From Anaerolineaceae bacterium (GTDB lineage Bacteria > Chloroflexota > Anaerolineae > Anaerolineales > Anaerolineaceae): a stretch of 64,000 nucleotides of DNA. Shown here piece after piece: positions 1-64,000 of the stretch; the stretch's first letter is position 1; every line of letters begins with the position of its first letter. A program made the translations under genes and the position numbers. The stretch covers positions 62,001 through 126,000 of the forward strand of contig JAENZI010000006.1 in assembly GCA_016841365.1 (NCBI GenBank). The letters are read 5' to 3'. The notes beneath the pieces are model-generated. The model made no database searches and was not told where the DNA came from. It worked only from the letters and a program-made list of their open reading frames with translations.

Positions 1-553
1 CGTAAACTAGTTTTTCGTTGCCATCAAACCCCTCTGATTGCAGAACGAAAATTTCTTCAGTTTGGTCGTCATAGAATCCTGAGATCTGTTCCGTATAGAG
101 TTCGTTGTAAAAACCTCGCAGATCATATTCAGGTGGGAGCAGTCCTAAAAGCGAAAGCACAATCACATCCTTGCGGGCATCCTCCTCACGGTATTCTGCA
201 AAGAAATCCTCTCTGACGATCGTTTCCAGCTCTTCCGCAGAGATTAAGGTGTGATCAATCGGGGACCGCAATTCCAACCCGCGCACCTGCATCACCTGCG
301 ATTCGATTTCAGAAATCATATTCTTTAAATCAGAAGGTAACTCATTCTCCTGAGTCGCAACCTCCCCCACAGGTTGCGTTGGAGCCAGTGTATTGCTAAC
401 AGGCGTTGGGGAAAAGTCTTGTTGATTGACTTCAAACGGCCAAAACAGCGCCACGCCGACGCCGCCTGCCAAAATCATCCCCAAACAGATACAGGTTACA
501 ACCAGAATTATGATGATACTCACCAGGATTGATTTGGATGTCGTTTTATTCAT
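1..553 (-). CDS. Membrane-anchored extracytoplasmic protein, C-terminally truncated by window edge
   Basis: The reading frame starts at ATG 553 (AAAGG about 7 nt upstream) and runs off the left edge, so 184 codons are visible. Residues 8-40 form one hydrophobic segment, followed by a Pro/Thr-containing linker (residues 46-65) and a soluble region. The end of the visible part has SGFYDDQTEEIFVL followed by EKLVY. That arrangement resembles uncharacterised Chloroflexota proteins in which a 'GYYDp..k.l.v' strand precedes a zinc-peptidase helix (HExxH). The helix itself would lie outside the window, so a metallopeptidase role is inference. Topology suggests the soluble part is outside the cell. 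The product is real (good codon pattern, RBS), but the function is unknown. Confidence 0.7.
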   Translation of the reverse strand, partial: MNKTTSKSILVSIIIILVVTCICLGMILAGGVGVALFWPFEVNQQDFSPTPVSNTLAPTQPVGEVATQENELPSDLKNMISEIESQVMQVRGLELRSPIDHTLISAEELETIVREDFFAEYREEDARKDVIVLSLLGLLPPEYDLRGFYNELYTEQISGFYDDQTEEIFVLQSEGFDGNEKLVY

Positions 554-649
554 TCTTACCTTTATAACTTAATTTGATTGAACGGTCTAATTTTACTCAA
601 CCCTGGTGAATTCCCAAAACCCAGATCTTTAAAATTTCGCCCAGCGAAT

Positions 650-677
650 AGAAAAACAAAATCCCCCAAAGGGGGAT
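650..677 (-). terminator. Rho-independent terminator of the 705-1373 regulator gene
   Basis: Perfect stem ATCCCCC/GGGGGAT (661-677) with a 3-nt loop. Read on the minus strand it is followed by TTTTGTTTTT and lies 28 bp after the stop codon of the regulator gene. Confidence 0.8.
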
Positions 678-704
678 CAAATATCAATCATAATCAGTCG
701 GCGT

Positions 705-1373
705 TCAGGCTTCCAGTATGTAGCCGACACCGCGCTTGGTGCGTATGAGTTCGGGGCTGCGCGGATCTTCTTCAATCGCCTGCCTCAGCCAACTGATATG
801 CACATCCAGTGTACGTGTATCCCCCGTATAATCTGTATCCCACACCTTCGTAAACAGAGGATTACGTTTGACGATTTTTCCGTTGTTCTCCATCAGAATT
901 TTGAGAATTTCAACTAGTCTGGGGGTCAATTTGGTTTGCCGGTCATGGCAGCTAACAAGCTGAGTCTGTGTGTTCAATTCAATCGGTCCGGCTGTAATGA
1001 TATACTTATCATCCGTTGGTCGGTAGACCTCAAGACGATTGATCAATTTTTGCACTGTGAAGGGCAATCGAAGCACCAGGTTGGCATCCACAACTTCGGG
1101 CAGTGAGACCTGATCATCCACGATCAAAATGATAGGCAATTCATTATCTGTTTTTCGATAAGATTGACAAATTCGTTCCCCGCTGGTGCGCAATGAAGCA
1201 GCATCTATGACGACAACATTGGGTTTGACTGAGCTCAGTAGTTTTAACCCCGCACTTCCACTGGGCGCTCGCGCCACCCTGTAATCCCGCTCACTCAGGT
1301 CGTCTGCAAATGATGAGTGATCGCCTCTTCGGCCCTCAATCATCAGGATAGCCAGTGTTGTGTCTTGCTTCAA
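705..1373 (-). CDS. OmpR/PhoB-family response regulator with degenerate receiver domain
   Basis: Transcription regulator of 222 residues. The N-terminal half (about 8-120) has the receiver fold and keeps the phosphoacceptor-like D57 in VVVIDAAS. The usual N-terminal acidic pair (DD) is reduced to one Glu (MIEG, E13), and the conserved Lys of the KPF motif is replaced (LRLPF). Such receivers usually cannot be phosphorylated normally and act as atypical, phosphorylation-independent regulators. The C-terminal half (about 125-220) is a clear winged-helix effector domain (LTPRLVEILKIL, RTLDVHISWLRQAI, RTKRGVGYIL). The start is TTG 1373, supported by AAGGGA six nt upstream; no ATG in frame has a better RBS. 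No histidine kinase is adjacent, so it is an orphan. The target genes are unknown. Confidence 0.88.
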   Translation of the reverse strand: MKQDTTLAILMIEGRRGDHSSFADDLSERDYRVARAPSGSAGLKLLSSVKPNVVVIDAASLRTSGERICQSYRKTDNELPIILIVDDQVSLPEVVDANLVLRLPFTVQKLINRLEVYRPTDDKYIITAGPIELNTQTQLVSCHDRQTKLTPRLVEILKILMENNGKIVKRNPLFTKVWDTDYTGDTRTLDVHISWLRQAIEEDPRSPELIRTKRGVGYILEA

Positions 1374-1712
1374 AATAAATCCCTTCTTGCTCCAGGGTGG
1401 TCTGCACAGCCCTGGGTCTTCGATTTAACCATCCCATCAGAAGAATAAAAACCAATCTCACAAAAATATCTACTGCTCTTTACGCAGATTCTAACAGATA
1501 ATTTTATATCTGCTGTGAGATAAACACCAAAATTAAAACAGGCGCATTACATTCCAAGCATTAAGTATTTCGATTATACTGCATAACCTTAAAGAATCGT
1601 ATGATAAATTTTTTCTCATCCAATTCGTTAAGGCTAAAATATTTATTTTTGGTTGCATCAATAATATGCCCGTGTTAGAATCAAAACACTCAAGAAACTC
1701 ATAGGAGATCAA
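1374..1712. other. Divergent intergenic region, 339 bp
   Basis: It separates the minus-strand regulator from the plus-strand nuclease-family gene. Visible elements are a CCAGGG/CCCTGG inverted repeat with 12-nt spacer (1392-1415) in the regulator's leader and a promoter for the rightward gene. No ORF or RNA gene is recognisable in the AT-rich remainder. Confidence 0.5.
1653..1681 (+). promoter_or_regulatory. Predicted promoter of the bifunctional nuclease gene
   Basis: TTGCAT (1653-1658), 17-bp spacer, TAGAAT (1676-1681), 31 bp upstream of the start codon at 1713. The -35 box is a weak match and the -10 is a good match. Confidence 0.45.
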
Positions 1713-2270
1713 ATGTCAAAAATGATTGAGGTGGAAATCGACAGCGTGCGGGTCAGCCTGACCAATCAACAACGCATCGTGATCCTAAAAGAAGCCAACA
1801 AAGAACGCTACTTACCAATCTGGATTGGTCTCTATGAAGCTGAAGCAATCACAATTGCCTTGCAAGAGATTCAGGTTGCCAGGCCTCAGACCCATGACCT
1901 GTTAAAAACACTGATCCAATCACTCAACGCAAAATTGCTACAGGTTGAGATCATTTCGCTTTCCGATGATGTCTTTTATGGCAACTTGGTTTTAGAGATC
2001 ATGGGCGAGCAACGCCAGGTCGATTGCCGCCCCTCAGACGCTTTAGCGCTTGCTGCAAGGATGCAGGTCCCTATCCTTGTTTCGGAAGAAGTGATGCAGC
2101 AAGCCGGCATTACACCTGAAGAAGACCTGACTTCAAGCGAGATGGACGAAATCAACCAGGAATCCTTACCTGAACTAGATGAGGAAAGCCTGGATGTCTT
2201 TGAGGATTTCCTCAAGGATATGGATGTTGATGACCTGTCCACAGATTCCGACGAGGACGACGAGGAATAA
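1713..2270 (+). CDS. Bifunctional nuclease (BFN/DUF151) domain protein
   Basis: 185-residue cytoplasmic protein. Residues 1-135 match the DUF151/BFN family, first described in plants as a nuclease with RNase and DNase activity. Recognisable stretches are LPIWIGLYEAEAI, RPQTHDLL and the family hallmark VDCRPSDALALAAR, followed by PILVSEEV. The C-terminal 50 residues are extremely acidic (runs of D/E) and probably disordered. Start ATG 1713 has AGGAG at 1703-1707. It stands alone between its own promoter and a terminator (2301-2338). The bacterial role of the family is not well established, so nuclease activity is inferred from family only. Confidence 0.88.
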   Translation: MSKMIEVEIDSVRVSLTNQQRIVILKEANKERYLPIWIGLYEAEAITIALQEIQVARPQTHDLLKTLIQSLNAKLLQVEIISLSDDVFYGNLVLEIMGEQRQVDCRPSDALALAARMQVPILVSEEVMQQAGITPEEDLTSSEMDEINQESLPELDEESLDVFEDFLKDMDVDDLSTDSDEDDEE

Positions 2271-2300
2271 GGCCGCAATTACCTGCCTCTGAACAACATG

Positions 2301-2338
2301 CCGGGAGAATTCAGTGTCAACTGATCCCCGGTTTTTTA
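2301..2338 (+). terminator. Rho-independent terminator
   Basis: CCGGG (2301-2305) pairs with CCCGG (2327-2331), with inner TCAGT/ACTGA pairing, followed by TTTTTT. It lies between the nuclease-family gene and dnaB. Confidence 0.8.
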
Positions 2339-2390
2339 TCCAGTCATACCGGACTGACCCAACCTAAGAATGAAAATGTGACGAAATCCC

Positions 2391-3761
2391 ATGACCGATG
2401 ACATAAACTTCAGCGAAAATACACTATCAGAAGCAATGACCCTCCCCAGCAACCGGGAGGCCGAAGAAGCGTTGATTGGCGCTGTGCTGATCAACCAAGA
2501 AGTTTATCTGGATGTCGCCCAGTTTCTCAGCGCAGATGATTTCTTCATTGTCCGCAATCAGTGGATTTGGGAAGCCTTTTTTCACCTCAACGAGACTCGT
2601 CAACCCATCGACCTGGTAACCGTCACCGAAGCACTCTCCAATCGCGGACAGCTTGACGAAGTCGGTGGACAGGGATACCTGATTTCACTCATCAACCAGG
2701 CACCAAACGCCTTCCACGCCGAATCCTATGGGCGCATCATAGAACAGAACGCGATCCGCCGGCGGATGCTGCAGGCTGCCAATGAGATCGCCCGACTTGC
2801 ATATCATCAGGAAGAGTCCATTGATACGGTTGTAGATGACGCAGAAAAAGCGATTTTTAACGTCAGTGAGAGGCGTATCAAACGCGATCTCGTACCAATC
2901 GGAACGGTCGTTAGAGAATATTATGATCGGATTGACGACCTCGCCATGCGCTCAGACGATATTTTTGGCGTGCCAACCGGTCTGATCGATATCGACAACC
3001 TTTTAGGTGGATTGCAGAAATCGGACTTGATCATTGTCGCTGGGCGGCCTGGCATGGGTAAAACCGGCTTCTTGCTGGGCACGATGCGCAACGCGGCATT
3101 AGTTCACAAGAAGCATGTGGCCATGTTCTCCATGGAAATGTCAAACGAACAACTCCTGCAGCGTTTGATCGCCATGGACACACGCATTGACTCCCAACGC
3201 CTGCGTTCAGGACGGCTTAATAACAACGAGTGGGACGTCTTCATCCAGGCATTGGAACCATACGACTCAGCCAGGATCTTCCTTGACGATACGCCAGCGA
3301 TCACACCGCTTTCACTGCGCACCAAGTGCCGCCGCCTCTACCTTGAGTATGGGCTGGATTTGATCATCGTTGACTACTTGCAATTGATGTCGGGTGATAG
3401 CCGCACGGACAACCGTGTACAGGAGGTCTCGAATATCTCTCGTAACCTGAAGGTTTTGGCAAGAGAGTTAAATGTGCCGGTTTTAGCTGCCGCTCAGCTT
3501 TCACGTGCCGTCGAACACCGCCCCGACAAACGCCCCCAACTGTCCGACTTACGAGAATCCGGCTCATTGGAGCAGGATGCGGACATTGTGATGTTTATTC
3601 ACCGCGATCCGCTTAATGAAAATAAAGAAGAACGTAACAAGTCGGAGATGATCGTCGCCAAGCACCGCAATGGACCAACCCACAGCGGCATCGGCTTGGT
3701 GTTCATTGACGAACTGGCAAAATTTGAAAATGCTGCCCGCGGGCAGCCATTTGAAGGTTGA
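2391..3761 (+). CDS. dnaB: Replicative DNA helicase DnaB
   Basis: 456-residue hexameric 5'-3' replication fork helicase. The N-terminal DnaB domain (about 18-120) is recognisable from NREAEEALIGAVL. The RecA-like C-terminal domain has Walker A GRPGMGKT at residues 218-225, Walker B as LIIVDYLQL, and the C-terminal helicase motifs QLSRAVE and DLRESGSLEQDAD. Length is normal for the family. No strong Shine-Dalgarno precedes ATG 2391; the N-terminus fits family alignment. It is the first gene of a replication cluster, followed 13 bp later by a DnaD-domain gene and then a tandem DnaC-like loader, which together look like a primosome operon. Confidence 0.96.
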   Translation: MTDDINFSENTLSEAMTLPSNREAEEALIGAVLINQEVYLDVAQFLSADDFFIVRNQWIWEAFFHLNETRQPIDLVTVTEALSNRGQLDEVGGQGYLISLINQAPNAFHAESYGRIIEQNAIRRRMLQAANEIARLAYHQEESIDTVVDDAEKAIFNVSERRIKRDLVPIGTVVREYYDRIDDLAMRSDDIFGVPTGLIDIDNLLGGLQKSDLIIVAGRPGMGKTGFLLGTMRNAALVHKKHVAMFSMEMSNEQLLQRLIAMDTRIDSQRLRSGRLNNNEWDVFIQALEPYDSARIFLDDTPAITPLSLRTKCRRLYLEYGLDLIIVDYLQLMSGDSRTDNRVQEVSNISRNLKVLARELNVPVLAAAQLSRAVEHRPDKRPQLSDLRESGSLEQDADIVMFIHRDPLNENKEERNKSEMIVAKHRNGPTHSGIGLVFIDELAKFENAARGQPFEG

Positions 3762-3774
3762 TCGGCGGTTTGCA

Positions 3775-4470
3775 ATGACCCCAGAGACACACACCCCTTT
3801 TAGCGGTTTCGATGATGAGAACCGCCTGCTGATCCGCCTGCCAGAGGCATTTTTTACGCAACTGCTTCCTAAACTGGATTCCCTTACTTCCCTCAGGTTG
3901 ATCCTGTATTTGTTCTGGCATAACGAACAACAAGAGCGCCCTATCCGCTACTTTACTTCAAGCGAATTAGCATCCGACAATACCTTGCTTGATATGGTTG
4001 ACGGTGAAGAGGGTTTGTCCGAAGCCCTGACAGACCTTGTCAATCAAGGTGTTTTATTGCAGGCGAAGCCAAGAACGGAAGACCAGCCTTACTATTTTAT
4101 CAATACCTCTCAGGGTCGAGCTGCAATTGAGGCGATTCGTGAAGACAAGTGGCAAAGTGCCAGCGCGCAACAACCCCCGATCATTATGCCAGAAGCAGAA
4201 CCCAACATCTTTAAGCTATACGAAGAAAATATCGGTGCGATCACACCGATGATGGCTGAAATTCTAAAGGATGATGAGCAGACCTACCCTAATTCTTGGA
4301 TCAAAGACGCGATTGAGATTGCCGTTGCGCGCAACGCACGCAATTGGAAATATGTCCAGGCAATTTTAACCCGCTGGCAAAAAGAAGGACGTGGAGATGA
4401 GCAAAATAGACGAAACGATTCGCAAGATCCGGACAGCTACCGACAAAGCTGGCTCGGACGAAAACAATAG
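3775..4470 (+). CDS. DnaD/DnaB_2 domain primosomal protein
   Basis: 231-residue protein translated from ATG 3775, 13 bp after dnaB; an upstream in-frame extension inside dnaB is rejected. The N-terminal half (about 10-120) looks like a winged-helix replication-initiation domain (SLRLILYLFW, LTDLVNQGVLL). The C-terminal half (about 145-205) has the DnaD/DnaB_2 signature (FKLYEENIGAIT, then WIKDAIEIAV and YVQAILTRWQKEG), typical of Firmicutes primosome proteins that remodel DNA and recruit the loader. The last 20 residues are hydrophilic. The gene overlaps the next ORF by 74 bp, suggesting translational coupling. Placement between the helicase and the loader supports a role in helicase loading. 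Confidence 0.85.
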   Translation: MTPETHTPFSGFDDENRLLIRLPEAFFTQLLPKLDSLTSLRLILYLFWHNEQQERPIRYFTSSELASDNTLLDMVDGEEGLSEALTDLVNQGVLLQAKPRTEDQPYYFINTSQGRAAIEAIREDKWQSASAQQPPIIMPEAEPNIFKLYEENIGAITPMMAEILKDDEQTYPNSWIKDAIEIAVARNARNWKYVQAILTRWQKEGRGDEQNRRNDSQDPDSYRQSWLGRKQ

Positions 4471-5785
4471 CCAAGGAGCTTCCGACCCTATTCGGCAAGT
4501 GCGTATGCCGGGCGACCCAAACTGCCCGATTTGCGGCGGCATTGGCTATCTCCGGTATGATGTGCCCATTGACCACCCCGATTTTGGGAAAATCGTCCCT
4601 TGCTCGTGCCGGGCTGAAGAGATCACACAATCCGCGCGGTCAAGGCTTTTCAGGATGAGCAGTCTGGATGCCTTGAAAGAGCTCCGCTTTGAAAACTTCG
4701 AAAAGCGCGGTCGGGTCGGGCTTGGAAAGACACAAGCAGATTCAATCGAAAACGCCTACAACCAGGCACACAACTTCGCCGAAAACCGCCAGGGATGGCT
4801 GCTGCTCACCGGGCGCTACGGCTGCGGGAAGACCCACCTGGCTGCCGCAATTGCCAACCATGCCATCGAAGCAGGCGTCTCCACCCTCTTCCTGACCCTG
4901 CCAGACCTGTTGGATTGGCTGCGTTATGCTTACTCTGGCGTGGATATGAGCTTTGAAGAGCGCTTTGAAGAGATCCGCGAGATCCCGCTTTTAATTTTGG
5001 ATGACTTCGGGACGCAAAACGCAACTGCCTGGGCACAGGAAAAAATCTTCCAGATCATGAACCACCGCTACATCAACAAACTGCCAACGGTCGTCACCAG
5101 CAATATGCTCGTCAACGATTTTGAGGGGCGTGTTCGCTCAAGGCTGCAGGACCCCAACCTGGTGACCGTCGTCAATATCCAAGCGCCGGATTACCGCAAC
5201 CCGACCGATGACACCGGTCATCCCGAACTTTCAACGCTGGGGCTGCACAGCCGGCAGACCTTTGGCAACTTCAGCCTGAGGCAAAATGAGCGGATTCCCA
5301 AACAGGACTTACAAGACCTCAAATCTGCCTTTGATACAGCCCGAGGTTTTGCCGAACACCCCAAAGGCTGGCTGCTCTTTACCGGCCCCTACGGGTCGGG
5401 AAAAACGCACCTGGCAGCCGCAATCGGCAATTACCAGGCAGGCATGGGCTTCCCGCCGCTGATGGTCAGCGTGCCCGACCTGCTTGACCATCTCAGGGCG
5501 ACTTTCAGCCCCAACAGCAGCGTCTCCCTTGACCGGCGTTTTGAGGAAATCAGAACCACACGCATGTTGATCCTGGATGATCTGGGAACGCAATCCGCAA
5601 CACCCTGGGCACGAGAAAAACTCTACCAGTTGTTCAATTACCGTTACAATGCTGAATTGCCTACCGTGATCACGACCTCAAGCAAAACAGAAGAACTGGA
5701 CCCCCGACTCTACAGCCGTATGCAAGATCGAAGAATCTGCACGGTGGTTTTAATCCCGGTGCCAGCCTACCAAGGCGAAAGATAA
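4397..5785 (+). CDS. Tandem DnaC-like AAA+ helicase-loader ATPase with N-terminal zinc motif
   Basis: 462-residue cytoplasmic ATPase built from two consecutive DnaC/IstB-like AAA+ modules. An N-terminal Cys cluster (C43, C46, C69, C71: CPIC...CSC) probably binds zinc. Module 1 has Walker A GRYGCGKT (139-146), Walker B LLILDDFGTQ and SNM/R motifs near SRLQDPN. Module 2 has GPYGSGKT (330-337), LILDDLGTQ and SRMQDRRI. Both modules keep the catalytic motifs, so both could hydrolyse ATP. Usual loaders (DnaC, DnaI) have one module and about 250-310 residues. Start ATG 4397 is preferred because AAGGA lies 7 nt upstream; GTG 4391 would put the RBS too close. It follows dnaB and the DnaD-domain gene and ends at a strong terminator, so a helicase-loading role is a well-supported inference. 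Confidence 0.87.
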   Translation: MSKIDETIRKIRTATDKAGSDENNSQGASDPIRQVRMPGDPNCPICGGIGYLRYDVPIDHPDFGKIVPCSCRAEEITQSARSRLFRMSSLDALKELRFENFEKRGRVGLGKTQADSIENAYNQAHNFAENRQGWLLLTGRYGCGKTHLAAAIANHAIEAGVSTLFLTLPDLLDWLRYAYSGVDMSFEERFEEIREIPLLILDDFGTQNATAWAQEKIFQIMNHRYINKLPTVVTSNMLVNDFEGRVRSRLQDPNLVTVVNIQAPDYRNPTDDTGHPELSTLGLHSRQTFGNFSLRQNERIPKQDLQDLKSAFDTARGFAEHPKGWLLFTGPYGSGKTHLAAAIGNYQAGMGFPPLMVSVPDLLDHLRATFSPNSSVSLDRRFEEIRTTRMLILDDLGTQSATPWAREKLYQLFNYRYNAELPTVITTSSKTEELDPRLYSRMQDRRICTVVLIPVPAYQGER

Positions 5786-5823
5786 ACGCTTCATTTCGGA
5801 TCCTAAAATTAGATTTGAACATA

Positions 5824-5859
5824 AAAAGCTCTCCCGGTTTGAGTTGGGAGAGCTTTTTT
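5824..5859. terminator. Bidirectional rho-independent terminator
   Basis: 12-bp perfect stem AAAAGCTCTCCC / GGGAGAGCTTTT with a 10-nt loop. A-runs and T-runs flank both sides, serving the convergent loader gene and the EamA transporter gene. Confidence 0.9.
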
Positions 5860-5956
5860 ATAGAAAAGGAGAAGGAGAGATGAATGTTGTTCACATCCTT
5901 ATAAACGAAATCTTATCGCCCGTATGTTGGAATCTTATAAGAAGAGACGAACTCCA

Positions 5957-6916
5957 TCACACTTCGATATCAATCGCAAGTAATTCTGATCGGTTCAGGT
6001 TATAAATGAACCCCGTCACGGTGACGATCACGATCACCACACCGACCCACTGCATCCAGGAAGTCAACCGCTCACCAAGCACGAACCAGCCGACAAGCAG
6101 TGCTGCCACCAACCTTGTCGCAAGCATGCTGCTGACCAATGGTGCGCCAAGTTTTCTGAGTGTGGCAATATTCCCGATCTTGCCGCCAATTTCCAAACCA
6201 AGCGCAATGAATAAAAACGCCAAAATCGCCCGCCAATCCATCCTGATGAAGGGCGACCAATCTTCGCCTAACATCAGACTGAGCACTGCCATCAGCACCA
6301 TCATCGTCCCGATTTGAGAGATATACACAATTTCATATGGGAGGTTGATGTGGTCGCTGCGCTTGACAATCAACATATAGGCAGCAATCCCAAATGTACC
6401 CAAAAATGCGAATAAGATTCCAAGATAATCCCTGGGGGTCAATAGCAGGTCAATCGTTTGATGGGCAAGCCCGCCAAACACCATCATCACACCGCCTACC
6501 AGGCACAGGAGGATTGATGGCACGGTGTACTTTGGGAGCGGCTCTTTCATAAAGATCCTGTTCAAGAAATACACAAGGAACGGCGCCAGAAGGCTGATCA
6601 ATTGCACAATATAAACCCTGGTAAAACGAGCCGCAAAGGTCAGGCAAATCGTACGCAGCACGACAATCACCACCAGCAGCCACAAGGTCTTCGAATGCCA
6701 ATAGCGGCGGTCAATTTTAGGGATAACCTGCCAGGACATAATTGAAAAAGCAACCAAATCAGTCAGTGCCACCAATGCCAGCGCAGGTAAACCGGCCACG
6801 GTTTGCAGATAGCGCACAGGCACCATCCCGGCGCCGATAGCACTTTGCACACCGACCGAAAGAACCAACCAGCCTATCGATATTGTCTTTGCTTTTGACT
6901 CAACCATGTACACCAT
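5957..6916 (-). CDS. EamA/DMT-superfamily transporter (second of pair)
   Basis: Integral membrane protein of about 319 residues with roughly ten hydrophobic helices arranged as two EamA repeats, typical of drug/metabolite transporters of unknown substrate. Repeat 1 ends near FLNRIFMKEPLPKY; repeat 2 ends near LGERLTSWMQWVG, the usual helix-loop signature before the last helix. Three starts are possible: 6937 (no RBS), 6916 (GGAG 3 nt upstream) and 6907 (GGAG 12 nt upstream). I use 6916. The gene overlaps or abuts the stop codon of the upstream EamA gene (6900-6902), so the two are co-translated. They may form a hetero-oligomeric carrier or be paralogues with different substrates; the sequence does not settle this. 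Confidence 0.85.
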   Translation of the reverse strand: MVYMVESKAKTISIGWLVLSVGVQSAIGAGMVPVRYLQTVAGLPALALVALTDLVAFSIMSWQVIPKIDRRYWHSKTLWLLVVIVVLRTICLTFAARFTRVYIVQLISLLAPFLVYFLNRIFMKEPLPKYTVPSILLCLVGGVMMVFGGLAHQTIDLLLTPRDYLGILFAFLGTFGIAAYMLIVKRSDHINLPYEIVYISQIGTMMVLMAVLSLMLGEDWSPFIRMDWRAILAFLFIALGLEIGGKIGNIATLRKLGAPLVSSMLATRLVAALLVGWFVLGERLTSWMQWVGVVIVIVTVTGFIYNLNRSELLAIDIEV

Positions 6917-7823
6917 TTTCTCCGTTGCGTGCCGCATTGTCTTTGCTCAATTGGAGCAGTGCCACCGCAAAAATGACGATCAACCCTCCGATCCATTGCT
7001 GCGCGTTGAGCGATTCATCGAGCAGCAGCGTTGAAAGCAGCACCGCAACCACAGGCTGCAGCATCATGATCACCGATCCCCGGGAGGACCCTAACAATTC
7101 CACACCTAAATTCATCGTTGAAATCGGCACTGCTGTGCCCAATATACCGAATGCCAGCAACAATAACCAGCCTTTGGTCGAGTCGGGTGTGCTGATGCCA
7201 AGCAGCGGGATGGTTGCCAACCCGGCAAGCATCGCACCTGTCATCATCCAGTTTGACCCTCTAAATTTTTCACTTACACCAGATAAGATTTTTTCACTCA
7301 AGACCATGTAAATCGCCATAACCACTGCATTGATCAGTGTGATCATAAAACCCACGCGATCCACTGCAAGAGTAGAACCGAAATCAAAAGCCACCAGGAT
7401 CAGTCCTACAAATGTCAGCGGCAAACCGAGCCAAATTAGTTTAGGCACGGGTTTACCGATCAATAAATCCAACAAAACCACCAGGGAGGGATACACATAC
7501 ACGATGATCACATACAGCGAAGAGGGTAAACGATTAATGGCAAAAATGGCAGAGAAACTTGCGACAGCAAACACACAGCCCAACCCTAACAACCGCCAAA
7601 TTGAAACCCGCGGGATTGCTGTTTTAGGACGATTGAAGACCCCAACGCCCCAAAGCACTGGCGCAGCAATTGAAAAGCGCCAAATTGCAAGGTGCTGGGG
7701 CGGTATGCTTGTCTGCTGGGTGAGCATTTTAATTAAGATGGTCGCACTGGCCAGCGTTACGGCAGCAGTCACCATCAAGATCAATCCCAGATGCTGTTTA
7801 TTCATGCGATGCTGTTTTTTCAT
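6900..7823 (-). CDS. EamA/DMT-superfamily transporter (first of pair)
   Basis: 307-residue ten-helix membrane protein with two EamA repeats; VYVYPSLVVLLDLLIGK and LLDESLNAQQWIG mark the ends of the repeats. It probably exports or imports a small metabolite; the substrate cannot be read from sequence. Start ATG 7823 is supported by GGAG ten nt upstream; the longer TTG frame at 7832 has no usable RBS, and ATG 7805 would lose the RBS. The stop codon falls within the first codons of the next EamA gene, indicating a two-gene operon ending at the bidirectional terminator near 5840. The divergent copper operon begins about 100 bp away. Confidence 0.86.
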   Translation of the reverse strand: MKKQHRMNKQHLGLILMVTAAVTLASATILIKMLTQQTSIPPQHLAIWRFSIAAPVLWGVGVFNRPKTAIPRVSIWRLLGLGCVFAVASFSAIFAINRLPSSLYVIIVYVYPSLVVLLDLLIGKPVPKLIWLGLPLTFVGLILVAFDFGSTLAVDRVGFMITLINAVVMAIYMVLSEKILSGVSEKFRGSNWMMTGAMLAGLATIPLLGISTPDSTKGWLLLLAFGILGTAVPISTMNLGVELLGSSRGSVIMMLQPVVAVLLSTLLLDESLNAQQWIGGLIVIFAVALLQLSKDNAARNGENGVHG

Positions 7824-7929
7824 GCAAAACAAACTCCAATTAAGCCAGCCCCCATTATACTGGCATATCGCTTCAATTCCCTCACAACTTTGTCATATTT
7901 TATCTTTACGAAAATCATCGTCCACCCAA

Positions 7930-7958
7930 TTGACTAAATAGGATAAATATAGTAATAT
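7930..7958 (+). promoter_or_regulatory. Promoter of the copper operon
   Basis: TTGACT (7930-7935), 17-bp spacer, TAATAT (7953-7958). The predicted transcription start (about 7965) lies directly before the CsoR-like dyad. Confidence 0.65.
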
Positions 7959-7972
7959 TTATACAATTACAT

Positions 7973-7992
7973 CCCTCCCCCCATAGGGAGGG
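7973..7992 (+). promoter_or_regulatory. Putative CsoR operator overlapping the csoR leader
   Basis: Perfect inverted repeat CCCTCCC (7973-7979) / GGGAGGG (7986-7992) with 6-bp spacer. G/C-tract pseudopalindromes of this kind are the known operators of CsoR repressors. It lies just downstream of the promoter and 12 bp before the csoR start, so a bound repressor would block transcription. The right arm is also purine-rich (GGGAGGGGG) and could assist ribosome binding. Confidence 0.6.
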
Positions 7993-8003
7993 GGTCTGAG
8001 AGA

Positions 8004-8282
8004 ATGATGAACCACAACCATAACGATAGTATTCAGCGGTTAAAGACAGTCGAAGGTCACATACGTGGTATTCAGCGCATGCTGGAAAACGACCAGTATT
8101 GTATCGACATCATCCGGCAAATTCAGGCCGTTCAGGCCGCGCTCAATAAAGTCAGCGCCAACATTCTGGACGGTCATCTGAACACCTGTTTAATGAATGC
8201 CGTTCAGGGTGAAGACCCTGAGGAGCGCAGCCGGGTGTTAAAGGAGATCACAGATGTCTTTGAAACCGCAAACCGAACCTAA
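8004..8282 (+). CDS. csoR: Copper-sensing transcriptional repressor CsoR
   Basis: 92-residue all-helical repressor of the CsoR/RcnR (DUF156) family. The Cu(I) ligand set C-H-C is intact: C33 (QYCID), H58 (DGHLN) and C62 (TCLM), which distinguishes copper sensors from RcnR (His-rich) and CstR (no His). Other family hallmarks are RLKTVEGHIRGIQRML and QIQAVQAALNKV. It should bind its own operator and release DNA upon Cu(I) binding. Start is ATG 8004 or the adjacent ATG 8007. It is the first gene of csoR-copZ-copA-rhodanese, so the operon is autoregulated. Confidence 0.94.
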   Translation: MMNHNHNDSIQRLKTVEGHIRGIQRMLENDQYCIDIIRQIQAVQAALNKVSANILDGHLNTCLMNAVQGEDPEERSRVLKEITDVFETANRT

Positions 8283-8301
8283 TCGATCAAAGGAGATTAA
8301 C

Positions 8302-8508
8302 ATGAAATCCGTAACCTATACCGTCCCGAACATTTCCTGCCATCACTGCACCCACACAATAACCATGGAACTTTCCGATATTGAAGGCGTAGAAAAAGTG
8401 GAAGCAGATGTTCACACCAAGCAGGTCAAAGTAGAGTTTGGCGATCCGGCAACTGAGGAAATCCTCAAGACCACCCTCGCTGAAATCAACTACCCCGCTG
8501 TAGAGTAA
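8302..8508 (+). CDS. copZ: CopZ-like copper chaperone (HMA domain)
   Basis: 68-residue ferredoxin-like heavy-metal-associated domain. The Cu(I)-binding CxxC is C13-H-H-C16 (ISCHHCTHT). Start ATG 8302 has AGGAG at 8291-8295; a longer frame starting at 8254 would overlap csoR and lacks an RBS. It delivers Cu(I) to CopA and to the CsoR repressor. It is placed 19 bp after csoR and 6 bp before copA, clearly co-transcribed. Confidence 0.93.
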   Translation: MKSVTYTVPNISCHHCTHTITMELSDIEGVEKVEADVHTKQVKVEFGDPATEEILKTTLAEINYPAVE

Positions 8509-8514
8509 GGCACT

Positions 8515-10935
8515 ATGAGCGAACAAAAACATCTCACCCTCCCCATTTTAGGGATGACCTGCGCAAACTGCGTAGCAACGGTTGAGCGCAACCTCAAAAA
8601 AGTCGAGGGCGTCGAAACAGCCAACGTCAACCTGTCTTCCGAACGGGCAGCCGTCAGTTATGACCCGAAAAAGGCCAATCTGAACGACCTCATCGGCCGG
8701 GTGCAACGTGCCGGGTATGAAGTGGCCATGGGCGAAGCCACACTGGGCATCAAAAACCTGACCGATTCTTCAGACAGCCAGCGGCTTGAAAAAGTCATCA
8801 ACGGCATTGAAGGCGTGATTGAGGCATCGGTCAACCTGGCCGCAGAAAAGGCACTCGTAAAATATGTGCCGACGGTGGTCAGCCAAAATGACCTGCGCAG
8901 GCAGATCCGCTCGGCAGGGTTTGAAACCCTTGAGCCGGATGTCGAGATCGAAGACGCTGAAGCAAAAGCCCGGCAGAAGGAAATCGCCGAACAGAAGCGT
9001 TTGCTGATCATCGGCCTGATCTTCACACTGCCTTTGTTCATCGTTTCAATGGGCAGAGATATGGGTTTGCTTCCCGCCCACCTGGCGCATGCACCCTGGA
9101 TGAATTACCTGTTTTGGGCTTTAGCCACGCCAGTTCAGTTTTATGTGGGTTGGCAATACTATGTCAATGGCTATAAGAGCATCCACAACGGTTCTGCCAA
9201 TATGGATGTATTGGTCGCACTCGGTTCATCGGCAGCCTATTTCTATTCCATCCCGATAGCCCTGGGGATGATTCCCGGACATGTTTATTTTGAAACTGGC
9301 GCGGTGATCATCACCCTGGTAAAACTGGGGAAATTCTTCGAAGCCAAAGCCAAAGGCGGTGCGAGTGATGCCATCCGAAAATTGATGGATCTGCGCCCCC
9401 GCAAGGCATATATCATCCGGGATGGCATCGAAATTGAAGTCTTTGTTGACCAGGTTGAACCTGGTGACATCGTGCTAGTGCACCCGGGTGAGAAGATCCC
9501 CGTAGACGGCATGGTGGTGGATGGTCGATCCAGCGTAGATGAATCAATGTTGACAGGTGAATCCTTGCCTGTTGAAAAATCACCCGGGCAGGAAGTCATC
9601 GGCGGCACGATCAATAAACTGGGTTTATTGAAATTTGAAGCCACCAAAGTCGGCAAGGAAACCGCCCTGGCGCAGATCATCAAACTCGTGGAACAAGCCC
9701 AGGCCAGCAAAGCGCCAATCCAAAACCTGGCAGACAAAATCTCAGCCGTCTTTGTACCGGTGGTGATCGGTATCGCCGCGTTGACGTTTATTGCCTGGTA
9801 TTTCTTCGTGCCCCTTGCCCCCGATGCCAATGTCAGCCTGTTCACACGGGCGCTGATCAATACTGTTTCTGTGTTGGTGATCGCCTGTCCCTGTGCCATG
9901 GGCCTGGCAACCCCCACAGCCGTGATGGTCGGCACAGGGAAAGGTGCGGAACTGGGCATCCTGATCAAGAAAAGCGAAAGCCTGGAGCGTGCTGGGGATA
10001 TTACAACAGTCGTATTGGATAAAACCGGCACGATCACTAAAGGTCAGCCAGCCGTGACCCGCATCCATACCTATAACCCAGCCATTAACGAAAATGAAAC
10101 CCTGCGCCTGGCCGCCTCCGTCGAGAAAGGGAGCGAGCATCCTCTCGGCGAAGCCATCACTGCAGAAGCTAATGCCCGTTCCTTAACCGTGAGTGAGCCC
10201 ATGGGCTTTACCGCAATCGCTGGCCACGGGGTGCGTGCTGAAGTAGATGGGAAGATGATCCTCGTTGGCAACCGGCGCCTTTTAACAGACCAGGGTATTG
10301 ACCTGAACAGGACACAATCCGATCTGCAACACCTCGAAGAGGCTGGTCAAACAGCCGTGCTGGTCGCAATCGACGAACAGCTTGCGGGTGTGATCGGCAT
10401 CGCCGATACCATCAAAGATCGCTCAAAACAAGCAATTGATTCACTGCATAAAATGGGCTTGAAGGTCACTATGGTAACCGGTGACAACCAGCGCACCGCG
10501 CAAGCGATCGCCGCATTGGTGGGCGTGGATATAGTTTTGGCAGAGGTTTTACCTGGTGACAAAGCCTCCGAGATTAAAAAACTGCAAGAACAAGGTGATG
10601 TGGTTGCCATGGTGGGCGATGGAATCAATGACGCACCCGCCCTGGCTCAAGCCGACATTGGGATTGCCATTGGCACCGGCACCGACGTGGCCATGGCTTC
10701 CGCGCCGGTTGTCCTGATCAGCGGTGACCTGCGGGGCGTCCCAAAAGCAATTGCACTTTCACGGCGCACCTTAAAAACGATCAAACAGAACCTGTTTTGG
10801 GCGTTCTTTTATAACGTCATCCTCATCCCGGCAGCCGCCTTAGGCTTGCTTAATCCCATGCTGGCGGCTGGCGCCATGTCCTTCAGCAGTATTTTCGTGG
10901 TCACAAACAGCCTCAGGCTGCGACGTTTCAAATAA
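8515..10935 (+). CDS. copA: Copper-translocating P-type ATPase CopA
   Basis: 806-residue P1B-type ATPase exporting Cu(I) across the cytoplasmic membrane. Two N-terminal HMA modules are visible: the first has GMTCANC (C16, C19), while the second (about 77-150) has lost the CxxC and so cannot bind copper in the usual way. Then come the membrane helices, the transport motif CPC (458-460), actuator TGES, phosphorylation site DKTGT (D502), the SEHPLGEAI motif and the hinge [10 protein letters not shown]. Length and order are normal for P1B-1 ATPases. It is third in the copper operon and is followed 36 bp later by the rhodanese gene. Confidence 0.96.
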
Positions 10936-10971
10936 CTTCATCCTGGTGGTTTATTTTTAGAAAGGCACCTT

Positions 10972-11430
10972 ATGCGTAAAAAGAAAAATAACATCCTGAT
11001 CCCCGTGATCTTATTTGTCGGGGTATTGGTGCTCAGTGTTGGCGGGTTGATCCTTGCCAACCGCCTACGGCAAGCTGAAATCGCCAATCCTGGTGAATAC
11101 AGCTCTCCAGACGATATCCCCCGTGTGACTGTCAGTGAAGCCTATCAAGCGCTGGTTGATGGTGACGCCGTGCTGGTCGATACACGCAGCGCAAGCGAAT
11201 ACCAAACCTCCCACATTGCAGGGGCGATCAACATCCCGATCGACCAGGTGGAATCTCGGGTAGGAGAGCTTGATCCCGATACTTGGTATATCACCTACTG
11301 CACCTGACCGGCTGAAAATACCAGCGCCGGTGCGGCGCTGATCATGTATCTTAACGGTATCCGTAAGGTAAATCCAATTCTGGGCGGCTTTGAAGCCTGG
11401 GTTGAAAGCGGATACCCGGTAGAACCGTAA
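10972..11430 (+). CDS. Membrane-anchored rhodanese-like protein, probable selenoprotein (Sec112 at UGA)
   Basis: Read conventionally the frame stops at TGA 11305-11307 after 111 codons, in the middle of the rhodanese fold. The same frame continues without interruption to TAA 11428, giving 152 residues and a complete domain. Residues 8-29 are a membrane anchor; 50-150 are the rhodanese fold (VLVDTRSASEYQTSHIAGA, INIP, and after the UGA PAENTSAGAALIMYLNG and ILGGFEAWVESGYP). The active-site loop reads YCT-UGA-PAENTSA; many related rhodaneses, as recalled, have YCxCPxExTSA, so the UGA sits exactly at a Cys position. A bacterial SECIS-like hairpin follows immediately (11322-11340), and a tRNA(Sec) gene occurs at 32982-33075. 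Likely a sulfur-transfer or thiol-redox protein facing outside the cytoplasm, co-transcribed with copA. Alternative: a nonsense-mutated gene, less likely given the intact downstream frame and hairpin. Confidence 0.85.
11308..11340 (+). promoter_or_regulatory. Predicted bacterial SECIS element
   Basis: Directly after UGA 11305-11307, the mRNA can form a perfect 7-bp stem CAGCGCC (11322-11328) / GGCGCTG (11334-11340) with loop GGUGC. The loop begins 22 nt after the UGA and starts with G, which agrees with the known bacterial SECIS rules (short G-containing apical loop, roughly 16-37 nt from UGA). An alternative CCGGC/GCCGG pairing (11308-11330) competes with it. Confidence 0.75.
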
Positions 11431-11450
11431 TTACCAAAACAAGCAAAAAG

Positions 11451-11482
11451 GCCTGCCCAAAAGAATGGGCAGGCTCTTTATT
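11451..11482 (+). terminator. Rho-independent terminator of the copper operon
   Basis: GCCTGCCC (11451-11458) / GGGCAGGC (11467-11474) with 8-nt loop and TCTTTATT tail. It lies 20 bp after the TAA that ends the read-through rhodanese frame, consistent with that TAA being the real gene end. Confidence 0.85.
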
Positions 11483-11529
11483 ATTTAATTTTTTCTATTT
11501 CATTGTTTTGTGATCTTCACCTAAGTTAG

Positions 11530-12435
11530 TTAGGGTCTGTTGCTTTTACCCTTATTATCTTTGTTGGTCTTTTCTTTTTCGGCATTCTTTTCTTTGTTCT
11601 GGTTGACAAAACCCTCAGGCTCATCGCCTTCTTCCTTGTCTGCATCCTTACCGATCAAGCCCAGTTCCTGCCAAATTTCTCCCCAGCCATTTTCATCATC
11701 ATCGGAGGAGCGCATTTCAAGCAGTTCTACCCAGGTCATCTCGACATCTTCCATTTCTGCTGTCTTTAAGGCATGTTCAATTTCGCCGATGCCAAAATGC
11801 TGTTCGCAGAAATAGGGCAGCAGGGTTTCATATTCAACAACATATTCCATCGCCAAACCTTCTAATGCGGGATGAATCAATGCGCCAGAACAAACCGCGC
11901 TGTCTTCCATGTTGTCATCGTCCATATCATCATCTTCTTCTTCGTCAGCGTCTTCCAGCTCGACTTCAATGGCGATGTTCAGCTCATCCTCAACATAGTA
12001 TTTGACTTTTACCCAGTCACCAACTGCGATGTCTTCTTCGATTTCAGTGTCCATCGTGAGCTCGTAGCGCACACCATCAACGATCAGGTAGTCCGGGGCA
12101 AGTTCTTCCACGGTGCCATAAACTTCCATTTCGTCATACTCGGGGTCTTCCAGCTCAACTTCGATGGCGATGTTCAGCTCATCCTCAACATAGTATTTGA
12201 CTTTTACCCAATCGCCAACTTCGATGTCCTCTTCGATTTCAGTGTCCATCGTGAGTTCGTAACGCACACCATCAACGATCAGGTAGTCCACGGCGAGTTC
12301 TTCAATGGCACCATATGCCTCCATTTCATCACTCTCGACATCCATAGCAATGATGTCTTGAGCATACACAACGCCAACCAGCGAAAGTGCAAGCGTCAAT
12401 ACAATTGTGATAGCCAGCAATTTCTTGTTCTTCAT
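11530..12435 (-). CDS. Secreted acidic protein with two DUF5666-like repeats
   Basis: 301-residue secreted protein. Residues 1-26 are a classic signal peptide ending VVYAQ. Two nearly identical modules of about 59 residues follow (about 38-96 and 100-158), each with VDYLIVDGVRYELTMDTEIE or PDYLIVDG... then VGDWVKVKYYVEDELNIAIE; they resemble the small beta-barrel DUF5666 domain. Next come an Asp/Glu-rich linker, a helical segment with two Cys (CSGALIHP..., YFCEQHFG) and a Lys/Asn-rich tail. Start ATG 12435 has GGAGG upstream. Two of the modules are almost identical also at DNA level, indicating recent duplication. Single gene; function unknown, possibly envelope or cation binding. Confidence 0.85.
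   Translation of the reverse strand: MKNKKLLAITIVLTLALSLVGVVYAQDIIAMDVESDEMEAYGAIEELAVDYLIVDGVRYELTMDTEIEEDIEVGDWVKVKYYVEDELNIAIEVELEDPEYDEMEVYGTVEELAPDYLIVDGVRYELTMDTEIEEDIAVGDWVKVKYYVEDELNIAIEVELEDADEEEDDDMDDDNMEDSAVCSGALIHPALEGLAMEYVVEYETLLPYFCEQHFGIGEIEHALKTAEMEDVEMTWVELLEMRSSDDDENGWGEIWQELGLIGKDADKEEGDEPEGFVNQNKEKNAEKEKTNKDNKGKSNRP
11955..12300. repeat. Tandem intragenic duplication (two copies, about 170-190 bp)
   Basis: The segment around 11960-12115 is repeated with few changes at about 12150-12295. It encodes the two DUF5666-like modules of the secreted protein. Shared DNA includes the stretch coding for LTMDTEIEEDI and VKVKYYVEDELNIA. Confidence 0.8.
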
Positions 12436-12855
12436 AGAAACCTCCGTTTCTCATGTTGTTTGAGGCTTAGGTAAATCAGGTGGATTGTTGATTCAACAAA
12501 TCGTGCCAGATCAAAATTTTTCGCTAAACCCAAGATCAAAGCCTCAAAATGATCAAAATGGTTTTTTCAGGCACATTTTCACGAATTTCTCAACCGATGT
12601 GGTCGAGGTCATCCGGTAAATAAACATCGTAAAATCGATGTTTTCTCGGATTTTCCTGGCACGCACCTGTCAGCGTCATTTTTTATTTTGAACGCTTCTG
12701 TGCCTGAACTTCACACTCAAAGATACTGAGTATTTATAAGATTTGTGTGAAAATTAGATAATTAACAGCTAAGTCTTTCAGATTTTGACCATTAATATCA
12801 ATTTATAACCCAAGGATTTGTGAAATTAAATAAATATTTTTAATAAAATGAAATT
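12436..12855. other. AT-rich non-coding region
   Basis: About 420 bp upstream of the secreted repeat protein gene. It must contain that gene's promoter, but I see no convincing -35/-10 pair, no RNA gene and no ORF. Confidence 0.4.
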
Positions 12856-13465
12856 CGCAGGATGTGTGCGAGGGAGATTGCTTCGTTCATCGTCATGACG
12901 GTTTTTTTACTCAATTTTCCCTCATCCCTCACGTCGTTTTCTCCTCAGGGCGGGCCGTCACGCCTGATGGCATGCCACCTTCTCCCGGGAGAAGGCTTTA
13001 TTATTCGGCGCAGTCATAATAGTCAGGTGGGGTGCGTTTTTCACTCCACCAGTTCATTGTCATTGCGAGCGCAGCGTGGCAATCTCTATCCCCCTCATCC
13101 GTCACGCCTGATGGCATGCCACCTTCTCCCGCGAGAAGGCTTAAATGTCGTTACGAATTTTTTATTTGTCATTGCAAACGAAGTGACTGCGTAGCGTCCT
13201 AAAGGGAGGCAATCTCGAACGTAAGAGGGATTGCTTCGTGCCTCGCAATGACCCCTTTCTTCGGTGCGGTCATTGTAGGGTGGGGTGAAGTTTTCACCCC
13301 ACCAGTTCATTGTCATTGCGAGCGCAGCGTGGCAATCTCTATCCCCTCATCCGTCACGCCTAACGGCGTGCCACCTTCTCCCAGGAGAAGGCTTAGTCAT
13401 TCGTTGCGGTCATAGCCGTAGAGTGTGGTGCAGTTTTCACCCCACGAAACCATTGTCATTGCGAT
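12856..13465. repeat. Dispersed repeat cluster 1 (about 253-bp units)
   Basis: One degenerate and two better copies of a composite repeat; units begin at about 13053 and 13306, giving a 253-bp period. Each unit has TTCATTGTCATTGCGAGCG, a CGTCACGCC segment, an inverted repeat around CTTCTCCC/GGAGAAGG, a CATTGC...GAAGTGA...GCAATCTCG segment and an inverted repeat GGTGGGGTGAA/TTCACCCCACC. The same unit recurs at 21120-21665. No transposase or long ORF is supported. The rightmost copy runs into the 3' end of the adjacent permease gene. Confidence 0.85.
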
Positions 13466-14276
13466 GCTGCCTAATCTGCCTGCGCTTAAACCAATCTGCC
13501 AGGAAAACGATCAGAACAGAGAATGACCCCAAGAATATGGATGCCGTATAGGCTTCGATGTACCGACGCTCATCCAAACACCTGAAGATATAAAGCGTCG
13601 TCGTCTCTGTCCGCCCCTGCACGCCGCCGCCAATCACCAGCACTGCGCCAAACTCCCCCAGAGCACGCGCCAGAGTTAAGGTCAACCCATAGATCATGCC
13701 GTGCTTAATTTGTGGGAAGATCACCCGCCAAAACACTTTCCACTGACTGGCACCCAATGTCTGTGCAGCGAATTCCTGTTTACGATCTAGATTCTTGATG
13801 ACCGGGATCATTTCACGGATCATAAAGGGCAGGCTGACAAACAACGTCGCCAAAAACATGCCGGGTACAGCAAAAGCCACTTTAATCCCAAGCTTTTCCA
13901 TGATTGGGAAAAGATATCCATTCCGCCCAAACATCATCAGCAGCATATACCCCACAACAACCGGTGAGATCGAAAAGGGGATGTCAATTAACCCATTTAA
14001 CAGGGGTTTTCCAACAAACTCCTGACGGACAATCACCCACGCGATCGATGTGCCAAAGAATATCTGGAGGATAACCACGATGATCGCAATCTTCAGAGAT
14101 AAAGCTAAGGATTGGAGGAAAACCGGAGAAGTGATGACCCTCAAGACTGGCATCAATCCATTTTCAAAAGCGCCTTTGACCAAGGCCGTGATAGGCGCAA
14201 GGATCAAAAAACCCATATAACCCAAAACTAAAAAGATCAAAACCCAGCGGCCCCAACCCTTCTTAATCTGCTGCAT
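13437..14276 (-). CDS. cysW: Sulfate-type ABC transporter permease CysW
   Basis: 279-residue inner-membrane permease with six predicted helices and the BPD_transp_1 fold; EFAAQTLGASQWKVFWRVIFP is the EAA loop that docks on the ATPase. With CysT it forms the membrane channel of an oxyanion (sulfate/thiosulfate) importer. Start ATG 14276 is chosen because GGGGG lies 7 nt upstream; the longer start at 14306 would overlap cysT by 44 bp. It overlaps the end of cysT by 14 bp. The last ten codons (QHRNDNGFVG) are encoded by the dispersed repeat, so the repeat supplied the current stop codon. Confidence 0.9.
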   Translation of the reverse strand: MQQIKKGWGRWVLIFLVLGYMGFLILAPITALVKGAFENGLMPVLRVITSPVFLQSLALSLKIAIIVVILQIFFGTSIAWVIVRQEFVGKPLLNGLIDIPFSISPVVVGYMLLMMFGRNGYLFPIMEKLGIKVAFAVPGMFLATLFVSLPFMIREMIPVIKNLDRKQEFAAQTLGASQWKVFWRVIFPQIKHGMIYGLTLTLARALGEFGAVLVIGGGVQGRTETTTLYIFRCLDERRYIEAYTASIFLGSFSVLIVFLADWFKRRQIRQHRNDNGFVG

Positions 14277-15120
14277 TTTTTCGCCCCCGATATTTTTGAA
14301 TGGCATTGGCTGTGATCAGGATCAAAAAGGCGATTGATGTGAGCAGCAGCGAAACCGCGCTTGCGCCTAACCGGTTCTCAGATTCAACTGCACCTAAGGT
14401 ATAAACCGCCGCAGTTTGGGTTTTGAGCGGGATATTTCCCGCCACGATCACCACAGCGCCAAATTCGCCAATCGCCCTCGAAAAACTCATCAGCGACCCG
14501 CTTGTTAAAGGCAATATCAGAGCTGGAAAAACGATTTTCCAAAATGTTTTCCACGATCCAGCCCCCAATGTTGATGCTGCCAATTCCTGGGTGCGGTCCA
14601 GCTCCTGAAGAACAGGCTGAATGTTGCGCACAACAAATGGAAAGGAGATAAAAAGTAAGGAAATCACGATCCCTGGCGGCGCAAAGATCACCTCAAAACC
14701 GATCTGATTGGCAAGAAAATTACCCAAAGTTTCTTGAGGGCCGTAAAGCATCACCAGCATCACACCTGTGACCAGTGTGGGAATAGCCAAAGGTAAATCA
14801 ACTATTGCGTTCAACACCCGTTTGCCCGGGAATTCAAACCGGACCAAAACAAATGCGGTCATCAACCCCATCACCGCGTTGATGATGGTCATCAATGCAG
14901 ATGTCCACAAGGTCAGCAGGATCGCATGCCGGGCAATCGGCAAAGTGATTTGGTGGATTAGTTCTGCAATCCCCTCCCGCAGGCCATCCTGGATAATCAC
15001 CAGCAACGGGACCACAATCATCAAGGTAAGGTAAAGGATCCCCGGCAGCCTTAGCAACCACCCTTGCCCATGTCCTTTACTGGAGCGCCTCAGAACAGGC
15101 AATTCAAGCTTACTCTCCAC
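14263..15120 (-). CDS. cysT: Sulfate-type ABC transporter permease CysT/CysU
   Basis: 285-residue permease with six predicted helices, homologous to CysW. The EAA loop reads ELAASTLGAGSWKTFWKIVFP, followed by SRAIGEFGAVVIVAGN, a sequence characteristic of the sulfate/molybdate permease family. GTG 15120 is preferred as start: GGAGG lies six nt upstream inside the end of the preceding gene, whereas ATG 15165 has no RBS. It overlaps the solute-binding gene by 11 bp and cysW by 14 bp, so translation is coupled. Confidence 0.9.
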   Translation of the reverse strand: MESKLELPVLRRSSKGHGQGWLLRLPGILYLTLMIVVPLLVIIQDGLREGIAELIHQITLPIARHAILLTLWTSALMTIINAVMGLMTAFVLVRFEFPGKRVLNAIVDLPLAIPTLVTGVMLVMLYGPQETLGNFLANQIGFEVIFAPPGIVISLLFISFPFVVRNIQPVLQELDRTQELAASTLGAGSWKTFWKIVFPALILPLTSGSLMSFSRAIGEFGAVVIVAGNIPLKTQTAAVYTLGAVESENRLGASAVSLLLTSIAFLILITANAIQKYRGRKNAAD

Positions 15121-16147
15121 CCTGAACCTCCAGGATCGCCCGAGTATAGACACCTGATTCCCCAAAGATGTCTTCCATTACAGACTGCCATCCGCCGAAA
15201 TTCTCGATCGTGAACAGGTCCTCTACTATAGGGTACTGGTCTACTGTAGCAGCGGCAATATCAGAATTGACCACCCGCAAGCCGTGTTGTGAAAATACCT
15301 CTTGTGCCTGAGGGGTAAAGAGGAATTCAACAAAAGCTTCAGCAACCTCGCGAGTGCCGTGCTTGTCAACACTGGCATCCACCACCGCAAGAGGGTTCTC
15401 AATCAGGATGGTTGAGGATGGAATAACGAGTTCATAATCCTGCCCAGATTGCCGACCGACAAGCACTTCATTCTCATACGTGATCGCCAGGTCGCCAATT
15501 CCTTTTTCAAAATTCAAGATGCTGTCTCTGGCCGCCTTGTCCATAACCGTGACGTTGGCTAACACCTGTTTCAGAAAAGTCCGCGCGGCTTCCGGGTCGT
15601 CTGCAGGTACACCATCAATTTGACCGCGCAGGGCTGCCCCATACGCTCCCAGCACGTTCCACATCGCCCCGCCGCTGGTACTTGGGTTGGGAGTCAGGAT
15701 CTCAACACCACTCCTGGTCAGGTCAATCCAATCCTGGATATTTTCTGGATTGCCAGACCGAACGGCAAATGCAACAATCGATGTTGTCACAATCCCGCCG
15801 GTTTCACTAGCCTTCCAATCGTGGGTGATCAAACCTGCTTCTTGAATTCTTGTCACATCGGCTTCAAGGGATAATGCAACCACATCTGCCTCAAAGCCAT
15901 CAATCACCGCACGCGATTGGGCGCCCGATCCCAGGTAAGATTCTTCAAATACCACCTGCTGCCCCGTTTTTTCATGCCAATATTCCTGAAAGAGCGGGAT
16001 GATCTCGCCATAGGCTTCACGCGGTGTTGTATAAGCGCCCAGGATTAACTTAATCTCATCCCCGGTTTGGGATGTTTCTCCACCTGAACAAGCAGCCATC
16101 GAGAAGATAATGGTCAGTAAAAAAGTGAGTTTCCAAAAAGACTTCAT
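15110..16147 (-). CDS. Sulfate-type ABC transporter substrate-binding lipoprotein
   Basis: 345-residue surface lipoprotein. Signal peptide with lipobox SMAAC (Cys at residue 20) anchors it to the membrane. The mature part has the sulfate-binding (Sbp/CysP) family signatures YLGSGAQSRAVIDGFEADVV, VVALSLEADV and ILTPNPSTSGGAMWN, the last contacting the bound oxyanion in known structures. AGGAG stands 7 nt before ATG 16147. Its start overlaps the stop of the ATPase gene as ATGA. It delivers substrate to the CysT/CysW channel. Sulfate versus thiosulfate, or another oxyanion, cannot be decided by eye. Confidence 0.92.
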   Translation of the reverse strand: MKSFWKLTFLLTIIFSMAACSGGETSQTGDEIKLILGAYTTPREAYGEIIPLFQEYWHEKTGQQVVFEESYLGSGAQSRAVIDGFEADVVALSLEADVTRIQEAGLITHDWKASETGGIVTTSIVAFAVRSGNPENIQDWIDLTRSGVEILTPNPSTSGGAMWNVLGAYGAALRGQIDGVPADDPEAARTFLKQVLANVTVMDKAARDSILNFEKGIGDLAITYENEVLVGRQSGQDYELVIPSSTILIENPLAVVDASVDKHGTREVAEAFVEFLFTPQAQEVFSQHGLRVVNSDIAAATVDQYPIVEDLFTIENFGGWQSVMEDIFGESGVYTRAILEVQGGE

Positions 16148-18045
16148 AATATTCTCCTTAGCTGATTTTGCATCCGCTGATATTGATGGGATTGAACAAT
16201 CAAAAATGAAACATTCTCTTGATGCATGAGGATGGTACCGATCACACCTGATAAACTTGTTTGGGCATGCGGGTCTGGCAAGGGTGCCCCCAAGACAATT
16301 AAGTCATAGTCTGCAAGCTGACGCTCTTCCTCAATCGCCTCGAGCAAATTCCCTTCCTGAATTTTCTTTTTCGCCGGTACACCAAATCTCGCCAAACTAT
16401 TCAACCCATCATCAAGAAATCGATCGACACGATATCTCGAAAATTCATCGTTTTGGCTCGCTGAAATCGCTGTCAATAAAGTTGCTTCAGCGCCTATGTG
16501 ACGTAAAAGCCTGCCAGCAAAGGTAACCGTATCCTTCCCTGGCTCACCGCTTGCCAGGCAGACCAATGCCCTATTCAATCTGGTTGAAGGCTGGGTGGCC
16601 AAAAACAAGTGATGGTCAATTGAGCGTAAGACCTGTTCAAGTTGCTGAACCCCTGCGGTCGGGCGCCAACCCATAATCGTCAGGTCAAAATGCTGTTTCT
16701 CAGCCGCTTCACTGATGGCAGAGGTCACAGGTGCGCTTGATGTCTGAACTTCAAGAGAAGCCATGCCGCTGCCAAGCTCTTTCTTAGCCTCTTGTAAAAA
16801 GGTATCCAGACGAGTACGATCCTCGCCGACTCCTAACAGCATGACCTGCGCATGGGACATACGCGCCATATACCCGCCGATCGAAATTGCGGATTGACTG
16901 CGCAGCGAGCCATCCGCCAGCAATAAAAAGCTCAAACCGGGATGCGAGAGGATATGCAATCGCCGAATCCCAACCCAGGTGTCATCTCCTTTATTGAACG
17001 GGAGATTGGTACTCTGCTCAGGCGCACGATTGACATCCATCATCAACCCGGGATGACCGTATGGCACCGGTGGAGAAATCGCCCTCACGCCCTGGATCGC
17101 TGGCATGTCCACCCTGAGTCGTTCTGCGGCACCATTAAACCCGGTTTCGATGATCTTTCCCTTTCCAAGCGGTAAACAGCCCAAATCTTCCACCCGCTTT
17201 GCTAAAGCCACATCCTCCGGGCGGAACAGGATCTGAGCCCGCGTGTTTGAACCGAGGTTATAGGTTTCATCCGGCATCGGAAAAGATTGTTTGCCAATAA
17301 AAACTTCCTGATCTTTGATATGCCCCAGTAATAAATTCGCTGAACCCAAAAATGAGGCGACATATTCTGTTTTGGGATATTGATACAACGCCTTAGGCGT
17401 GCCCACTTCGATCAGCCGACCAAAGTTCATCACGCCAATGCGATCTCCAAGGTCAAAGGCTTCTTCCTGATCATGCGTCACTAAAATGGTTGCCACGCCA
17501 GATTTTCTCTGAATGTTTTTCAAGCTGCGGCGTAGTTCCACCCGGATTTTAGCATCCAAAGCACCTAAGGGTTCATCGAGCAATAAAACATCTGGTGACA
17601 ATGCCAATGCCCGGGCGAGCGCAACCCTTTGCTGCTGTCCACCCGAAAGTTGATGCGGCATACGGTTGCCCATACCTACTAACCCCACCAATTCCAGCAA
17701 CTCATCACTCTTGCGCTGCCGCTGGGCTTTAGGAACCTTCCGCACCTCAAGCCCAAACGCGATATTTTCAGCAACGGTCATATACTGAAATAAAGCGTAA
17801 TTCTGGAAGACAAACCCAACATTACGCTGTTGCGTTGGCAAGTATGTGACATCCCGTCCATGCAGTGAAACCCTGCCCTTCTCTGGCGGGATCAGACCCG
17901 CAATAATATTGAGCACTGTTGTCTTGCCGCTGCCGCTGGCACCCAACAAGACAAAAAATTCGCCATCTTTGACTTCAAGGCTGACGTTATTGACCACTAC
18001 CTGTTGTCCGTAGTGTTTGCTGATGTTTTCAAGCAATATTGACAT
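16144..18045 (-). CDS. cysA: CysA-type ABC ATPase fused to two universal stress protein domains
   Basis: 633 residues, against about 350 for ordinary CysA. Residues 1-235 are the nucleotide-binding domain: Walker A GASGSGKTT (35-43), Q-loop FVFQNYALF, signature LSGGQQQR, Walker B LLLDEPLGALDA and switch His in VTHDQEEA. Residues about 240-365 resemble the TOBE-type regulatory region (FRPEDVALA). From about 370 two Usp-like alpha/beta modules follow (about 370-483 and 487-622), with FDLTIMGWRP and YDLIVLGAPLP as the strand-4 signatures and FLIVQ as the final strand. The Gly-rich ATP-binding motif of ATP-binding Usps is not well kept in either. First gene of the transporter operon. The extra modules probably regulate transport; this is inference. 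Confidence 0.9.
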   Translation of the reverse strand: MSILLENISKHYGQQVVVNNVSLEVKDGEFFVLLGASGSGKTTVLNIIAGLIPPEKGRVSLHGRDVTYLPTQQRNVGFVFQNYALFQYMTVAENIAFGLEVRKVPKAQRQRKSDELLELVGLVGMGNRMPHQLSGGQQQRVALARALALSPDVLLLDEPLGALDAKIRVELRRSLKNIQRKSGVATILVTHDQEEAFDLGDRIGVMNFGRLIEVGTPKALYQYPKTEYVASFLGSANLLLGHIKDQEVFIGKQSFPMPDETYNLGSNTRAQILFRPEDVALAKRVEDLGCLPLGKGKIIETGFNGAAERLRVDMPAIQGVRAISPPVPYGHPGLMMDVNRAPEQSTNLPFNKGDDTWVGIRRLHILSHPGLSFLLLADGSLRSQSAISIGGYMARMSHAQVMLLGVGEDRTRLDTFLQEAKKELGSGMASLEVQTSSAPVTSAISEAAEKQHFDLTIMGWRPTAGVQQLEQVLRSIDHHLFLATQPSTRLNRALVCLASGEPGKDTVTFAGRLLRHIGAEATLLTAISASQNDEFSRYRVDRFLDDGLNSLARFGVPAKKKIQEGNLLEAIEEERQLADYDLIVLGAPLPDPHAQTSLSGVIGTILMHQENVSFLIVQSHQYQRMQNQLRRIL

Positions 18046-18139
18046 TGTTCCCTCGTAGAGTCGTGAAAAGCGCAGGCAGCCAAAATGAATGGTGCAGGCT
18101 TACCATCAATCACATTCTATCGAATGGGCGTGACCCTGA

Positions 18140-18170
18140 CTGTGATACATTTGTGACAAACCTGTGATAA
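18140..18170. promoter_or_regulatory. Triple 11-bp direct repeat, probable response-regulator binding site
   Basis: TGTGAT (18141), TGTGAC (18152) and TGTGAT (18163) are spaced exactly 11 bp apart. Read on the minus strand they are ATCACA/GTCACA/ATCACA repeats about 95-125 bp upstream of the transporter operon start. OmpR/PhoB-family regulators bind such 11-bp-spaced direct repeats, and a regulator of this family is encoded next door. Confidence 0.6.
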
Positions 18171-18204
18171 TTGTTCTACTTCCCCCAGTTAATAAGAGAA
18201 AATG

Positions 18205-18894
18205 CTACGCTTTAAATCCGTAACCAATCCCGGGCAAATTCTGAATGAGTTCGGGTTTCGTGGGATCCAACTCGATCTTCATCCGCAATCGTCTGATAAG
18301 CTGACGCAGCATTTCGGTGCTTCCCCCATCCGGACCCCAAACATGCGAGATGATGTTTTCCGCAGGCAGGATCTGCCCAGCGTTCAGCATCATATACTCC
18401 AATAACAGCGCTTCCAAACGAGTCAAGGTTTCAGGTGACCCACCAGGCCGCAAAAATTCCCGACGGTTTGGATCAAATTTAATCTCACCAAATGTAAACG
18501 GCTCTTCAGCGATATGTCCTTTGGGTGAAGAACGCCGCAGCACAGATTTAACCCGTGCAACAAGCTGCCTTGGGCTGAAGGGTTTGAGCACATAATCATC
18601 CGCCCCCATGCTTAAACCACTGACCACATCTTCTTCATCATCCCTGACAGTCAGCAAAATAATGGGCACATCCGATGTCTTTCGGATCTGTTGGCAGACA
18701 TCGAATCCATCCCGCAATCCTGGTTCGCCAGGCATATTCACATCCAAAATGACCACATCAACAGGCTGCACTTCAAACACCCTGATTGCTTCAGGCGCAG
18801 AAAAAGCCATTATCGGCTCAAAGCCAGATCGGCGCATGGTAAATGCGAGTAAATCCGCTAATGTGCGATCATCATCAACAATCAAAACCTTCAT
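18205..18894 (-). CDS. PhoB/OmpR-family response regulator
   Basis: 229-residue DNA-binding response regulator. The receiver domain (1-118) is complete: acidic pocket DDD at 7-9, phosphoacceptor D51 (VILDVNMPG), Thr in LLTVRDD and Lys in YVLKPF. The C-terminal winged helix (about 130-228) reads LTRLEALLLEYMML ... EMLRQLIRRLRMKIE ... LPGIGYGF. It shares the ATGA overlap with the histidine kinase gene, so they are a cognate pair. It lies 159 bp upstream of the ABC operon in the same orientation; the 11-bp direct repeats in that gap are its likely target. Confidence 0.93.
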   Translation of the reverse strand: MKVLIVDDDRTLADLLAFTMRRSGFEPIMAFSAPEAIRVFEVQPVDVVILDVNMPGEPGLRDGFDVCQQIRKTSDVPIILLTVRDDEEDVVSGLSMGADDYVLKPFSPRQLVARVKSVLRRSSPKGHIAEEPFTFGEIKFDPNRREFLRPGGSPETLTRLEALLLEYMMLNAGQILPAENIISHVWGPDGGSTEMLRQLIRRLRMKIELDPTKPELIQNLPGIGYGFKA

Positions 18895-20966
18895 CTGATA
18901 TCCTCAGGGACCATGGGAAGTGTAAACCAGAAGATTGCGCCGCCAAGATCGCTATCCTTATAACCCACTTTCCCGGTTTGTGCTTCAATAATGGCCTTTA
19001 CAACCGAGAGACCTAAACCCAATCCTGTTTGTTCCTGGCTGTCCCCATCACCAGATTGGATAAATCGGTTGAACAACTGTTTCTGCCGTTCAGGAGAGAT
19101 CCCCTGACCCTCATCCTCAACCTCAATCATCACATCTCCGCCTAAGATCAATGTTCTCAGTTGAACCTGACCTCCTTCAGGGCTGTGTTTGATCGCATTC
19201 GAAAGCAAGTTGATCAATGCCTGACTGGTTCTGCGCTGGTCAGCCATCACCCGAAATGACTGAACCTCTTTTGGCTGGATCAGCCGCAATTGGTGCTTGG
19301 TAATCAGCGGTTCGATCGTATTGACCGCATCAGTAATAATGGCATCAAGCTGAACCGGATGGGCATTGACCTTAAATCGTCCTGCCTCAATACTTGAGGC
19401 TTGGATCAAATTATCAATCAAAGCCTGCAGATCAACGATACCGATCTGTAAATTGTGGAGCAATTGGCTGATTTCCTGCGTTGACAGATTTGGTAAATCG
19501 TCCACCAGTAACTCAACTGAAGCCGCCAAAGCCGTGAGTGGCGTACGGAATTCATGGGTGATATTAGCCATAAATTCACCCATCAATCGATGAATGCGTG
19601 CCTCATTTGTCACATCCCGTAAAACCAAAGCACGCGTTGCATTGCCTGCCTCTGGCGGAATAAATTCTGAGGTTGACACCGAAAGCAGCACCTCCCGATC
19701 ATTAAGGATGACCGGAATGCGAATATTTTGATTTTGTGCCGGCAATTGCATACTGAATGCATTCTCGCCCGGCACGGAAGTAAAAATCTCATCAATCGAT
19801 CTCCCTAACAGCGTCGAAGCATCCCCTTCCACCATGCGCTCGATCCCGTCACTGGTGTAGGTCACTCTCTTTTTCTCATCGATGGTCAGCATGCCTTCAT
19901 CAATCGAATTCAACAGATTCTCTATCCAAAGTTTTTCTGTGCGGAGTTGGTGCAAAGAATGCTGCAAACTCACTCGAGCATCTTCCAAAGCATTGGTGAG
20001 TTGATCAATCTCCAAGATCTGGGAATGTGTCGTCAGCGGCGTTGCCAAATCGCCTTCCCGCATCCCTGCCGCTGATCGAGCAAGTTGGCTGAGGGGTTGA
20101 CTGATCCGGCGTGAGATCAGGACGGCAACGAATGCTCCTAAGACACTGACGCCAATCAGGGTTAACAAAATGATCTGCCTGATTTGCCGGTTAAGGTCCT
20201 TAAAAAGTCCGATGTCGAGCAGACCGATTAAGTCTACCGCTTGTTCATTTTCAAGAGGGATCAACACAGACATGTAAGGTGTAGTGCCGGAATCTGCATC
20301 TTCCAGCTCAAATTCCTGATATTGCGATATTTCGGCAGGCAGATCGCTTTGAGCAAACTCCTCTCCCTGGCGATTATGTGTCATCACTTGCCCATTGCGC
20401 AGCAGTACATAATCCAAACCGCTTTGCTGACTAAACCGTTGGAGAATGGATTGAAATCGCTCTGCAACCACCACCCAAATCTGCCCCGACACTGAAGGCG
20501 CTAACGCTGCTGAAGAACGCAGCCAAACATCCTCACCAAACACTAAAAACCCATCTGATAGAGGCGCATTGCAGAGATCTATCTCACTTTCCAATCCCGC
20601 TGCAGCGATCACCCCATTCTGATTACAGACCGTGATCGTATCCACCTCTGTGTTCACCAAAAAATCTGCCAGGTAATCGCTGATCTGATTTACCTCAACA
20701 TCATCGCTCATCAGTTGATTCAATGTGGGTCGGTCAACAATCAGCAAAGAAAGATTCTTTTGCTGACTGGATTTATTCTCAATCAGTGCGCGTGTGGTCT
20801 GGGAAGCCTGGTCAAGCAAGGCACGCGCCTGGGTGTCGATCTGCCGTGTCAAGATCAAAGTGACCGGCACACCCAGTGCGATCACGGTTGCTAATGTAAA
20901 AAGTACAAAAGCAATGATCAATTGCACAAAAAAACGTCTTGATGAGAATTTCCCTGCTATAAGCAT
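18891..20966 (-). CDS. Membrane sensor histidine kinase (extracellular sensor, HAMP, PAS, HisKA, HATPase)
   Basis: 691 residues. One membrane helix near residues 12-35 and a second near 263-285 enclose an extracytoplasmic sensor of about 225 residues with cache-like character (VDTITVCNQNGVIAAAG). HAMP follows (RRISQPLSQLARSA), then a PAS-like region (SIDEGMLTIDEKKRVTYTS), the HisKA phosphoacceptor helix (ITHEFRTPLTAL) and HATPase with N box LINLLSNAIKHSPEGG, G1 DEGQGIS and G2 GLGLGLSVVKAI. Start ATG 20966 has AAGGGA 6 nt upstream. It phosphorylates the adjacent regulator. The ligand is unknown; proximity to the oxyanion transporter suggests sulfur nutrition or envelope stress. Confidence 0.93.
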   Translation of the reverse strand: MLIAGKFSSRRFFVQLIIAFVLFTLATVIALGVPVTLILTRQIDTQARALLDQASQTTRALIENKSSQQKNLSLLIVDRPTLNQLMSDDVEVNQISDYLADFLVNTEVDTITVCNQNGVIAAAGLESEIDLCNAPLSDGFLVFGEDVWLRSSAALAPSVSGQIWVVVAERFQSILQRFSQQSGLDYVLLRNGQVMTHNRQGEEFAQSDLPAEISQYQEFELEDADSGTTPYMSVLIPLENEQAVDLIGLLDIGLFKDLNRQIRQIILLTLIGVSVLGAFVAVLISRRISQPLSQLARSAAGMREGDLATPLTTHSQILEIDQLTNALEDARVSLQHSLHQLRTEKLWIENLLNSIDEGMLTIDEKKRVTYTSDGIERMVEGDASTLLGRSIDEIFTSVPGENAFSMQLPAQNQNIRIPVILNDREVLLSVSTSEFIPPEAGNATRALVLRDVTNEARIHRLMGEFMANITHEFRTPLTALAASVELLVDDLPNLSTQEISQLLHNLQIGIVDLQALIDNLIQASSIEAGRFKVNAHPVQLDAIITDAVNTIEPLITKHQLRLIQPKEVQSFRVMADQRRTSQALINLLSNAIKHSPEGGQVQLRTLILGGDVMIEVEDEGQGISPERQKQLFNRFIQSGDGDSQEQTGLGLGLSVVKAIIEAQTGKVGYKDSDLGGAIFWFTLPMVPEDIR

Positions 20967-21119
20967 GTATTCCCTTACCTGAATGTGCTCACATCACCCA
21001 GATCTTGCCACTAAATCGATATTTTCGGGCATCACAAATACACCTTAAGATTTACGACTGTCTTTAAACCTACTATAGCATTGAAGCATAAACCTGGCAA
21101 TCCCTCTAATATTTCGTAG
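20967..21119. other. Leader region of the sensor kinase operon
   Basis: About 150 bp upstream of the kinase gene. It should contain the promoter, but no strong -35/-10 pair is evident. Confidence 0.3.
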
Positions 21120-21665
21120 TTCATTGTCATTGCGAGCGCAGCGTGGCAATCTTGATCCCCCTCATCCATCACGCCTGTTGGCGTGCCACCTTCTCCCAGG
21201 AGAAGGCTTAAATGTCATTGCGATTTTTTTGTTTGTCATTGCGAACGAAGTGACTGCGTAGCGTCCTGAAGGGAGGCAATCTTGAACGTAAGAGAGATTG
21301 CTTCGTACCTCGCAATGACCCCTTTCTTCGGTGCGGTCATTGTAGGGTGGGGTGCGGTTTTCACCCAACCAGTTAATTGTCATTGCGAGCGCAGCGTGTC
21401 AATCTCTATCTCCCTCATCCGTCACGCCTGTTGGCGTGCCACCTTCTCCCAGGAGAAGGCTTAAATGTCATTGCGATTTTTTTTGTTTGTCATTGCGAAC
21501 GAAGTGACTGCGTAGCGTCCTGTAAGGAAGCAATCTTGAACATAAGAGGGATTGCTTCGTGCCTCGCAGTCCTTGTCATTGCGAGCGCAGCGCGGCAATC
21601 TCTATCCCCCTCATCTGTCACGCCTAACAGCGTGCAGCCTTCTCCCAGGAGAAGGCTGCATAATT
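21120..21665. repeat. Dispersed repeat cluster 2 (about 253-bp units)
   Basis: Two consecutive copies start at about 21120 and 21373 (253-bp period) and a third partial copy at about 21573. They are the same unit and the same orientation as cluster 1 at 12856-13465, with about 90 percent identity judged by eye. Internal inverted repeats (CTTCTCCC/GGAGAAGG and others) could fold in RNA or act as REP-like elements. It separates the kinase promoter from the 3' end of rnhA. No coding potential is supported. Confidence 0.87.
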
Positions 21666-21699
21666 CACCACTTTCAAGGTCGGACTGCACCCACTTGAT

Positions 21700-22134
21700 T
21701 TATTTGGGAATCGCTTCTTTTGCTAATCGGTCCACCCGCTCATTCAACTCATGCCCCGCGTGCCCCTTAACCCAATGCCACTGGATCTCATGCCGGGCAA
21801 TTTCCTCATCGAGCTTCATCCACAGGTCCACATTGGCTAATGCCCCGCCTTTTCTGCGCCAATTGCGCCGCTTCCAGTTAGCAAGCCACTCTGTTACGCC
21901 CCTCTTTAAATACTCCGAGTCGGTGTAAAGCGTCACCTCGCAGGGCTCCTTCAACGCCCGCAAAGCCTCCAGGGCAGCCCGCAATTCCATGCGGTTGTTG
22001 GTGGTGTCTTTTTCGCCCCCCGAGAGCAGCCTTTCATGGACGCCATAACGCAAGATCGCTCCCCAGCCACCCGGACCCGGGTTCCCCTGGCAGGCGCCAT
22101 CGGTATAAATTGTCACACTGGGTTTGCCGCTCAT
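21700..22134 (-). CDS. rnhA: Ribonuclease HI
   Basis: 144-residue enzyme that cleaves the RNA strand of RNA:DNA hybrids. All four catalytic carboxylates are in place: D12 ([14 protein letters not shown]), the Glu in [10 protein letters not shown], the Asp in LYTDSEYL and the last Asp in [10 protein letters not shown]. His of the [13 protein letters not shown] loop is also kept. Length is typical of bacterial RNase HI. Start ATG 22134 overlaps the stop codon of the preceding lipoprotein gene (ATGA). It is the last gene of an unusual operon with an M50 peptidase and a solute-binding protein. Confidence 0.96.
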
Positions 22135-23594
22135 TCAGGCTCAACCCCCTCAAGTTCCGAAATCATCGAATCCAATTGCTGCAGAATCAAGTTCGTCTGA
22201 TCGGCATCGGTTTGTAAAATACGGAAAACAGCATCCTGCAGCACCCATTGTGAGTATCCCCATGCCTCCGAGATGGGCAATGGTTCAACGTTCTCGATCA
22301 TGGCGGCTGCCTGCCCCCATTGCGGGAATGCGTCAGAGAAATCACTTAGTAAATCAATTGCAGAAGTCCGAACCGGCAGGGTAAACATCTGTTCAGCCAG
22401 TTTTGCCTGAACCTCAGGCGTCAGTAAGTATTTGGCAAATAGCCAGGCAGCCATCTGGTTCTCTGCTGAATCTGCTGTGATCATCAAACCCGGTCCGTTA
22501 ATCAGCATCACTTCATCAACAACCCCAGGGAATCCATCAACGCCCCAAACATCATCACTCCCAGCCACATCCATCCATGATGTCTGCAAGGGGATTTGGT
22601 CTAAACTGCCCGCATACATGATGGCATAACGGTTGGAAAAATAATAGTAGGGCTCCGATTTCCTGCCGAACCAGATGCAACCTTCATCGTAGATCGACTT
22701 CAAAAAGCCAAAGGCAGATCTTCCGGCATCGTTATTGAACGAGGGCGTAGATTCAAAATCCAATTCGCCATCGAAGCCACGATACCAGCTTGCGAGCACA
22801 TTTGTATCCATATTGACCAGCCATCCCCCTGTGCCGTCGTTATCCGTCGCAATGTCACCATAATTTGCTGCCGTTGCATCACAGGCCAGCGCCTGAAAAT
22901 CTTCCATTGTGGTCATGGCATCCGAAAAATCGAGTTCTTCCGCCCAGGTCTGATTGACAAACAAAACCGTCGCTTGCGGCGCAATCGGCAGGGCAACCAG
23001 GCTGCCATCCACGGTCATTTGATCGATAAAGACCTGTGGGATATCTGCCTGATCTTCGGCGGAAAAACCCCAACCGGGATCGGTAAAGTAATTCGAGAGA
23101 TTGACTGTGAAATACGGCTCTGGCAGGGATGAAAGCTGGTAAGGGTGTAATGCCACCAAGCCCGGCAGGTCACCGGACTTCTGCCCCATTTGCAGTGCAT
23201 CCAGCACCGCCGTTTCGCCACCTAGAGCTTCAACATCCACCCAGATATCATACGGGTTTGACATTGAGAATTGTGTGGCGATCTGCTGGATAAGTTGTGC
23301 CTCAGCACCGCCCCAAGGATGAACGAACCGGATCGAGAGCCCGGCCAGGTCATCCTCATCTACCGTCAGGGTAGGCAAATTTTCCTGTGTGGGTGTCTCC
23401 TCGGCAGTGACAACCGCTGTCGGGGTCGGTGTTGAGGTTGGCTCTGGTGCTTCTGTCTCTTCCTCCTCAGGCGGATCCGGCGTCGGAGTCGGTGTGGCAT
23501 TACCACAACCCGCAAGGGATAAGATTACGATCAGCAGCCCCACAGAGAGCAGCAAAACACGAATTACCGGTAAACGATTCATACTTTTATTCAT
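22131..23594 (-). CDS. Extracellular solute-binding lipoprotein (family 1-like), orphan
   Basis: 487-residue lipoprotein. Signal peptide with lipobox LAGC (Cys at residue 30) is followed by a long Thr/Pro/Glu linker and a family-1 solute-binding fold: [81 protein letters not shown]. Related proteins bind sugars or similar nutrients. No permease or ATPase gene is nearby, so it may share a transporter elsewhere or act as a sensor. Starts at 23594 or ATG 23582; the former shares an ATGA overlap with the upstream M50 gene. Co-translated with rnhA downstream. Confidence 0.86.
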
Positions 23595-24817
23595 TGGATT
23601 ATTATCAAGGGAACCGGGGTAAAAATCAAGATGAAAACCACCACTGCGACAATCCCCAAGATTTTCCGCTTTCGATCGATCCTGGTGATCTGGTCAAGCG
23701 GTTCGGCATAACGCCTGCCCAGGAAGAAGATCAGGGCAGCCCATAAGAACCAGCCCTGCCAAAAGATGCCCATCAGTAGCAGCGCACCTAAGACAAAGGG
23801 AAATGTGGGTTTGGCTTTCTCCTTCCCCAACAAGACATACAGGATATGCCCGCCATCCAGTTGACCGGCGGGGATCAGGTTGATCGCGGTCACAAACAGC
23901 CCCGCCCAACCCGCCCAGGCGACGGGATGAATCTGCACATCCAGACCGCCAAGGGGGACAGGCGCCCCTGTGAAGAAGTAGCGCAGCCAGTAAAGAGCCG
24001 GCGCTAAATTGCCATAAGATTGCGGTTGCGGCAGAAGCCTGCCAAATGTGAGATACTTCGCCCCCAGGTAAAACAGCGAGTTGCCTTCAATAAAGTGAAC
24101 GAAGCCTTCTGGCAGGTCGGTTTCGATCGGCCCCAGGCTCGAAAGGCTCAGTCCCAGGAACAACACCGGGATAGCTACCAGCAAGCCGATCAACGGCCCA
24201 GCGATGCCAATATCAAGTAGATGCTTCTTATTCTTGGGGATTTCCTTCATACTGATAAAGGCGCCCATCGTCCCAAACGCGCTGAAGGGGAACGGGATAA
24301 AGTAGGGCAAAGTGACCTTCTCACCGTGAGATCTGCCGGCAAAATAATGACCCAACTCGTGCGCCAGCAAAATGCCCAACAAACTCAATGCAAAGGGCCA
24401 CCCGCTGAGCAGATAAATTGCGAAATCCCCAATCGGCAGTTGGAATGGGTTGGTAACATCCGTCCCGCTGAATTGGGCACCTGTCAACAGCACACTCAAT
24501 ACCGTGAGCACAAATAATACGCCGTTCACCCAAACCGGACCGGGTTTCCCCTCGGGGAGCTGATCTACAACCAGGATCGTCTGCTCATCTTCACCTTCCC
24601 GGAATAAGGGCATCAACGCCATCGGTGCCAGAAAAGCCGAAAGCTGATCGTAAGCTGATTCGCTATCGGCGGCAAAAAGCCTGCCGTCGTAACGCACGCG
24701 ATAACCCTGTTTCGCCCCGCCGAGGGTCATGCTGTGGATATCAAAAACCGCTTTCACAGCCTGTGTGATCTCGTTTACGTCGATCGCGAGTGTTTGTTGG
24801 TTAAATTCTTGCATCAT
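23591..24817 (-). CDS. M50 site-2-protease family intramembrane metallopeptidase
   Basis: 408 residues from ATG 24817; a longer TTG frame (24913) has no RBS. The N-terminal about 100 residues are soluble (VNEITQAVKAVFDIHSMTLG). A membrane region of 6-7 helices follows, containing the zinc motif HELGH (LLAHELGHYFAGRSHG) and the third ligand in LIPAGQLDGGHI, the M50 hallmark. GIAGPLIGLL marks the conserved G-x-G loop. It resembles the plant/cyanobacterial EGY-like branch rather than RseP because no PDZ domain is present. It presumably cleaves membrane-bound regulators or lipoprotein remnants. First gene of a three-gene operon. Confidence 0.88.
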   Translation of the reverse strand: MMQEFNQQTLAIDVNEITQAVKAVFDIHSMTLGGAKQGYRVRYDGRLFAADSESAYDQLSAFLAPMALMPLFREGEDEQTILVVDQLPEGKPGPVWVNGVLFVLTVLSVLLTGAQFSGTDVTNPFQLPIGDFAIYLLSGWPFALSLLGILLAHELGHYFAGRSHGEKVTLPYFIPFPFSAFGTMGAFISMKEIPKNKKHLLDIGIAGPLIGLLVAIPVLFLGLSLSSLGPIETDLPEGFVHFIEGNSLFYLGAKYLTFGRLLPQPQSYGNLAPALYWLRYFFTGAPVPLGGLDVQIHPVAWAGWAGLFVTAINLIPAGQLDGGHILYVLLGKEKAKPTFPFVLGALLLMGIFWQGWFLWAALIFFLGRRYAEPLDQITRIDRKRKILGIVAVVVFILIFTPVPLIIIQ

Positions 24818-25033
24818 TTTTGCCTGATCTTGCCTGTCATTGGTTACTTTATTTACAATCCAGTTAATTAAACCATAAATTGTCAACTTTCTCCAAACCA
24901 AAGGCGGCTGCAATTCAGACCCCCTTTACCTCCCGCTTAGGTCAGATTGACATAAAAGAGACCGATTAGTACAATCACCAAAGGTTCAATAGCCCTATTT
25001 AGCGTAATCCATGTTTTCCGGAGGCCTAAATTG

Positions 25034-27109
25034 ATGCCATTTTCATCCCGATGGGGGCGGTGGATCAGTCTCACCTTGCTTGTCATCGCGTTTCTGCTGA
25101 CAGGCTGTCAGACAGACCTTGCAGAAACTATGCCCACTCAGAGCAACACACCCCGGGCAACATTCATGCCGACCGCCACCAAAACAGACACCCCCGCGCA
25201 ATCCGAACCCGACCCCGGTGAAATCCCTGAACCGGCTGAGGTGACCCAAACGCTCACCACACAACCCCAACCGGCATCCTCGCCCACACCTGCCCCAACC
25301 CTGGCAGATTGGCGTGATGCGCCGATCACCCCAACCGCGTTCAGCGACCGCGTGGTGCAAATTTACGAAGAAGGCCAACGTCAGGGGCGTGATCCGCATG
25401 CCTTCTCTGTCGTCGGTGATTGCCAATCGATCCCGTTCGTATTTATGGGGCCTTATGGGCGGGGTGCACTTGAACCTGACCCCGCAGAATCGCAGTTATG
25501 GAAGGCAATCAACACCTTTGAACCTTCCTTTAAACGCTGGTCTGTATCAGCACGCGGCGGATTCACCGCGGCCTCCTTGCTCAACCCCCTGCAAGCCGAT
25601 CCTGAACTGTGCAAACCCGGCGAAACACCGCTTAGCTGCGAATTTCGCCTGCACAACCCCGCTTATGTGCTGATCACACTTGAAACCTGGCTCGACCCGG
25701 AAACTGTTGACCGCTATGAGGTCTACCTGCGCGCCATCGTGGACTTCATCATCGAGCGCGGGGCAGTGCCAATCCTGCTCACCAAGGCGGATTCATCCGA
25801 AATCAGCGGCAACCGGCACATCATCAACCCGGTTATCACCAATGTGGCTTATGAATATCAGCTCCCGCTGGTCAATTTTTGGCGTTCTGCCCAGTTCTTG
25901 CCCAATTATGGCATTGACCCAAACCGCGAAGGTTTCCACCTCAGCCAGGCAGGTTATAACCTGAAAAACACCCTGGCATTGCGCGCCCTCTATCAGGCGT
26001 GGACCACCCTTGAAGGTGTCGAGGCCGAACAAGCTGCCGCTGCACCCACCCCAACCCAGGCGCCGCAGCCCACGCCTACACCCGATTTAGCCGTCAACAT
26101 CCCGGAATGTGACAGCGGGTGCATCTTCTTCGGGGTCGCCAAATCACAGGATGGTGCAATCTCTGGCGGAGGCGTCTATGCCTATGCCCCAGACAGCAAA
26201 TCGCTCACCCGGGTTTTGGGTGACGGGTTTGACTTGCAGGATGTCACCGACGATAGTGTGCGTCTGCTTGTCAACCGAGAAAACCAGCTCTATGAAATCA
26301 ATCTCACTGACGGTTCCGCCCAACCCCTCTCGGAGACTTTTAACAACCTGGGGCAGCAAACAGCCTATTGGAACAGCGACGAGAGCGAAGTGATCTACTT
26401 GGATCAACAAAACCCGCTGAAAACGGAAGAAGGACAAGCCTATCGCTTCTACCCTTCAGCGCTGGATGAACGGGTCTACTTTGAAAGCGGCGACTGTGAT
26501 TCAAAAGACTATTGCCAGTCCAATGGCGTCTATCAGCGTACTGCGGACGGTGAAATTATCAGACTGGAAAAATTTGCCAAACCCGTCTTCTCACCTGACG
26601 GCAGCCGTGTGGCGTACCTCAACCCGGAGGCAGCCACATCCGATAACTTCTATCACATCCGTTACCTGATCGTGGAGGACACCCAGACCGGTGCTGCCAG
26701 CCGCCGCGTGCTGTATTTCCCGGATGTGACCGGGTTCATGGTCTATGCGGATGTTATGGCTTATCGATTTTCACCTGACAACAACCGGTTATTCGTTCTA
26801 TACAATGTCTACAGCGAATATTACGAGCAATCCCTGCGCCTGCAAACCTACATGTGGGATCTACAAACCGGCATCCTGCACGACCTCGGCAGTCTGGAAG
26901 GCGCCAGCGGATCACTTTCACCGCGCATGGTCTGGTCACCTGATGGTGCACGAGTCTTATTGTTCCTGACAACGATGACAGAAGAAGGTGAGTATCAGAT
27001 CAGCATCTACCAGACCGACCTGACCACCGGTGAGCGCCTCGCACTCTATCACGAAAACTTTTTAGTTGATTCCGAATACCTTTACCTGACCAATCTCTAC
27101 TGGCGGTAG
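25034..27109 (+). CDS. Lipoprotein with SGNH-like domain and WD/TolB-type propeller
   Basis: 691-residue lipoprotein; lipobox LTGC (about residue 25) is followed by a long Thr/Pro linker. Residues about 95-340 resemble an SGNH/GDSL hydrolase: the usual GDS block is VVGDCQS, with IVDFIIERGAVPILLTKAD and the catalytic-type Asp-x-x-His in DPNREGFHLSQAGY. After a second Pro/Thr linker, residues about 365-691 form a beta-propeller of repeated strands (KPVFSPDGSRVAYL, MVWSPDGARVLLFL), as in TolB-like proteins. Start ATG 25034 follows GGAGG (25020-25024). The catalytic Ser position is uncertain because a Cys precedes it. Single gene with a strong terminator; probably a cell-surface esterase-like or binding protein. 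Confidence 0.8.
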   Translation: MPFSSRWGRWISLTLLVIAFLLTGCQTDLAETMPTQSNTPRATFMPTATKTDTPAQSEPDPGEIPEPAEVTQTLTTQPQPASSPTPAPTLADWRDAPITPTAFSDRVVQIYEEGQRQGRDPHAFSVVGDCQSIPFVFMGPYGRGALEPDPAESQLWKAINTFEPSFKRWSVSARGGFTAASLLNPLQADPELCKPGETPLSCEFRLHNPAYVLITLETWLDPETVDRYEVYLRAIVDFIIERGAVPILLTKADSSEISGNRHIINPVITNVAYEYQLPLVNFWRSAQFLPNYGIDPNREGFHLSQAGYNLKNTLALRALYQAWTTLEGVEAEQAAAAPTPTQAPQPTPTPDLAVNIPECDSGCIFFGVAKSQDGAISGGGVYAYAPDSKSLTRVLGDGFDLQDVTDDSVRLLVNRENQLYEINLTDGSAQPLSETFNNLGQQTAYWNSDESEVIYLDQQNPLKTEEGQAYRFYPSALDERVYFESGDCDSKDYCQSNGVYQRTADGEIIRLEKFAKPVFSPDGSRVAYLNPEAATSDNFYHIRYLIVEDTQTGAASRRVLYFPDVTGFMVYADVMAYRFSPDNNRLFVLYNVYSEYYEQSLRLQTYMWDLQTGILHDLGSLEGASGSLSPRMVWSPDGARVLLFLTTMTEEGEYQISIYQTDLTTGERLALYHENFLVDSEYLYLTNLYWR

Positions 27110-27152
27110 TCCACATATTTTGGTCTAAATTACCCAACACGCTGACAATAAC

Positions 27153-27187
27153 AAAAAGGGCTTCTCGATTTCTGAGAAGCCCTTTTT
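27153..27187. terminator. Bidirectional rho-independent terminator
   Basis: 14-bp perfect stem AAAAAGGGCTTCTC / GAGAAGCCCTTTTT with 7-nt loop, between two convergent genes. Confidence 0.92.
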
Positions 27188-27210
27188 CTGTTTACGTTCC
27201 TTTGCGTCAA

Positions 27211-29295
27211 TCAATCCAACGTGATCTGATAGTCTGCCTTTTGGCGTGTGATGGGTGTGGTGCCGCTGACCACCAGCACCACCGATTCCACATCGTCACC
27301 GATGCTGAAATCGATGACCGCCCGGTTTTCTTCATCCAGTTCAACTGGCGTGACGGTAATTTCATCACCGTAAGTGATCAGCGACAGGTGGTAGGTTTGC
27401 GGCAGCGCATTTTCAATGCGCACAAAGCCCTCAGCCGTCCAGCCGCCCTCATCCTCTTCAAAATCGGAAAAATAATCAACCGCGGCTACGCGGATGTCAT
27501 CGATCATCATCCCCACGCCGTTCACAGCAGCATCGGTTACATAATCAAAGCGCACAACGACTTCCTCACCGGCGTATTCAGATAGGTCCACTGCCTCTTC
27601 TCGCCAGCCGTTGGATTGACCGTTCAGTCCGCAACCATAGCTGTTTCCGGAAGGATTATCCGTGGTGCAGGAGGTGCTTTCTAAAATCTGCCAGATTTCC
27701 CCATCCGTTGACGCTGAGACAAACACATAATCGTAATCGGTTTCCAGGTCATACCATGTTTGGTAGGTCATCTCAACTTCGCCGCTGACCTCTCTCAGAT
27801 CAAATTGCCGTTCAAGCGACATATTGGAGTGATCGCCCATATTTGACCAGAAGAAATAATCACCCGAATATGCCTTTGTCGGCAGAATGGACGTGATCGT
27901 GCTGCCTTCAAATGTCAGGGTGTAATCCCCGGCACAGGCATACTCAAGGTAATCCACGCCAAACTGTTTGACCGAGAAGTCCTGCGTTCCTGCAGAACAT
28001 GTGGCAAATGTCGTGGTCGGCGCAGCCAATGGCGCGCTGGGATAAATGCCGTAAGCATATCGCCCATCCACCACGGTTGGATCGCCGAGGAAGTTTGCCA
28101 CTGCCCAATCTGCAAACACATCTTCACCGGAAATAATCTCACCAGTGAGAGGGTCGCTTATGGCCAGCTCGCGCATCACTTCATCAATGCTCTCCAAGCC
28201 ATTCATATCATGGGCCACCAATGCTTGCGTGGCTTCTTCACCAAAGCGATCCAGGAAATAAGTTGTGAACAGCATAGCCGCACCGTAATGCGGGCCGTTA
28301 TTGCCCACCTCAGTGCCCCAGTCGGTCAACTGCAGGTCGGTGTTGCTGATGTAAGCATATTCAAAACCGCCCGGGTCAAACCCGTTGATCAACTCCGCCA
28401 GCATCGAAAAGCCCTCGTTCAACCAGGTCTCTTCATTCTTATCGGTATACCAGTGGATCATGTGTTGAAATTCGTGCGCCAATGTGCCGTAAATATAACT
28501 TTCCCACAGGTAAACATTGTCCGAATTGATCAGGAACATCTCATGCGCGTTAGAATATTGGTGCGCTTCAGGGTGAAGCTCATCGGCGGAGGAATAATAA
28601 CCCGCCAGGGATTGCCCCAACCCGCCGGCATACACGATATAAATGCGCGGGTCGCCATCCACACCCGGTGACCATTCGCTGCCGAAGAATTCCCGGTTGG
28701 TGGGGTAAATCTCGTCGTCGAAGGTGTCGCCCAGCTCCGTCAAATCCGCCGGATCATACGTCACGCCGTTCTCGATCCAGATGTAAACATGATCGCCCAG
28801 GTAACGCAATGTGGTGGTAACCCTGTAGTTGTCGTTAGTATCCACATTGGTCACCCAAAATTCCTGTGTGTCCCCAACGCTGTAAGGCGCATCGGGATCG
28901 ATCAGAGTCTCCGGGATGTTTTGCTTGCCGCCCAGGCGTTCACCGAGGTCAATCGGATCATTGATCGGGATGATCTCCTCTTCGAGCCTCAGCAGGGTTT
29001 CACTGGCACTATCCAGAGAGGGCATTGCTGTTGGTACCGTTGTTGAAGTGGGCGCCAGTGGCTGCAGGCTGCTTGAGCCAGGCGTAGGCGTGGGGAAGGC
29101 TGTCGGCAGGGGTGTTTCGTACGCCGCTTGCGGGGTGATCACTGCCGGTACCAGGGTCTGCCCACCGGGGACAGGTTTGAGGAATAAATAAGCCCCTACC
29201 CCGGCAAAAGCAACCACACATACGACCAACAGGCACAAAACAGCCACCAAAATTATGGCGACAACAGCAGGTTTTGCAGATGATTTGTTATTCAT
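27211..29295 (-). CDS. Membrane-anchored M6-like (immune inhibitor A type) metalloprotease
   Basis: 694 residues. A signal-anchor at residues 10-40 is followed by a Thr/Pro linker. The catalytic region contains HEFQHMIHW (zinc His pair) and, 12 residues on, WLNEGFSMLAELI, the gluzincin-like Glu ligand seen in the M6 and related secreted peptidases. The C-terminal part has jelly-roll modules of MAM/immune-inhibitor type (FWSNMGDHSNMSLERQFDL, VVVRFDYVTDAAVNGVGMMIDDI) that usually bind glycans or substrate. Cys pairs suggest disulphides outside the cell. Start ATG 29295. Single-gene unit. Likely digests extracellular protein for a fermentative, protein-using lifestyle. Confidence 0.88.
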   Translation of the reverse strand: MNNKSSAKPAVVAIILVAVLCLLVVCVVAFAGVGAYLFLKPVPGGQTLVPAVITPQAAYETPLPTAFPTPTPGSSSLQPLAPTSTTVPTAMPSLDSASETLLRLEEEIIPINDPIDLGERLGGKQNIPETLIDPDAPYSVGDTQEFWVTNVDTNDNYRVTTTLRYLGDHVYIWIENGVTYDPADLTELGDTFDDEIYPTNREFFGSEWSPGVDGDPRIYIVYAGGLGQSLAGYYSSADELHPEAHQYSNAHEMFLINSDNVYLWESYIYGTLAHEFQHMIHWYTDKNEETWLNEGFSMLAELINGFDPGGFEYAYISNTDLQLTDWGTEVGNNGPHYGAAMLFTTYFLDRFGEEATQALVAHDMNGLESIDEVMRELAISDPLTGEIISGEDVFADWAVANFLGDPTVVDGRYAYGIYPSAPLAAPTTTFATCSAGTQDFSVKQFGVDYLEYACAGDYTLTFEGSTITSILPTKAYSGDYFFWSNMGDHSNMSLERQFDLREVSGEVEMTYQTWYDLETDYDYVFVSASTDGEIWQILESTSCTTDNPSGNSYGCGLNGQSNGWREEAVDLSEYAGEEVVVRFDYVTDAAVNGVGMMIDDIRVAAVDYFSDFEEDEGGWTAEGFVRIENALPQTYHLSLITYGDEITVTPVELDEENRAVIDFSIGDDVESVVLVVSGTTPITRQKADYQITLD

Positions 29296-29499
29296 ACGCT
29301 GTCTCTATTCGTTAATTATCCAGCAGAATCTAAATTAGTTAATTGGATTAACTTTACCGCAATTATACAATAAATGGCGAATCTGTTTAGCCTTCTGCGT
29401 TGGTTAAAAGACATGACCCTTCAATTATATATTCATACCGATCTAGTGAGTCAGATTAATCATCATCACCTCCCTGATGCCGACTCTGACGGGTTACGA

Positions 29500-29505
29500 T
29501 ATAAT
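29500..29505 (+). promoter_or_regulatory. Perfect -10 hexamer for the Wzz/Wzy-like genes
   Basis: TATAAT at 29500-29505, 49 bp upstream of the ATG at 29554. No good -35 box is visible at 16-18 bp, so the promoter may need an activator. Confidence 0.35.
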
Positions 29506-29553
29506 TGTCTTGCTAAAATAGCGCCAAAGGAACATTTACGGAAGGACAAGCTT

Positions 29554-30207
29554 ATGCGGGATGTTATCGATCCTGTAAAGACATTTAATCATCTACTCAC
29601 CTCATGGTGGAAAATTGTGCTGATCGCGGTTTTGGGCGGGTTGATCGGGTTGGGGATTTCCTACCTGCAGCCGCCAACCTACCAGGCTGAAGCCATCTTT
29701 CACGCCAGCATCGACTTCACCCAGATCAATTATGACAACATGGTGGGTGAATACGGCGACCCATTGGTGTGGACACAGTATGAAGAAGACCTGGCTTTGC
29801 AGGTGGTGGAACGGATGCTGATCAAACAGACCAACAACGCCTTCCAGTTTGCCAAAAAACTGGACCCCTCCCTTGATATAGACACCTTCAGGGATAACCG
29901 GCAGATTGAACGCTACCTGGCAAAATGGTACTTGCGCTACCGCCACCCTGACCCCGAAGTGGCACAAGCTATCGTCAACCACTGGGCGGAGGTCGGCATT
30001 CAAGCCCTGCATGATGCCCAATCCGCCGGCGAAGCCGAATCCTTCGTGATCGCTGATCTGACTCAGACCGCCCCCCTGCCGGGTTCACCAGTGTATCGCA
30101 ATCGCAACATCCTGGTGCTGGCGGGAACTTTTGCCGGGCTCGTGGCAGGCATCATCGCCGTTGACTTCCTCAGCCGATATCGACAACGGGCACCAAAGGA
30201 GGTGTGA
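29554..30207 (+). CDS. Wzz-like polysaccharide chain-length/co-polymerase membrane protein
   Basis: 217 residues from ATG 29554 (GGAAGGA upstream). N-terminal helix (about 22-42, IVLIAVLGGLIGLGISYLQPP) and C-terminal helix (about 185-205, ILVLAGTFAGLVAGIIAVDF) enclose an external loop of about 140 residues, the topology of Wzz/polysaccharide co-polymerases. PLPGSPVYRNR just before the second helix is the family's proline-rich segment. There is no fused tyrosine kinase. It overlaps the next gene, a Wzy/WaaL-like polymerase, so the pair probably controls assembly of a surface polysaccharide or teichoic-like glycan. Confidence 0.82.
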   Translation: MRDVIDPVKTFNHLLTSWWKIVLIAVLGGLIGLGISYLQPPTYQAEAIFHASIDFTQINYDNMVGEYGDPLVWTQYEEDLALQVVERMLIKQTNNAFQFAKKLDPSLDIDTFRDNRQIERYLAKWYLRYRHPDPEVAQAIVNHWAEVGIQALHDAQSAGEAESFVIADLTQTAPLPGSPVYRNRNILVLAGTFAGLVAGIIAVDFLSRYRQRAPKEV

Positions 30208-30209
30208 GG

Positions 30210-31754
30210 TTGCTCTCATCCCTCTCTAAACACACAGCTTATAAAATCCTCGTTTCGGTCTTATGGTTTCTGGTCATCATCGGCTTGCCGCTGACCAGCT
30301 TCCCCCCGCTTGCCAGCCTGACCGGCGCGATCGTCGCGCCTTTCTCTGCCATCCCGCTGGCGCTCCTGCTTATCATCTGGTTCATCCCTTTCTTGGTCGA
30401 ACGCGGCAAGCTCCCGGGTGAAATTCTGCCCTATCTTTACTTCATCCTCGCTGCCCTGCTGATCTCCGCCCTGTCCTTCTTCCTGAACGGCTATTATTCC
30501 CGCGGGCGTGATTTCTTCGATCAAACCCTGCGCGCCTTCATCACGGTTGGCATCGGTTTGAGCTTTTACCTGATCTTTACCGCCTACCCCCGGGATGAGA
30601 AGACGCTTCACCGCACCCTGCAGTTTATCACCATCATGGGCGCACTGATCATCCCCTGGACCCTGTTCGAAGTGATCCTCCTGCGCCAATTCACCTTTGT
30701 GCAGGGCTTCCCACAGTGGGTGATCAATTTCCGCAACCAATTATCGGTGCAGTCACCAAACTTGATGTTCACCAACCGCGTCTCGGGTTTCGCCTATGAA
30801 CCCTCGTGGTTCGTGCGCATCTTCAACCTGGTGCTGTTTCCCCTCTGGCTTTCGGCGGTCTTTCAGCGTCAATCCCTGTTCAAGTTCAGGCTGTGGATCT
30901 TCCAGATCGAAGACTTCTTGATGCTCGCCGGGCTGGTGGTGTTTGGCTTCAGTTCGCCCCGCATCGGTCTTGTGGCTTTCTTGGCCTCGCTGGCCTACTT
31001 AGGCTTTCTGATCATCCGCCGCTTTTACCGCTGGTTCACCGGCTGGGTCCTCAAACGACGTAAGAAGGCGCCCAAACACCTGACAACAGTCAAACTGCTC
31101 CTGGCAGTGCTGATCGTGGTGGTAATGTTTGTGGCCGTATTCGGTGCGCTGTTCGCCTACATCAACGCGGCCAGCGCCTGGGACAATCGCTTTGAATTGA
31201 TGCTCGAGCAGCTTGACACCCTGGATATCTTCCCCCTGACCGAAAGGCGGCTGATCTACGCCGCGCGCAGTTTGGCATTTTTTGAACGGATGGTGTTCTG
31301 GTTCGGCGGCTGGCACATCTTTAACGACTTCCCCTTTGGCGTAGGGCTGGGCAACGCAGGCTTGTACTTCTTCGATCGCATGCCCGGCGCCGGGCTCGAG
31401 TCCTACGAGGTGCGTAACCTGGTTTACCGCGCAAGCTACCTGCCCAATACCAAAAACATGTGGACACGCCTCCTTTCGGAGACGGGTTTCGTCGGCTTGA
31501 CGATATATGTGATCTGGTTGTATGTGCTGTGGCGCAGCACCAGTCTGTCTCGCAAAAGTCAATCAAAGATATTACGTATCATGGGGTTGGCAGGGCGTTT
31601 GTTCCTGCTGGCCTTGCTATTTGAGAACTTCAGTATGGATTCCTTTGCCATGCCAGACCAGTGGGTGATGGCAGGCCTGATCTCCGCTGCCGGGCTGCTC
31701 GCCCGCAGGGAGCTTGCCGCTAAGGATAAGGCTCCAGCGTCGGAACTGGCGTAG
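30210..31754 (+). CDS. O-antigen ligase/polymerase-like membrane protein
   Basis: 514-residue protein with about ten to twelve membrane helices and one larger external loop (about 310-410) before the conserved late helices, as in the Wzy_C/O-antigen ligase family. It likely polymerises or ligates a lipid-linked glycan outside the membrane. Start choice: AAAGGAGG (30195-30202) fits TTG 30210 with a 7-nt gap, whereas GTG 30204 would leave one nt; I use TTG. It overlaps or abuts the Wzz-like gene and its 3' end overlaps the convergent lipoprotein gene by 35 bp. No glycosyltransferases are present nearby. Confidence 0.82.
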   Translation: MLSSLSKHTAYKILVSVLWFLVIIGLPLTSFPPLASLTGAIVAPFSAIPLALLLIIWFIPFLVERGKLPGEILPYLYFILAALLISALSFFLNGYYSRGRDFFDQTLRAFITVGIGLSFYLIFTAYPRDEKTLHRTLQFITIMGALIIPWTLFEVILLRQFTFVQGFPQWVINFRNQLSVQSPNLMFTNRVSGFAYEPSWFVRIFNLVLFPLWLSAVFQRQSLFKFRLWIFQIEDFLMLAGLVVFGFSSPRIGLVAFLASLAYLGFLIIRRFYRWFTGWVLKRRKKAPKHLTTVKLLLAVLIVVVMFVAVFGALFAYINAASAWDNRFELMLEQLDTLDIFPLTERRLIYAARSLAFFERMVFWFGGWHIFNDFPFGVGLGNAGLYFFDRMPGAGLESYEVRNLVYRASYLPNTKNMWTRLLSETGFVGLTIYVIWLYVLWRSTSLSRKSQSKILRIMGLAGRLFLLALLFENFSMDSFAMPDQWVMAGLISAAGLLARRELAAKDKAPASELA

Positions 31755-32394
31755 GTTCACCCCCCATCGGGCTTTCCACCAGTGTATAGACAAGGTTCAG
31801 CAGAACCAGGTTGCGTTCACAATCCGCAAAAGTATCAAAAAAGATCCGCGCAGAAAGTGGCACCCCTTCGGCGTCAAATGCCTGCACCCAGTAAACGCCG
31901 CTGGTCGCAAGAGGTGCATCAGCCAGCATAATCTCATATCCCCCCAAACCATAAGCCTGCGCCTCACCTGTGATGCCCGAAAACACCGCACTATCGCCTG
32001 CCCCCAGGTCACCCACCTCGATCGTCACGCCCAGCAGCGACTCGCCCTCGGGGCCGAACACCTGCCCGGCGATCCCCATCCAGTTGCAGTCCGCATCGGG
32101 ATGGTTGAAGTTAGGCAGATAAAAGGGGTTACCTGCCTGCAGGGTGTAGGTGAAGTCCCCGTCTGGGGGTGAAACCGCCTCTGTTGGGGTTGGTTCAGCA
32201 ATGGGCGTCTCAGCCGGCAGGGTGTGGGTCGGCACAGCGGTTTCCACCACAGTGGTAGCAGTCGGGGTTGGGGGTTCGGTCCCTTCAGAAGGGGGCCAAT
32301 CAAGCCACGGGGGTAGCATCTCCGGGATGGCACTGCAGCCAGAAAGGATGATGGCGAACAAGATCATGATCAACGCGGCTTTTTTATGGGTCAT
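31720..32394 (-). CDS. Uncharacterised lipoprotein
   Basis: 224 residues. Lipobox LSGC (Cys at residue 20) follows an N-terminal hydrophobic stretch; then a Thr/Pro/Glu-rich linker (about 35-75) and a soluble beta-rich domain (about 80-205) with GIAGQVFGPEGESLLGVTI, a transthyretin/carboxypeptidase-regulatory-like fold that often binds surface structures. Two Cys (NPFYLPNFNHPDADCNW, FADCERN) may pair. Start ATG 32394 is supported by GAGGAG; a longer frame from 32445 is rejected for lack of an RBS. Its last 35 bp overlap the tail of the convergent O-antigen ligase-like gene. No function can be assigned. Confidence 0.8.
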   Translation of the reverse strand: MTHKKAALIMILFAIILSGCSAIPEMLPPWLDWPPSEGTEPPTPTATTVVETAVPTHTLPAETPIAEPTPTEAVSPPDGDFTYTLQAGNPFYLPNFNHPDADCNWMGIAGQVFGPEGESLLGVTIEVGDLGAGDSAVFSGITGEAQAYGLGGYEIMLADAPLATSGVYWVQAFDAEGVPLSARIFFDTFADCERNLVLLNLVYTLVESPMGGEPTPVPTLEPYP

Positions 32395-32981
32395 TTTTAC
32401 TCCTCTATATGAGGAAATTTTTGCAAGAAGCGGGCCAGAGTACAAGATTTTGAATCTTTGTTATTGTTTGGCTCAGTGCTCACGCAATTAATTCTGTGAT
32501 TGCGAACTTTCGAAAGAGGTGAAGCAATCTCGCACAAAGCACGTACGATGCAGAATGAAACCACTCGATTAAAATATCGTCGATGCCAGCCTTAATCTCT
32601 AATCATCCTTAATAATATATTCAGTAAACTTTCTACCCACAACTTCACAGTCTCTCTATTAAATTCGATAAAATACTAAGAATATCAAACCAAAACCTGC
32701 TTCTTCCCTGCCCCATTCTTCGCCACCTCGCTCTACAAAATCAATAGCCCACCAACGATCACCGTACCCACAGATGGCCTAACACAAGTCAAAATCACGC
32801 TCACTGTTGTTCGCAGGCTGAGGGCTATCATGATATTTTAGATAAATTCAATAGGTGTCATTGTGGACTATTTTAAATCACGAAGATAGAATCTTCTACT
32901 GCATGACAAGCCGATAGCGATCGAACGAATACCAAAAATTCAATAGTAATTATCCCCGATCTGATAGTTTTCCCCCCTTCA
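32395..32981. other. Intergenic region between lipoprotein and tRNA(Sec), about 590 bp
   Basis: It includes the 5' leader of the lipoprotein gene and, at about 32497-32545, a decayed copy of the dispersed repeat (GATTGCGAAC...GAAGCAATCTCG). The remainder (32550-32980) has frequent stops in all frames and no recognisable RNA fold. Confidence 0.5.
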
Positions 32982-33075
32982 CGGGAATGGATGGGAGTCG
33001 AACCCACCACGGCTCGCAACGCGACCCGACACCGGTGTTGAAGACCGGGAGGCCCACCAGGACCTAACCATTCCC
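32982..33075 (-). tRNA. selC: Selenocysteine tRNA (anticodon UCA)
   Basis: 94-nt cloverleaf. Acceptor stem is 8 bp (GGGAATGG / CCATTCCC), T-stem 5 bp with loop TTCGACT, together the 8+5 helix unique to bacterial tRNA(Sec). D-stem is 6 bp (AGGTCC/GGGCCT) with a 4-nt TGGT loop. Anticodon stem CCGGT/ACCGG carries loop CTTCAAC with anticodon TCA. A long variable arm follows. Discriminator is G; no encoded CCA. These traits identify the Sec tRNA that reads UGA. It is divergent from the GH13 gene. The selA/selB/selD genes are not in this window, but this gene implies they exist elsewhere. Confidence 0.95.
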
Positions 33076-33082
33076 ACGCTTA

Positions 33083-33111
33083 AGCATATCTTTCACCCCC
33101 TGCATTGTCAA
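33083..33111 (-). promoter_or_regulatory. Promoter of the tRNA(Sec) gene
   Basis: On the minus strand: TTGACA (33106-33111), 17-bp spacer, TATGCT (33083-33088), ending 7 nt before the first tRNA base. Perfect -35 and good -10, so transcription starts at or next to the mature 5' end. Confidence 0.8.
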
Positions 33112-33203
33112 CCGTTTTGCTTCCACAGCACGCGCCACAGATACCTTAACTTCAATGGTAAAATCATCCTTACCTGTTCAACTTTAGTGGAGGAAAACAC
33201 CCG

Positions 33204-34661
33204 ATGCCCGAACTGACACACACCCCGGACTGGGTCAAGAACGCCATTTTTTACCAGATCTTTCCCGACCGCTTTGCCAAATCAGAGTCAATTGAAAAAC
33301 CCACCAACATTGAACCGTGGGAAGCGCCCCCCACCCGCTTTGGCTTTAAGGGCGGCGACCTGCAGGGTGTGATCGAAAAATTCGACTACCTGCAAGACCT
33401 GGGGATCACCGCCATCTACTTCAACCCGATCTTCATGTCCGCCGCCAATCACCGCTATCATACCTTCGATTATTACCATGTGGACCCGCTCCTGGGCGGC
33501 AACCAGACCTTCTTCAAGATGTTAGAAGAAGCCCACCGCCGGGGGATGCGGATCGTGCTGGACGGCGTTTTCAACCATGCCAGCCGCGGGTTTTTCCAGT
33601 TCAACCACATCCTCGAGAACGGCGAAAAATCCCCCTACCTGGACTGGTTCACGGTGTATGGCTTCCCGATGAACGCCTACCAGGGCAAACCCAACTATTC
33701 CTGCTGGTGGAACCTGCCCGCCCTGCCGCAATTCAACACCGATAACCCCCAGGTGCGAAAGTTCTTGTTCAATGTCGCCGAGCACTGGATAGAGCAGGGC
33801 ATCGACGGCTGGCGTCTTGATGTGCCCTTTGAGATCAAGGACGAATCCTTCTGGCGCCAATTCCGTGCAGCCACCAAGCTGCCCAATACCGATGCCTACC
33901 TGGTGGGAGAGATTCCCACGGAGGCGCAGGATTGGCTGCAGGGCGACATGTTCGACGGCGTGATGAACTATCAATTCTCCGCAGCCTGCGTGGGCTTCTT
34001 CGGGGCTGACGACCGTGATGAGACCATGATCTCCGGCATGATGGGTTTGCCGGAAGTACCCAGCCTGGATGCGCAGGGATTTGCCCGGCGCTCCAAAGAA
34101 CTGCTCGAGATCTACCCGCGCCAGAACGCGTTAGCCCAGCTCAACCTGATGGACAGCCACGATATGCCCCGTTTTTTGAGCATGGTCAGCGGCAATAAAG
34201 ACGTGTTCAAATTGGCAACCCTATTCCAGATGACCTATCCGGGTGCCCCCTGCATCTATTACGGCAACGAGATCGGGATGATGGGCGGCCGCGACCCCGA
34301 AAACCGGGCTGCCTTCCAATGGGATGAAACCCTGTGGGACCATGACTTGCGCAAATTCATCCAGACCTGCGCCCGCATCCGCCTGGCACACCCCGTGCTG
34401 CGCACGGGTGAATACGTCCCCGTTTATGCCGAAGGACGCCACCTGGCGATCTTACGCCATCTCGAGCGGCAGAAGATGGTGATCGCCTTCAACGCCGGCG
34501 ACGGCGAATGGGACCTGAACATCCCCATCGGCGAGCACATTTCCGAGGGCATGTTGTTAGAAGATCTGCTGGGCGGCGGTGATGGACGGGTCGAGGAAGG
34601 CCATCTGCGCAAACGGACGCTCAAACCCTGGCAGGGCGCGATTTTCAAACCCCGCGAATAA
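33204..34661 (+). CDS. GH13 alpha-amylase-family glucosidase (cyclomaltodextrinase/neopullulanase-like)
   Basis: 485-residue cytoplasmic enzyme without signal peptide. GH13 barrel with all conserved regions: I DGVFNH, II GWRLDVPFE with nucleophile D206, III GEIPTEA with acid/base E236, IV SHDMPRF with D320. MPELTHTPDWVKNAIFYQIFPDRFA is the start of the barrel; no N-terminal CBM34/starch-binding domain is present, in contrast to typical neopullulanases of about 580 residues. Start ATG 33204 follows GGAGG. Acts on maltodextrins or cyclodextrins entering the cell. Single gene. Confidence 0.9.
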   Translation: MPELTHTPDWVKNAIFYQIFPDRFAKSESIEKPTNIEPWEAPPTRFGFKGGDLQGVIEKFDYLQDLGITAIYFNPIFMSAANHRYHTFDYYHVDPLLGGNQTFFKMLEEAHRRGMRIVLDGVFNHASRGFFQFNHILENGEKSPYLDWFTVYGFPMNAYQGKPNYSCWWNLPALPQFNTDNPQVRKFLFNVAEHWIEQGIDGWRLDVPFEIKDESFWRQFRAATKLPNTDAYLVGEIPTEAQDWLQGDMFDGVMNYQFSAACVGFFGADDRDETMISGMMGLPEVPSLDAQGFARRSKELLEIYPRQNALAQLNLMDSHDMPRFLSMVSGNKDVFKLATLFQMTYPGAPCIYYGNEIGMMGGRDPENRAAFQWDETLWDHDLRKFIQTCARIRLAHPVLRTGEYVPVYAEGRHLAILRHLERQKMVIAFNAGDGEWDLNIPIGEHISEGMLLEDLLGGGDGRVEEGHLRKRTLKPWQGAIFKPRE

Positions 34662-34699
34662 GTTTCATATTTAAAACCAGATTTGGAATTGAAAAGGGG

Positions 34700-35707
34700 T
34701 TAAGCTTGACGCGCATCCCTGCGGTAAGCGCGCAGGATAGCGATTTTCGTCGGGTGATTGAAAGGCGCCGGGTCCACCGGCGGCGGGTCGGTGATCGTCT
34801 CGGGGTAACCAATCACATCCTGCGGCACATCAATCATGCCTTCAAAGCTCAGGTATGGGCTCTGGCACAGGCTTTCCAACTCCGCAGAAAAATCCTTCCC
34901 GCTCAGAAACAGCGCGTTATTAACAACCACCAGCCAACCCTCATGCGCCACCAGCGGACGCACCTTGTTGATCAGGCGCGTGGTCTGGTTCTGCAGGTCC
35001 ACCTGGCCGGCATCGGTGATCGAAAAATACGGTGGGTCAAGGATCACGCATCCAAACAACCTGTCGGCGTGGCGCAAACGCCCCATCACCCTGAAAAAGT
35101 CGCCCGGAATATATTCGCATCCGTCTGTCGGTAAGCCGTTCAGTTCCCACGAACGCCGGCCAACCGCAAGAAAGCGGCTGTTCAAGTCTGTCTGGATCAC
35201 CCGCTGCGCGCCGCCTGCGCCTGCCCCCACCCCCAGGCTGCCGGTGTAGGCAAAAGTGTTCAACACATCTAACCCCTCGCTGTGGTCAAGCAGCCAGCGG
35301 CGCAGGTTCCGCGTATCGAGGTAGAAGCTGGCGTCCTGGTTCATCTGCAGATCCAGCGCGTAAGTCAAGCCAAATTCTTGGATTTCGTCCGGCAGAGAAT
35401 CGCCCATCAGTAAAAACCCATTTTTACGCGCCTCATCTGCGTGCTGGCGTTGTTTGAGCAGGGCAGTCTGCAAACCCTCCACCCGCTCCAGCACAAACGA
35501 AGCGATCTCTTTGAAGTCTTCCAAATCGCCTTCGGGTTCGTTATGATCGGAAATCACCAGCCCCGTCCCATACCGATCGAGGGTCAACCCGGGGTTGCCC
35601 TCATAGAATCCATTGAACAGGCGATAAACCGCTGGCAGATCATTTAAAGCTGCCCGCTGTTCAATAGCCTGTTTAAGTTGGCTCTGAATTAATTGTAGTT
35701 TGACCAT
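34700..35707 (-). CDS. RlmI/RlmK-like class I SAM-dependent rRNA methyltransferase
   Basis: 335 residues. The N-terminal region (LPAVYRLFNGFYEGNPGLTLDRYG) is the RlmI-type fold usually preceded by a PUA domain, which is absent here. The methyltransferase core has LDVLNTFAYTGSLGVGAGAGGA (SAM-binding loop), a Asp for the ribose (IQTDLN), and the catalytic DPPYFS motif. RlmI-type enzymes methylate a cytosine of 23S rRNA; other members methylate G, so the exact target is inference. The start codon is preceded by TAAAAT six nt upstream and no Shine-Dalgarno, suggesting a leaderless transcript. Convergent to the GH13 gene. Confidence 0.82.
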   Translation of the reverse strand: MVKLQLIQSQLKQAIEQRAALNDLPAVYRLFNGFYEGNPGLTLDRYGTGLVISDHNEPEGDLEDFKEIASFVLERVEGLQTALLKQRQHADEARKNGFLLMGDSLPDEIQEFGLTYALDLQMNQDASFYLDTRNLRRWLLDHSEGLDVLNTFAYTGSLGVGAGAGGAQRVIQTDLNSRFLAVGRRSWELNGLPTDGCEYIPGDFFRVMGRLRHADRLFGCVILDPPYFSITDAGQVDLQNQTTRLINKVRPLVAHEGWLVVVNNALFLSGKDFSAELESLCQSPYLSFEGMIDVPQDVIGYPETITDPPPVDPAPFNHPTKIAILRAYRRDARQA

Positions 35708-35758
35708 AGCCCTATTTTACCGCGATCGGTACCATAAATTAATTAGGTATGGATAAAT

Positions 35759-35779
35759 ATTAGTTTACATCAAACTAAT
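35759..35779. promoter_or_regulatory. Inverted repeat over the -35 region of the ZIP transporter gene (putative metalloregulator site)
   Basis: ATTAGTTT (35759-35766) and AAACTAAT (35772-35779) form a perfect 8-bp dyad with a 5-bp spacer. It covers the -35 box of the ZIP gene promoter, so bound protein would block transcription. Similar dyads are used by DtxR/MntR- or Fur/Zur-type regulators, but the family cannot be decided. Confidence 0.5.
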
Positions 35780-35792
35780 TTCGTGTTATAAT
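35764..35792 (+). promoter_or_regulatory. Promoter of the ZIP transporter gene
   Basis: TTTACA (35764-35769), 17-bp spacer, TATAAT (35787-35792), 41 bp before ATG 35833. Near-consensus. Confidence 0.8.
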
Positions 35793-35832
35793 TTCTGGTA
35801 AAATAATATCAAATTACAAGGAGCAGATACGC

Positions 35833-36639
35833 ATGGTTGCATTTATTGAACATTATTCCCCGATCATCCAGGCGCTGTTGGGCACACTTTTCACATGGGG
35901 TCTGACGGCCTTAGGGTCCGGGTTGGTCTTTCTGACCAAGGACGTCAGCCGTAAATTATTGAACGGTTTACTGGGCTTCGCCTCAGGCGTGATGATTGCC
36001 GCCTCTTACTGGTCGCTGCTTGCGCCTGCCATCGAACTCTCGCAAGACCTGTCCGTACCAAGCTGGCTCCCAGCCGTTGTCGGATTCCTGCTGGGCGGCG
36101 CGTTCCTGTTTGCAGTGGACAAACTTCTGCCCCACATGCACATGAGCCAGGAAACGCCGGAAGGTGTCAAAAGTTCCTGGCAGCGCAGTGTGCTGCTGAT
36201 CACCGCCATCACCCTGCACAACATCCCGGAGGGATTGGCGGTTGGTGTGGCTTTTGGTGCGGCTGCCTCCGGATTACCCGGTGCAGATGTGGGTTCTGCG
36301 GTTGCACTGGCGATCGGTATCGGCATCCAGAACTTCCCCGAAGGGCTGGCGGTTTCCGCCCCACTGCGGCGTGAGGGATGGAAAGCAAAAAAGGCATTTG
36401 TCTACGGTCAATTCTCCGGGATGGTAGAACCTGTGGCGGGTCTCTTAGGCGCTGCAGCCACTCTCCTCATCCGCCCGATTTTGCCCTACGCGTTAGCTTT
36501 TGCCGCGGGCGCGATGATCTATGTCGTTGCAGAGGAATTGATCCCCGAATCAAAGTGTGAAGGCCATTCCGATGTGCCCACAATCGGCGTCATGCTCGGT
36601 TTCGCCGTGATGATGCTGCTGGATGTCGCATTGGGGTAA
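35833..36639 (+). CDS. ZIP-family metal transporter
   Basis: 268 residues with about eight membrane helices. The family signatures are the helix IV and V metal-binding motifs HNIPEGLAVGVAFG (His, Asn, Glu) and NFPEGLAVSAPLRREGW. Between helices III and IV lies a short His-containing loop (LLPHMHMSQETPEG), usual for ZIP sensors/filters. It likely imports Zn(II), Mn(II) or Fe(II); ZupT-like members have broad specificity. RBS AAGGAG precedes ATG 35833. A perfect promoter with an overlapping dyad suggests control by a metal-responsive repressor. Confidence 0.93.
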   Translation: MVAFIEHYSPIIQALLGTLFTWGLTALGSGLVFLTKDVSRKLLNGLLGFASGVMIAASYWSLLAPAIELSQDLSVPSWLPAVVGFLLGGAFLFAVDKLLPHMHMSQETPEGVKSSWQRSVLLITAITLHNIPEGLAVGVAFGAAASGLPGADVGSAVALAIGIGIQNFPEGLAVSAPLRREGWKAKKAFVYGQFSGMVEPVAGLLGAAATLLIRPILPYALAFAAGAMIYVVAEELIPESKCEGHSDVPTIGVMLGFAVMMLLDVALG

Positions 36640-36698
36640 GCGATTAATTTATCCAAAAACATAAAACTGGCTTCCGAAATTGGCAGTCAGTTTCGTGT

Positions 36699-37433
36699 TT
36701 AATTTAGTTTTTCCCAAACCTGGTAAAGCGCCAGGTTGCCCGGTTTGCCGTCGGAATAAAAGCTCTCGGTCACCCGCAATCCGGCTTCCTCCGCCAGCGA
36801 AGCCAATTCCGTCTCATTGAAGGTATGCACGTAGCGCAACCCAGGGTGCTCCCCCGCCCGCCAATCTAAAAGCACATCCCCCTTGTCAAGGTCCGCCGCA
36901 TCCAATCCGGCATCAGACCAGGGCAGCACCCGCTTGCGCAATCGGGGGCTGTTTTGCCACTGCCACACAGAAACTGCAATTGAACCGCCATCCGCCAGCA
37001 AATCTGCCATCGCCGCCACAATCTCCTGCCTGTGCGCTGCCCCCGGGATGTGGTGCAACACGGCAAAACAGGTGATCCACTCATATCCCTGACGGGGGAT
37101 TCCCGTGTGCCAATCGGTTTCAGCCAGGTCAACCTGTTGAAAAACGAACTGCCTTGCCGAGGGATCCTCGGTCAAACTGCGCGCCTGGCGCAGCAAACCC
37201 GCACTCATATCCAATCCTAAATAGCAGCCCGAAAAGCCTTGTGCCTGCAATGACCGGGCTAAAGTGCCGTTCCCGCAACCCACATCCAGCACCGAACCGG
37301 CACCCAGCATACGCTCAACCAGTGCTTGCACACCAGGCTGCGCCTGGTGACGCGTGGCGCTGAAGGAACCGGCAAATTGGTCATAAAATGCCTGGTTCAG
37401 TTCAAACAACTGAGACTGTGTTTTTCTATCCAT
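36699..37433 (-). CDS. Class I SAM-dependent methyltransferase
   Basis: 244 residues from ATG 37433; a longer frame to 37508 has no RBS and would reach through the promoter. The Rossmann core has VLDVGCGNGTLARSL (motif I) and, after LGLDMSAGLL, FAVLHHIPG (post-I/motif IV). The substrate is not predictable; the family contains small-molecule and rRNA/tRNA methyltransferases, and YYDQFA-like N-terminus fits the UbiE/tRNA wobble (Trm9-like) class. A near-consensus promoter (TTGCGA-17-TATACT) lies only 10 nt upstream of the ATG, with no Shine-Dalgarno, so the mRNA is probably leaderless. Confidence 0.82.
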   Translation of the reverse strand: MDRKTQSQLFELNQAFYDQFAGSFSATRHQAQPGVQALVERMLGAGSVLDVGCGNGTLARSLQAQGFSGCYLGLDMSAGLLRQARSLTEDPSARQFVFQQVDLAETDWHTGIPRQGYEWITCFAVLHHIPGAAHRQEIVAAMADLLADGGSIAVSVWQWQNSPRLRKRVLPWSDAGLDAADLDKGDVLLDWRAGEHPGLRYVHTFNETELASLAEEAGLRVTESFYSDGKPGNLALYQVWEKLN

Positions 37434-37443
37434 GCTAATCAGA

Positions 37444-37472
37444 AGTATATAACATCCCCCCGCACATCGCAA
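37444..37472 (-). promoter_or_regulatory. Promoter of the methyltransferase gene, leaderless type
   Basis: On the minus strand TTGCGA (37467-37472), 17-bp spacer, TATACT (37444-37449). The -10 ends 10 nt before ATG 37433, so transcription starts about at the initiation codon. Confidence 0.65.
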
Positions 37473-37536
37473 ACGAGATACACCTTGCGCATTGTCACCA
37501 CTCGCCAAAAGATGCTCAGAGTAATCCCCTTATTTC

Positions 37537-38073
37537 TTAATTTGTTTCTGCATCAGAAGATATTGCGTGACCTTTACGATGAGTTTTCCCAAAAATCCAC
37601 CAGGTCAGCGCACCCATGACACCGCCGCCAATCACACCAATCGGGAGCCATTCCAATAGCTGTAACAGGATGATGCCCCTGATCCACCGCCAGAATTGCC
37701 ACCAAAAACCTTCGAAGTGTTCCCCAAAGATATTAAACCACTCCAAATTCGGCAGCTTCCCCAACGAGAATAACGCAGCGTAAAAAACATAATAACTGAG
37801 CAAAGCACAACACCAAGTGAGAATTCCGGCCTTGATTGGCCCTTTGATAGAATCGGCGCGCCGGCTTTCATAGACAGTCACAGGGATAATCGGCACCAGC
37901 CAGATGCCATAATTGAGCACAATCATGACCGGGATTGAGATGATTGGGTTTTCCGGCAGGTTCGGACCCAACCCAAAAGCCAGCCAATCCAAATAGAACC
38001 AATCAATGATCCCAAAGATCAGTCCAATCAGCCCATAAAGATACCAGCGTTTTTTGTCTTTCATTTGTGCCAT
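37537..38073 (-). CDS. Hypothetical multi-pass membrane protein
   Basis: About 178 residues from ATG 38073 (start uncertain: ATG 38109, 38073 or 38064 are all possible; none has a good RBS). Four to five hydrophobic segments, many aromatic residues (WFYLDWLAFGLG, FEGFWWQFWRWIRG). A Lys-rich start (MKDKKRWYLYG) favours an internal N-terminus. No family is recognised. A farther upstream frame extension would cross the transcription terminator of the preceding gene and is rejected. It seems to be an independent gene. Confidence 0.6.
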   Translation of the reverse strand: MAQMKDKKRWYLYGLIGLIFGIIDWFYLDWLAFGLGPNLPENPIISIPVMIVLNYGIWLVPIIPVTVYESRRADSIKGPIKAGILTWCCALLSYYVFYAALFSLGKLPNLEWFNIFGEHFEGFWWQFWRWIRGIILLQLLEWLPIGVIGGGVMGALTWWIFGKTHRKGHAISSDAETN

Positions 38074-38137
38074 TTCAACCCAATTTTCAATTGCTCTCCC
38101 GTCAATCATACCAAAGATAATTAACGTCGCAACAAAA

Positions 38138-38171
38138 AAAGACTGCTTCCTGTCCTTCAGAAGCAGTCTTT
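38138..38171 (-). terminator. Rho-independent terminator of the M50-CBS protease gene
   Basis: 12-bp perfect stem AAAGACTGCTTC / GAAGCAGTCTTT with 10-nt loop, followed on the minus strand by a T-run of seven. Confidence 0.88.
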
Positions 38172-38189
38172 GGGGTTTTCTTTTCAACC

Positions 38190-39308
38190 TCAGACAATAT
38201 CTCTTTTCTCGTTCGGCGGCGCAGTGCGCTCACCCTTAAGTTTTTGGTTCAGCCACATCCGCTGCTGAACGCTGTCGGAGGTCACCAGGCCAATCAATTG
38301 CCCCTGTTCAATCACAGGTAAGACCCGGTTCACAGTCAATTTCGGAAGGACCTCATACAGCGGCATATCCGGATCAATTCCAACGGGCTCAGAGCCGATG
38401 GCAGCATAAGCAGGGGCACGGCGGCCCAATCGCTGCATCGCATTCAGCAGATCGCCCCGACGAATGAAACCGAGGAAACGACCATTGGAGACGACTGGCA
38501 AATGCCCCTGACCAGTCGCCATCGAAAGCTGTAAGACGCTCTCCAGGGCTTGATTGGCTTCGACCTGGTAGAACTGTGAAACCATTCCATCCCGAACGGC
38601 TAAACCCTGCAAGCCCGCTTTGAGTTCAACCGATTGGGCTTCTGAACCCGCCCCTGACCACACAAACAGGGCGATCAAGATCAACCACGGATTAACGAAG
38701 AACCCGACGATGCCCATCAATACCGCCAGCCCGCGGCCGATGTTGGCGGCGGTGCGCGTCGCTTTAACATAATCCATCCGGGTCGCCAAAATCGCACGCA
38801 GTACACGTCCGCCGTCCATCGGGAACGCTGGGATCAGGTTGAAGATCGCCAGGGAGACATTCACTGAAAGAAGGCGCACCCAAAAATTCGTTTGTAGCAG
38901 TTCAGCCGTCAACGGCTGGTTGAAAGCACCCATCAGCAGCAGCGCCAGGAACATCACCGCACCGATAACCACATTCACCAACGGTCCGGCTCCAGCGACG
39001 ATCATTTCTTCCCTCGGGTCTTCCGGCATCCGTTCCAAACGGGCAACACCGCCAATTGGCAGCAACGTAATATCTTTCGTTGATATGCCAAATCGCCTGG
39101 CTGCCAGTGCATGCCCCAATTCGTGCAGCACCACCAGCACAAACAAAGCGATAACGAACAGGACTTCGTTCACCAATCCCAAAAACGAACCGCTGGAAAT
39201 CAGTCCCGATAAACCAATCCACAGGAGCAAAAAGAAAAATGTCAGATGGATTTTGACATCAATCCCTGCAATTCGTCCGAGTTCCCATGACCATTTCTTT
39301 TCATTCAT
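38190..39308 (-). CDS. Site-2 protease (M50) with C-terminal CBS pair
   Basis: 372 residues. Six predicted membrane helices hold the zinc site HELGH (VVLHELGHALAARRFG) and third ligand LIPAFPMDGGRVLRA. The C-terminal cytoplasmic part (about 240-365) has two CBS motifs (GHLPVVSNGRFLGFIRRGDLL and RVLPVIEQGQLIGLVTSDS), which usually bind adenine nucleotides and regulate activity. Such proteins resemble the archaeal/bacterial SpoIVFB-type zinc proteases. Start ATG 39308 follows AAAGGA; the longer frame from 39341 is rejected. It lies divergent from elp3, without operon partners. Confidence 0.92.
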   Translation of the reverse strand: MNEKKWSWELGRIAGIDVKIHLTFFFLLLWIGLSGLISSGSFLGLVNEVLFVIALFVLVVLHELGHALAARRFGISTKDITLLPIGGVARLERMPEDPREEMIVAGAGPLVNVVIGAVMFLALLLMGAFNQPLTAELLQTNFWVRLLSVNVSLAIFNLIPAFPMDGGRVLRAILATRMDYVKATRTAANIGRGLAVLMGIVGFFVNPWLILIALFVWSGAGSEAQSVELKAGLQGLAVRDGMVSQFYQVEANQALESVLQLSMATGQGHLPVVSNGRFLGFIRRGDLLNAMQRLGRRAPAYAAIGSEPVGIDPDMPLYEVLPKLTVNRVLPVIEQGQLIGLVTSDSVQQRMWLNQKLKGERTAPPNEKRDIV

Positions 39309-39443
39309 TTTAATTTCCTTTCTTATGCTTACCTCGATCATATGCTAAGAGTATAAGAAATTTGTCGGCGTTATGTAAAATCCTTGTAAAGACTTTTGGG
39401 GGCGATGTTTCCGTAATGATATAAAATGGGTACAATTCAGCCT

Positions 39444-41057
39444 ATGAAAGCAGAAGAATGGAAGAAAAAAAGAGCTTACACCGAAGCGGAAATGTCACAA
39501 GCACTGGCCATTTTACAAGCCCTCAAAGCAGGCAGCGACTTGCAGCCTGCCCAGCGCGCCCATCCCAAGCCGGATGGCGCAGGTTTCATCCCCAAGCACG
39601 CCCTGGTTGCTAAATATTACCAAATGGTAGAAAGTGGGCAGTGGGAAGAGGATGAAGAACTGCTTGGCAAGATCCGCATGAAGCCTACCCGCACCCTCTC
39701 AGGCGTGACGACCGTCACTGTGTTGACGAAGTATCACCCCTGCCCAGGGAAGTGCATCTTCTGCCCGCAAGAAGTTATGATGCCCAAAAGCTACCTGAGC
39801 GAGGAACCGGGCGCAAAACGCGGGTTGGAAAACGCCTTTGACCCTTTCGCCCAGGTGCATAACCGCATCAAATCCCTCAAGGCAGTGGGTCACCCAACAG
39901 ACAAGATCGAATTATTGATCCTGGGCGGTAGCTTCAGCGCCTACCCCAAAGAGTATCAGGAATGGTTTGTCCGCCGCTGCTTTGATGGGATGAATGATTT
40001 CAACCCGCAGGATGACCCAGATTTTGAAACTCTGCCTGAGGCGCAAGCACGCAATGTACAGGCTGAGCACCGCAACGTCGGCCTGGTGATTGAAACCCGT
40101 CCCGACCTGGTGCGGCAGGAAGACCTGGCATGGTACCGCTATCTGGGGGTGACCAAAGTGCAGATGGGCGCACAGAGCTTCGATGACCACATCCTCGAGC
40201 TCAACCAGCGCGGGCACACCGCCCAGCAAACCCTCGATGCCACCGCCCTCTTGCGTGCAGGCGGCTTTAAGATCGTTTTGCATTGGATGCCCAACCTGTT
40301 TGGCGCAACCCCCGAAAGCGATCGTGAGGATTTTACACGCTTATGGGAAGAAGGCTCTTATTGCCCGGATGAACTCAAAATTTATCCCTGCCAACTGCTG
40401 GAAAACACAGAGCTTTATCACCTATGGGAGCAAGGGAAATACCACCCATATTCAGAAGAAACACTGCTCAACCTGATTGCCGACATCAAAACCACTGTGC
40501 CGCGTTATTGCCGCATCAACCGCATCATCCGCGACATCCCCTCCACCTATGTTGTGGAAGGCAATAAAAACACCAGCCTGAGGCAGGATGTCCAGCGCGA
40601 AATGGCAAAGCGCGGTACCCGCTGCGAATGTGTGCGCTGCCGCGAGATCCGGCGCACCAAGGTCACACCCAAAAAACTGACCTTTCATGACCTGGTCTAC
40701 CATCCTGGCCACGCCGAGGAGCACTTCCTGTCCTTCGATACCCCCGAGGACAAATTAGCCGGGTTCCTGCGCCTTTCGCTGCCCACAGACACCACCGTCA
40801 GCGGCTTGGAAGACCTGCGGCACGCAGCGATCATCCGCGAAGTGCATGTTTACGGTCAATCCCTGGAGGTCGGTGAGGAGCGCAGCGGGATTGCCCAACA
40901 CAGCGGGTTGGGCACCGAGTTGATCGATAAGGCAGAAACCATTGCAAAACAGGCTGGTTATAAACGCCTGGCAGTGATCGCGGCTGTCGGCACCCGTGCT
41001 TATTACGCTGGCAGAGGCTTTAAATTAAGTGATCATTACATGATCAAAGACCTGTAG
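39444..41057 (+). CDS. elp3: Elp3-type tRNA U34 modification enzyme (radical SAM plus GNAT)
   Basis: 537 residues from ATG 39444 (or 543 from ATG 39426). Residues about 75-370 are the radical SAM barrel with the CX3CX2C cluster site HPCPGKCIFC (C100, C104, C107) and GGSFSAYP. The C-terminal GNAT acetyltransferase domain (about 385-537) has VGEERSGIAQHSGLGTELI and RGFKLSDHYMIKDL. Bacterial Elp3 proteins add a carboxymethyl group to U34 of tRNA together with acetyl-CoA, as in archaea and eukaryotes. No Shine-Dalgarno is visible; TACAAT (39431-39436) lies 7 nt before ATG 39444, consistent with a leaderless start at 39444. Confidence 0.93.
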   Translation: MKAEEWKKKRAYTEAEMSQALAILQALKAGSDLQPAQRAHPKPDGAGFIPKHALVAKYYQMVESGQWEEDEELLGKIRMKPTRTLSGVTTVTVLTKYHPCPGKCIFCPQEVMMPKSYLSEEPGAKRGLENAFDPFAQVHNRIKSLKAVGHPTDKIELLILGGSFSAYPKEYQEWFVRRCFDGMNDFNPQDDPDFETLPEAQARNVQAEHRNVGLVIETRPDLVRQEDLAWYRYLGVTKVQMGAQSFDDHILELNQRGHTAQQTLDATALLRAGGFKIVLHWMPNLFGATPESDREDFTRLWEEGSYCPDELKIYPCQLLENTELYHLWEQGKYHPYSEETLLNLIADIKTTVPRYCRINRIIRDIPSTYVVEGNKNTSLRQDVQREMAKRGTRCECVRCREIRRTKVTPKKLTFHDLVYHPGHAEEHFLSFDTPEDKLAGFLRLSLPTDTTVSGLEDLRHAAIIREVHVYGQSLEVGEERSGIAQHSGLGTELIDKAETIAKQAGYKRLAVIAAVGTRAYYAGRGFKLSDHYMIKDL

Positions 41058-41114
41058 CTTCACAACCCGCCCTGCAATTGGGTGTTATGATTAACACAAT
41101 TCAAGGAGTTAACC

Positions 41115-41861
41115 ATGTTTGATAGATCCTCACCAACCTCACAACCTTTAAGCGCTGACCACCGCCTGATGGAGCTGGATGATTTCCAAGTCGATGCTGT
41201 ATTCAAGGCCGTTCTGCGCCGGGTTTACTTGTGGATGGCGCTGGGCTTGCTGGTTACCGCCGGTGCTGCCCTGGCCACACTGACCACACCATTAGGAACA
41301 TGGATTTTCAGCAATACCTTCGTTTTTTATGGCTTCATGATCGGGGAGCTTGTATTGGTTATGGCTCTAAGCGCCGGGATCCGCAAACTGCACCCGTCTC
41401 TGGCAGGTGTGATGTTCTTCGCCTATGCCGGGCTGAACGGTATCACCCTATCCATCATCTTTGCCATCTATGAATTGGGCAGCATTGGGCTGGCATTCTT
41501 CGTCACCGCTGCCCTGTTTGGTGCGATGAGCATCATCGGCTACTCGACCAAGAAAGATCTCAGCCAATGGCGCAGTTACTTGATGATGGGCTTGATCGGG
41601 TTATTGATCGCCTCGGTAGCAAATATTTTCTTTGCCAGTTCAGGCATGGATTGGCTGCTCTCGATTTTTGGCGTTTTCCTGTTCCTGGGTCTGACCATCT
41701 ACGACACCCAGCGCATCAAACACATGACGATGTGGAGTATGCAGTCCGGCGATGAGGCGGTTGAAATCAAAATGGGCATCCTGGGGGCACTGAAGCTCTA
41801 TCTGGATTTTATCAACATCTTCTTGTATATGCTGCGCCTGTTTGGAAGGCGCCGCCGGTAG
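41115..41861 (+). CDS. Bax inhibitor-1/YccA family membrane protein
   Basis: 248 residues, seven predicted helices. BI-1 hallmarks are LRRVYLWMALGLLVTAG (helix 1), KKDLSQWRSYLMMGLIG and the late helices SIFGVFLFLGLTIYDTQRIKHM and LYLDFINIFLYMLRLFGRR. The pair of acidic residues (Asp in IYDTQ, Asp in LYLDF) required for cation conductance in BI-1 homologues are kept. Family members leak Ca2+/H+ in a pH-dependent manner; the bacterial role is unresolved. RBS AAGGAG precedes ATG 41115. Terminator at 41882-41910. Single gene downstream of elp3. Confidence 0.93.
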   Translation: MFDRSSPTSQPLSADHRLMELDDFQVDAVFKAVLRRVYLWMALGLLVTAGAALATLTTPLGTWIFSNTFVFYGFMIGELVLVMALSAGIRKLHPSLAGVMFFAYAGLNGITLSIIFAIYELGSIGLAFFVTAALFGAMSIIGYSTKKDLSQWRSYLMMGLIGLLIASVANIFFASSGMDWLLSIFGVFLFLGLTIYDTQRIKHMTMWSMQSGDEAVEIKMGILGALKLYLDFINIFLYMLRLFGRRRR

Positions 41862-41881
41862 CAAATTTTACCTTAAATAAC

Positions 41882-41910
41882 AAAGCTGTCATTCCAATGG
41901 CAGCTTTTTT
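41882..41910 (+). terminator. Rho-independent terminator of the BI-1 gene
   Basis: AAAGCTGTCAT / ATGGCAGCTTT stem (one G-T pair) with a tight loop followed by a T-run. Confidence 0.75.
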
Positions 41911-41965
41911 GATTCGGGGCATATCCCCCATCCTCAAACATAAACGCTCTAAAGCACTTTTCGAA

Positions 41966-42517
41966 TTAGTAGAGAAACGCCAGGAGCTGCATCGCCAGTG
42001 GTTTGAGTGCCAGCGCCACCAGCCCCATCACCGCACCCACCAACCAGCCGGCAACCACATCCGAAAGGTAATGCACACCCAATGCCACCCGTGACAGCCC
42101 GACCCACGGCGCCCAGAGCGCCAATGCAAGCCCAAACCAGGGTGGTCCGATCGCCAAACCCATCACGGCTAAAGCTGCAGACCGGGCAGCGTGCCCGGAA
42201 GGAAAAGAGTGCGGATCGGTGATCCGGTAGATTTTCCCCCATTCACCCTCAGGTCTGGGACGGCGAATAGAAAACTTGAGCAAAATGACCATAACCGCCA
42301 TCACGACCAAACCCACCCCTAAAAAGACCGTCCGCTGACGCCACTCACCCGTGCTAAACAGCCAGACAATAAAAAGCCCCGCCAGCCAAAACCAGGAATC
42401 CCCGGAGTGTGCCACAATTTTCAGCATCAGAGACAAGAAAACCCGCTGTGGCGGCACAAGCAATGCAGCAGATAGCTTTGCATCCGCCTTCAACAACTTC
42501 CGCACCCACTCGCTCAT
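41966..42517 (-). CDS. PAP2-superfamily membrane phosphatase
   Basis: 183 residues with about five helices. The three PAP2 signatures are KFSIRRPRPEGEW (KX6RP type), PSGH (SFPSGHAARS) and SRVALGVHYLSD (SRX5HXXXD), giving an intact catalytic site facing outside. Substrates may be undecaprenyl pyrophosphate or phosphatidic acid. ATG 42517 overlaps the stop of the nucleotidyltransferase gene (ATGA), so it is translated with two upstream genes. Confidence 0.9.
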   Translation of the reverse strand: MSEWVRKLLKADAKLSAALLVPPQRVFLSLMLKIVAHSGDSWFWLAGLFIVWLFSTGEWRQRTVFLGVGLVVMAVMVILLKFSIRRPRPEGEWGKIYRITDPHSFPSGHAARSAALAVMGLAIGPPWFGLALALWAPWVGLSRVALGVHYLSDVVAGWLVGAVMGLVALALKPLAMQLLAFLY

Positions 42518-43293
42518 GATCGCCCCTCCAGATCATCCCTGAGCAGCGCAAGCTGATTGGGTTTGTCCGCATCCATGCCGATTTCAGCATACGGGCTGAC
42601 TAATGCCTTCCCCTTGATGGAAAGTTTCTTGCACACCCGCTGCACAGCCTTTTCTAATGATAACAAGCGCAAAGCAATCAGGATCAAGCTGTCAACACCC
42701 AATAGCAGCATCTGCCTAACAGGGTTCTTTCGAGCGGCTGTTAGTTTTTCCCACACAGGCTGTTCGGAGGTATACAAGCGTTTATCAACCACATTCAAAT
42801 CGCCGCCGCAAACAGCAACATCCTTGAAGCGCACAAATGAACGATTGGCACCAGGAAACCTTTTTTCCATAACCGCTTGCGGGATGACATTGTAATAGAT
42901 CCAGAAATCAGGATCAGAGGCAACTTGTTGGGCTAACCAATCCACCATAGGGGGCTGAATCGCCGGGATATCCCCTGAGGCAATCATCACTTTTGACTGA
43001 TCGGGGTTCCGGCGTGTGATCTCCAGCACACCAGACCGCATGTTCTCAAATAACCCGCCCTCATCCGGTAAATAATGCAACGTTTTAGATGAAGATAACC
43101 CATGCATCTCCGATAGACCAATCACGAATATTTCACCAATTGACCGGGAAGCACTCAACGCATCAATCACCCACTGCACCATGGGCTTACCGTGAAGTTC
43201 GATCAAACTCCGCCGGCCTTCACCATTTTCAGAATACAGCGGATCCTCTGGCGTCATTAACCCGCCAGCCAACACAAGCCCATCTATTTTCAT
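42514..43293 (-). CDS. MobA-like nucleotidyltransferase family protein
   Basis: 259 residues. The N-terminal Rossmann-like NTP transferase fold has VLAGGLMTPEDPLYS (GG loop with a less regular insert than the usual G-x-G-x-R), ELHGKPMVQWVIDAL, GGLFENMRSGV and IASGDIPAIQ, the metal-binding Asp. The last quarter is Lys/Leu-rich and helical. The activating signature GTRM is replaced, so the exact nucleotide donor is unknown. It starts at ATG 43293, sharing a base with the stop of the upstream gene (TGATG), and overlaps the PAP2 gene by 4 bp. Confidence 0.78.
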   Translation of the reverse strand: MKIDGLVLAGGLMTPEDPLYSENGEGRRSLIELHGKPMVQWVIDALSASRSIGEIFVIGLSEMHGLSSSKTLHYLPDEGGLFENMRSGVLEITRRNPDQSKVMIASGDIPAIQPPMVDWLAQQVASDPDFWIYYNVIPQAVMEKRFPGANRSFVRFKDVAVCGGDLNVVDKRLYTSEQPVWEKLTAARKNPVRQMLLLGVDSLILIALRLLSLEKAVQRVCKKLSIKGKALVSPYAEIGMDADKPNQLALLRDDLEGRS

Positions 43294-44225
43294 CAATTGA
43301 GCACCTGCAACTGGGGCTTAATACCCGCCTGTTTGACCAGTTCCGCCATCATGCTGAAATAATCTCGATAATTCCGGTAATTGACTCTGTCCTGATAGTC
43401 AATGGCAGCCAGCAAACCGGCTTCCATCATATTTGTGCCAAACGACCGCCCATCATACACAGGTGTGGTGGTCATTAAATACTTGACCCCGCTGGACTTA
43501 AAAAGCGCGACGTCTGCCGGTGTGGTCGTGTTGGTCACAACAACTTTGCCTTCCATATCATCGGGCATAAAGCGGGTGATGTAATGGCAATCACCTGCAA
43601 TCACGCTTGCCGACTGAAAAGCCCACTCAAATTTGGGGTTACGCTGATGCTGTTTTTCACCTACCGGATAGACCCATTTGAAAGGTAACCGAGAGACGAT
43701 CGGGATCAGGGCTGCTGCCAGTTGCTTGATCCCTTTTTCTGTGCGAATCGGGAGTGCCACACCTAATGAGAACAGCGCATCGCCGAATAAACATTCATAT
43801 CCCGCATCCACAAACGACCGTACCAAACCATAACGGTCAACCGCAGTCATCACCAACGCTTTGCGCCCAACCCGATCCAAATAGGGCTTGATTTCACTCT
43901 CCAGGATCGCGGCTGATTGTGTCTCGAGTGTGTTCTTCAATCCACACCCATCAACCACCGGCGTGATGCGCACATCCTTCACCAGTGAAGCAACAGAATG
44001 CAGCGGATACCATCGGTCATCCACAAACAATCCCAGGTCGGTACCTCCGACGCCGAAAGCCCCTACTTTGCCGTCTTGCTCACGGAACATCCGCCTGGCA
44101 GCTTGCATGTCGCCGTCTGTGCCAATCCGCTCAATCTGGACCTCGTGACCCAGCAGGTTAACGTTGACGGATTTATCCCGTTTTGATGATCCTATACTAA
44201 TGCTGAGGGCTTTTTTCATTTTCAT
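43293..44225 (-). CDS. Conserved protein of the 'quinate 5-dehydrogenase' annotated family
   Basis: 310 residues, soluble. Close in pattern to proteins of Firmicutes and other bacteria annotated as quinate 5-dehydrogenase: ALSISIGSSKRDKSVNVNLLG, VGAFGVGGTDLGLFV, ITPVVDGCGLKNTLE, KALVMTAVDRYGLVRSF. No Rossmann NAD motif of true quinate dehydrogenases is obvious, so that name is probably not a real function. Head gene of a co-translated trio with a nucleotidyltransferase and a PAP2 phosphatase, suggesting a shared lipid- or nucleotide-linked pathway. Start ATG 44225 or ATG 44219 (AAGGAA lies between them). Confidence 0.78.
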   Translation of the reverse strand: MKMKKALSISIGSSKRDKSVNVNLLGHEVQIERIGTDGDMQAARRMFREQDGKVGAFGVGGTDLGLFVDDRWYPLHSVASLVKDVRITPVVDGCGLKNTLETQSAAILESEIKPYLDRVGRKALVMTAVDRYGLVRSFVDAGYECLFGDALFSLGVALPIRTEKGIKQLAAALIPIVSRLPFKWVYPVGEKQHQRNPKFEWAFQSASVIAGDCHYITRFMPDDMEGKVVVTNTTTPADVALFKSSGVKYLMTTTPVYDGRSFGTNMMEAGLLAAIDYQDRVNYRNYRDYFSMMAELVKQAGIKPQLQVLN

Positions 44226-44334
44226 TTCCTTATTATTTAATCAGCCGGAAGTATACCATACAGCCTTTAAAACAACCTGCCGCTTTTCTAATCAAACACG
44301 CAAAACGCTTTGAGGTTCTACGAATATTTACAAG

Positions 44335-44340
44335 TATAAT
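44335..44340 (+). promoter_or_regulatory. -10 element (TATAAT) before HAD gene
   Basis: Perfect -10 hexamer; best -35 (TTGAGG at 44310-44315) has a long 19-bp spacer. Start codon is 29 bp downstream. Confidence 0.4.
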
Positions 44341-44368
44341 TGGGGTTCAAAATAAACGGAGGCAAAAT

Positions 44369-45028
44369 TTGACACTTCATCAGCAGGCACTCTTATGGGA
44401 CTTAGACGGAACGATCCTCGACACAAAAGTTTGCCACTTTAACTCCTGGCGTTACGCCCTCAACCAGTTTGGGCTTGACCTGACCCAGCAGAAATTTGAT
44501 GCCAGCTTTGGGCGCAACAACCACGCCAGTCTGGCCATCTACCTGGAACAGAAAGTCGACAAAGCCTTCGAGGATGAAATCGTCAAAATCAAAGAGGATT
44601 ATTTTCGAGAAACCGCCCCACGTGAGACTGAACTGGTGCCTGGTGTAATCTCGTGGTTTGAGGATGCTAAAGAGATGGGGCTTCCACAGGCAATTGCCTC
44701 CTCGGCTCCGATGGAAAACATCACTGTCTTACTTAGTAGTTTTGAGTTGACATCCTATTTTGACCAGATTATCTCTGGCGAACACATGCCAGCCAAACCC
44801 CACCCCGATGTGTTCCTCGAAGCAGCCAAAAGCCTGAACCAAAGCCCAAGCCAATGCTGCGTCATCGAAGATTCTGCCCATGGCGTACAAGCAGCCAAAT
44901 CAGCCAAAATGCGCTGCGTTGCCGTCACCACCAGTGTATCAAGCGATCAATTATCGTTAGCAGACCTGGTGTTGGAAGATTTCACCCTTCCGCTTGGCGA
45001 CGCGCTGAGGCGAATAACCAGTAAATAA
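44369..45028 (+). CDS. HAD-superfamily phosphatase (beta-phosphoglucomutase-like)
   Basis: 219 residues. HAD motifs: I DLDGTILDT, II SSAP (SIASSAPMEN), III Lys in AKPHPDVF, IV IEDSAHGVQAA. A small helical cap lies between residues 15 and 85. Possible substrates are hexose phosphates or phosphoglycolate; not determinable. Start TTG 44369 is set by CGGAGG six nt upstream; no ATG occurs at the right position. Single gene. Confidence 0.9.
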   Translation: MTLHQQALLWDLDGTILDTKVCHFNSWRYALNQFGLDLTQQKFDASFGRNNHASLAIYLEQKVDKAFEDEIVKIKEDYFRETAPRETELVPGVISWFEDAKEMGLPQAIASSAPMENITVLLSSFELTSYFDQIISGEHMPAKPHPDVFLEAAKSLNQSPSQCCVIEDSAHGVQAAKSAKMRCVAVTTSVSSDQLSLADLVLEDFTLPLGDALRRITSK

Positions 45029-45180
45029 ACCGTCAGAGGGGAATAGCACTGCAGCCACTCACAATCCAACATAATCTACTATATAATATGATTTAGACCA
45101 TTAAAATTTAATTGCACCTCGTGTCCTGGCACGCGGTCAGGATGCGATGGGGAAAAAGTGTATTTTGTAAGGAGATGGCA

Positions 45181-48100
45181 ATGATCCATCCAAACGTATC
45201 TCAACCCTTAAGACGTTGGAGTCAGATCCTATTATCTCTAATCGTCATAGCAAGCCTTCTGGCTGGCTGCCGGCTGCCTTGGCAGACGCAATCTGATGAT
45301 CCAAGGACAAAAACGAACGGCTCTGATGAAATAACCAGCGTCATCCCCACTTCTGAACCGCGTCAAGACCTCCCGCCAGCCATTGTTGAAGTAACTCCCC
45401 TGCCAGATACTTATATTGGTCTCGAAGAGTCCATCTCTCTGTATTTCAACCAGGGGATGGATCGAGAATCCGTTGAAGCCGCAATCCATTTTGAGCCCAA
45501 CACCAGCGGGTTATTCACCTGGGAAGATGACAGCATTGTCACATTTACCCCCGATCAGCCGCTTTCCGCCGGAAGCAACTTACGCCTTGTTTTGAGCACC
45601 TCAGCCCAGGCACTCAACCGTGAATCTTTGCAATCACCTGTTGAGGTCAATTTTATGACGGCTGAATATCTTGAGGTTCTTCAAACCGTTCCTGCCCATA
45701 ACACACAAGACGTCAATCCAGAAAGTGTTATCTTTGTCGCATTCAATCAACCTGTGGTGCCGCTGGGCGGCGAAGCAGACGCCCTGCCAGGCTTTAACCT
45801 GACGCCCGAAGTAGAGGGAACTGGTGAGTGGCTGAACACCAGCACCTATGCCTTCACCCCAGAACCCACGATGAACGGCGGAACACAATACACCCTCACC
45901 CTCAACCCGGCACTGACCGCCGCATCGGGTGCTTCACTGAAGCCAGACGAGAAATCCTCTTTTCAATTCACGACGACCCACCCCCAGGTGTTAACCATCC
46001 AACCGTTCGAAGGCCATTCCCTCAGCCTGGATGGACCAATCGAAATCCAATTCAATATTCGTATGAACCCATCCAGCGTGGAGGAGAATTTTAACCTCAT
46101 CTCACCCAGCGGTATAAACGTAAACGGTGCGTTTGAATGGGAAGAGGATTTTACGAAACTGACCTTTCGCCCAACCACAAACCTCACACGGAATAGCAGG
46201 TATACCCTCCAGCTCAATGCGGATGCACAATCCTATGGCGGGCTGCCCCTTCAAACCCCACTGGAAACGCAAAGGACAACCTATTCTGCATTCTCGATCA
46301 GCCCAACCCCCCAAACCGGTTTTGAGAGTTATTATGCCCAATATGGGCGCTATGAAATCAAATTCACGACACCAGTAGATAAGGATACATACAAAGACCG
46401 GGTCAACATCAACCCCGGAGTCAACGCGCAAGGGCTTTATCTTACAGATAGTGGAAGGACTTTAAACATCACAGGATATTTTGACCCTGAAACAGAATAC
46501 ACGATCACCCTTGATCAAGATCTCCAAGACATCTGGGGAGGTCAGCTTGGAACACAAACCACCTTCACCTTTTTCACACCCTCACTTACCCCATCCATCA
46601 GCATCGTTTTGGGGATGACAACTCACAACCTGGTGTTTGTCCCTGCTGCCGCATCAGAGGTTGTGCTTCAAGCCACCAACATCAACACCGTAACCCTAGA
46701 GATATCCCCCATCAGCGTTAATGGCCTGATCACCTTACTTCACCCGGATAATTATGATTACCGCCAGGTGTTTCTGCCCGAAGTTTTAGAGACTTCCACT
46801 CAAAACTTTAACCTTGACAGGAACAAGTCCCAGGCTGTGACGATCCCCCTTTCTTATCAAGGTGCACCGCTATCACCAGGCATTTATTTCTTGCAGGTGT
46901 CCTCAAATGACATCCCTGGTGACCCGACAGAACGTTATCAAAAATTATATTTGATCGTCTGCGAGAACAACCTGGTGATGAAGATCGCCCCTGAACAAGC
47001 TGTGATCTGGGGTACACGACTTGCTGATTACAGCCCGCTCAGCCAAACCCCAATAGAGGTTTACAACACCGAAGGTGAAATAGTCGCCTCAGGGCAGACG
47101 GACTCAAACGGCACCTTTGAGCAAACCTTTGAACGGTTCGATGAACCCTACTCCAGTTTCTTCACGCTTGCGGGTGAACCCGGTCAATCGGATTTTGCAT
47201 TTTCAATTTCTTCCTGGGGTCATGATTACGCCCTGTATGAAATGGGCATCCGCAGCAACCCCCTGCCGACAATGACCGAAGCGTACATTTACACCGACCG
47301 GCCGCTCTATCGCCCGGGTGACACCATCCAATTCAAAGCAATCATCTTCAACAGGGAAAACGGCTTGCCTGCGCATCCATCATTGGAAACCGTCTCCGTT
47401 GCTGTCTACAGTGACCCAGGGATGACTGGAAGATCTGACGCGCTGTTCTCACAAGATCTGGCACTCAGCCGTTTTGGCACGCTGGCAGGGTCTGTAGACT
47501 TGCCTGAGGATGCCCCCACGGGGCTGTATTACATTGAGATTAAAGACGGCGAGGATTACATCGAGACACTCTATTTCGATGTTGCAGCCTATCGAAAACC
47601 AACTATTGACCTATCGGTCGAAATTTCAGAAACGGATATCAAAGTCGGGGACGATCTCAGCGTTGAAATCCAGGGTGATACCTATTTTGGCCTGCCCGTT
47701 GCCGGTCAACCTTTTACCTGGAGCCTCACCCGGGATGATGCTTTCTTTGATCTCAGAGGCTATCGAACCGGCCCATTGAGTACAGACTGGTTGATGCCGC
47801 GTTTTTCATATGATTTCCCATTTGGCACCTTAATCCAGTCCGGAGAAGGGCAGACAGATGAAAATGGGCACGCCAGCCTGTCTTTGACCGGAGACGACTT
47901 TGTGATGGATGAAACCATTCCCGGCAACCCCCAAAATTTTAAACTCGAAGTTAGCCTGGTGGATCAAACAGGTTTGAGTGTCAGCCAAACACAGACGATA
48001 ACAGTTCACCCCGAATCATTCTATATCGGGGCTCAATCAGATGCCTACTTCGGCAGGGCAAACACGCCATTTGAATTTTCTATCCTGACAGTAGGATGGG

Positions 48101-51100
48101 ATCAGGAATCGGTGGGTAACATCCCGCTTGAAGCGGTCTTTGAAACAATTGAATGGCGTGTAGAACAGACAAACAACCCCGAAATGCCTTATGAATACAT
48201 CCCCCAGACAACCTTTGTCGCCAGTGCCAGCCCGATCACGGATAATGACGGCAAGGCACGTTTATCCTTCACACCACCTAAACCAGGAACTTATCAACTC
48301 AGTTTATTTTCTGGGGATGCGGTGACACAGATGATTGTGTGGGTCAGTGGTGAGGGGCAGGCGCTTTGGCCTCAACAAACACAAAATCAAATCACCCTCA
48401 CAGCCGACGCTGATGAATACCAACCCGGTCAGACGGCAGAGATCTTCTTCCCCAACCCCTTCCCTCAAGGCGTACAAGCCCTGATCAGCATCGAGCGCGG
48501 CGAAGTGATGGAGTCGCAGATTGTGACTATTGAAGGCAGTGGATATGCCTTTGAAATTCCGATCACGGAAAATTCTGTTCCAAACCTGTATGTATCCGTG
48601 ATTTTGCTGGGCAAAGAGCAGGCTGGTCAGCCTAATTTCAGGCATGGCACGCTCAACCTGCGTGTTTCGCCCCAAATTAAAACCCTGAATGTTGATCTTG
48701 TTGTCAACCCATCATTAGCTGAACCCGGAGACTCTGTTTCAGCCACGCTCAAGATTACCGACCAACAGGGGAACCCCGTGCAGGGTGAATTTTCGATGGC
48801 GGTGGTCGACAAAGCCCTGCTGGCAATGATCGCACCCAACAGGAATTCCATCCTCGATGTGTTTTATCGAAACCAACCTCTCTCAGTTCAGACCAGCATT
48901 TCACTCAAAACCTATGCCAGCCAGCTCTCACTGACCAGTATGGAACTTGGTGGGATGGGCGGCGGTGGTGATGCCTCACAGCAGCCCACTCTTCGTGAAG
49001 AATTCCCCGATACAGCTTTTTGGCAGGCAAATATCCTCACCGGCGCAGACGGCACCGCCCAGTTGGCAATCCCGATGCCCGACTCGCTGACAACCTGGGT
49101 GGTCAATGTGCGCGGCTTGACTGAGGACTACCTGGTCGGCGAAGGCGAAGCGGAAATACTTACCCAGAAAGAATTGATGATCCAGCCCGTTACGCCCCGC
49201 TTCCTCGTTGATGGAGACAGGGTCGAAATGGCAGCCGTGGTCTATAATAATGCATCTGAAACGCTGGATATTGACGTTTCTTTGCAAGCAGTTGGCTTTT
49301 CGCTGGAATCTTCCCCCGCCCAAAACCAAAAGATCACTCTCAACCCCGGAGAAAACAGGCGTGTCACCTGGTGGGGCGGCGTAGAAAGCGTGCCCACAGC
49401 CAGCCTGGTCTTCCAGGCTTTAGCAGGGTCACTCTCTGATGCGTCAACACCAGTTTGGGGGGATCTCGAAATTAAACGCTATAACATGCCCCAAACCTTC
49501 AGCACAACAGGTCAATTACAGCAAGCCGGCCAACGTTTGGAATTGGTCAATTTACCACCATCTAAAGACCCCAACTCCGGTGAACTCTCACTTAAATTAA
49601 CACCCACTCTGACAGCCACATTGATCGAGGGACTTGAGGCACTCGAAGCCGCTCCATACGATGACACCGTTTCAACACTTTCACGCCTGCTGGCAAATCT
49701 GCATATTTATAATGCCCTGAACAGCCTGGGGATTGAGTCGCCGCAGCTTCAGGCCGACCTACCCGAATTGATTGAAGCGGGCATCAACACCCTGCTCGAT
49801 GCACAGAATTTCGACGGCGGTTGGTCTTGGTGGTCCAATGATGGCACATCCACCTCCGACCCATTTATTACTTCTTATGTTCTTTTAGGCCTCTTGCAAG
49901 CCTCTGATGCCGGAATAGAAGTGGCAGAAACCTTCACCAGCCGGGCTGTGGATTATCTCAATACACAACTAAGATGGCCAGGCGAAATAGAATCATCAGC
50001 GGGACTGGACCGGCTTGTATTCCAGTTATATGCGCTGCGGACCACGAACCTTTATCTATCGGAATATCTGGATGGATTATTCACACGCCGGTCTGAGCTC
50101 AGCCCGTGGGCAATTGGGTTGCTGGCGTTGACCTACAATGACATTGGCAGCTCCAGCCAGCGGACGACTACCCTGCTGGCAGATTTAGAAGCGCAGGCTG
50201 TGCGGTCAGCAACCGGTGTTCACTGGGAAAGTGAAAGTAATTCTTGGCTGATGCCGGGCTCGCCCACCTTTAACACTGCCGTTGGCTTGTTTGCCATTGC
50301 TCAGCTCGACCCAGCCTCGACCAGCCTGCCGCTGGCAGTGCAATATCTGCTGATCCATAGAAAAGCAGATGGTTTGTGGCAGTCTAACTTCACGTCCGCC
50401 TGGGCACTGATGGCTGTTACAGAAGCCCTGCAGGGCACTGGTGACTATCAGGCGGATTTCACCTACCAGGCAAGCCTGAACGACATCCAGATTGCCTCTG
50501 GCACAGCTACAGGTGCTGACTCAAGCAGCCCGGTGAGCGCTGTGGTGCCAATCAGTGATATCTTCCCCGATGACCCCAACGCGTTACTGATTGAACGGGG
50601 TGAAGGCAGCGGTACGCTTTATTATCGAGCGGACCTGCAAACCTATCAACCTGCTGCAACCGCTGACCCGATCAACCGTGGTGTGGTCATCAACCGGACT
50701 TACTATCCCACAGGTGAAGGCTGCCCTGCTGCAGAAGGATGTGTCCCCATTGAAGGCATCAACTGGGATCAGACAGATCCCTCACAAATGGTGACTGTTG
50801 CCCTCACCGTCGTGATCTCACATGACATGTACCAGTTCATGCTGGAGGATTTCATCCCGGCTGGAACCGAAATCCTCAATCAAAGCTTCCTGACCACCCA
50901 AAATCTACCCCAGGAACCTGCACCCCTGTTTGACCCTCGTGACCCCTTTGGCGAGGGCTGGGGTTGGTGGTATTTTAACGGGCCGCAAATTTATGATGAC
51001 CATATCCTGTGGACGGCAGATTATGTGCCAGCAGGAACTTACACGCTAACCTATCAACTATTGCCCACCCAGCGCGGGACTTACCAGGTGCTGCCCGCCC

Positions 51101-51168
51101 ACGGTTGGCAATACTTCTACCCAGAAGTTGAAGGTTCATCAGCTGGGAATTTGTTCACCATCGATTAG
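45181..51168 (+). CDS. Alpha-2-macroglobulin family lipoprotein lacking the thioester
   Basis: 1995 residues, one of the largest proteins here. Lipobox LLAGC near residue 29 tethers it to the membrane. The N-terminal 500 residues have repeated Ig-like (Big_5-type) modules with FNQ/FDP..S patterns; A2M macroglobulin domains follow (TEAYIYTDRPLYRPGDTIQFK is the canonical MG3 signature), then the A2M core (FPDTAFWQANILTGADG, TTWVVNVRGLTEDYLVG) and an alpha-helical thioester-like domain (1490-1790) with a terpenoid-cyclase-like fold. The thioester Cys-x-x-Gln is replaced by PYDDTV (1492-1497), so no covalent trapping is possible. Start ATG 45181 is selected by AAGGAG 6 nt upstream. Likely a surface protease inhibitor or structural protein. 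No PbpC gene is adjacent. Confidence 0.93.
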   Translation: MIHPNVSQPLRRWSQILLSLIVIASLLAGCRLPWQTQSDDPRTKTNGSDEITSVIPTSEPRQDLPPAIVEVTPLPDTYIGLEESISLYFNQGMDRESVEAAIHFEPNTSGLFTWEDDSIVTFTPDQPLSAGSNLRLVLSTSAQALNRESLQSPVEVNFMTAEYLEVLQTVPAHNTQDVNPESVIFVAFNQPVVPLGGEADALPGFNLTPEVEGTGEWLNTSTYAFTPEPTMNGGTQYTLTLNPALTAASGASLKPDEKSSFQFTTTHPQVLTIQPFEGHSLSLDGPIEIQFNIRMNPSSVEENFNLISPSGINVNGAFEWEEDFTKLTFRPTTNLTRNSRYTLQLNADAQSYGGLPLQTPLETQRTTYSAFSISPTPQTGFESYYAQYGRYEIKFTTPVDKDTYKDRVNINPGVNAQGLYLTDSGRTLNITGYFDPETEYTITLDQDLQDIWGGQLGTQTTFTFFTPSLTPSISIVLGMTTHNLVFVPAAASEVVLQATNINTVTLEISPISVNGLITLLHPDNYDYRQVFLPEVLETSTQNFNLDRNKSQAVTIPLSYQGAPLSPGIYFLQVSSNDIPGDPTERYQKLYLIVCENNLVMKIAPEQAVIWGTRLADYSPLSQTPIEVYNTEGEIVASGQTDSNGTFEQTFERFDEPYSSFFTLAGEPGQSDFAFSISSWGHDYALYEMGIRSNPLPTMTEAYIYTDRPLYRPGDTIQFKAIIFNRENGLPAHPSLETVSVAVYSDPGMTGRSDALFSQDLALSRFGTLAGSVDLPEDAPTGLYYIEIKDGEDYIETLYFDVAAYRKPTIDLSVEISETDIKVGDDLSVEIQGDTYFGLPVAGQPFTWSLTRDDAFFDLRGYRTGPLSTDWLMPRFSYDFPFGTLIQSGEGQTDENGHASLSLTGDDFVMDETIPGNPQNFKLEVSLVDQTGLSVSQTQTITVHPESFYIGAQSDAYFGRANTPFEFSILTVGWDQESVGNIPLEAVFETIEWRVEQTNNPEMPYEYIPQTTFVASASPITDNDGKARLSFTPPKPGTYQLSLFSGDAVTQMIVWVSGEGQALWPQQTQNQITLTADADEYQPGQTAEIFFPNPFPQGVQALISIERGEVMESQIVTIEGSGYAFEIPITENSVPNLYVSVILLGKEQAGQPNFRHGTLNLRVSPQIKTLNVDLVVNPSLAEPGDSVSATLKITDQQGNPVQGEFSMAVVDKALLAMIAPNRNSILDVFYRNQPLSVQTSISLKTYASQLSLTSMELGGMGGGGDASQQPTLREEFPDTAFWQANILTGADGTAQLAIPMPDSLTTWVVNVRGLTEDYLVGEGEAEILTQKELMIQPVTPRFLVDGDRVEMAAVVYNNASETLDIDVSLQAVGFSLESSPAQNQKITLNPGENRRVTWWGGVESVPTASLVFQALAGSLSDASTPVWGDLEIKRYNMPQTFSTTGQLQQAGQRLELVNLPPSKDPNSGELSLKLTPTLTATLIEGLEALEAAPYDDTVSTLSRLLANLHIYNALNSLGIESPQLQADLPELIEAGINTLLDAQNFDGGWSWWSNDGTSTSDPFITSYVLLGLLQASDAGIEVAETFTSRAVDYLNTQLRWPGEIESSAGLDRLVFQLYALRTTNLYLSEYLDGLFTRRSELSPWAIGLLALTYNDIGSSSQRTTTLLADLEAQAVRSATGVHWESESNSWLMPGSPTFNTAVGLFAIAQLDPASTSLPLAVQYLLIHRKADGLWQSNFTSAWALMAVTEALQGTGDYQADFTYQASLNDIQIASGTATGADSSSPVSAVVPISDIFPDDPNALLIERGEGSGTLYYRADLQTYQPAATADPINRGVVINRTYYPTGEGCPAAEGCVPIEGINWDQTDPSQMVTVALTVVISHDMYQFMLEDFIPAGTEILNQSFLTTQNLPQEPAPLFDPRDPFGEGWGWWYFNGPQIYDDHILWTADYVPAGTYTLTYQLLPTQRGTYQVLPAHGWQYFYPEVEGSSAGNLFTID

Positions 51169-51188
51169 CTTCGCAAACTGCATTAAAA

Positions 51189-51222
51189 AAGAACGCCGCC
51201 CAACTCACCGGCGGCGTTCTTA
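51189..51222. terminator. Bidirectional rho-independent terminator
   Basis: 12-bp perfect stem AAGAACGCCGCC / GGCGGCGTTCTT with 9-nt loop. The T-run is strong on the minus side (rhomboid gene) and short on the plus side (A2M gene). Confidence 0.85.
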
Positions 51223-51246
51223 TGATTCAATTAAATTTTGATGGGA

Positions 51247-52008
51247 TTACCCCGTGAAGAAGGGGATCAAAGCCATAATCGTAAAGCCGATGATCACCAC
51301 CACGCTTGCGACCCACACTTCGCCTTTTTTGCGCACATCCACCACATCAAAGAACGGCGGTTGCCCGCCCAACTTAAGAAGCGGACCGCCCTTCCACGCG
51401 AAGAAAATCCCGCCCAAAAACCCGCCAATATGCCCCATATTATCAATGTTCCTGCCGGGCATAAAACCATAGGTCAGGTTGATCATCAAAATCACCGCGA
51501 GGTTAAAAATTGCCTGGCGGGTGCGTGTGGTGCCAAACAACTTCCTGTTTTGGAAAATAAAAACACCTTCGGCAGCCAACAGGCCGAATATGGCGGTGGA
51601 TGCGCCAAGCGAAGGCGCTTTGGTCAGCACAAAAGAAAGCACATTGCCGGCAAACCCTGAAAGGACATACAACAGCAAGAATCGGCCAGGTCCATAATAT
51701 CTTTCCAACCGGCGGCCGATGATATACAACGCATACATATTCAAAGCCAGGTGCAAAATTGAGCCATGCAGCAGCATCGGTGTGAACAAGCGCCAAACCT
51801 GGCCGGTCATGATTAATTCATTGATCTTGCCGCCGTAAAAGAACAGCAGGTCACTCCCCGTTGTCGTTTCTACATAATACTGGAGGATGAAGATCAGACT
51901 CGATAAGCCGATTAAGATATAAGTGACCAGCGGCTTACGCTGTGGGATTTTAACGCGGTAAACCTCTTGCTGGGGTTCATTCTCAGGGGGTGGTGCCGAG
52001 TCGTTCAC
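51247..52008 (-). CDS. Rhomboid-family intramembrane serine protease
   Basis: 253 residues with six to seven helices. The catalytic serine is in GASTAIFG (GxSx4G pattern) and the His in NIDNMGHIGGFLGG. MLLHGSILHLALNMYALYIIG is the conserved first helices of the family. A short Pro-rich N-terminus (NDSAPPPENEPQQ) is cytosolic. Co-translated with gmk: its start overlaps the gmk stop codon by ATGA. Substrates unknown. Confidence 0.92.
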   Translation of the reverse strand: MNDSAPPPENEPQQEVYRVKIPQRKPLVTYILIGLSSLIFILQYYVETTTGSDLLFFYGGKINELIMTGQVWRLFTPMLLHGSILHLALNMYALYIIGRRLERYYGPGRFLLLYVLSGFAGNVLSFVLTKAPSLGASTAIFGLLAAEGVFIFQNRKLFGTTRTRQAIFNLAVILMINLTYGFMPGRNIDNMGHIGGFLGGIFFAWKGGPLLKLGGQPPFFDVVDVRKKGEVWVASVVVIIGFTIMALIPFFTG

Positions 52009-52631
52009 AGGGTCACCTTTCTCGGGTTCACTCGATGATGTTCTGCAGAAATGATGCTTTCAATCACATCCAGGGTTTTATCCAATGCATGGGTCTGGTT
52101 GATCACAATATAATCGAAAATATCCAGGGTTTTGTATTCCTCTTCAGCCGTCTTAATGCGCAATTGCAGTTCCTCATCTGTTTCGCTTCGCCGATCTTTC
52201 AGTCGCTGCAACCATTCTTCTTTGCTGTTTGCCGTCAAAAAGACCAAAACCGCGTCCGGACATAATTCATGCACCGTCTGCGCCCCCTGCACATCTAAAC
52301 GCATCACCACATCTTCACCGGTAGCCAATGCCTCACGCACCTGTGATTTTGGCACGCCCTTATACGCTGAATAAACCCAGGCGTGTTCCAGAAATTCGCC
52401 CGCTTTGATCATTTCTTCAAATTTCTCTTCCGAATAGAAAAAATAATCCCTGCCATCTTCTTCATAATCACGTGGCGGCCGGCTGGTCGCCGTGATCACG
52501 AAGTGAAAAGGAAGATTGCGTTCCTTCAACCCATCAACAACAGTATCCTTCCCGATCCCCGAAGGTCCTGAAATAACGATCAACAGGGGGGAATGTTCGG
52601 GTTTCTTCAATTCAAAATCAATTTCATTCAT
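52005..52631 (-). CDS. gmk: Guanylate kinase
   Basis: 208 residues. Converts GMP to GDP. P-loop GPSGIGKDT (22-30), GMP-binding region SRPPRDYEEDGRDYFF, and R/D in VVMRLDVQGA are all intact. The kinase P-loop has Asp instead of the usual Ser/Thr next to Lys, common in some bacteria. Overlaps the downstream rhomboid gene. Confidence 0.95.
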   Translation of the reverse strand: MNEIDFELKKPEHSPLLIVISGPSGIGKDTVVDGLKERNLPFHFVITATSRPPRDYEEDGRDYFFYSEEKFEEMIKAGEFLEHAWVYSAYKGVPKSQVREALATGEDVVMRLDVQGAQTVHELCPDAVLVFLTANSKEEWLQRLKDRRSETDEELQLRIKTAEEEYKTLDIFDYIVINQTHALDKTLDVIESIISAEHHRVNPRKVTL

Positions 52632-52816
52632 AAGCGGTCATTTCGGACTAATGGGGCGTCTTTGGATTCGGTCAGGCTGGTGTTTACTACCCTCACGCTG
52701 CTTGCATCGAGCCTTGATTATAATATATATTGTAGAACAGTAACCGGAGAATTGCCAATGAACTGCCTGACATTGGTGATTAATCGGTTGATGAATTCAG
52801 TCGTTTTGGCTGAAGG

Positions 52817-54115
52817 TCAACCAGCCAGAAGGTCCAGCAACCTCTGATACGAACTCACCCATGCAATCGTGTTGAGAAAATCAGCCAGCGCCTCAAACTG
52901 ATCCCGCAAAGCGACCACTGCCGGCCCGACAGGATCCTCGCCTGCTGCACCACCGCCGGGTTCGTCGTTATATGCCCCATAAAAAGCAAAATAAGCCTGG
53001 TTGAGTTTGCGGATCAGGTAACCGTTCTCCCAAAAGACCTGGCGCCGTGCCTCCATGTAGGCTTCTGCCCCCTCAATTTCACCTTCAGCCAGCAAACGAT
53101 CCACCTCCAGCCGGGTTATGCGCATCTCCCTTCTGAAATCGAACATATCTGGATCTGGTTCCGGCACAATCTGCGATGTTTGGGCATCATCCACAACCGG
53201 GTCAGGTTCGGGCGGTACATACTCAGGATAATATTTCTCCAGGATCAACCGTCCCAATTCCTTGCCTGCCAAATTTGCTGTCGTCTCATTGATTGTGCGC
53301 AAAGCGTCATTGGTGTAGTAGTTGACCCCCAGCGGCCGCAGCGTGAGGTAGTTGTGCACCCATTCATGGGAAACAACCTCCGTCAGCCAAACAATATCGG
53401 TGGTCTGCCTGATCATGGTAGGATAGGTACCCACCCCGCCAATCGGTACCACCAGTGCTGAATAATCCAGATCAGAAAAAACCTGCGACTCCAGCGCTTC
53501 CATTTCTTCCACACTTGTGCCAGGCAGCAGCGGGACGTCCATCACCTGGGCAATTTCTTCTCTGGGAGAGACCACTAATGAATAAGGCACATCGCTGACC
53601 CGTACCAATGATGGCGGCAGCACCTGCCCCAACAGCGCCAAGCCGCTTTCGCGCAGAACCGCATGCAGCTGCGACTGCAAAATCGCATCCGCCAGCCGTG
53701 AAAGCGAATCCAGCCGCCTCTGTTCTGTCTGAAGTTCGGCACGCAGCGCCTGGCTGGCTGCGAGGGGATCTTCCACCTGCGGGTCGGTATACACCAGCAT
53801 GACCTGTGCTGAAAGGGCATTCACCCGTGCTGTCTTGGCTAATGTGTCCAGCACGATCTGTGATTGCATGTCAGAAGGGACAAACTTGCTCAGGCTGAGT
53901 CCCCAATCCGCAACCTTGACGCCAATCGCATCCAACGTCCAAGAGCCATAATCAAATTCAGCAGGTCGTGTCAGGGCGCTTACACCCGAAAGCAAGCCCC
54001 CAGGCGGGAATATCGATCCGCCCAAAAACAAAGCACATGCAGCCAAAATGAGCGCAAGGCGCAGCCGCCGCCAAAGCTTGTTGAAAAAATTGCGTTTCTG
54101 ACCAGGTTGAAGCAT
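52817..54115 (-). CDS. Uncharacterised membrane-anchored protein with HEWVH zinc motif
   Basis: 432 residues. One N-terminal membrane helix (about 18-40), then an exported domain. Motif HEWVHNYLTL (first His pair) is followed 20 residues on by INETTANLAGKELG, a gluzincin-like third ligand, so a zinc metallopeptidase is likely, although no family name fits. Helical stretches precede and follow (LDSLSRLADAILQSQL). Start ATG 54115 is preceded by TAGAAT six nt upstream and no SD. Single-gene unit, convergent with none. Confidence 0.72.
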   Translation of the reverse strand: MLQPGQKRNFFNKLWRRLRLALILAACALFLGGSIFPPGGLLSGVSALTRPAEFDYGSWTLDAIGVKVADWGLSLSKFVPSDMQSQIVLDTLAKTARVNALSAQVMLVYTDPQVEDPLAASQALRAELQTEQRRLDSLSRLADAILQSQLHAVLRESGLALLGQVLPPSLVRVSDVPYSLVVSPREEIAQVMDVPLLPGTSVEEMEALESQVFSDLDYSALVVPIGGVGTYPTMIRQTTDIVWLTEVVSHEWVHNYLTLRPLGVNYYTNDALRTINETTANLAGKELGRLILEKYYPEYVPPEPDPVVDDAQTSQIVPEPDPDMFDFRREMRITRLEVDRLLAEGEIEGAEAYMEARRQVFWENGYLIRKLNQAYFAFYGAYNDEPGGGAAGEDPVGPAVVALRDQFEALADFLNTIAWVSSYQRLLDLLAG

Positions 54116-54240
54116 GCGCTGATTCTAACACACCCATCAAGCTCACGAGAAGTGTTGTAGCACCTGCCGCACCAAAGAATAGTCATTGTTGCCACAGTTT
54201 TAATGTAAAATAACCTCATCGATACACCAGACAAAGCGAG

Positions 54241-56061
54241 TTGCCTGTGCCACAATCACCGAACTCACTCCCGAAAAATCCCCTCCTCACACGCTGGGCA
54301 GACGATGTTGACCCCAGCCAGCCCCTGCCAGAATACCCGCGCCCCCAAATGATGCGTGAGAATTGGCAGAACCTGAATGGCATTTGGTCATACGCAGTCA
54401 CACAACAGAACACACCACAACCCACCGATTTCTCTGGCGAGATTGTGGTGCCTTACCCGCTTGAAAGTGCCCTCTCCGGTGTGGGACGGGCGCTTGAATC
54501 AGATGAATGCCTTTGGTACCGGCGTAACTTCAACATTGAACCTGGCTGGCTGGATGATGGACATATCCTGCTGCACTTTGGCGCAGTAGACTGGCGCTGC
54601 CAGGTAAGCATCAACCGAAAACGCGTTGGGGCGCATACCGGCGGTTATGACCCCTTCTCATTTGACATTACCAACGCCCTCCAGCCTGGAGAAAACGAGA
54701 TCATCGTGTCCGTTGAAGACCCAACCGACACGCAACCAATCCAGCGCGGCAAGCAAGTGCGAAAACCGGGATTCATCTGGTACACCGCTATCTCTGGCAT
54801 CTGGCAAACCGTCTGGCTGGAACATGTCCCCGAGACCTATATCGAGTCTTTGAAGATCACCCCAGATATCGACCGCAGTTGCGTGACCGTCACTGCCCAG
54901 ATAGCCCATCCCGCTTCAAACCTGGTGCTGGAGATCAGTGTATTTGACGGAAAGGAAGTGGTTGCCAATGCAAGCGGTCGACCGGATCAACCCATCGAGG
55001 TTGCCCTCCCCAACCCCAAACTCTGGTCACCCCAAACCCCCCATCTCTACAACTTGCAGGTGCGTCTGCAAAGCACTCAGCATGAAATTGACCAACTCCA
55101 AAGTTACTTCGGCATGCGCAAATTCTCCACCGAGAGAGATTCTGTCGGTCATCTGCGCTTTTACCTTAACAACGAACCCTGCTTCCTCTACGGTCCGCTG
55201 GACCAGGGCTATTGGCCGGATGGCATTTACACGCCGCCCACAGATGAATCCATGCACTGGGAAATTCAATTTATAAAAGACGCCGGATTTAACATGCTGC
55301 GCAAGCACATCAAAGTAGAACCCGCTCGCTATTATTATCACTGCGACCGCGCAGGTGTGATCGTGTGGCAGGATATGGTCAGCGGTGGGATCAGCCCCCG
55401 CCCAATCTGGTTCTTTTTTGCCGGTCTCTTCAAACACCTTCGTGATGATCGCTGCTACTGGCGCTTAGGGCGCGGCAAAGCAGAAAATCGAGCCCAATTC
55501 CGCTCGGAATATCAACGCATGATTGACGCCCTGTATAATGTGGTTTCGATTGCCATCTGGTGCCCATTCAACGAAGGCTGGGGGCAATTTGATGCTGCCC
55601 AAATCGCCAACTGGATCAAAACGTATGACCCCACCCGCCTGGTGGATCATGCCAGCGGCTGGTTTGACCAGGGTGCCGGTGATTTCAACAGCAATCACAT
55701 CTACTTCAAACCCCTCCCCGAATTCGATTTAGACTCGAACCGAGCACTGGTGCTCTCAGAGTTTGGCGGTTACAGCCTGAACATGCCAGAGCACGCCTGG
55801 AACCCGCATAAAGACTTCGGTTATAAGAAATTTGCAGATGTTGAATCCCTCACACAAGGCTATCTCAATCTGATCAGGGAGCAATTGATACCCCAAATTC
55901 AGAAAGGTTTATCTGCAGCAGTCTATACCCAAACAACCGATGTTGAAACCGAAGTCAACGGTTTCTTAACTTATGACCGCTCGGTTATCAAGATGGATTT
56001 AGATGCTGTCCGAAATGTTCACCAGGAATTGTTTGGAGCGAGCCGTTCAAAGATAACCTGA
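54241..56061 (+). CDS. Glycoside hydrolase family 2 enzyme (beta-galactosidase/glucuronidase-like)
   Basis: 606 residues, no signal peptide. Sugar-binding N-terminal domain has YPRPQMMRENWQNLNGIWSYA (typical GH2 N-domain), jelly-roll then Ig-like domain (LWSPQTPHLYNLQVRL) and TIM barrel with acid/base E445 (FNEGWGQ) and nucleophile E507 (LSEFGGYS). Length fits beta-glucuronidase/short beta-galactosidase, without the C-terminal domains of LacZ. Start TTG 54241 keeps the conserved N-terminus; no strong RBS is present. Single gene; specificity uncertain. Confidence 0.85.
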   Translation: MPVPQSPNSLPKNPLLTRWADDVDPSQPLPEYPRPQMMRENWQNLNGIWSYAVTQQNTPQPTDFSGEIVVPYPLESALSGVGRALESDECLWYRRNFNIEPGWLDDGHILLHFGAVDWRCQVSINRKRVGAHTGGYDPFSFDITNALQPGENEIIVSVEDPTDTQPIQRGKQVRKPGFIWYTAISGIWQTVWLEHVPETYIESLKITPDIDRSCVTVTAQIAHPASNLVLEISVFDGKEVVANASGRPDQPIEVALPNPKLWSPQTPHLYNLQVRLQSTQHEIDQLQSYFGMRKFSTERDSVGHLRFYLNNEPCFLYGPLDQGYWPDGIYTPPTDESMHWEIQFIKDAGFNMLRKHIKVEPARYYYHCDRAGVIVWQDMVSGGISPRPIWFFFAGLFKHLRDDRCYWRLGRGKAENRAQFRSEYQRMIDALYNVVSIAIWCPFNEGWGQFDAAQIANWIKTYDPTRLVDHASGWFDQGAGDFNSNHIYFKPLPEFDLDSNRALVLSEFGGYSLNMPEHAWNPHKDFGYKKFADVESLTQGYLNLIREQLIPQIQKGLSAAVYTQTTDVETEVNGFLTYDRSVIKMDLDAVRNVHQELFGASRSKIT

Positions 56062-56172
56062 AATGACGCAGCAGTCCATTTAACACACAAAACAATAGGG
56101 CTGGTGATGCATTCACCAGCCCTAATTAATTTCTTAAGTTGATATTTGTTTTTGAATTTTATCCGCTTCTAC

Positions 56173-56508
56173 TTAAAAGCTGCCAACAGCCTCAAGCAAA
56201 TCGTCATAGATGTTGAAATACGGCGCAATGCCAACAAGATCCATTGATTCTCGGATGCGCTCATCCAGTTTCACCAGAACAAGCTCACCGCGGTTCATCT
56301 TTTTCACCTCTTTTTGAACGCGGATCAACGCCCACCAACCTGCGCTGGAGACAAATGTGACATCGCGCATATCAAAGACGATATTATACTGACCCTTTTC
56401 AATCAGTTGATTTAATGCCTCTTCAACCTCAGGGGCAGTATAGCTGTCAATGCGACCGCTGGTGTAAATGACCGTGCTTCGTTTATATTCAGTAATCTCA
56501 AAGTCCAT
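56173..56508 (-). CDS. STAS-domain anti-sigma-factor antagonist
   Basis: 111 residues, one SpoIIAA-like STAS domain. IVFDMRDVTFVSSAGWWALIRV contains the conserved Ser (second Ser of SSAG) that is phosphorylated by an anti-sigma kinase in this family. No cognate anti-sigma factor or phosphatase is adjacent. A GAAGGTG RBS precedes ATG 56508. It is a typical partner-switching component, target unknown. Confidence 0.93.
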   Translation of the reverse strand: MDFEITEYKRSTVIYTSGRIDSYTAPEVEEALNQLIEKGQYNIVFDMRDVTFVSSAGWWALIRVQKEVKKMNRGELVLVKLDERIRESMDLVGIAPYFNIYDDLLEAVGSF

Positions 56509-56689
56509 TGCACCTTCTCCATGATAAATAATGATCTCAACACAATTTCAATAATTATAACCTAAATTTACCCAAAATCCGCATATCAGAAAAGGATTTA
56601 ACCTTCCTCTTCTAAGCACCTGCCCTATTCGGCATTCAGATGATGAGTGAATATATTATATATTAAAATCCAGCAGGAATTAAGCGATT

Positions 56690-56717
56690 TTGTCTGCTTG
56701 CACCCCTCGAGTATAAT
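56690..56717 (+). promoter_or_regulatory. Leaderless promoter of miaB
   Basis: TTGTCT (56690-56695), 16-bp spacer, TATAAT (56712-56717). The -10 ends 8 nt before ATG 56726 and no Shine-Dalgarno is present, so translation starts at the mRNA 5' end. Confidence 0.7.
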
Positions 56718-56725
56718 AAGCCCCT

Positions 56726-58051
56726 ATGAAATATCATATTTGGACAGAGGGCTGCCAGATGAATGTGGCGGATTCCCGCCGGGTTGCCTCTGCATTAGAA
56801 AAATTAGGCTATCAAGCTACAAAAAAACCACAGGAAGCCGATGTGATCGTGCTCAATACCTGTGTTGTCCGCCAAAGCGCTGAGGATAAAGCCATCGGGC
56901 GGCTGAGTTCACTCCGGCCGCTTAAAGATAAGAATCCCGATCTGGTGATCAACCTGATGGGCTGTCTGATCGGTGTGCGCGGCAATCAGAAGATCCTGGA
57001 TCGTTTCCCCTGGGTGGATGTGGTTTCCGCTCCCTCTAACCCAACCCCCCTACTGCAACATCTCAGTAAAAAGACAGGCCAGCAGACAGCGCAAGATAGA
57101 CAGTCGGATCTGAACGCGATGCTGGATGGTGACCTGACCCTGCCGATAGACGAACAGGGAAAGCTGGTTTCCGCTTTTATCCCGATTGTGTACGGTTGTT
57201 CGCACGCTTGCACTTATTGCATCATCCCGTCCAAGCGCGGGATTGAACACTCCCGTGATTACGCTGAAATCCTGGCAGAAGCCAATACATTGGTGAACCA
57301 GGGGGTCAAAGAACTTACCTTATTAGGTCAAATCGTTGACCGCTACGGCCGTGATTTACCCGAACGCCCCACGCTGGCCATGCTTCTGCACGATCTACAT
57401 AAAATTGAAGGACTTAAACGAATCCGGTTTCTGACCTCTCATCCTAATTGGATGACGGATGAACTGCTGGATGCCGTTGCCGACCTCCCCAAAGTTTGCC
57501 CGCATATTGAAGTGCCGATCCAGGCCGGGGATGATGACATCCTCAAAGCGATGCGGCGCGGCTACACCGCAGCAGAATACCGCGATCTCGTCGCGAAGAT
57601 TAGAACCCGCATCCCGGGTGTCTCCATTGCCACTGACATCATTGTTGGCTTCCCGGGTGAAACGGATTCCCAATTCCAGCAAACTTATGACCTTTTAGCA
57701 GACCTGCGGATGGATGTTGCCCATCTGGCGCGGTATTCTCCCCGCACGGGCACCTATTCCGCTCGAAAATTGGAAGATAACGTCCCAAAAGAAGAAAAAA
57801 TGCGGCGTTTCCGCCTGCTGGAAACTCTTCAGGAGGAGATTTCAGCGGAGATCAATGCCCGCTTGCTGGGCAAATCTGCCAATGTGTTATTTGAGGAAAA
57901 ATCTCGCGGGCGATGGCGCGGCCGAACGCCAACAAACAAACTGGTCTTTGTGGAAAGCGATGAGAACCTATTGGGGCAGGAACGCGATGTGACCATCACC
58001 TGGACCGGTCCCTGGTCGATGATCGCCTCAATCACAGGCACCAACGCCTGA
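56726..58051 (+). CDS. miaB: tRNA-2-methylthio-N6-dimethylallyladenosine synthase MiaB
   Basis: 441-residue radical SAM methylthiotransferase that adds a methylthio group to i6A37 of tRNA. N-terminal UPF0004 domain has three cluster Cys (GCQMN at 10, NTCVVR, MGCLIG). The radical SAM cluster CSHACTYC has C158, C162 and C165. Other typical motifs are SKRGIEHSRD, LLGQIVDRYG, PIQAGDDDIL and VGFPGETD. C-terminal TRAM domain (about 375-437) completes the enzyme. The presence of Ile in LLGQIVD where most MiaB have Asn is minor. Transcribed from a leaderless promoter. Confidence 0.95.
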   Translation: MKYHIWTEGCQMNVADSRRVASALEKLGYQATKKPQEADVIVLNTCVVRQSAEDKAIGRLSSLRPLKDKNPDLVINLMGCLIGVRGNQKILDRFPWVDVVSAPSNPTPLLQHLSKKTGQQTAQDRQSDLNAMLDGDLTLPIDEQGKLVSAFIPIVYGCSHACTYCIIPSKRGIEHSRDYAEILAEANTLVNQGVKELTLLGQIVDRYGRDLPERPTLAMLLHDLHKIEGLKRIRFLTSHPNWMTDELLDAVADLPKVCPHIEVPIQAGDDDILKAMRRGYTAAEYRDLVAKIRTRIPGVSIATDIIVGFPGETDSQFQQTYDLLADLRMDVAHLARYSPRTGTYSARKLEDNVPKEEKMRRFRLLETLQEEISAEINARLLGKSANVLFEEKSRGRWRGRTPTNKLVFVESDENLLGQERDVTITWTGPWSMIASITGTNA

Positions 58052-58110
58052 TCTCAATCCCCAAAATTTCACTAATCTCATATATATTGGTGTTAGGTTT
58101 TACTTAACGC

Positions 58111-58806
58111 TCAGGATTCAGCAGGATCCATGTTCTTCCCTGTAAATTGACACAGATCCTCCACCGGGCATCGGTAACAGTGCAATTTCCGCGCACCGCA
58201 TACCTCGCGTCCCAGCCTGATCAAATTCAAGTGCAAATCTTCAAAAGTCTCTTCTGGGATGCGCTCCTCAAGGAAGGCGTGTGCCTTTTCCACAGAAAGA
58301 TTATCTGGCCTGAGCCCAATCCGCCCTGTCACGCGGTAAACATGGGTATCCACCGGAAAAGCCGGGATGCCCAATGAAAACAGCAGCACGATGGCAGCCG
58401 TCTTCGGACCTACACCCTTGACATCCATCAGCCACTGGCGAGCCTCATCTCTGGGCATTTGCTTCAAAAAGATCAGGTCGATCTTCCCGCCATTGTGTTC
58501 GGCAATTTCTCGCAGCGCCCCTTGAATGCGCGGCCCTTTTTGGTTCGCCAACCCTGCCGTGCGGATCGCTTCAATCACCTGTGCGGTTGGTGCTTCCATC
58601 ACCGCCTCCCAGGTTGGGAAGGTCGCTGTCAACTGGTCAAAGGCGGCGTCGCGGTTAACATCGTTTGTGTTTTGTGAAAGGATCGTATCCACCAGTTCAT
58701 CGACCGGCGGCAGCGGTTCGCGCCACACAGGCATCCCAAAAGCGTCAATCAGCCTCTGGCGGATCTTCATTATCCAGGTTTTGTAATCTATCCTATTTAA
58801 ATCCAT
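58111..58806 (-). CDS. nth: Endonuclease III-like DNA glycosylase (HhH-GPD)
   Basis: 231 residues. Helix-hairpin-helix VKGVGPKTAAIVLL with the catalytic Lys and the Asp in FPVDTHVYRVTGRIG; the C-terminal 4Fe-4S site is CX6CX2CX5C (VCGARKLHCYRCPVEDLC). Removes oxidised pyrimidines and nicks AP sites. The N-terminus is longer than in E. coli Nth, and AAAGG precedes ATG 58806. Single gene. Confidence 0.92.
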   Translation of the reverse strand: MDLNRIDYKTWIMKIRQRLIDAFGMPVWREPLPPVDELVDTILSQNTNDVNRDAAFDQLTATFPTWEAVMEAPTAQVIEAIRTAGLANQKGPRIQGALREIAEHNGGKIDLIFLKQMPRDEARQWLMDVKGVGPKTAAIVLLFSLGIPAFPVDTHVYRVTGRIGLRPDNLSVEKAHAFLEERIPEETFEDLHLNLIRLGREVCGARKLHCYRCPVEDLCQFTGKNMDPAES

Positions 58807-58836
58807 AACAAACCTTTAATTCAATCCCATTGATAC

Positions 58837-59868
58837 TTAAAATGCCGAACGGATCTCCCCTACTGTCAGGCCGCGCCAATTTTTGACGGGCACATTCCCA
58901 TACGGTGCTAAGGTTTCAAGATCTTGCCTGTTGAGCACGCCCAGGTCAGATAATAGTTTCAAGCTAACTGAAGCCCTCGCTCGTCCCTGCGAGTCCCCAT
59001 CAGCAATCTTAACCGCAATCCCCATCCCTGGTGAATCTTCATCGATTGTGCCGGGCATCACACCCAAGATCTGATAGCCTTCGGCACCGCCCTTTGAGAA
59101 GACTTTACCTACGCCCACCCGCATCAAATCCGTATCAAATTTTCCGGGCCCGGCAACCATCACCGGTTGCGCCATCATCGCAGACGTGATCTTGCGGCAA
59201 GCCTGCGCCCGTTCAGGCGCAAGCGTTTCGGGTTCAGCCAGAAGCGCCACAGCCCGAGCCATGTTTTTCAACGGAATACCATACACCGGGGCAGAACAGC
59301 CATCGATGCCCAACGGCATCTCATCCGGGGCTATCCCCACCATTTCTGCCAGGGTCTCCCGAATGGTCACCTGGACCGGGTGCGTTGGGTTGAGGTAATC
59401 CTCAATTGTCACCTCTCGCAAACGAGCATGCGCCAGCATGCCGGTGTGTTTACCAGAACAATTATGTCTGAAGGGTGTAGGCGTTTCGCCGGCAAGCTTC
59501 ATAGCATCCCGGGTTTCAGCATCATAAGGCCAATGAGCACCGCATGCCAGATCTGCTTCTGATGTCCTGATCTTATCATGCATTCTGCGCAAAACCTCAA
59601 CATGCAGGTCTGTTCCGGCGTGTGAGGCGCACATGATCGCGATCTCCTGGTCTGTAAAGCCAAAGGCAGCATCGCCCTCTCGTTCAATAAAGGGTAATGC
59701 CTGGAATGGTTTCATCGAACTGCGCGGATATGTCAACAGTTCAGGGTTGCCTGCGCCAGCCAACACATTGCCAGCAGCATCAACCACGATGTAAGCACCA
59801 TAATGAATCGATTCCACAACCTCTCCCCGGGTCACTTCGACCAGGGGCACACAATCATGCGATTGCAT
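58837..59868 (-). CDS. L-asparaginase II-family (PF06089-type) asparaginase
   Basis: 343 residues. The thermolabile-type asparaginase family signature NCSGKHTGMLAHARLRE and GIDGCSAPVYGIPLKNMA is clear. Belongs to the Rhizobial/bacterial branch unrelated to EcAII, hydrolysing Asn to Asp and ammonia. Start ATG 59868 is favoured by GGAG 10 nt upstream; the longer frame to 59889 is rejected. The stop of the upstream MBL-like gene is 1 bp before the start, so the two genes are co-translated. Confidence 0.9.
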   Translation of the reverse strand: MQSHDCVPLVEVTRGEVVESIHYGAYIVVDAAGNVLAGAGNPELLTYPRSSMKPFQALPFIEREGDAAFGFTDQEIAIMCASHAGTDLHVEVLRRMHDKIRTSEADLACGAHWPYDAETRDAMKLAGETPTPFRHNCSGKHTGMLAHARLREVTIEDYLNPTHPVQVTIRETLAEMVGIAPDEMPLGIDGCSAPVYGIPLKNMARAVALLAEPETLAPERAQACRKITSAMMAQPVMVAGPGKFDTDLMRVGVGKVFSKGGAEGYQILGVMPGTIDEDSPGMGIAVKIADGDSQGRARASVSLKLLSDLGVLNRQDLETLAPYGNVPVKNWRGLTVGEIRSAF

Positions 59869-59869
59869 A

Positions 59870-60733
59870 TTATTCCTCTCCTTTTTCAACAGTCTTCCGA
59901 CCTGGGTAATGCCGATTCAAATACTGCTCTATCCCCCAGACCAGACGATTGTGATACATTTCCGCAACGCCAGGTTGGTATTCAAACGCCTTCAACAAAG
60001 ATGGAACTTGATCTACAATCGCTTCAACCGACCAGGTGCCTGACGCCAATTCCGCAACAACAGCTTTAACTTTTTCAAGAAAGCTTATCATCCGGTTGAG
60101 CTCGGCAGGGTTGATCACACCCTCTCTACCGCTGACAATCTGGTAATCCTCATAAAATGCGGTTGTCAACCAATCCAGCTCAGACAGCCACCGATCCAAA
60201 TCAGACCATGCAAAGAAAGGCGGGTGATGGATGATCACGCTGTCGCCAACGAAGAGAACCTTCTTCGAATCGTAGCGCAGCCAGCTCCCTGCGACATGCG
60301 CCCCGGGTTGATGTGAGATTTCAACCGGATCATCATCCAGGTAGACCGTCATCTTGTCAGAGTAAGTTAGATCCAGAACAGGCCAACGGATATTGGCGGG
60401 CAGTTCATAAGGTTCCCAATCCGCACCCGCATCAAAATCTTGCCCGCGAGCGGTCGTTGGGCGGTTGTTCAGAATCTCAAGCGCCCGTTGATGTCCCACA
60501 ACCCGTCTTTCCATCGCCCGAATGCCAAGCGTTCGATCGATGTGGGTATCCAGCATCACCAACAGCTTATCAGCGCCACCGCCCAGGTTGGCAACATCAA
60601 TCCGCCAGGATTGCTGGTCCTGCGCCCGCAACGGCGCATCCACCATTACCACCGTTGATCCAATCCTTAATGCCCCCAGCACAACACCCGGGTAATTTCG
60701 CTCAATATAAATCCCTTCGGCAATTTCTTGCAT
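59870..60733 (-). CDS. Degenerate metallo-beta-lactamase-fold protein
   Basis: 287 residues. The fold is an MBL with strand MVDAPLR, a THxHxDH region reduced to DTHIDRTLG (first His present, later metal ligands replaced), HVAGSWL and VGDSV. Many zinc ligands are missing, so catalysis is uncertain. Start ATG 60733 has AAGGTGA upstream; longer frame rejected. It is the first gene of a two-gene unit with asparaginase. Confidence 0.8.
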   Translation of the reverse strand: MQEIAEGIYIERNYPGVVLGALRIGSTVVMVDAPLRAQDQQSWRIDVANLGGGADKLLVMLDTHIDRTLGIRAMERRVVGHQRALEILNNRPTTARGQDFDAGADWEPYELPANIRWPVLDLTYSDKMTVYLDDDPVEISHQPGAHVAGSWLRYDSKKVLFVGDSVIIHHPPFFAWSDLDRWLSELDWLTTAFYEDYQIVSGREGVINPAELNRMISFLEKVKAVVAELASGTWSVEAIVDQVPSLLKAFEYQPGVAEMYHNRLVWGIEQYLNRHYPGRKTVEKGEE

Positions 60734-60819
60734 GAGACCGTCACCTTCCCTAATCACTTTGTCGAAAACTTACTGATTATCCATTATACGATGAATTATG
60801 TGCCAAAGTTCTCAGCACA

Positions 60820-61527
60820 TCAGGGTCGCTCACAGAGCGGGACTGCCTCCTTGTTTTCCCTTGCATTCAATGCTAACCCAAAATAGGGTGAAGGATCGAG
60901 GGTATTGTTGATCTCCAGTTCATTGAGAAATTTCCCGTTGCCGTCATCCCTCACGATCGAAAAATGCAAATGCACCCCTGTGGGGTTGCCCGGCGTGCCC
61001 GAATAATTCCCCTGATACCCCAAAAGGGTGCCTGCTGGCACATAAACTTCCATTGTTCCAGGCGGGAAGTCATCCACAATTAATGAGTTTCCATCTGAAT
61101 CCGCTAAATGCGTGTAATAAGTCCAAATCTGCTGATCAGGTTGTAAGGGGTCCGATGGGATGCGGATAATCAAGGATGATTTCCAATCTGGCATGCGGGT
61201 GAGGTAGCCATCGTAAGCCGCATACACTGGCGTTTCGCCAACATCAGTTCCCCCGAAAATATCAATACCCTGGTGTCGATGTCCTGGGCGGAATGAATCA
61301 TCCCAGATAAAACCGATCATACCCGAAGTCGGGATGGCAAACGGGGCGTCGCCGCAGCGGCTTTGCGCCGGGATCATCATGTCTGCGTTGGCATTCGGGT
61401 TTCTGATAAAAGCGATCACCTTGCGCGTTCTTGAGTCTGGCAAAAAATAGGTTTTATAGAGCATAAAAGCGCCAAACGCCAACAGAACAACGATGATGGT
61501 AATCAAGATGATCCAGTGTTTTTTCAT
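60820..61527 (-). CDS. M23 family (LytM/lysostaphin-type) metallopeptidase, membrane-anchored
   Basis: 235 residues. N-terminal membrane anchor (about 5-27), then the M23 domain: HQGIDIFGG provides the first His and Asp zinc ligands, and GVHLHFSIV the HxH pair. Acts on peptidoglycan peptide bridges or as an EnvC-type activator; all four zinc ligands are present, favouring an active enzyme. Convergent/independent gene. Confidence 0.9.
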   Translation of the reverse strand: MKKHWIILITIIVVLLAFGAFMLYKTYFLPDSRTRKVIAFIRNPNANADMMIPAQSRCGDAPFAIPTSGMIGFIWDDSFRPGHRHQGIDIFGGTDVGETPVYAAYDGYLTRMPDWKSSLIIRIPSDPLQPDQQIWTYYTHLADSDGNSLIVDDFPPGTMEVYVPAGTLLGYQGNYSGTPGNPTGVHLHFSIVRDDGNGKFLNELEINNTLDPSPYFGLALNARENKEAVPLCERP

Positions 61528-61588
61528 AACATAACCCTATCACAAAAGATTATTTTCGCCGGCAATTGTAACAGGCTCGGAGAAAACT

Positions 61589-61616
61589 TTGCAAACATCT
61601 GTAGAATTCTTATATT
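61589..61616 (+). promoter_or_regulatory. Possible promoter of the Hsp20 gene
   Basis: TTGCAA (61589-61594), 16-bp spacer, TATATT (61611-61616). No CIRCE element is seen. Confidence 0.4.
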
Positions 61617-61699
61617 TTTTAAATCTTCTTCAAACAGGCTGTTAACAAAAAAACAATAAGATAGCATTGAAAATAAAACAATAACCAATGGAGGAAATG

Positions 61700-62116
61700 A
61701 TGACCCTTTATATCAACCCTGTCCGCCGCACAAGCCGACGACGCACACTGGACGAAATCATGCGTGATTATGACCAGGACTATTCGGCAGAATTGACCTT
61801 CCCAATCGATGTCAAAGCAGACAGCGATTCATTCACCATCTCAGCCTTGCTGCCTGGCATCCATCCAGAAGATCTCGACATTCAAATTGTCAACGAAATC
61901 GTCACGATTGCCGGCGAATTGCACGCTGACCGCGACGAAGATGGCAGCTACCTCTTGGCAGAACGACCATCAGGCAAATTTCATCGAGTGATCTCGCTCC
62001 CGACACCGCTCAACGCTAATGATGTTGAAGCAAATCTCGAAAATGGTGTGCTGACACTGGTCGTCCCCAAAGCTGAAGAAGCTAAACCGCGCACGATTAA
62101 GATCAAACAGATATAA
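61700..62116 (+). CDS. Hsp20/alpha-crystallin small heat-shock protein
   Basis: 138 residues. Alpha-crystallin domain at about 37-135: FPIDVKADSDSFTISALLPG, FHRVISLPTPL, and the C-terminal beta-strand LENGVLTLVVPKAEE followed by the IKI-type anchor (TIKIKQI). The N-terminal arm is short and Arg-rich. Start ATG 61700 is set by GGAGG 5 nt upstream, whereas ATG 61688 lies before the RBS. ATP-independent holdase chaperone. Single gene. Confidence 0.94.
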   Translation: MTLYINPVRRTSRRRTLDEIMRDYDQDYSAELTFPIDVKADSDSFTISALLPGIHPEDLDIQIVNEIVTIAGELHADRDEDGSYLLAERPSGKFHRVISLPTPLNANDVEANLENGVLTLVVPKAEEAKPRTIKIKQI

Positions 62117-62141
62117 TTAAAAACCCACCAATCTCATATTT

Positions 62142-62167
62142 GCGGGGCTGTCTCTAAACAGCCCCGC
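62142..62167 (+). terminator. Weak terminator-like hairpin after hsp20
   Basis: GCGGGGCTG (62142-62150) / CAGCCCCGC (62159-62167), 9-bp perfect stem, 8-nt loop, but the downstream GTTGCTATTT is not a clean T-run. Confidence 0.5.
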
Positions 62168-62637
62168 GTTGCTATTTAATTAGCGTAATCCATTTTCATT
62201 CAAGATGCTAAAAACATCGCGCTGCGATAAAAACCTCATTTTAATCTATCCCCCAAATAGAAAATTTTCATCAGATTGAAGTTAAGGTTTGAATATCGTA
62301 TAATTAAACCATCTCGCAAGATTCATGGGGAGTTGCTTGATGTTCGTCCTTTTTCCCTCATGTCTTGATTTTTCAGGAATTATTAATAACACAAGCAATC
62401 AACACGCAATCATTAAAATCCTTTCACCAAGATTACCGGTATCATCAGGTTGTTTCATTCCACATCCTTATTCGGGGCACAAGGCACTCCCGGTCCGCCT
62501 TAGCCTCCCTCGGATTGGATAAAATTGCCTGTAATACGTCAATCATCAAAGATCACAGATCGAAACATTTTTAAATAGGTATTGTTCGTAATAAAAAAAC
62601 TAATAAAAACAATATTCAAAAAATGAGAGGTGACATG
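62168..62637. other. Long leader region of the final repeat-protein gene
   Basis: A near-consensus promoter (TTGAAG 62276-62281, 17-bp spacer, TATAAT 62299-62304) lies 334 bp upstream of ATG 62638, so the transcript would have a leader of about 325 nt. No known riboswitch was recognised; a small ATCGC/GCGAT hairpin occurs at 62216-62228 upstream of the promoter. Small frames in the leader are not supported. Confidence 0.45.
62276..62304 (+). promoter_or_regulatory. Promoter with long leader
   Basis: TTGAAG, 17-bp spacer and perfect TATAAT. It is the only good promoter upstream of the secreted repeat protein. Confidence 0.6.
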
Positions 62638-63972
62638 ATGAAAAAAAAATCCCTAACAATCATTATTGTGACGATCCTGGCGTTGATGTCACACAGCATC
62701 ACAGCACAGGCGGCGACAATCCCGACCATATCAATCGTTGGTGTAACCAAGGATGAGAAGGTAACAGTTCAAACCCATGACTTCCCTGCCGGAAAGGATT
62801 TTGAGGTCCGCATGGGGCTTTTGGGCACCAAAGCCATTGGCGGCATCTTAGTAGGTACGGTTGATTCAAGAGATGGCGGAAGTCTGAAATTTACGTTTGA
62901 TATCCCCGCCGCCTTATGTTCTAAGAGCGCGATTGCCATCCGTTTTGACTCAACCACAGGCGGATACTACTCATACAACTGGTTCACCAACACCACCTTT
63001 GGCACCCATGAAGGCGGTCTGCCGGCTGACGAACTGACCGGTATGCCCAGTGTGATTGTGGTCTCTGTCAAGAAGGACACCGTTGTGACCGTCAAAGGCA
63101 CATCGTTCCCGTCAGACGAGGATTTCGACGTTTTGATGGGTGAATATGACGCGGATCTCGAAGATTTAGTGATGGTCGATACGATCACAGCGGATGAAAA
63201 CAACAGGTTCTTGCAGACATTCGACATCCCTGCCAGCCTGCATTCCTCAGACAAACTGACCATTCACTTTGAATCAAAGGACAGCGACAAATTTGCTTCA
63301 GCCGATTTTGCGAATGTGACCGGCGCCTGCGGCGGAACGGGCATCACAGATGGAACGGACAGCTACACAGGTATCCCGACTATTTCAATCACATCGGTAG
63401 AAGAAGATGAAACCGTAACCTTGCAAACCCATAATTTTCCCATGGATAAAGAGTTCGTCGTCCTGATGGGGAAAATCGGCACCAAAGGCGTTGGCGGCAT
63501 TGAGGTTGCCAAATTCAACTCTGGCGACGGCGGATCGTTCTCGAAGACATTCGATATCCCGGATTCACTCAAGGGACTATACCAGATCGCCATCCGGTTG
63601 CAGACCAGCGACAACCACTACTATGCCTATAACTGGTTTTTCAACAACACAACCGATGGAACCACCCCTGATGGCTACGCCGGCATCCCGACCTTCACAA
63701 TCATTGGCGTGAAAAAGGGTGAGACCCTCACCATCAAGACCAATAACTTCCCTGCAGATATCGACTTCAAGGTGTTGATGGGCAAAATGGGTACACAGGG
63801 TGTTGATGGCATCCTGGTCGAGACCATCGATTCGGGTACGGGCGGCGCCTTTACCGACACCTTTGACATCCCGGATACTTTGGCTCGGGATGCCAGAATC
63901 GCGATCCGCCTTCAGGCGACAACTGGCGGATTTTATGCCTACAACTGGTTCTACAACGCGACCTACCCATAG
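62638..63972 (+). CDS. Secreted protein with four tandem about 100-residue beta-rich repeats
   Basis: 444 residues. Signal peptide (MKKKSLTIIIVTILALMS ... TAQAATI) is followed by four modules of 95-115 residues starting IPTISIVGVTKDEKV, MPSVIVVSVKKDTVV, IPTISITSVEEDETV and IPTFTIIGVKKGETL. Each has a NFPAGKDFEVRMG-like strand, a GGSL/TFDIP middle and a YYSYNWF end (missing in module 2). Such Ig-like repeats occur in secreted Anaerolineae proteins; no catalytic motif. Start ATG 62638 is set by GAGG 7 nt upstream. Probably surface or extracellular matrix protein. Confidence 0.85.
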   Translation: MKKKSLTIIIVTILALMSHSITAQAATIPTISIVGVTKDEKVTVQTHDFPAGKDFEVRMGLLGTKAIGGILVGTVDSRDGGSLKFTFDIPAALCSKSAIAIRFDSTTGGYYSYNWFTNTTFGTHEGGLPADELTGMPSVIVVSVKKDTVVTVKGTSFPSDEDFDVLMGEYDADLEDLVMVDTITADENNRFLQTFDIPASLHSSDKLTIHFESKDSDKFASADFANVTGACGGTGITDGTDSYTGIPTISITSVEEDETVTLQTHNFPMDKEFVVLMGKIGTKGVGGIEVAKFNSGDGGSFSKTFDIPDSLKGLYQIAIRLQTSDNHYYAYNWFFNNTTDGTTPDGYAGIPTFTIIGVKKGETLTIKTNNFPADIDFKVLMGKMGTQGVDGILVETIDSGTGGAFTDTFDIPDTLARDARIAIRLQATTGGFYAYNWFYNATYP

Positions 63973-64000
63973 AACAAAACCGTAGAATCTGAGCCAGAAC

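Follow-up and report, generated by a model that had tools for sequence, protein, structure and literature searches.

Operons in which csoR, copZ and copA stand under the control of CsoR are a known type, and in active thiosulfate sulfurtransferases the catalytic cysteine occupies the usual place in the active-site loop. We analysed a window of 64,000 nucleotides from the genome of an Anaerolineaceae bacterium, in which an earlier note had pointed to a membrane-anchored rhodanese gene at the end of a copper operon, interrupted by a single TGA that it proposed to be read as selenocysteine (Sec). Rhodanese-like selenoproteins are known in some bacteria, as that note had stated: in the accessible part of a 2026 review (PMC13188914), their form 3, with a CxU motif and one Sec, is the family NF041203 (rhodanese_LYCAU), for which the review refers to Zhang and Gladyshev 2005, and its table gives two Sec, in a UxxxxU arrangement, for the family NF045694. 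CxU rhodanese selenoproteins are therefore already known, and it is the placement in a copper operon that is new as far as our literature search reaches. In the titles and abstract beginnings searched, whose coverage is limited so that such a report may be in print elsewhere, we found no link between a Sec rhodanese and copper; a rhodanese within a CsoR/copA copper-efflux operon was not found in the literature searched either, and the accessible portions of PMC9312934, PMC1088965, PMC2398784 and PMC5424206 held no tie between a Sec rhodanese and copper.

The coordinates of the features are collected in Table 1. Read through its only TGA down to the TAA, the rhodanese frame encodes 152 residues, the TGA falling at residue 112 in the motif YCTUPAENTSA, which contains a CxU (YCTU). 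The Pfam Rhodanese domain (PF00581, E = 6.2e-15, 55.9 bits for a gathering threshold of 22.2) spans residues 54-145 and thus crosses the TGA, bearing out the description of a rhodanese that continues up to the TAA. The AF2 model of the 152-residue protein had a mean pLDDT of 91.2 and its best matches among solved structures were rhodaneses. In this model C110 lies just past the strand 105-109 and U112 in the adjoining loop that precedes helix 116-127, suggesting that the two residues could reach each other. A lysine-rich N-terminus is followed by a single helix (residues 9-38) compatible with the membrane anchor proposed earlier. According to a simple rule, a hydrophobic helix was present in 71/71 loci of the family with an in-frame stop (70 with TGA and one ordinary rhodanese bearing a TAG) and in 24 of 40 loci outside the family, 8 of these 24 being long frames. 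Across 66 sequences D70 and R72 were invariant and G138-G139 nearly so. Pairwise BLASTP against 8 paralogues aligned the usual catalytic cysteine with C110 in five cases and with U112 in three, and GlpE aligned with C110, leaving two residues unmatched as a gap in the active site. A search of plasmids at the protein level gave 180 records, all below 60% identity, none of which covered 80% of the query. Gene calling with the standard code ends this rhodanese at residue 111, and the active site is lost.

Table 1. Features of the copper operon, the rhodanese gene and the tRNA-Sec gene, in positions of the window.
Feature	Position	Strand	Basis
Promoter-like hexamers 5' of csoR	7930..7958	+	Scan, 4 sites for 3.5 expected by chance; alike in relatives by eye
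Inverted repeat CCCTCCC-N6-GGGAGGG, probable CsoR operator	7973..7992	.	Repeat search; relatives by eye
CsoR-type repressor, first gene of the operon	8004..8282	+	Best NCBIfam match RicR copper repressor, 75.9 bits, below cut-off of 175
CopZ-type copper chaperone	8302..8508	+	Best matches CopP, TIGR00003 and CopZ, each below cut-off
CopA copper-exporting P1B ATPase	8515..10935	+	TIGR01511, 608.7 bits, cut-off 397
Putative membrane-anchored CxU rhodanese, Sec112, TAA stop	10972..11430	+	Frame, Pfam, AF2, 70 other loci
UGA predicted to be read as selenocysteine 112	11305..11307	+	Invariant column; Cys in 11/11 relatives found with the YCTCP pattern
Candidate bacterial SECIS-type hairpin, stem CAGCGCC/GGCGCTG	11322..11340	+	Fold, covariation, synonymous constraint
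Terminator-like hairpin 3' of the rhodanese stop	11450..11475	+	Scan, 6 sites for 4.7 expected in shuffles
tRNA-Sec gene, anticodon TCA	32983..33075	-	Rfam RF01852, 69.5 bits, gathering 47; ARAGORN

The read-through protein was searched against 147 genomes from the window's family, the listed matches reaching E ~4e-10. At least 136 of these genomes gave matches; many of the matched proteins were ordinary rhodaneses, and in many the frame contained a TGA. Eighty family loci were retrieved. The matched frame carried a TGA in 70, of which 13 belong to the window's genus and 57 to other genera; the ten loci without it were L119 and L120, where the contig ends at the site, and eight rhodaneses with a CRSGNRS loop, one of which (L126) carries an in-frame TAG. 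The TGA occupied one and the same alignment column in 71/71 sequences (the window and the 70 loci, 68 of them distinct). Two of the 15 other genomes of the genus lacked a full TGA gene among the matches listed, G019 showing a fragment at a contig end and G020 an ordinary match. Expressed as uncorrected proportions, pN/pS in 13 genus sequences was 0.32 before the TGA (residues 46-111), 0.21 over residues 113-123 and 0.28 past the hairpin (residues 124-152). Judging from these values, purifying selection acts on the protein equally before and past the TGA, which speaks against the production of a truncated protein only, named by the earlier note as a refutation. The synonymous difference averaged 0.35 over codons 113-123, and the 134 remaining codons of the test averaged 0.60 (p = 2.9e-5).

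A stable hairpin had been reported to begin 15 nt after the UGA. Its position was confirmed, the first paired base being the 15th nucleotide, and its MFE was -15.2 kcal/mol, but the stability did not stand out from shuffled sequences (z = -1.49; 21 of 200 shuffles folded at least equally well). With such a z score, folding of the single sequence was rejected as a proof of a SECIS element, and the Sec claim is carried by the comparative evidence. Over the 68 distinct rows, pairing in the 7-pair stem reached 84.9% of cells, compared to 77.9% in shuffles (0/500 as high) and 24-50% when the stem was slid. Changes on both sides of a pair were seen in 32 stem cells for 12.0 in shuffles (0/500 as high). 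The clearest covariation, found in 11 rows, replaces C-G by U-A, the two bases being the wobble bases of two alanine codons. Two stem pairs were invariant and the other five showed both-side changes, a number equalled by 55 of 500 shuffles and hence not beyond chance, as was the number of pair types, equalled by 312 of 500. The stem is weak at its two outer pairs, which are unpaired in 34 and 33 of the 68 rows, and RNAalifold retained the inner five.

A scan of named genomes with the pattern YCTCP[AN]E[ENQ] matched 16 stretches, 11 of which were confirmed as relatives (L130-L140), from Acidobacteria and Betaproteobacteria according to the titles of the records. Cysteine aligned with residue 112 in 11/11, the YCTCP[AN]E loop matching residues 109-115 without gap, a count that is partly by construction because the scan pattern is itself the Cys motif; outside the loop, the alignment of the rhodanese domain owes nothing to the pattern. 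This agrees with the cysteine that the earlier note had placed here, in a YCxCPxExTSA loop, and whose lack in homologues it would have counted against Sec. Among the 80 loci of the window's own family we saw no Cys version. The selB and selD genes, the absence of which would likewise have spoken against Sec, were both found in the genome (selB, 371.9 bits for a cut-off of 242; selD, 401.9 for 125), together with selA (531.4 for 268) and the tRNA-Sec gene of Table 1; elsewhere in the genome the tRNA-Sec model matched once more, less strongly, at 48.7 bits and just above threshold. Two selD genes of this genome were above the cut-off, and one (G000:C1:56983-57915, L018) has an in-frame TGA of its own, in the context SCAGUASKL. 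In the family, a hand count gave a selA match (E up to 1e-60) in 56 of the 62 genomes with a TGA gene and in 54 of the 85 others. The six TGA-gene genomes without such a match are G138, G125, G060, G080, G082 and G086. In the first two the gene also has an in-frame TAG (L091 and L092), as expected from decay following loss of the Sec trait, and these copies have likely decayed in this way. The other four have completeness values of 93, 88, 88 and 56%, respectively, and the absence of selA may reflect gaps in the drafts. Taking together the TGA column, the covariation of the hairpin, the synonymous constraint, the selection past the TGA, the Cys relatives and the Sec machinery, we regard it as almost certain that the gene encodes a selenoprotein, the full 152-residue rhodanese being made via a UGA read as Sec; the proposed Sec insertion is thus upheld on comparative grounds. 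SelB would carry Sec-tRNA to this UGA, aided by the hairpin.

The rhodanese gene starts 36 bases past the copA stop, with csoR, copZ and copA upstream on the same strand. The link to a copper operon proved to be real and is kept in the genus: the gene that directly precedes the rhodanese is copA (78-84% identical) in 13/13 other genus loci, and csoR and copZ are present in all 12 whose contig reaches so far, the gene order being kept at 57-67% protein identity. By eye, the 12/12 relatives inspected (without L054) show, like the window, a promoter-like stretch 5' of csoR and after it a C-rich run followed by a G-rich one. Inverted repeats of this kind are CsoR operators, and we take that of the window for a probable one. 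A terminator had been announced after the TAA, and a terminator-like hairpin was found there; by eye, one also follows the rhodanese in 9 of 12 relatives, none being evident in two and the contig ending in one. Very probably the rhodanese gene closes a csoR-copZ-copA-rhodanese operon controlled by CsoR and, from this place, is predicted to be expressed when copper is in excess. Convergent with the operon, positions 11530-12435 (-) encode a protein of 301 residues that has a signal-like N-terminus and contains internal repeats, and that had no NCBIfam match at 1e-5; similar proteins were found downstream in 6/13 genus loci, two more loci having no room for it.

Outside the genus, csoR, copZ or an adjoining copA was seen in 0/57 family loci, some of whose contigs are short upstream (only 0.5-1.2 kb in, e.g., L085, L086, L088 and L107). 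A copper link of the whole family was therefore rejected, these 57 loci matching neither csoR nor copZ, and copper does not appear to be its general theme. L090, L095, L096, L097 and L114 had only weak or distant matches to P-type ATPases, the one of L096 being the next gene, on the opposite strand. The neighbours in other genera, named from sequence reading, were varied and included xanthine-dehydrogenase-like, GlcD/Fe-S, MFS, radical SAM and glycine-cleavage genes. Among the matches listed, a P1B ATPase lay within 10 kb in 6 of the 57 non-genus family loci for 1.66 expected (p = 0.006), and in 6 of 40 loci (32 genomes) outside the family for 0.9 expected (p = 0.00025); counts and near pairs were taken by hand, so that the p-values are guides only, and relatedness makes these figures optimistic, as the matches of L170-L172 are to one identical protein sequence, close kinship links L088, L090, L095 and L097, and L091 and L092 bear a TAG. 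The six loci outside the family are L170, L171, L172, L176, L181 and L182. In L181 the next gene upstream, on the same strand, is the ATPase, and in L182 the Sec-rhodanese has an ArsR-like gene before it and the ATPase after it. The ATPases of L176 and L181 carry SPC and HEGST motifs, presumably those of the P1B-4 class.

Two further types of Sec-rhodanese were observed. In L154, L157, L158, L164, L166, L174, L175, L179 and L123 the domain is C-terminal on frames of ~530-830 residues, and four of them, read from end to end (L154, L164, L166 and L174), resemble cation/proton antiporters, as named from sequence reading. In the double-UGA (UxU) rhodaneses, the cysteine two residues ahead of the Sec site is also encoded as TGA. 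Such loci, read as protein, are L167 (5001-5324), L168 (3412-3744, -), L180 (5001-5297), L184 (5001-5318, -) and L190 (5001-5327), and in the window's own genus the 4880-5335 region (-) of L059 (L030/L059); L195 and L196 are included by pattern only. The strict UxU pattern was met in 7 of 400 phylum genomes and the reversed control pattern in none among the rows listed; the 284 best-quality genomes gave no case, so that draft errors must be excluded. The term 'UxU' is absent from the accessible text of PMC13188914. Forms of the wider clade in which both residues are encoded by UGA could reveal the contribution of an additional selenium.

How the protein might act is suggested by its architecture. 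The lysine-rich N-terminus and the single helix would place the rhodanese domain outside the membrane, on the side where CopA delivers Cu(I), and Cys110-Thr-Sec112 would form a thiol/selenol couple in the cradle of the rhodanese active site, where Sec may be the more reactive nucleophile that the earlier note proposed. In the mechanism that we prefer, sulfane sulfur would be taken from a persulfide or from thiosulfate and released as sulfide via a Cys-Sec bridge, trapping the exported copper as sulfide. We infer this last step tentatively, direct binding of Cu(I) by the pair being a close rival. For the whole picture of a Sec rhodanese in a copper operon with an outward domain, which does not require the last chemical step, we estimate a probability of roughly 0.55.

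Two other readings accept the selenoprotein, and we consider both of them unlikely. The CxU could be a Cu(I) site, i.e. a tethered acceptor or buffer of copper coming from CopA, with the rhodanese fold as a mere scaffold. The operon with CopA kept in the genus, the same two-residue spacing kept as CxC in the Cys relatives (which were found with that motif) and the further selenoproteins of metal handling listed in the accessible part of PMC13188914 fit such a site, but the invariant D70 and R72 and near-invariant G138-G139 are enzyme-like and the 57 family loci of other genera are outside any copper operon. The diversity of neighbours in those genera would rather suit a general Sec enzyme of redox or sulfur chemistry that became the last gene of one genus's copper operon and is merely co-expressed with it. 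This is equally doubtful, as the gene order is kept in all 13 genus loci at 57-67% protein identity and P1B ATPases recur near the loci outside the family, among matches listed and with loci that are related. That the TGA is a true stop, the gene being a pseudogene or the product of a sequencing error with a 111-residue product only, is highly improbable: decay does occur, as in the TAG-bearing, selA-less L091 and L092, but 71 sequences share the TGA, with an open and selected frame beyond it, a covarying hairpin and a complete Sec machinery. Reassignment of TGA to Trp, Gly or Cys, genome-wide or through a suppressor tRNA, has as slight a chance; a Cys-inserting tRNA would be compatible with conservation alone and with the cysteine of the relatives, but TGA terminates 13 of the 26 listed ORFs of at least 300 aa in the window, the sole tRNA found there by ARAGORN is the tRNA-Sec (TCA), and SelB is present in the genome.

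A wider reading, which we hold to be possible, goes beyond the copper operon: the anchored Sec-rhodaneses of the clade would be recurrent partners of P1B metal-exporting ATPases, CopA here and other types elsewhere, their Cys-Sec pair detoxifying the exported soft metal outside the membrane, by release of sulfide or by selenolate binding. If true, this would be a selenium-dependent step of metal efflux, undescribed in the literature searched. Selenium use and copper tolerance would meet, at a concrete place open to test, in a Sec protein that is a fixed part of a CsoR-type copper operon.

Compared to the described families, the window protein is closest to NF041203, its best NCBIfam match, with which it has in common the rhodanese domain and the CxU motif. 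All 66 family members scanned matched this model at E up to 0.001, but the window protein scored 70.5 bits and missed the curated cut-off of 115, which was reached in none of 251 sampled phylum genomes and 14 control genomes. Filing it under NF041203 was rejected on this score, which makes it a divergent relative, and it differs from that family by its helix anchor and its copper operon. TsoB, the rhodanese/DsbD fusion-like selenoprotein (NF045694), also combines Sec with a rhodanese-type domain, but its model has 572 positions and the window protein reached 28.6 of 805 bits. The Cys relatives L130-L140 have a YCTCP[AN]E loop like that of the window with Cys in place of Sec, and of the three that were read over their whole length, L131 and L132 have, before the rhodanese domain, a multi-spanning membrane part that in our view resembles DedA. 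The single-domain sulfurtransferases GlpE and PspE are similar in fold and domain length but without Sec. Finally, the gene set and order of the known csoR-copZ-copA operons are those of the window, which adds a Sec-rhodanese as the last gene.
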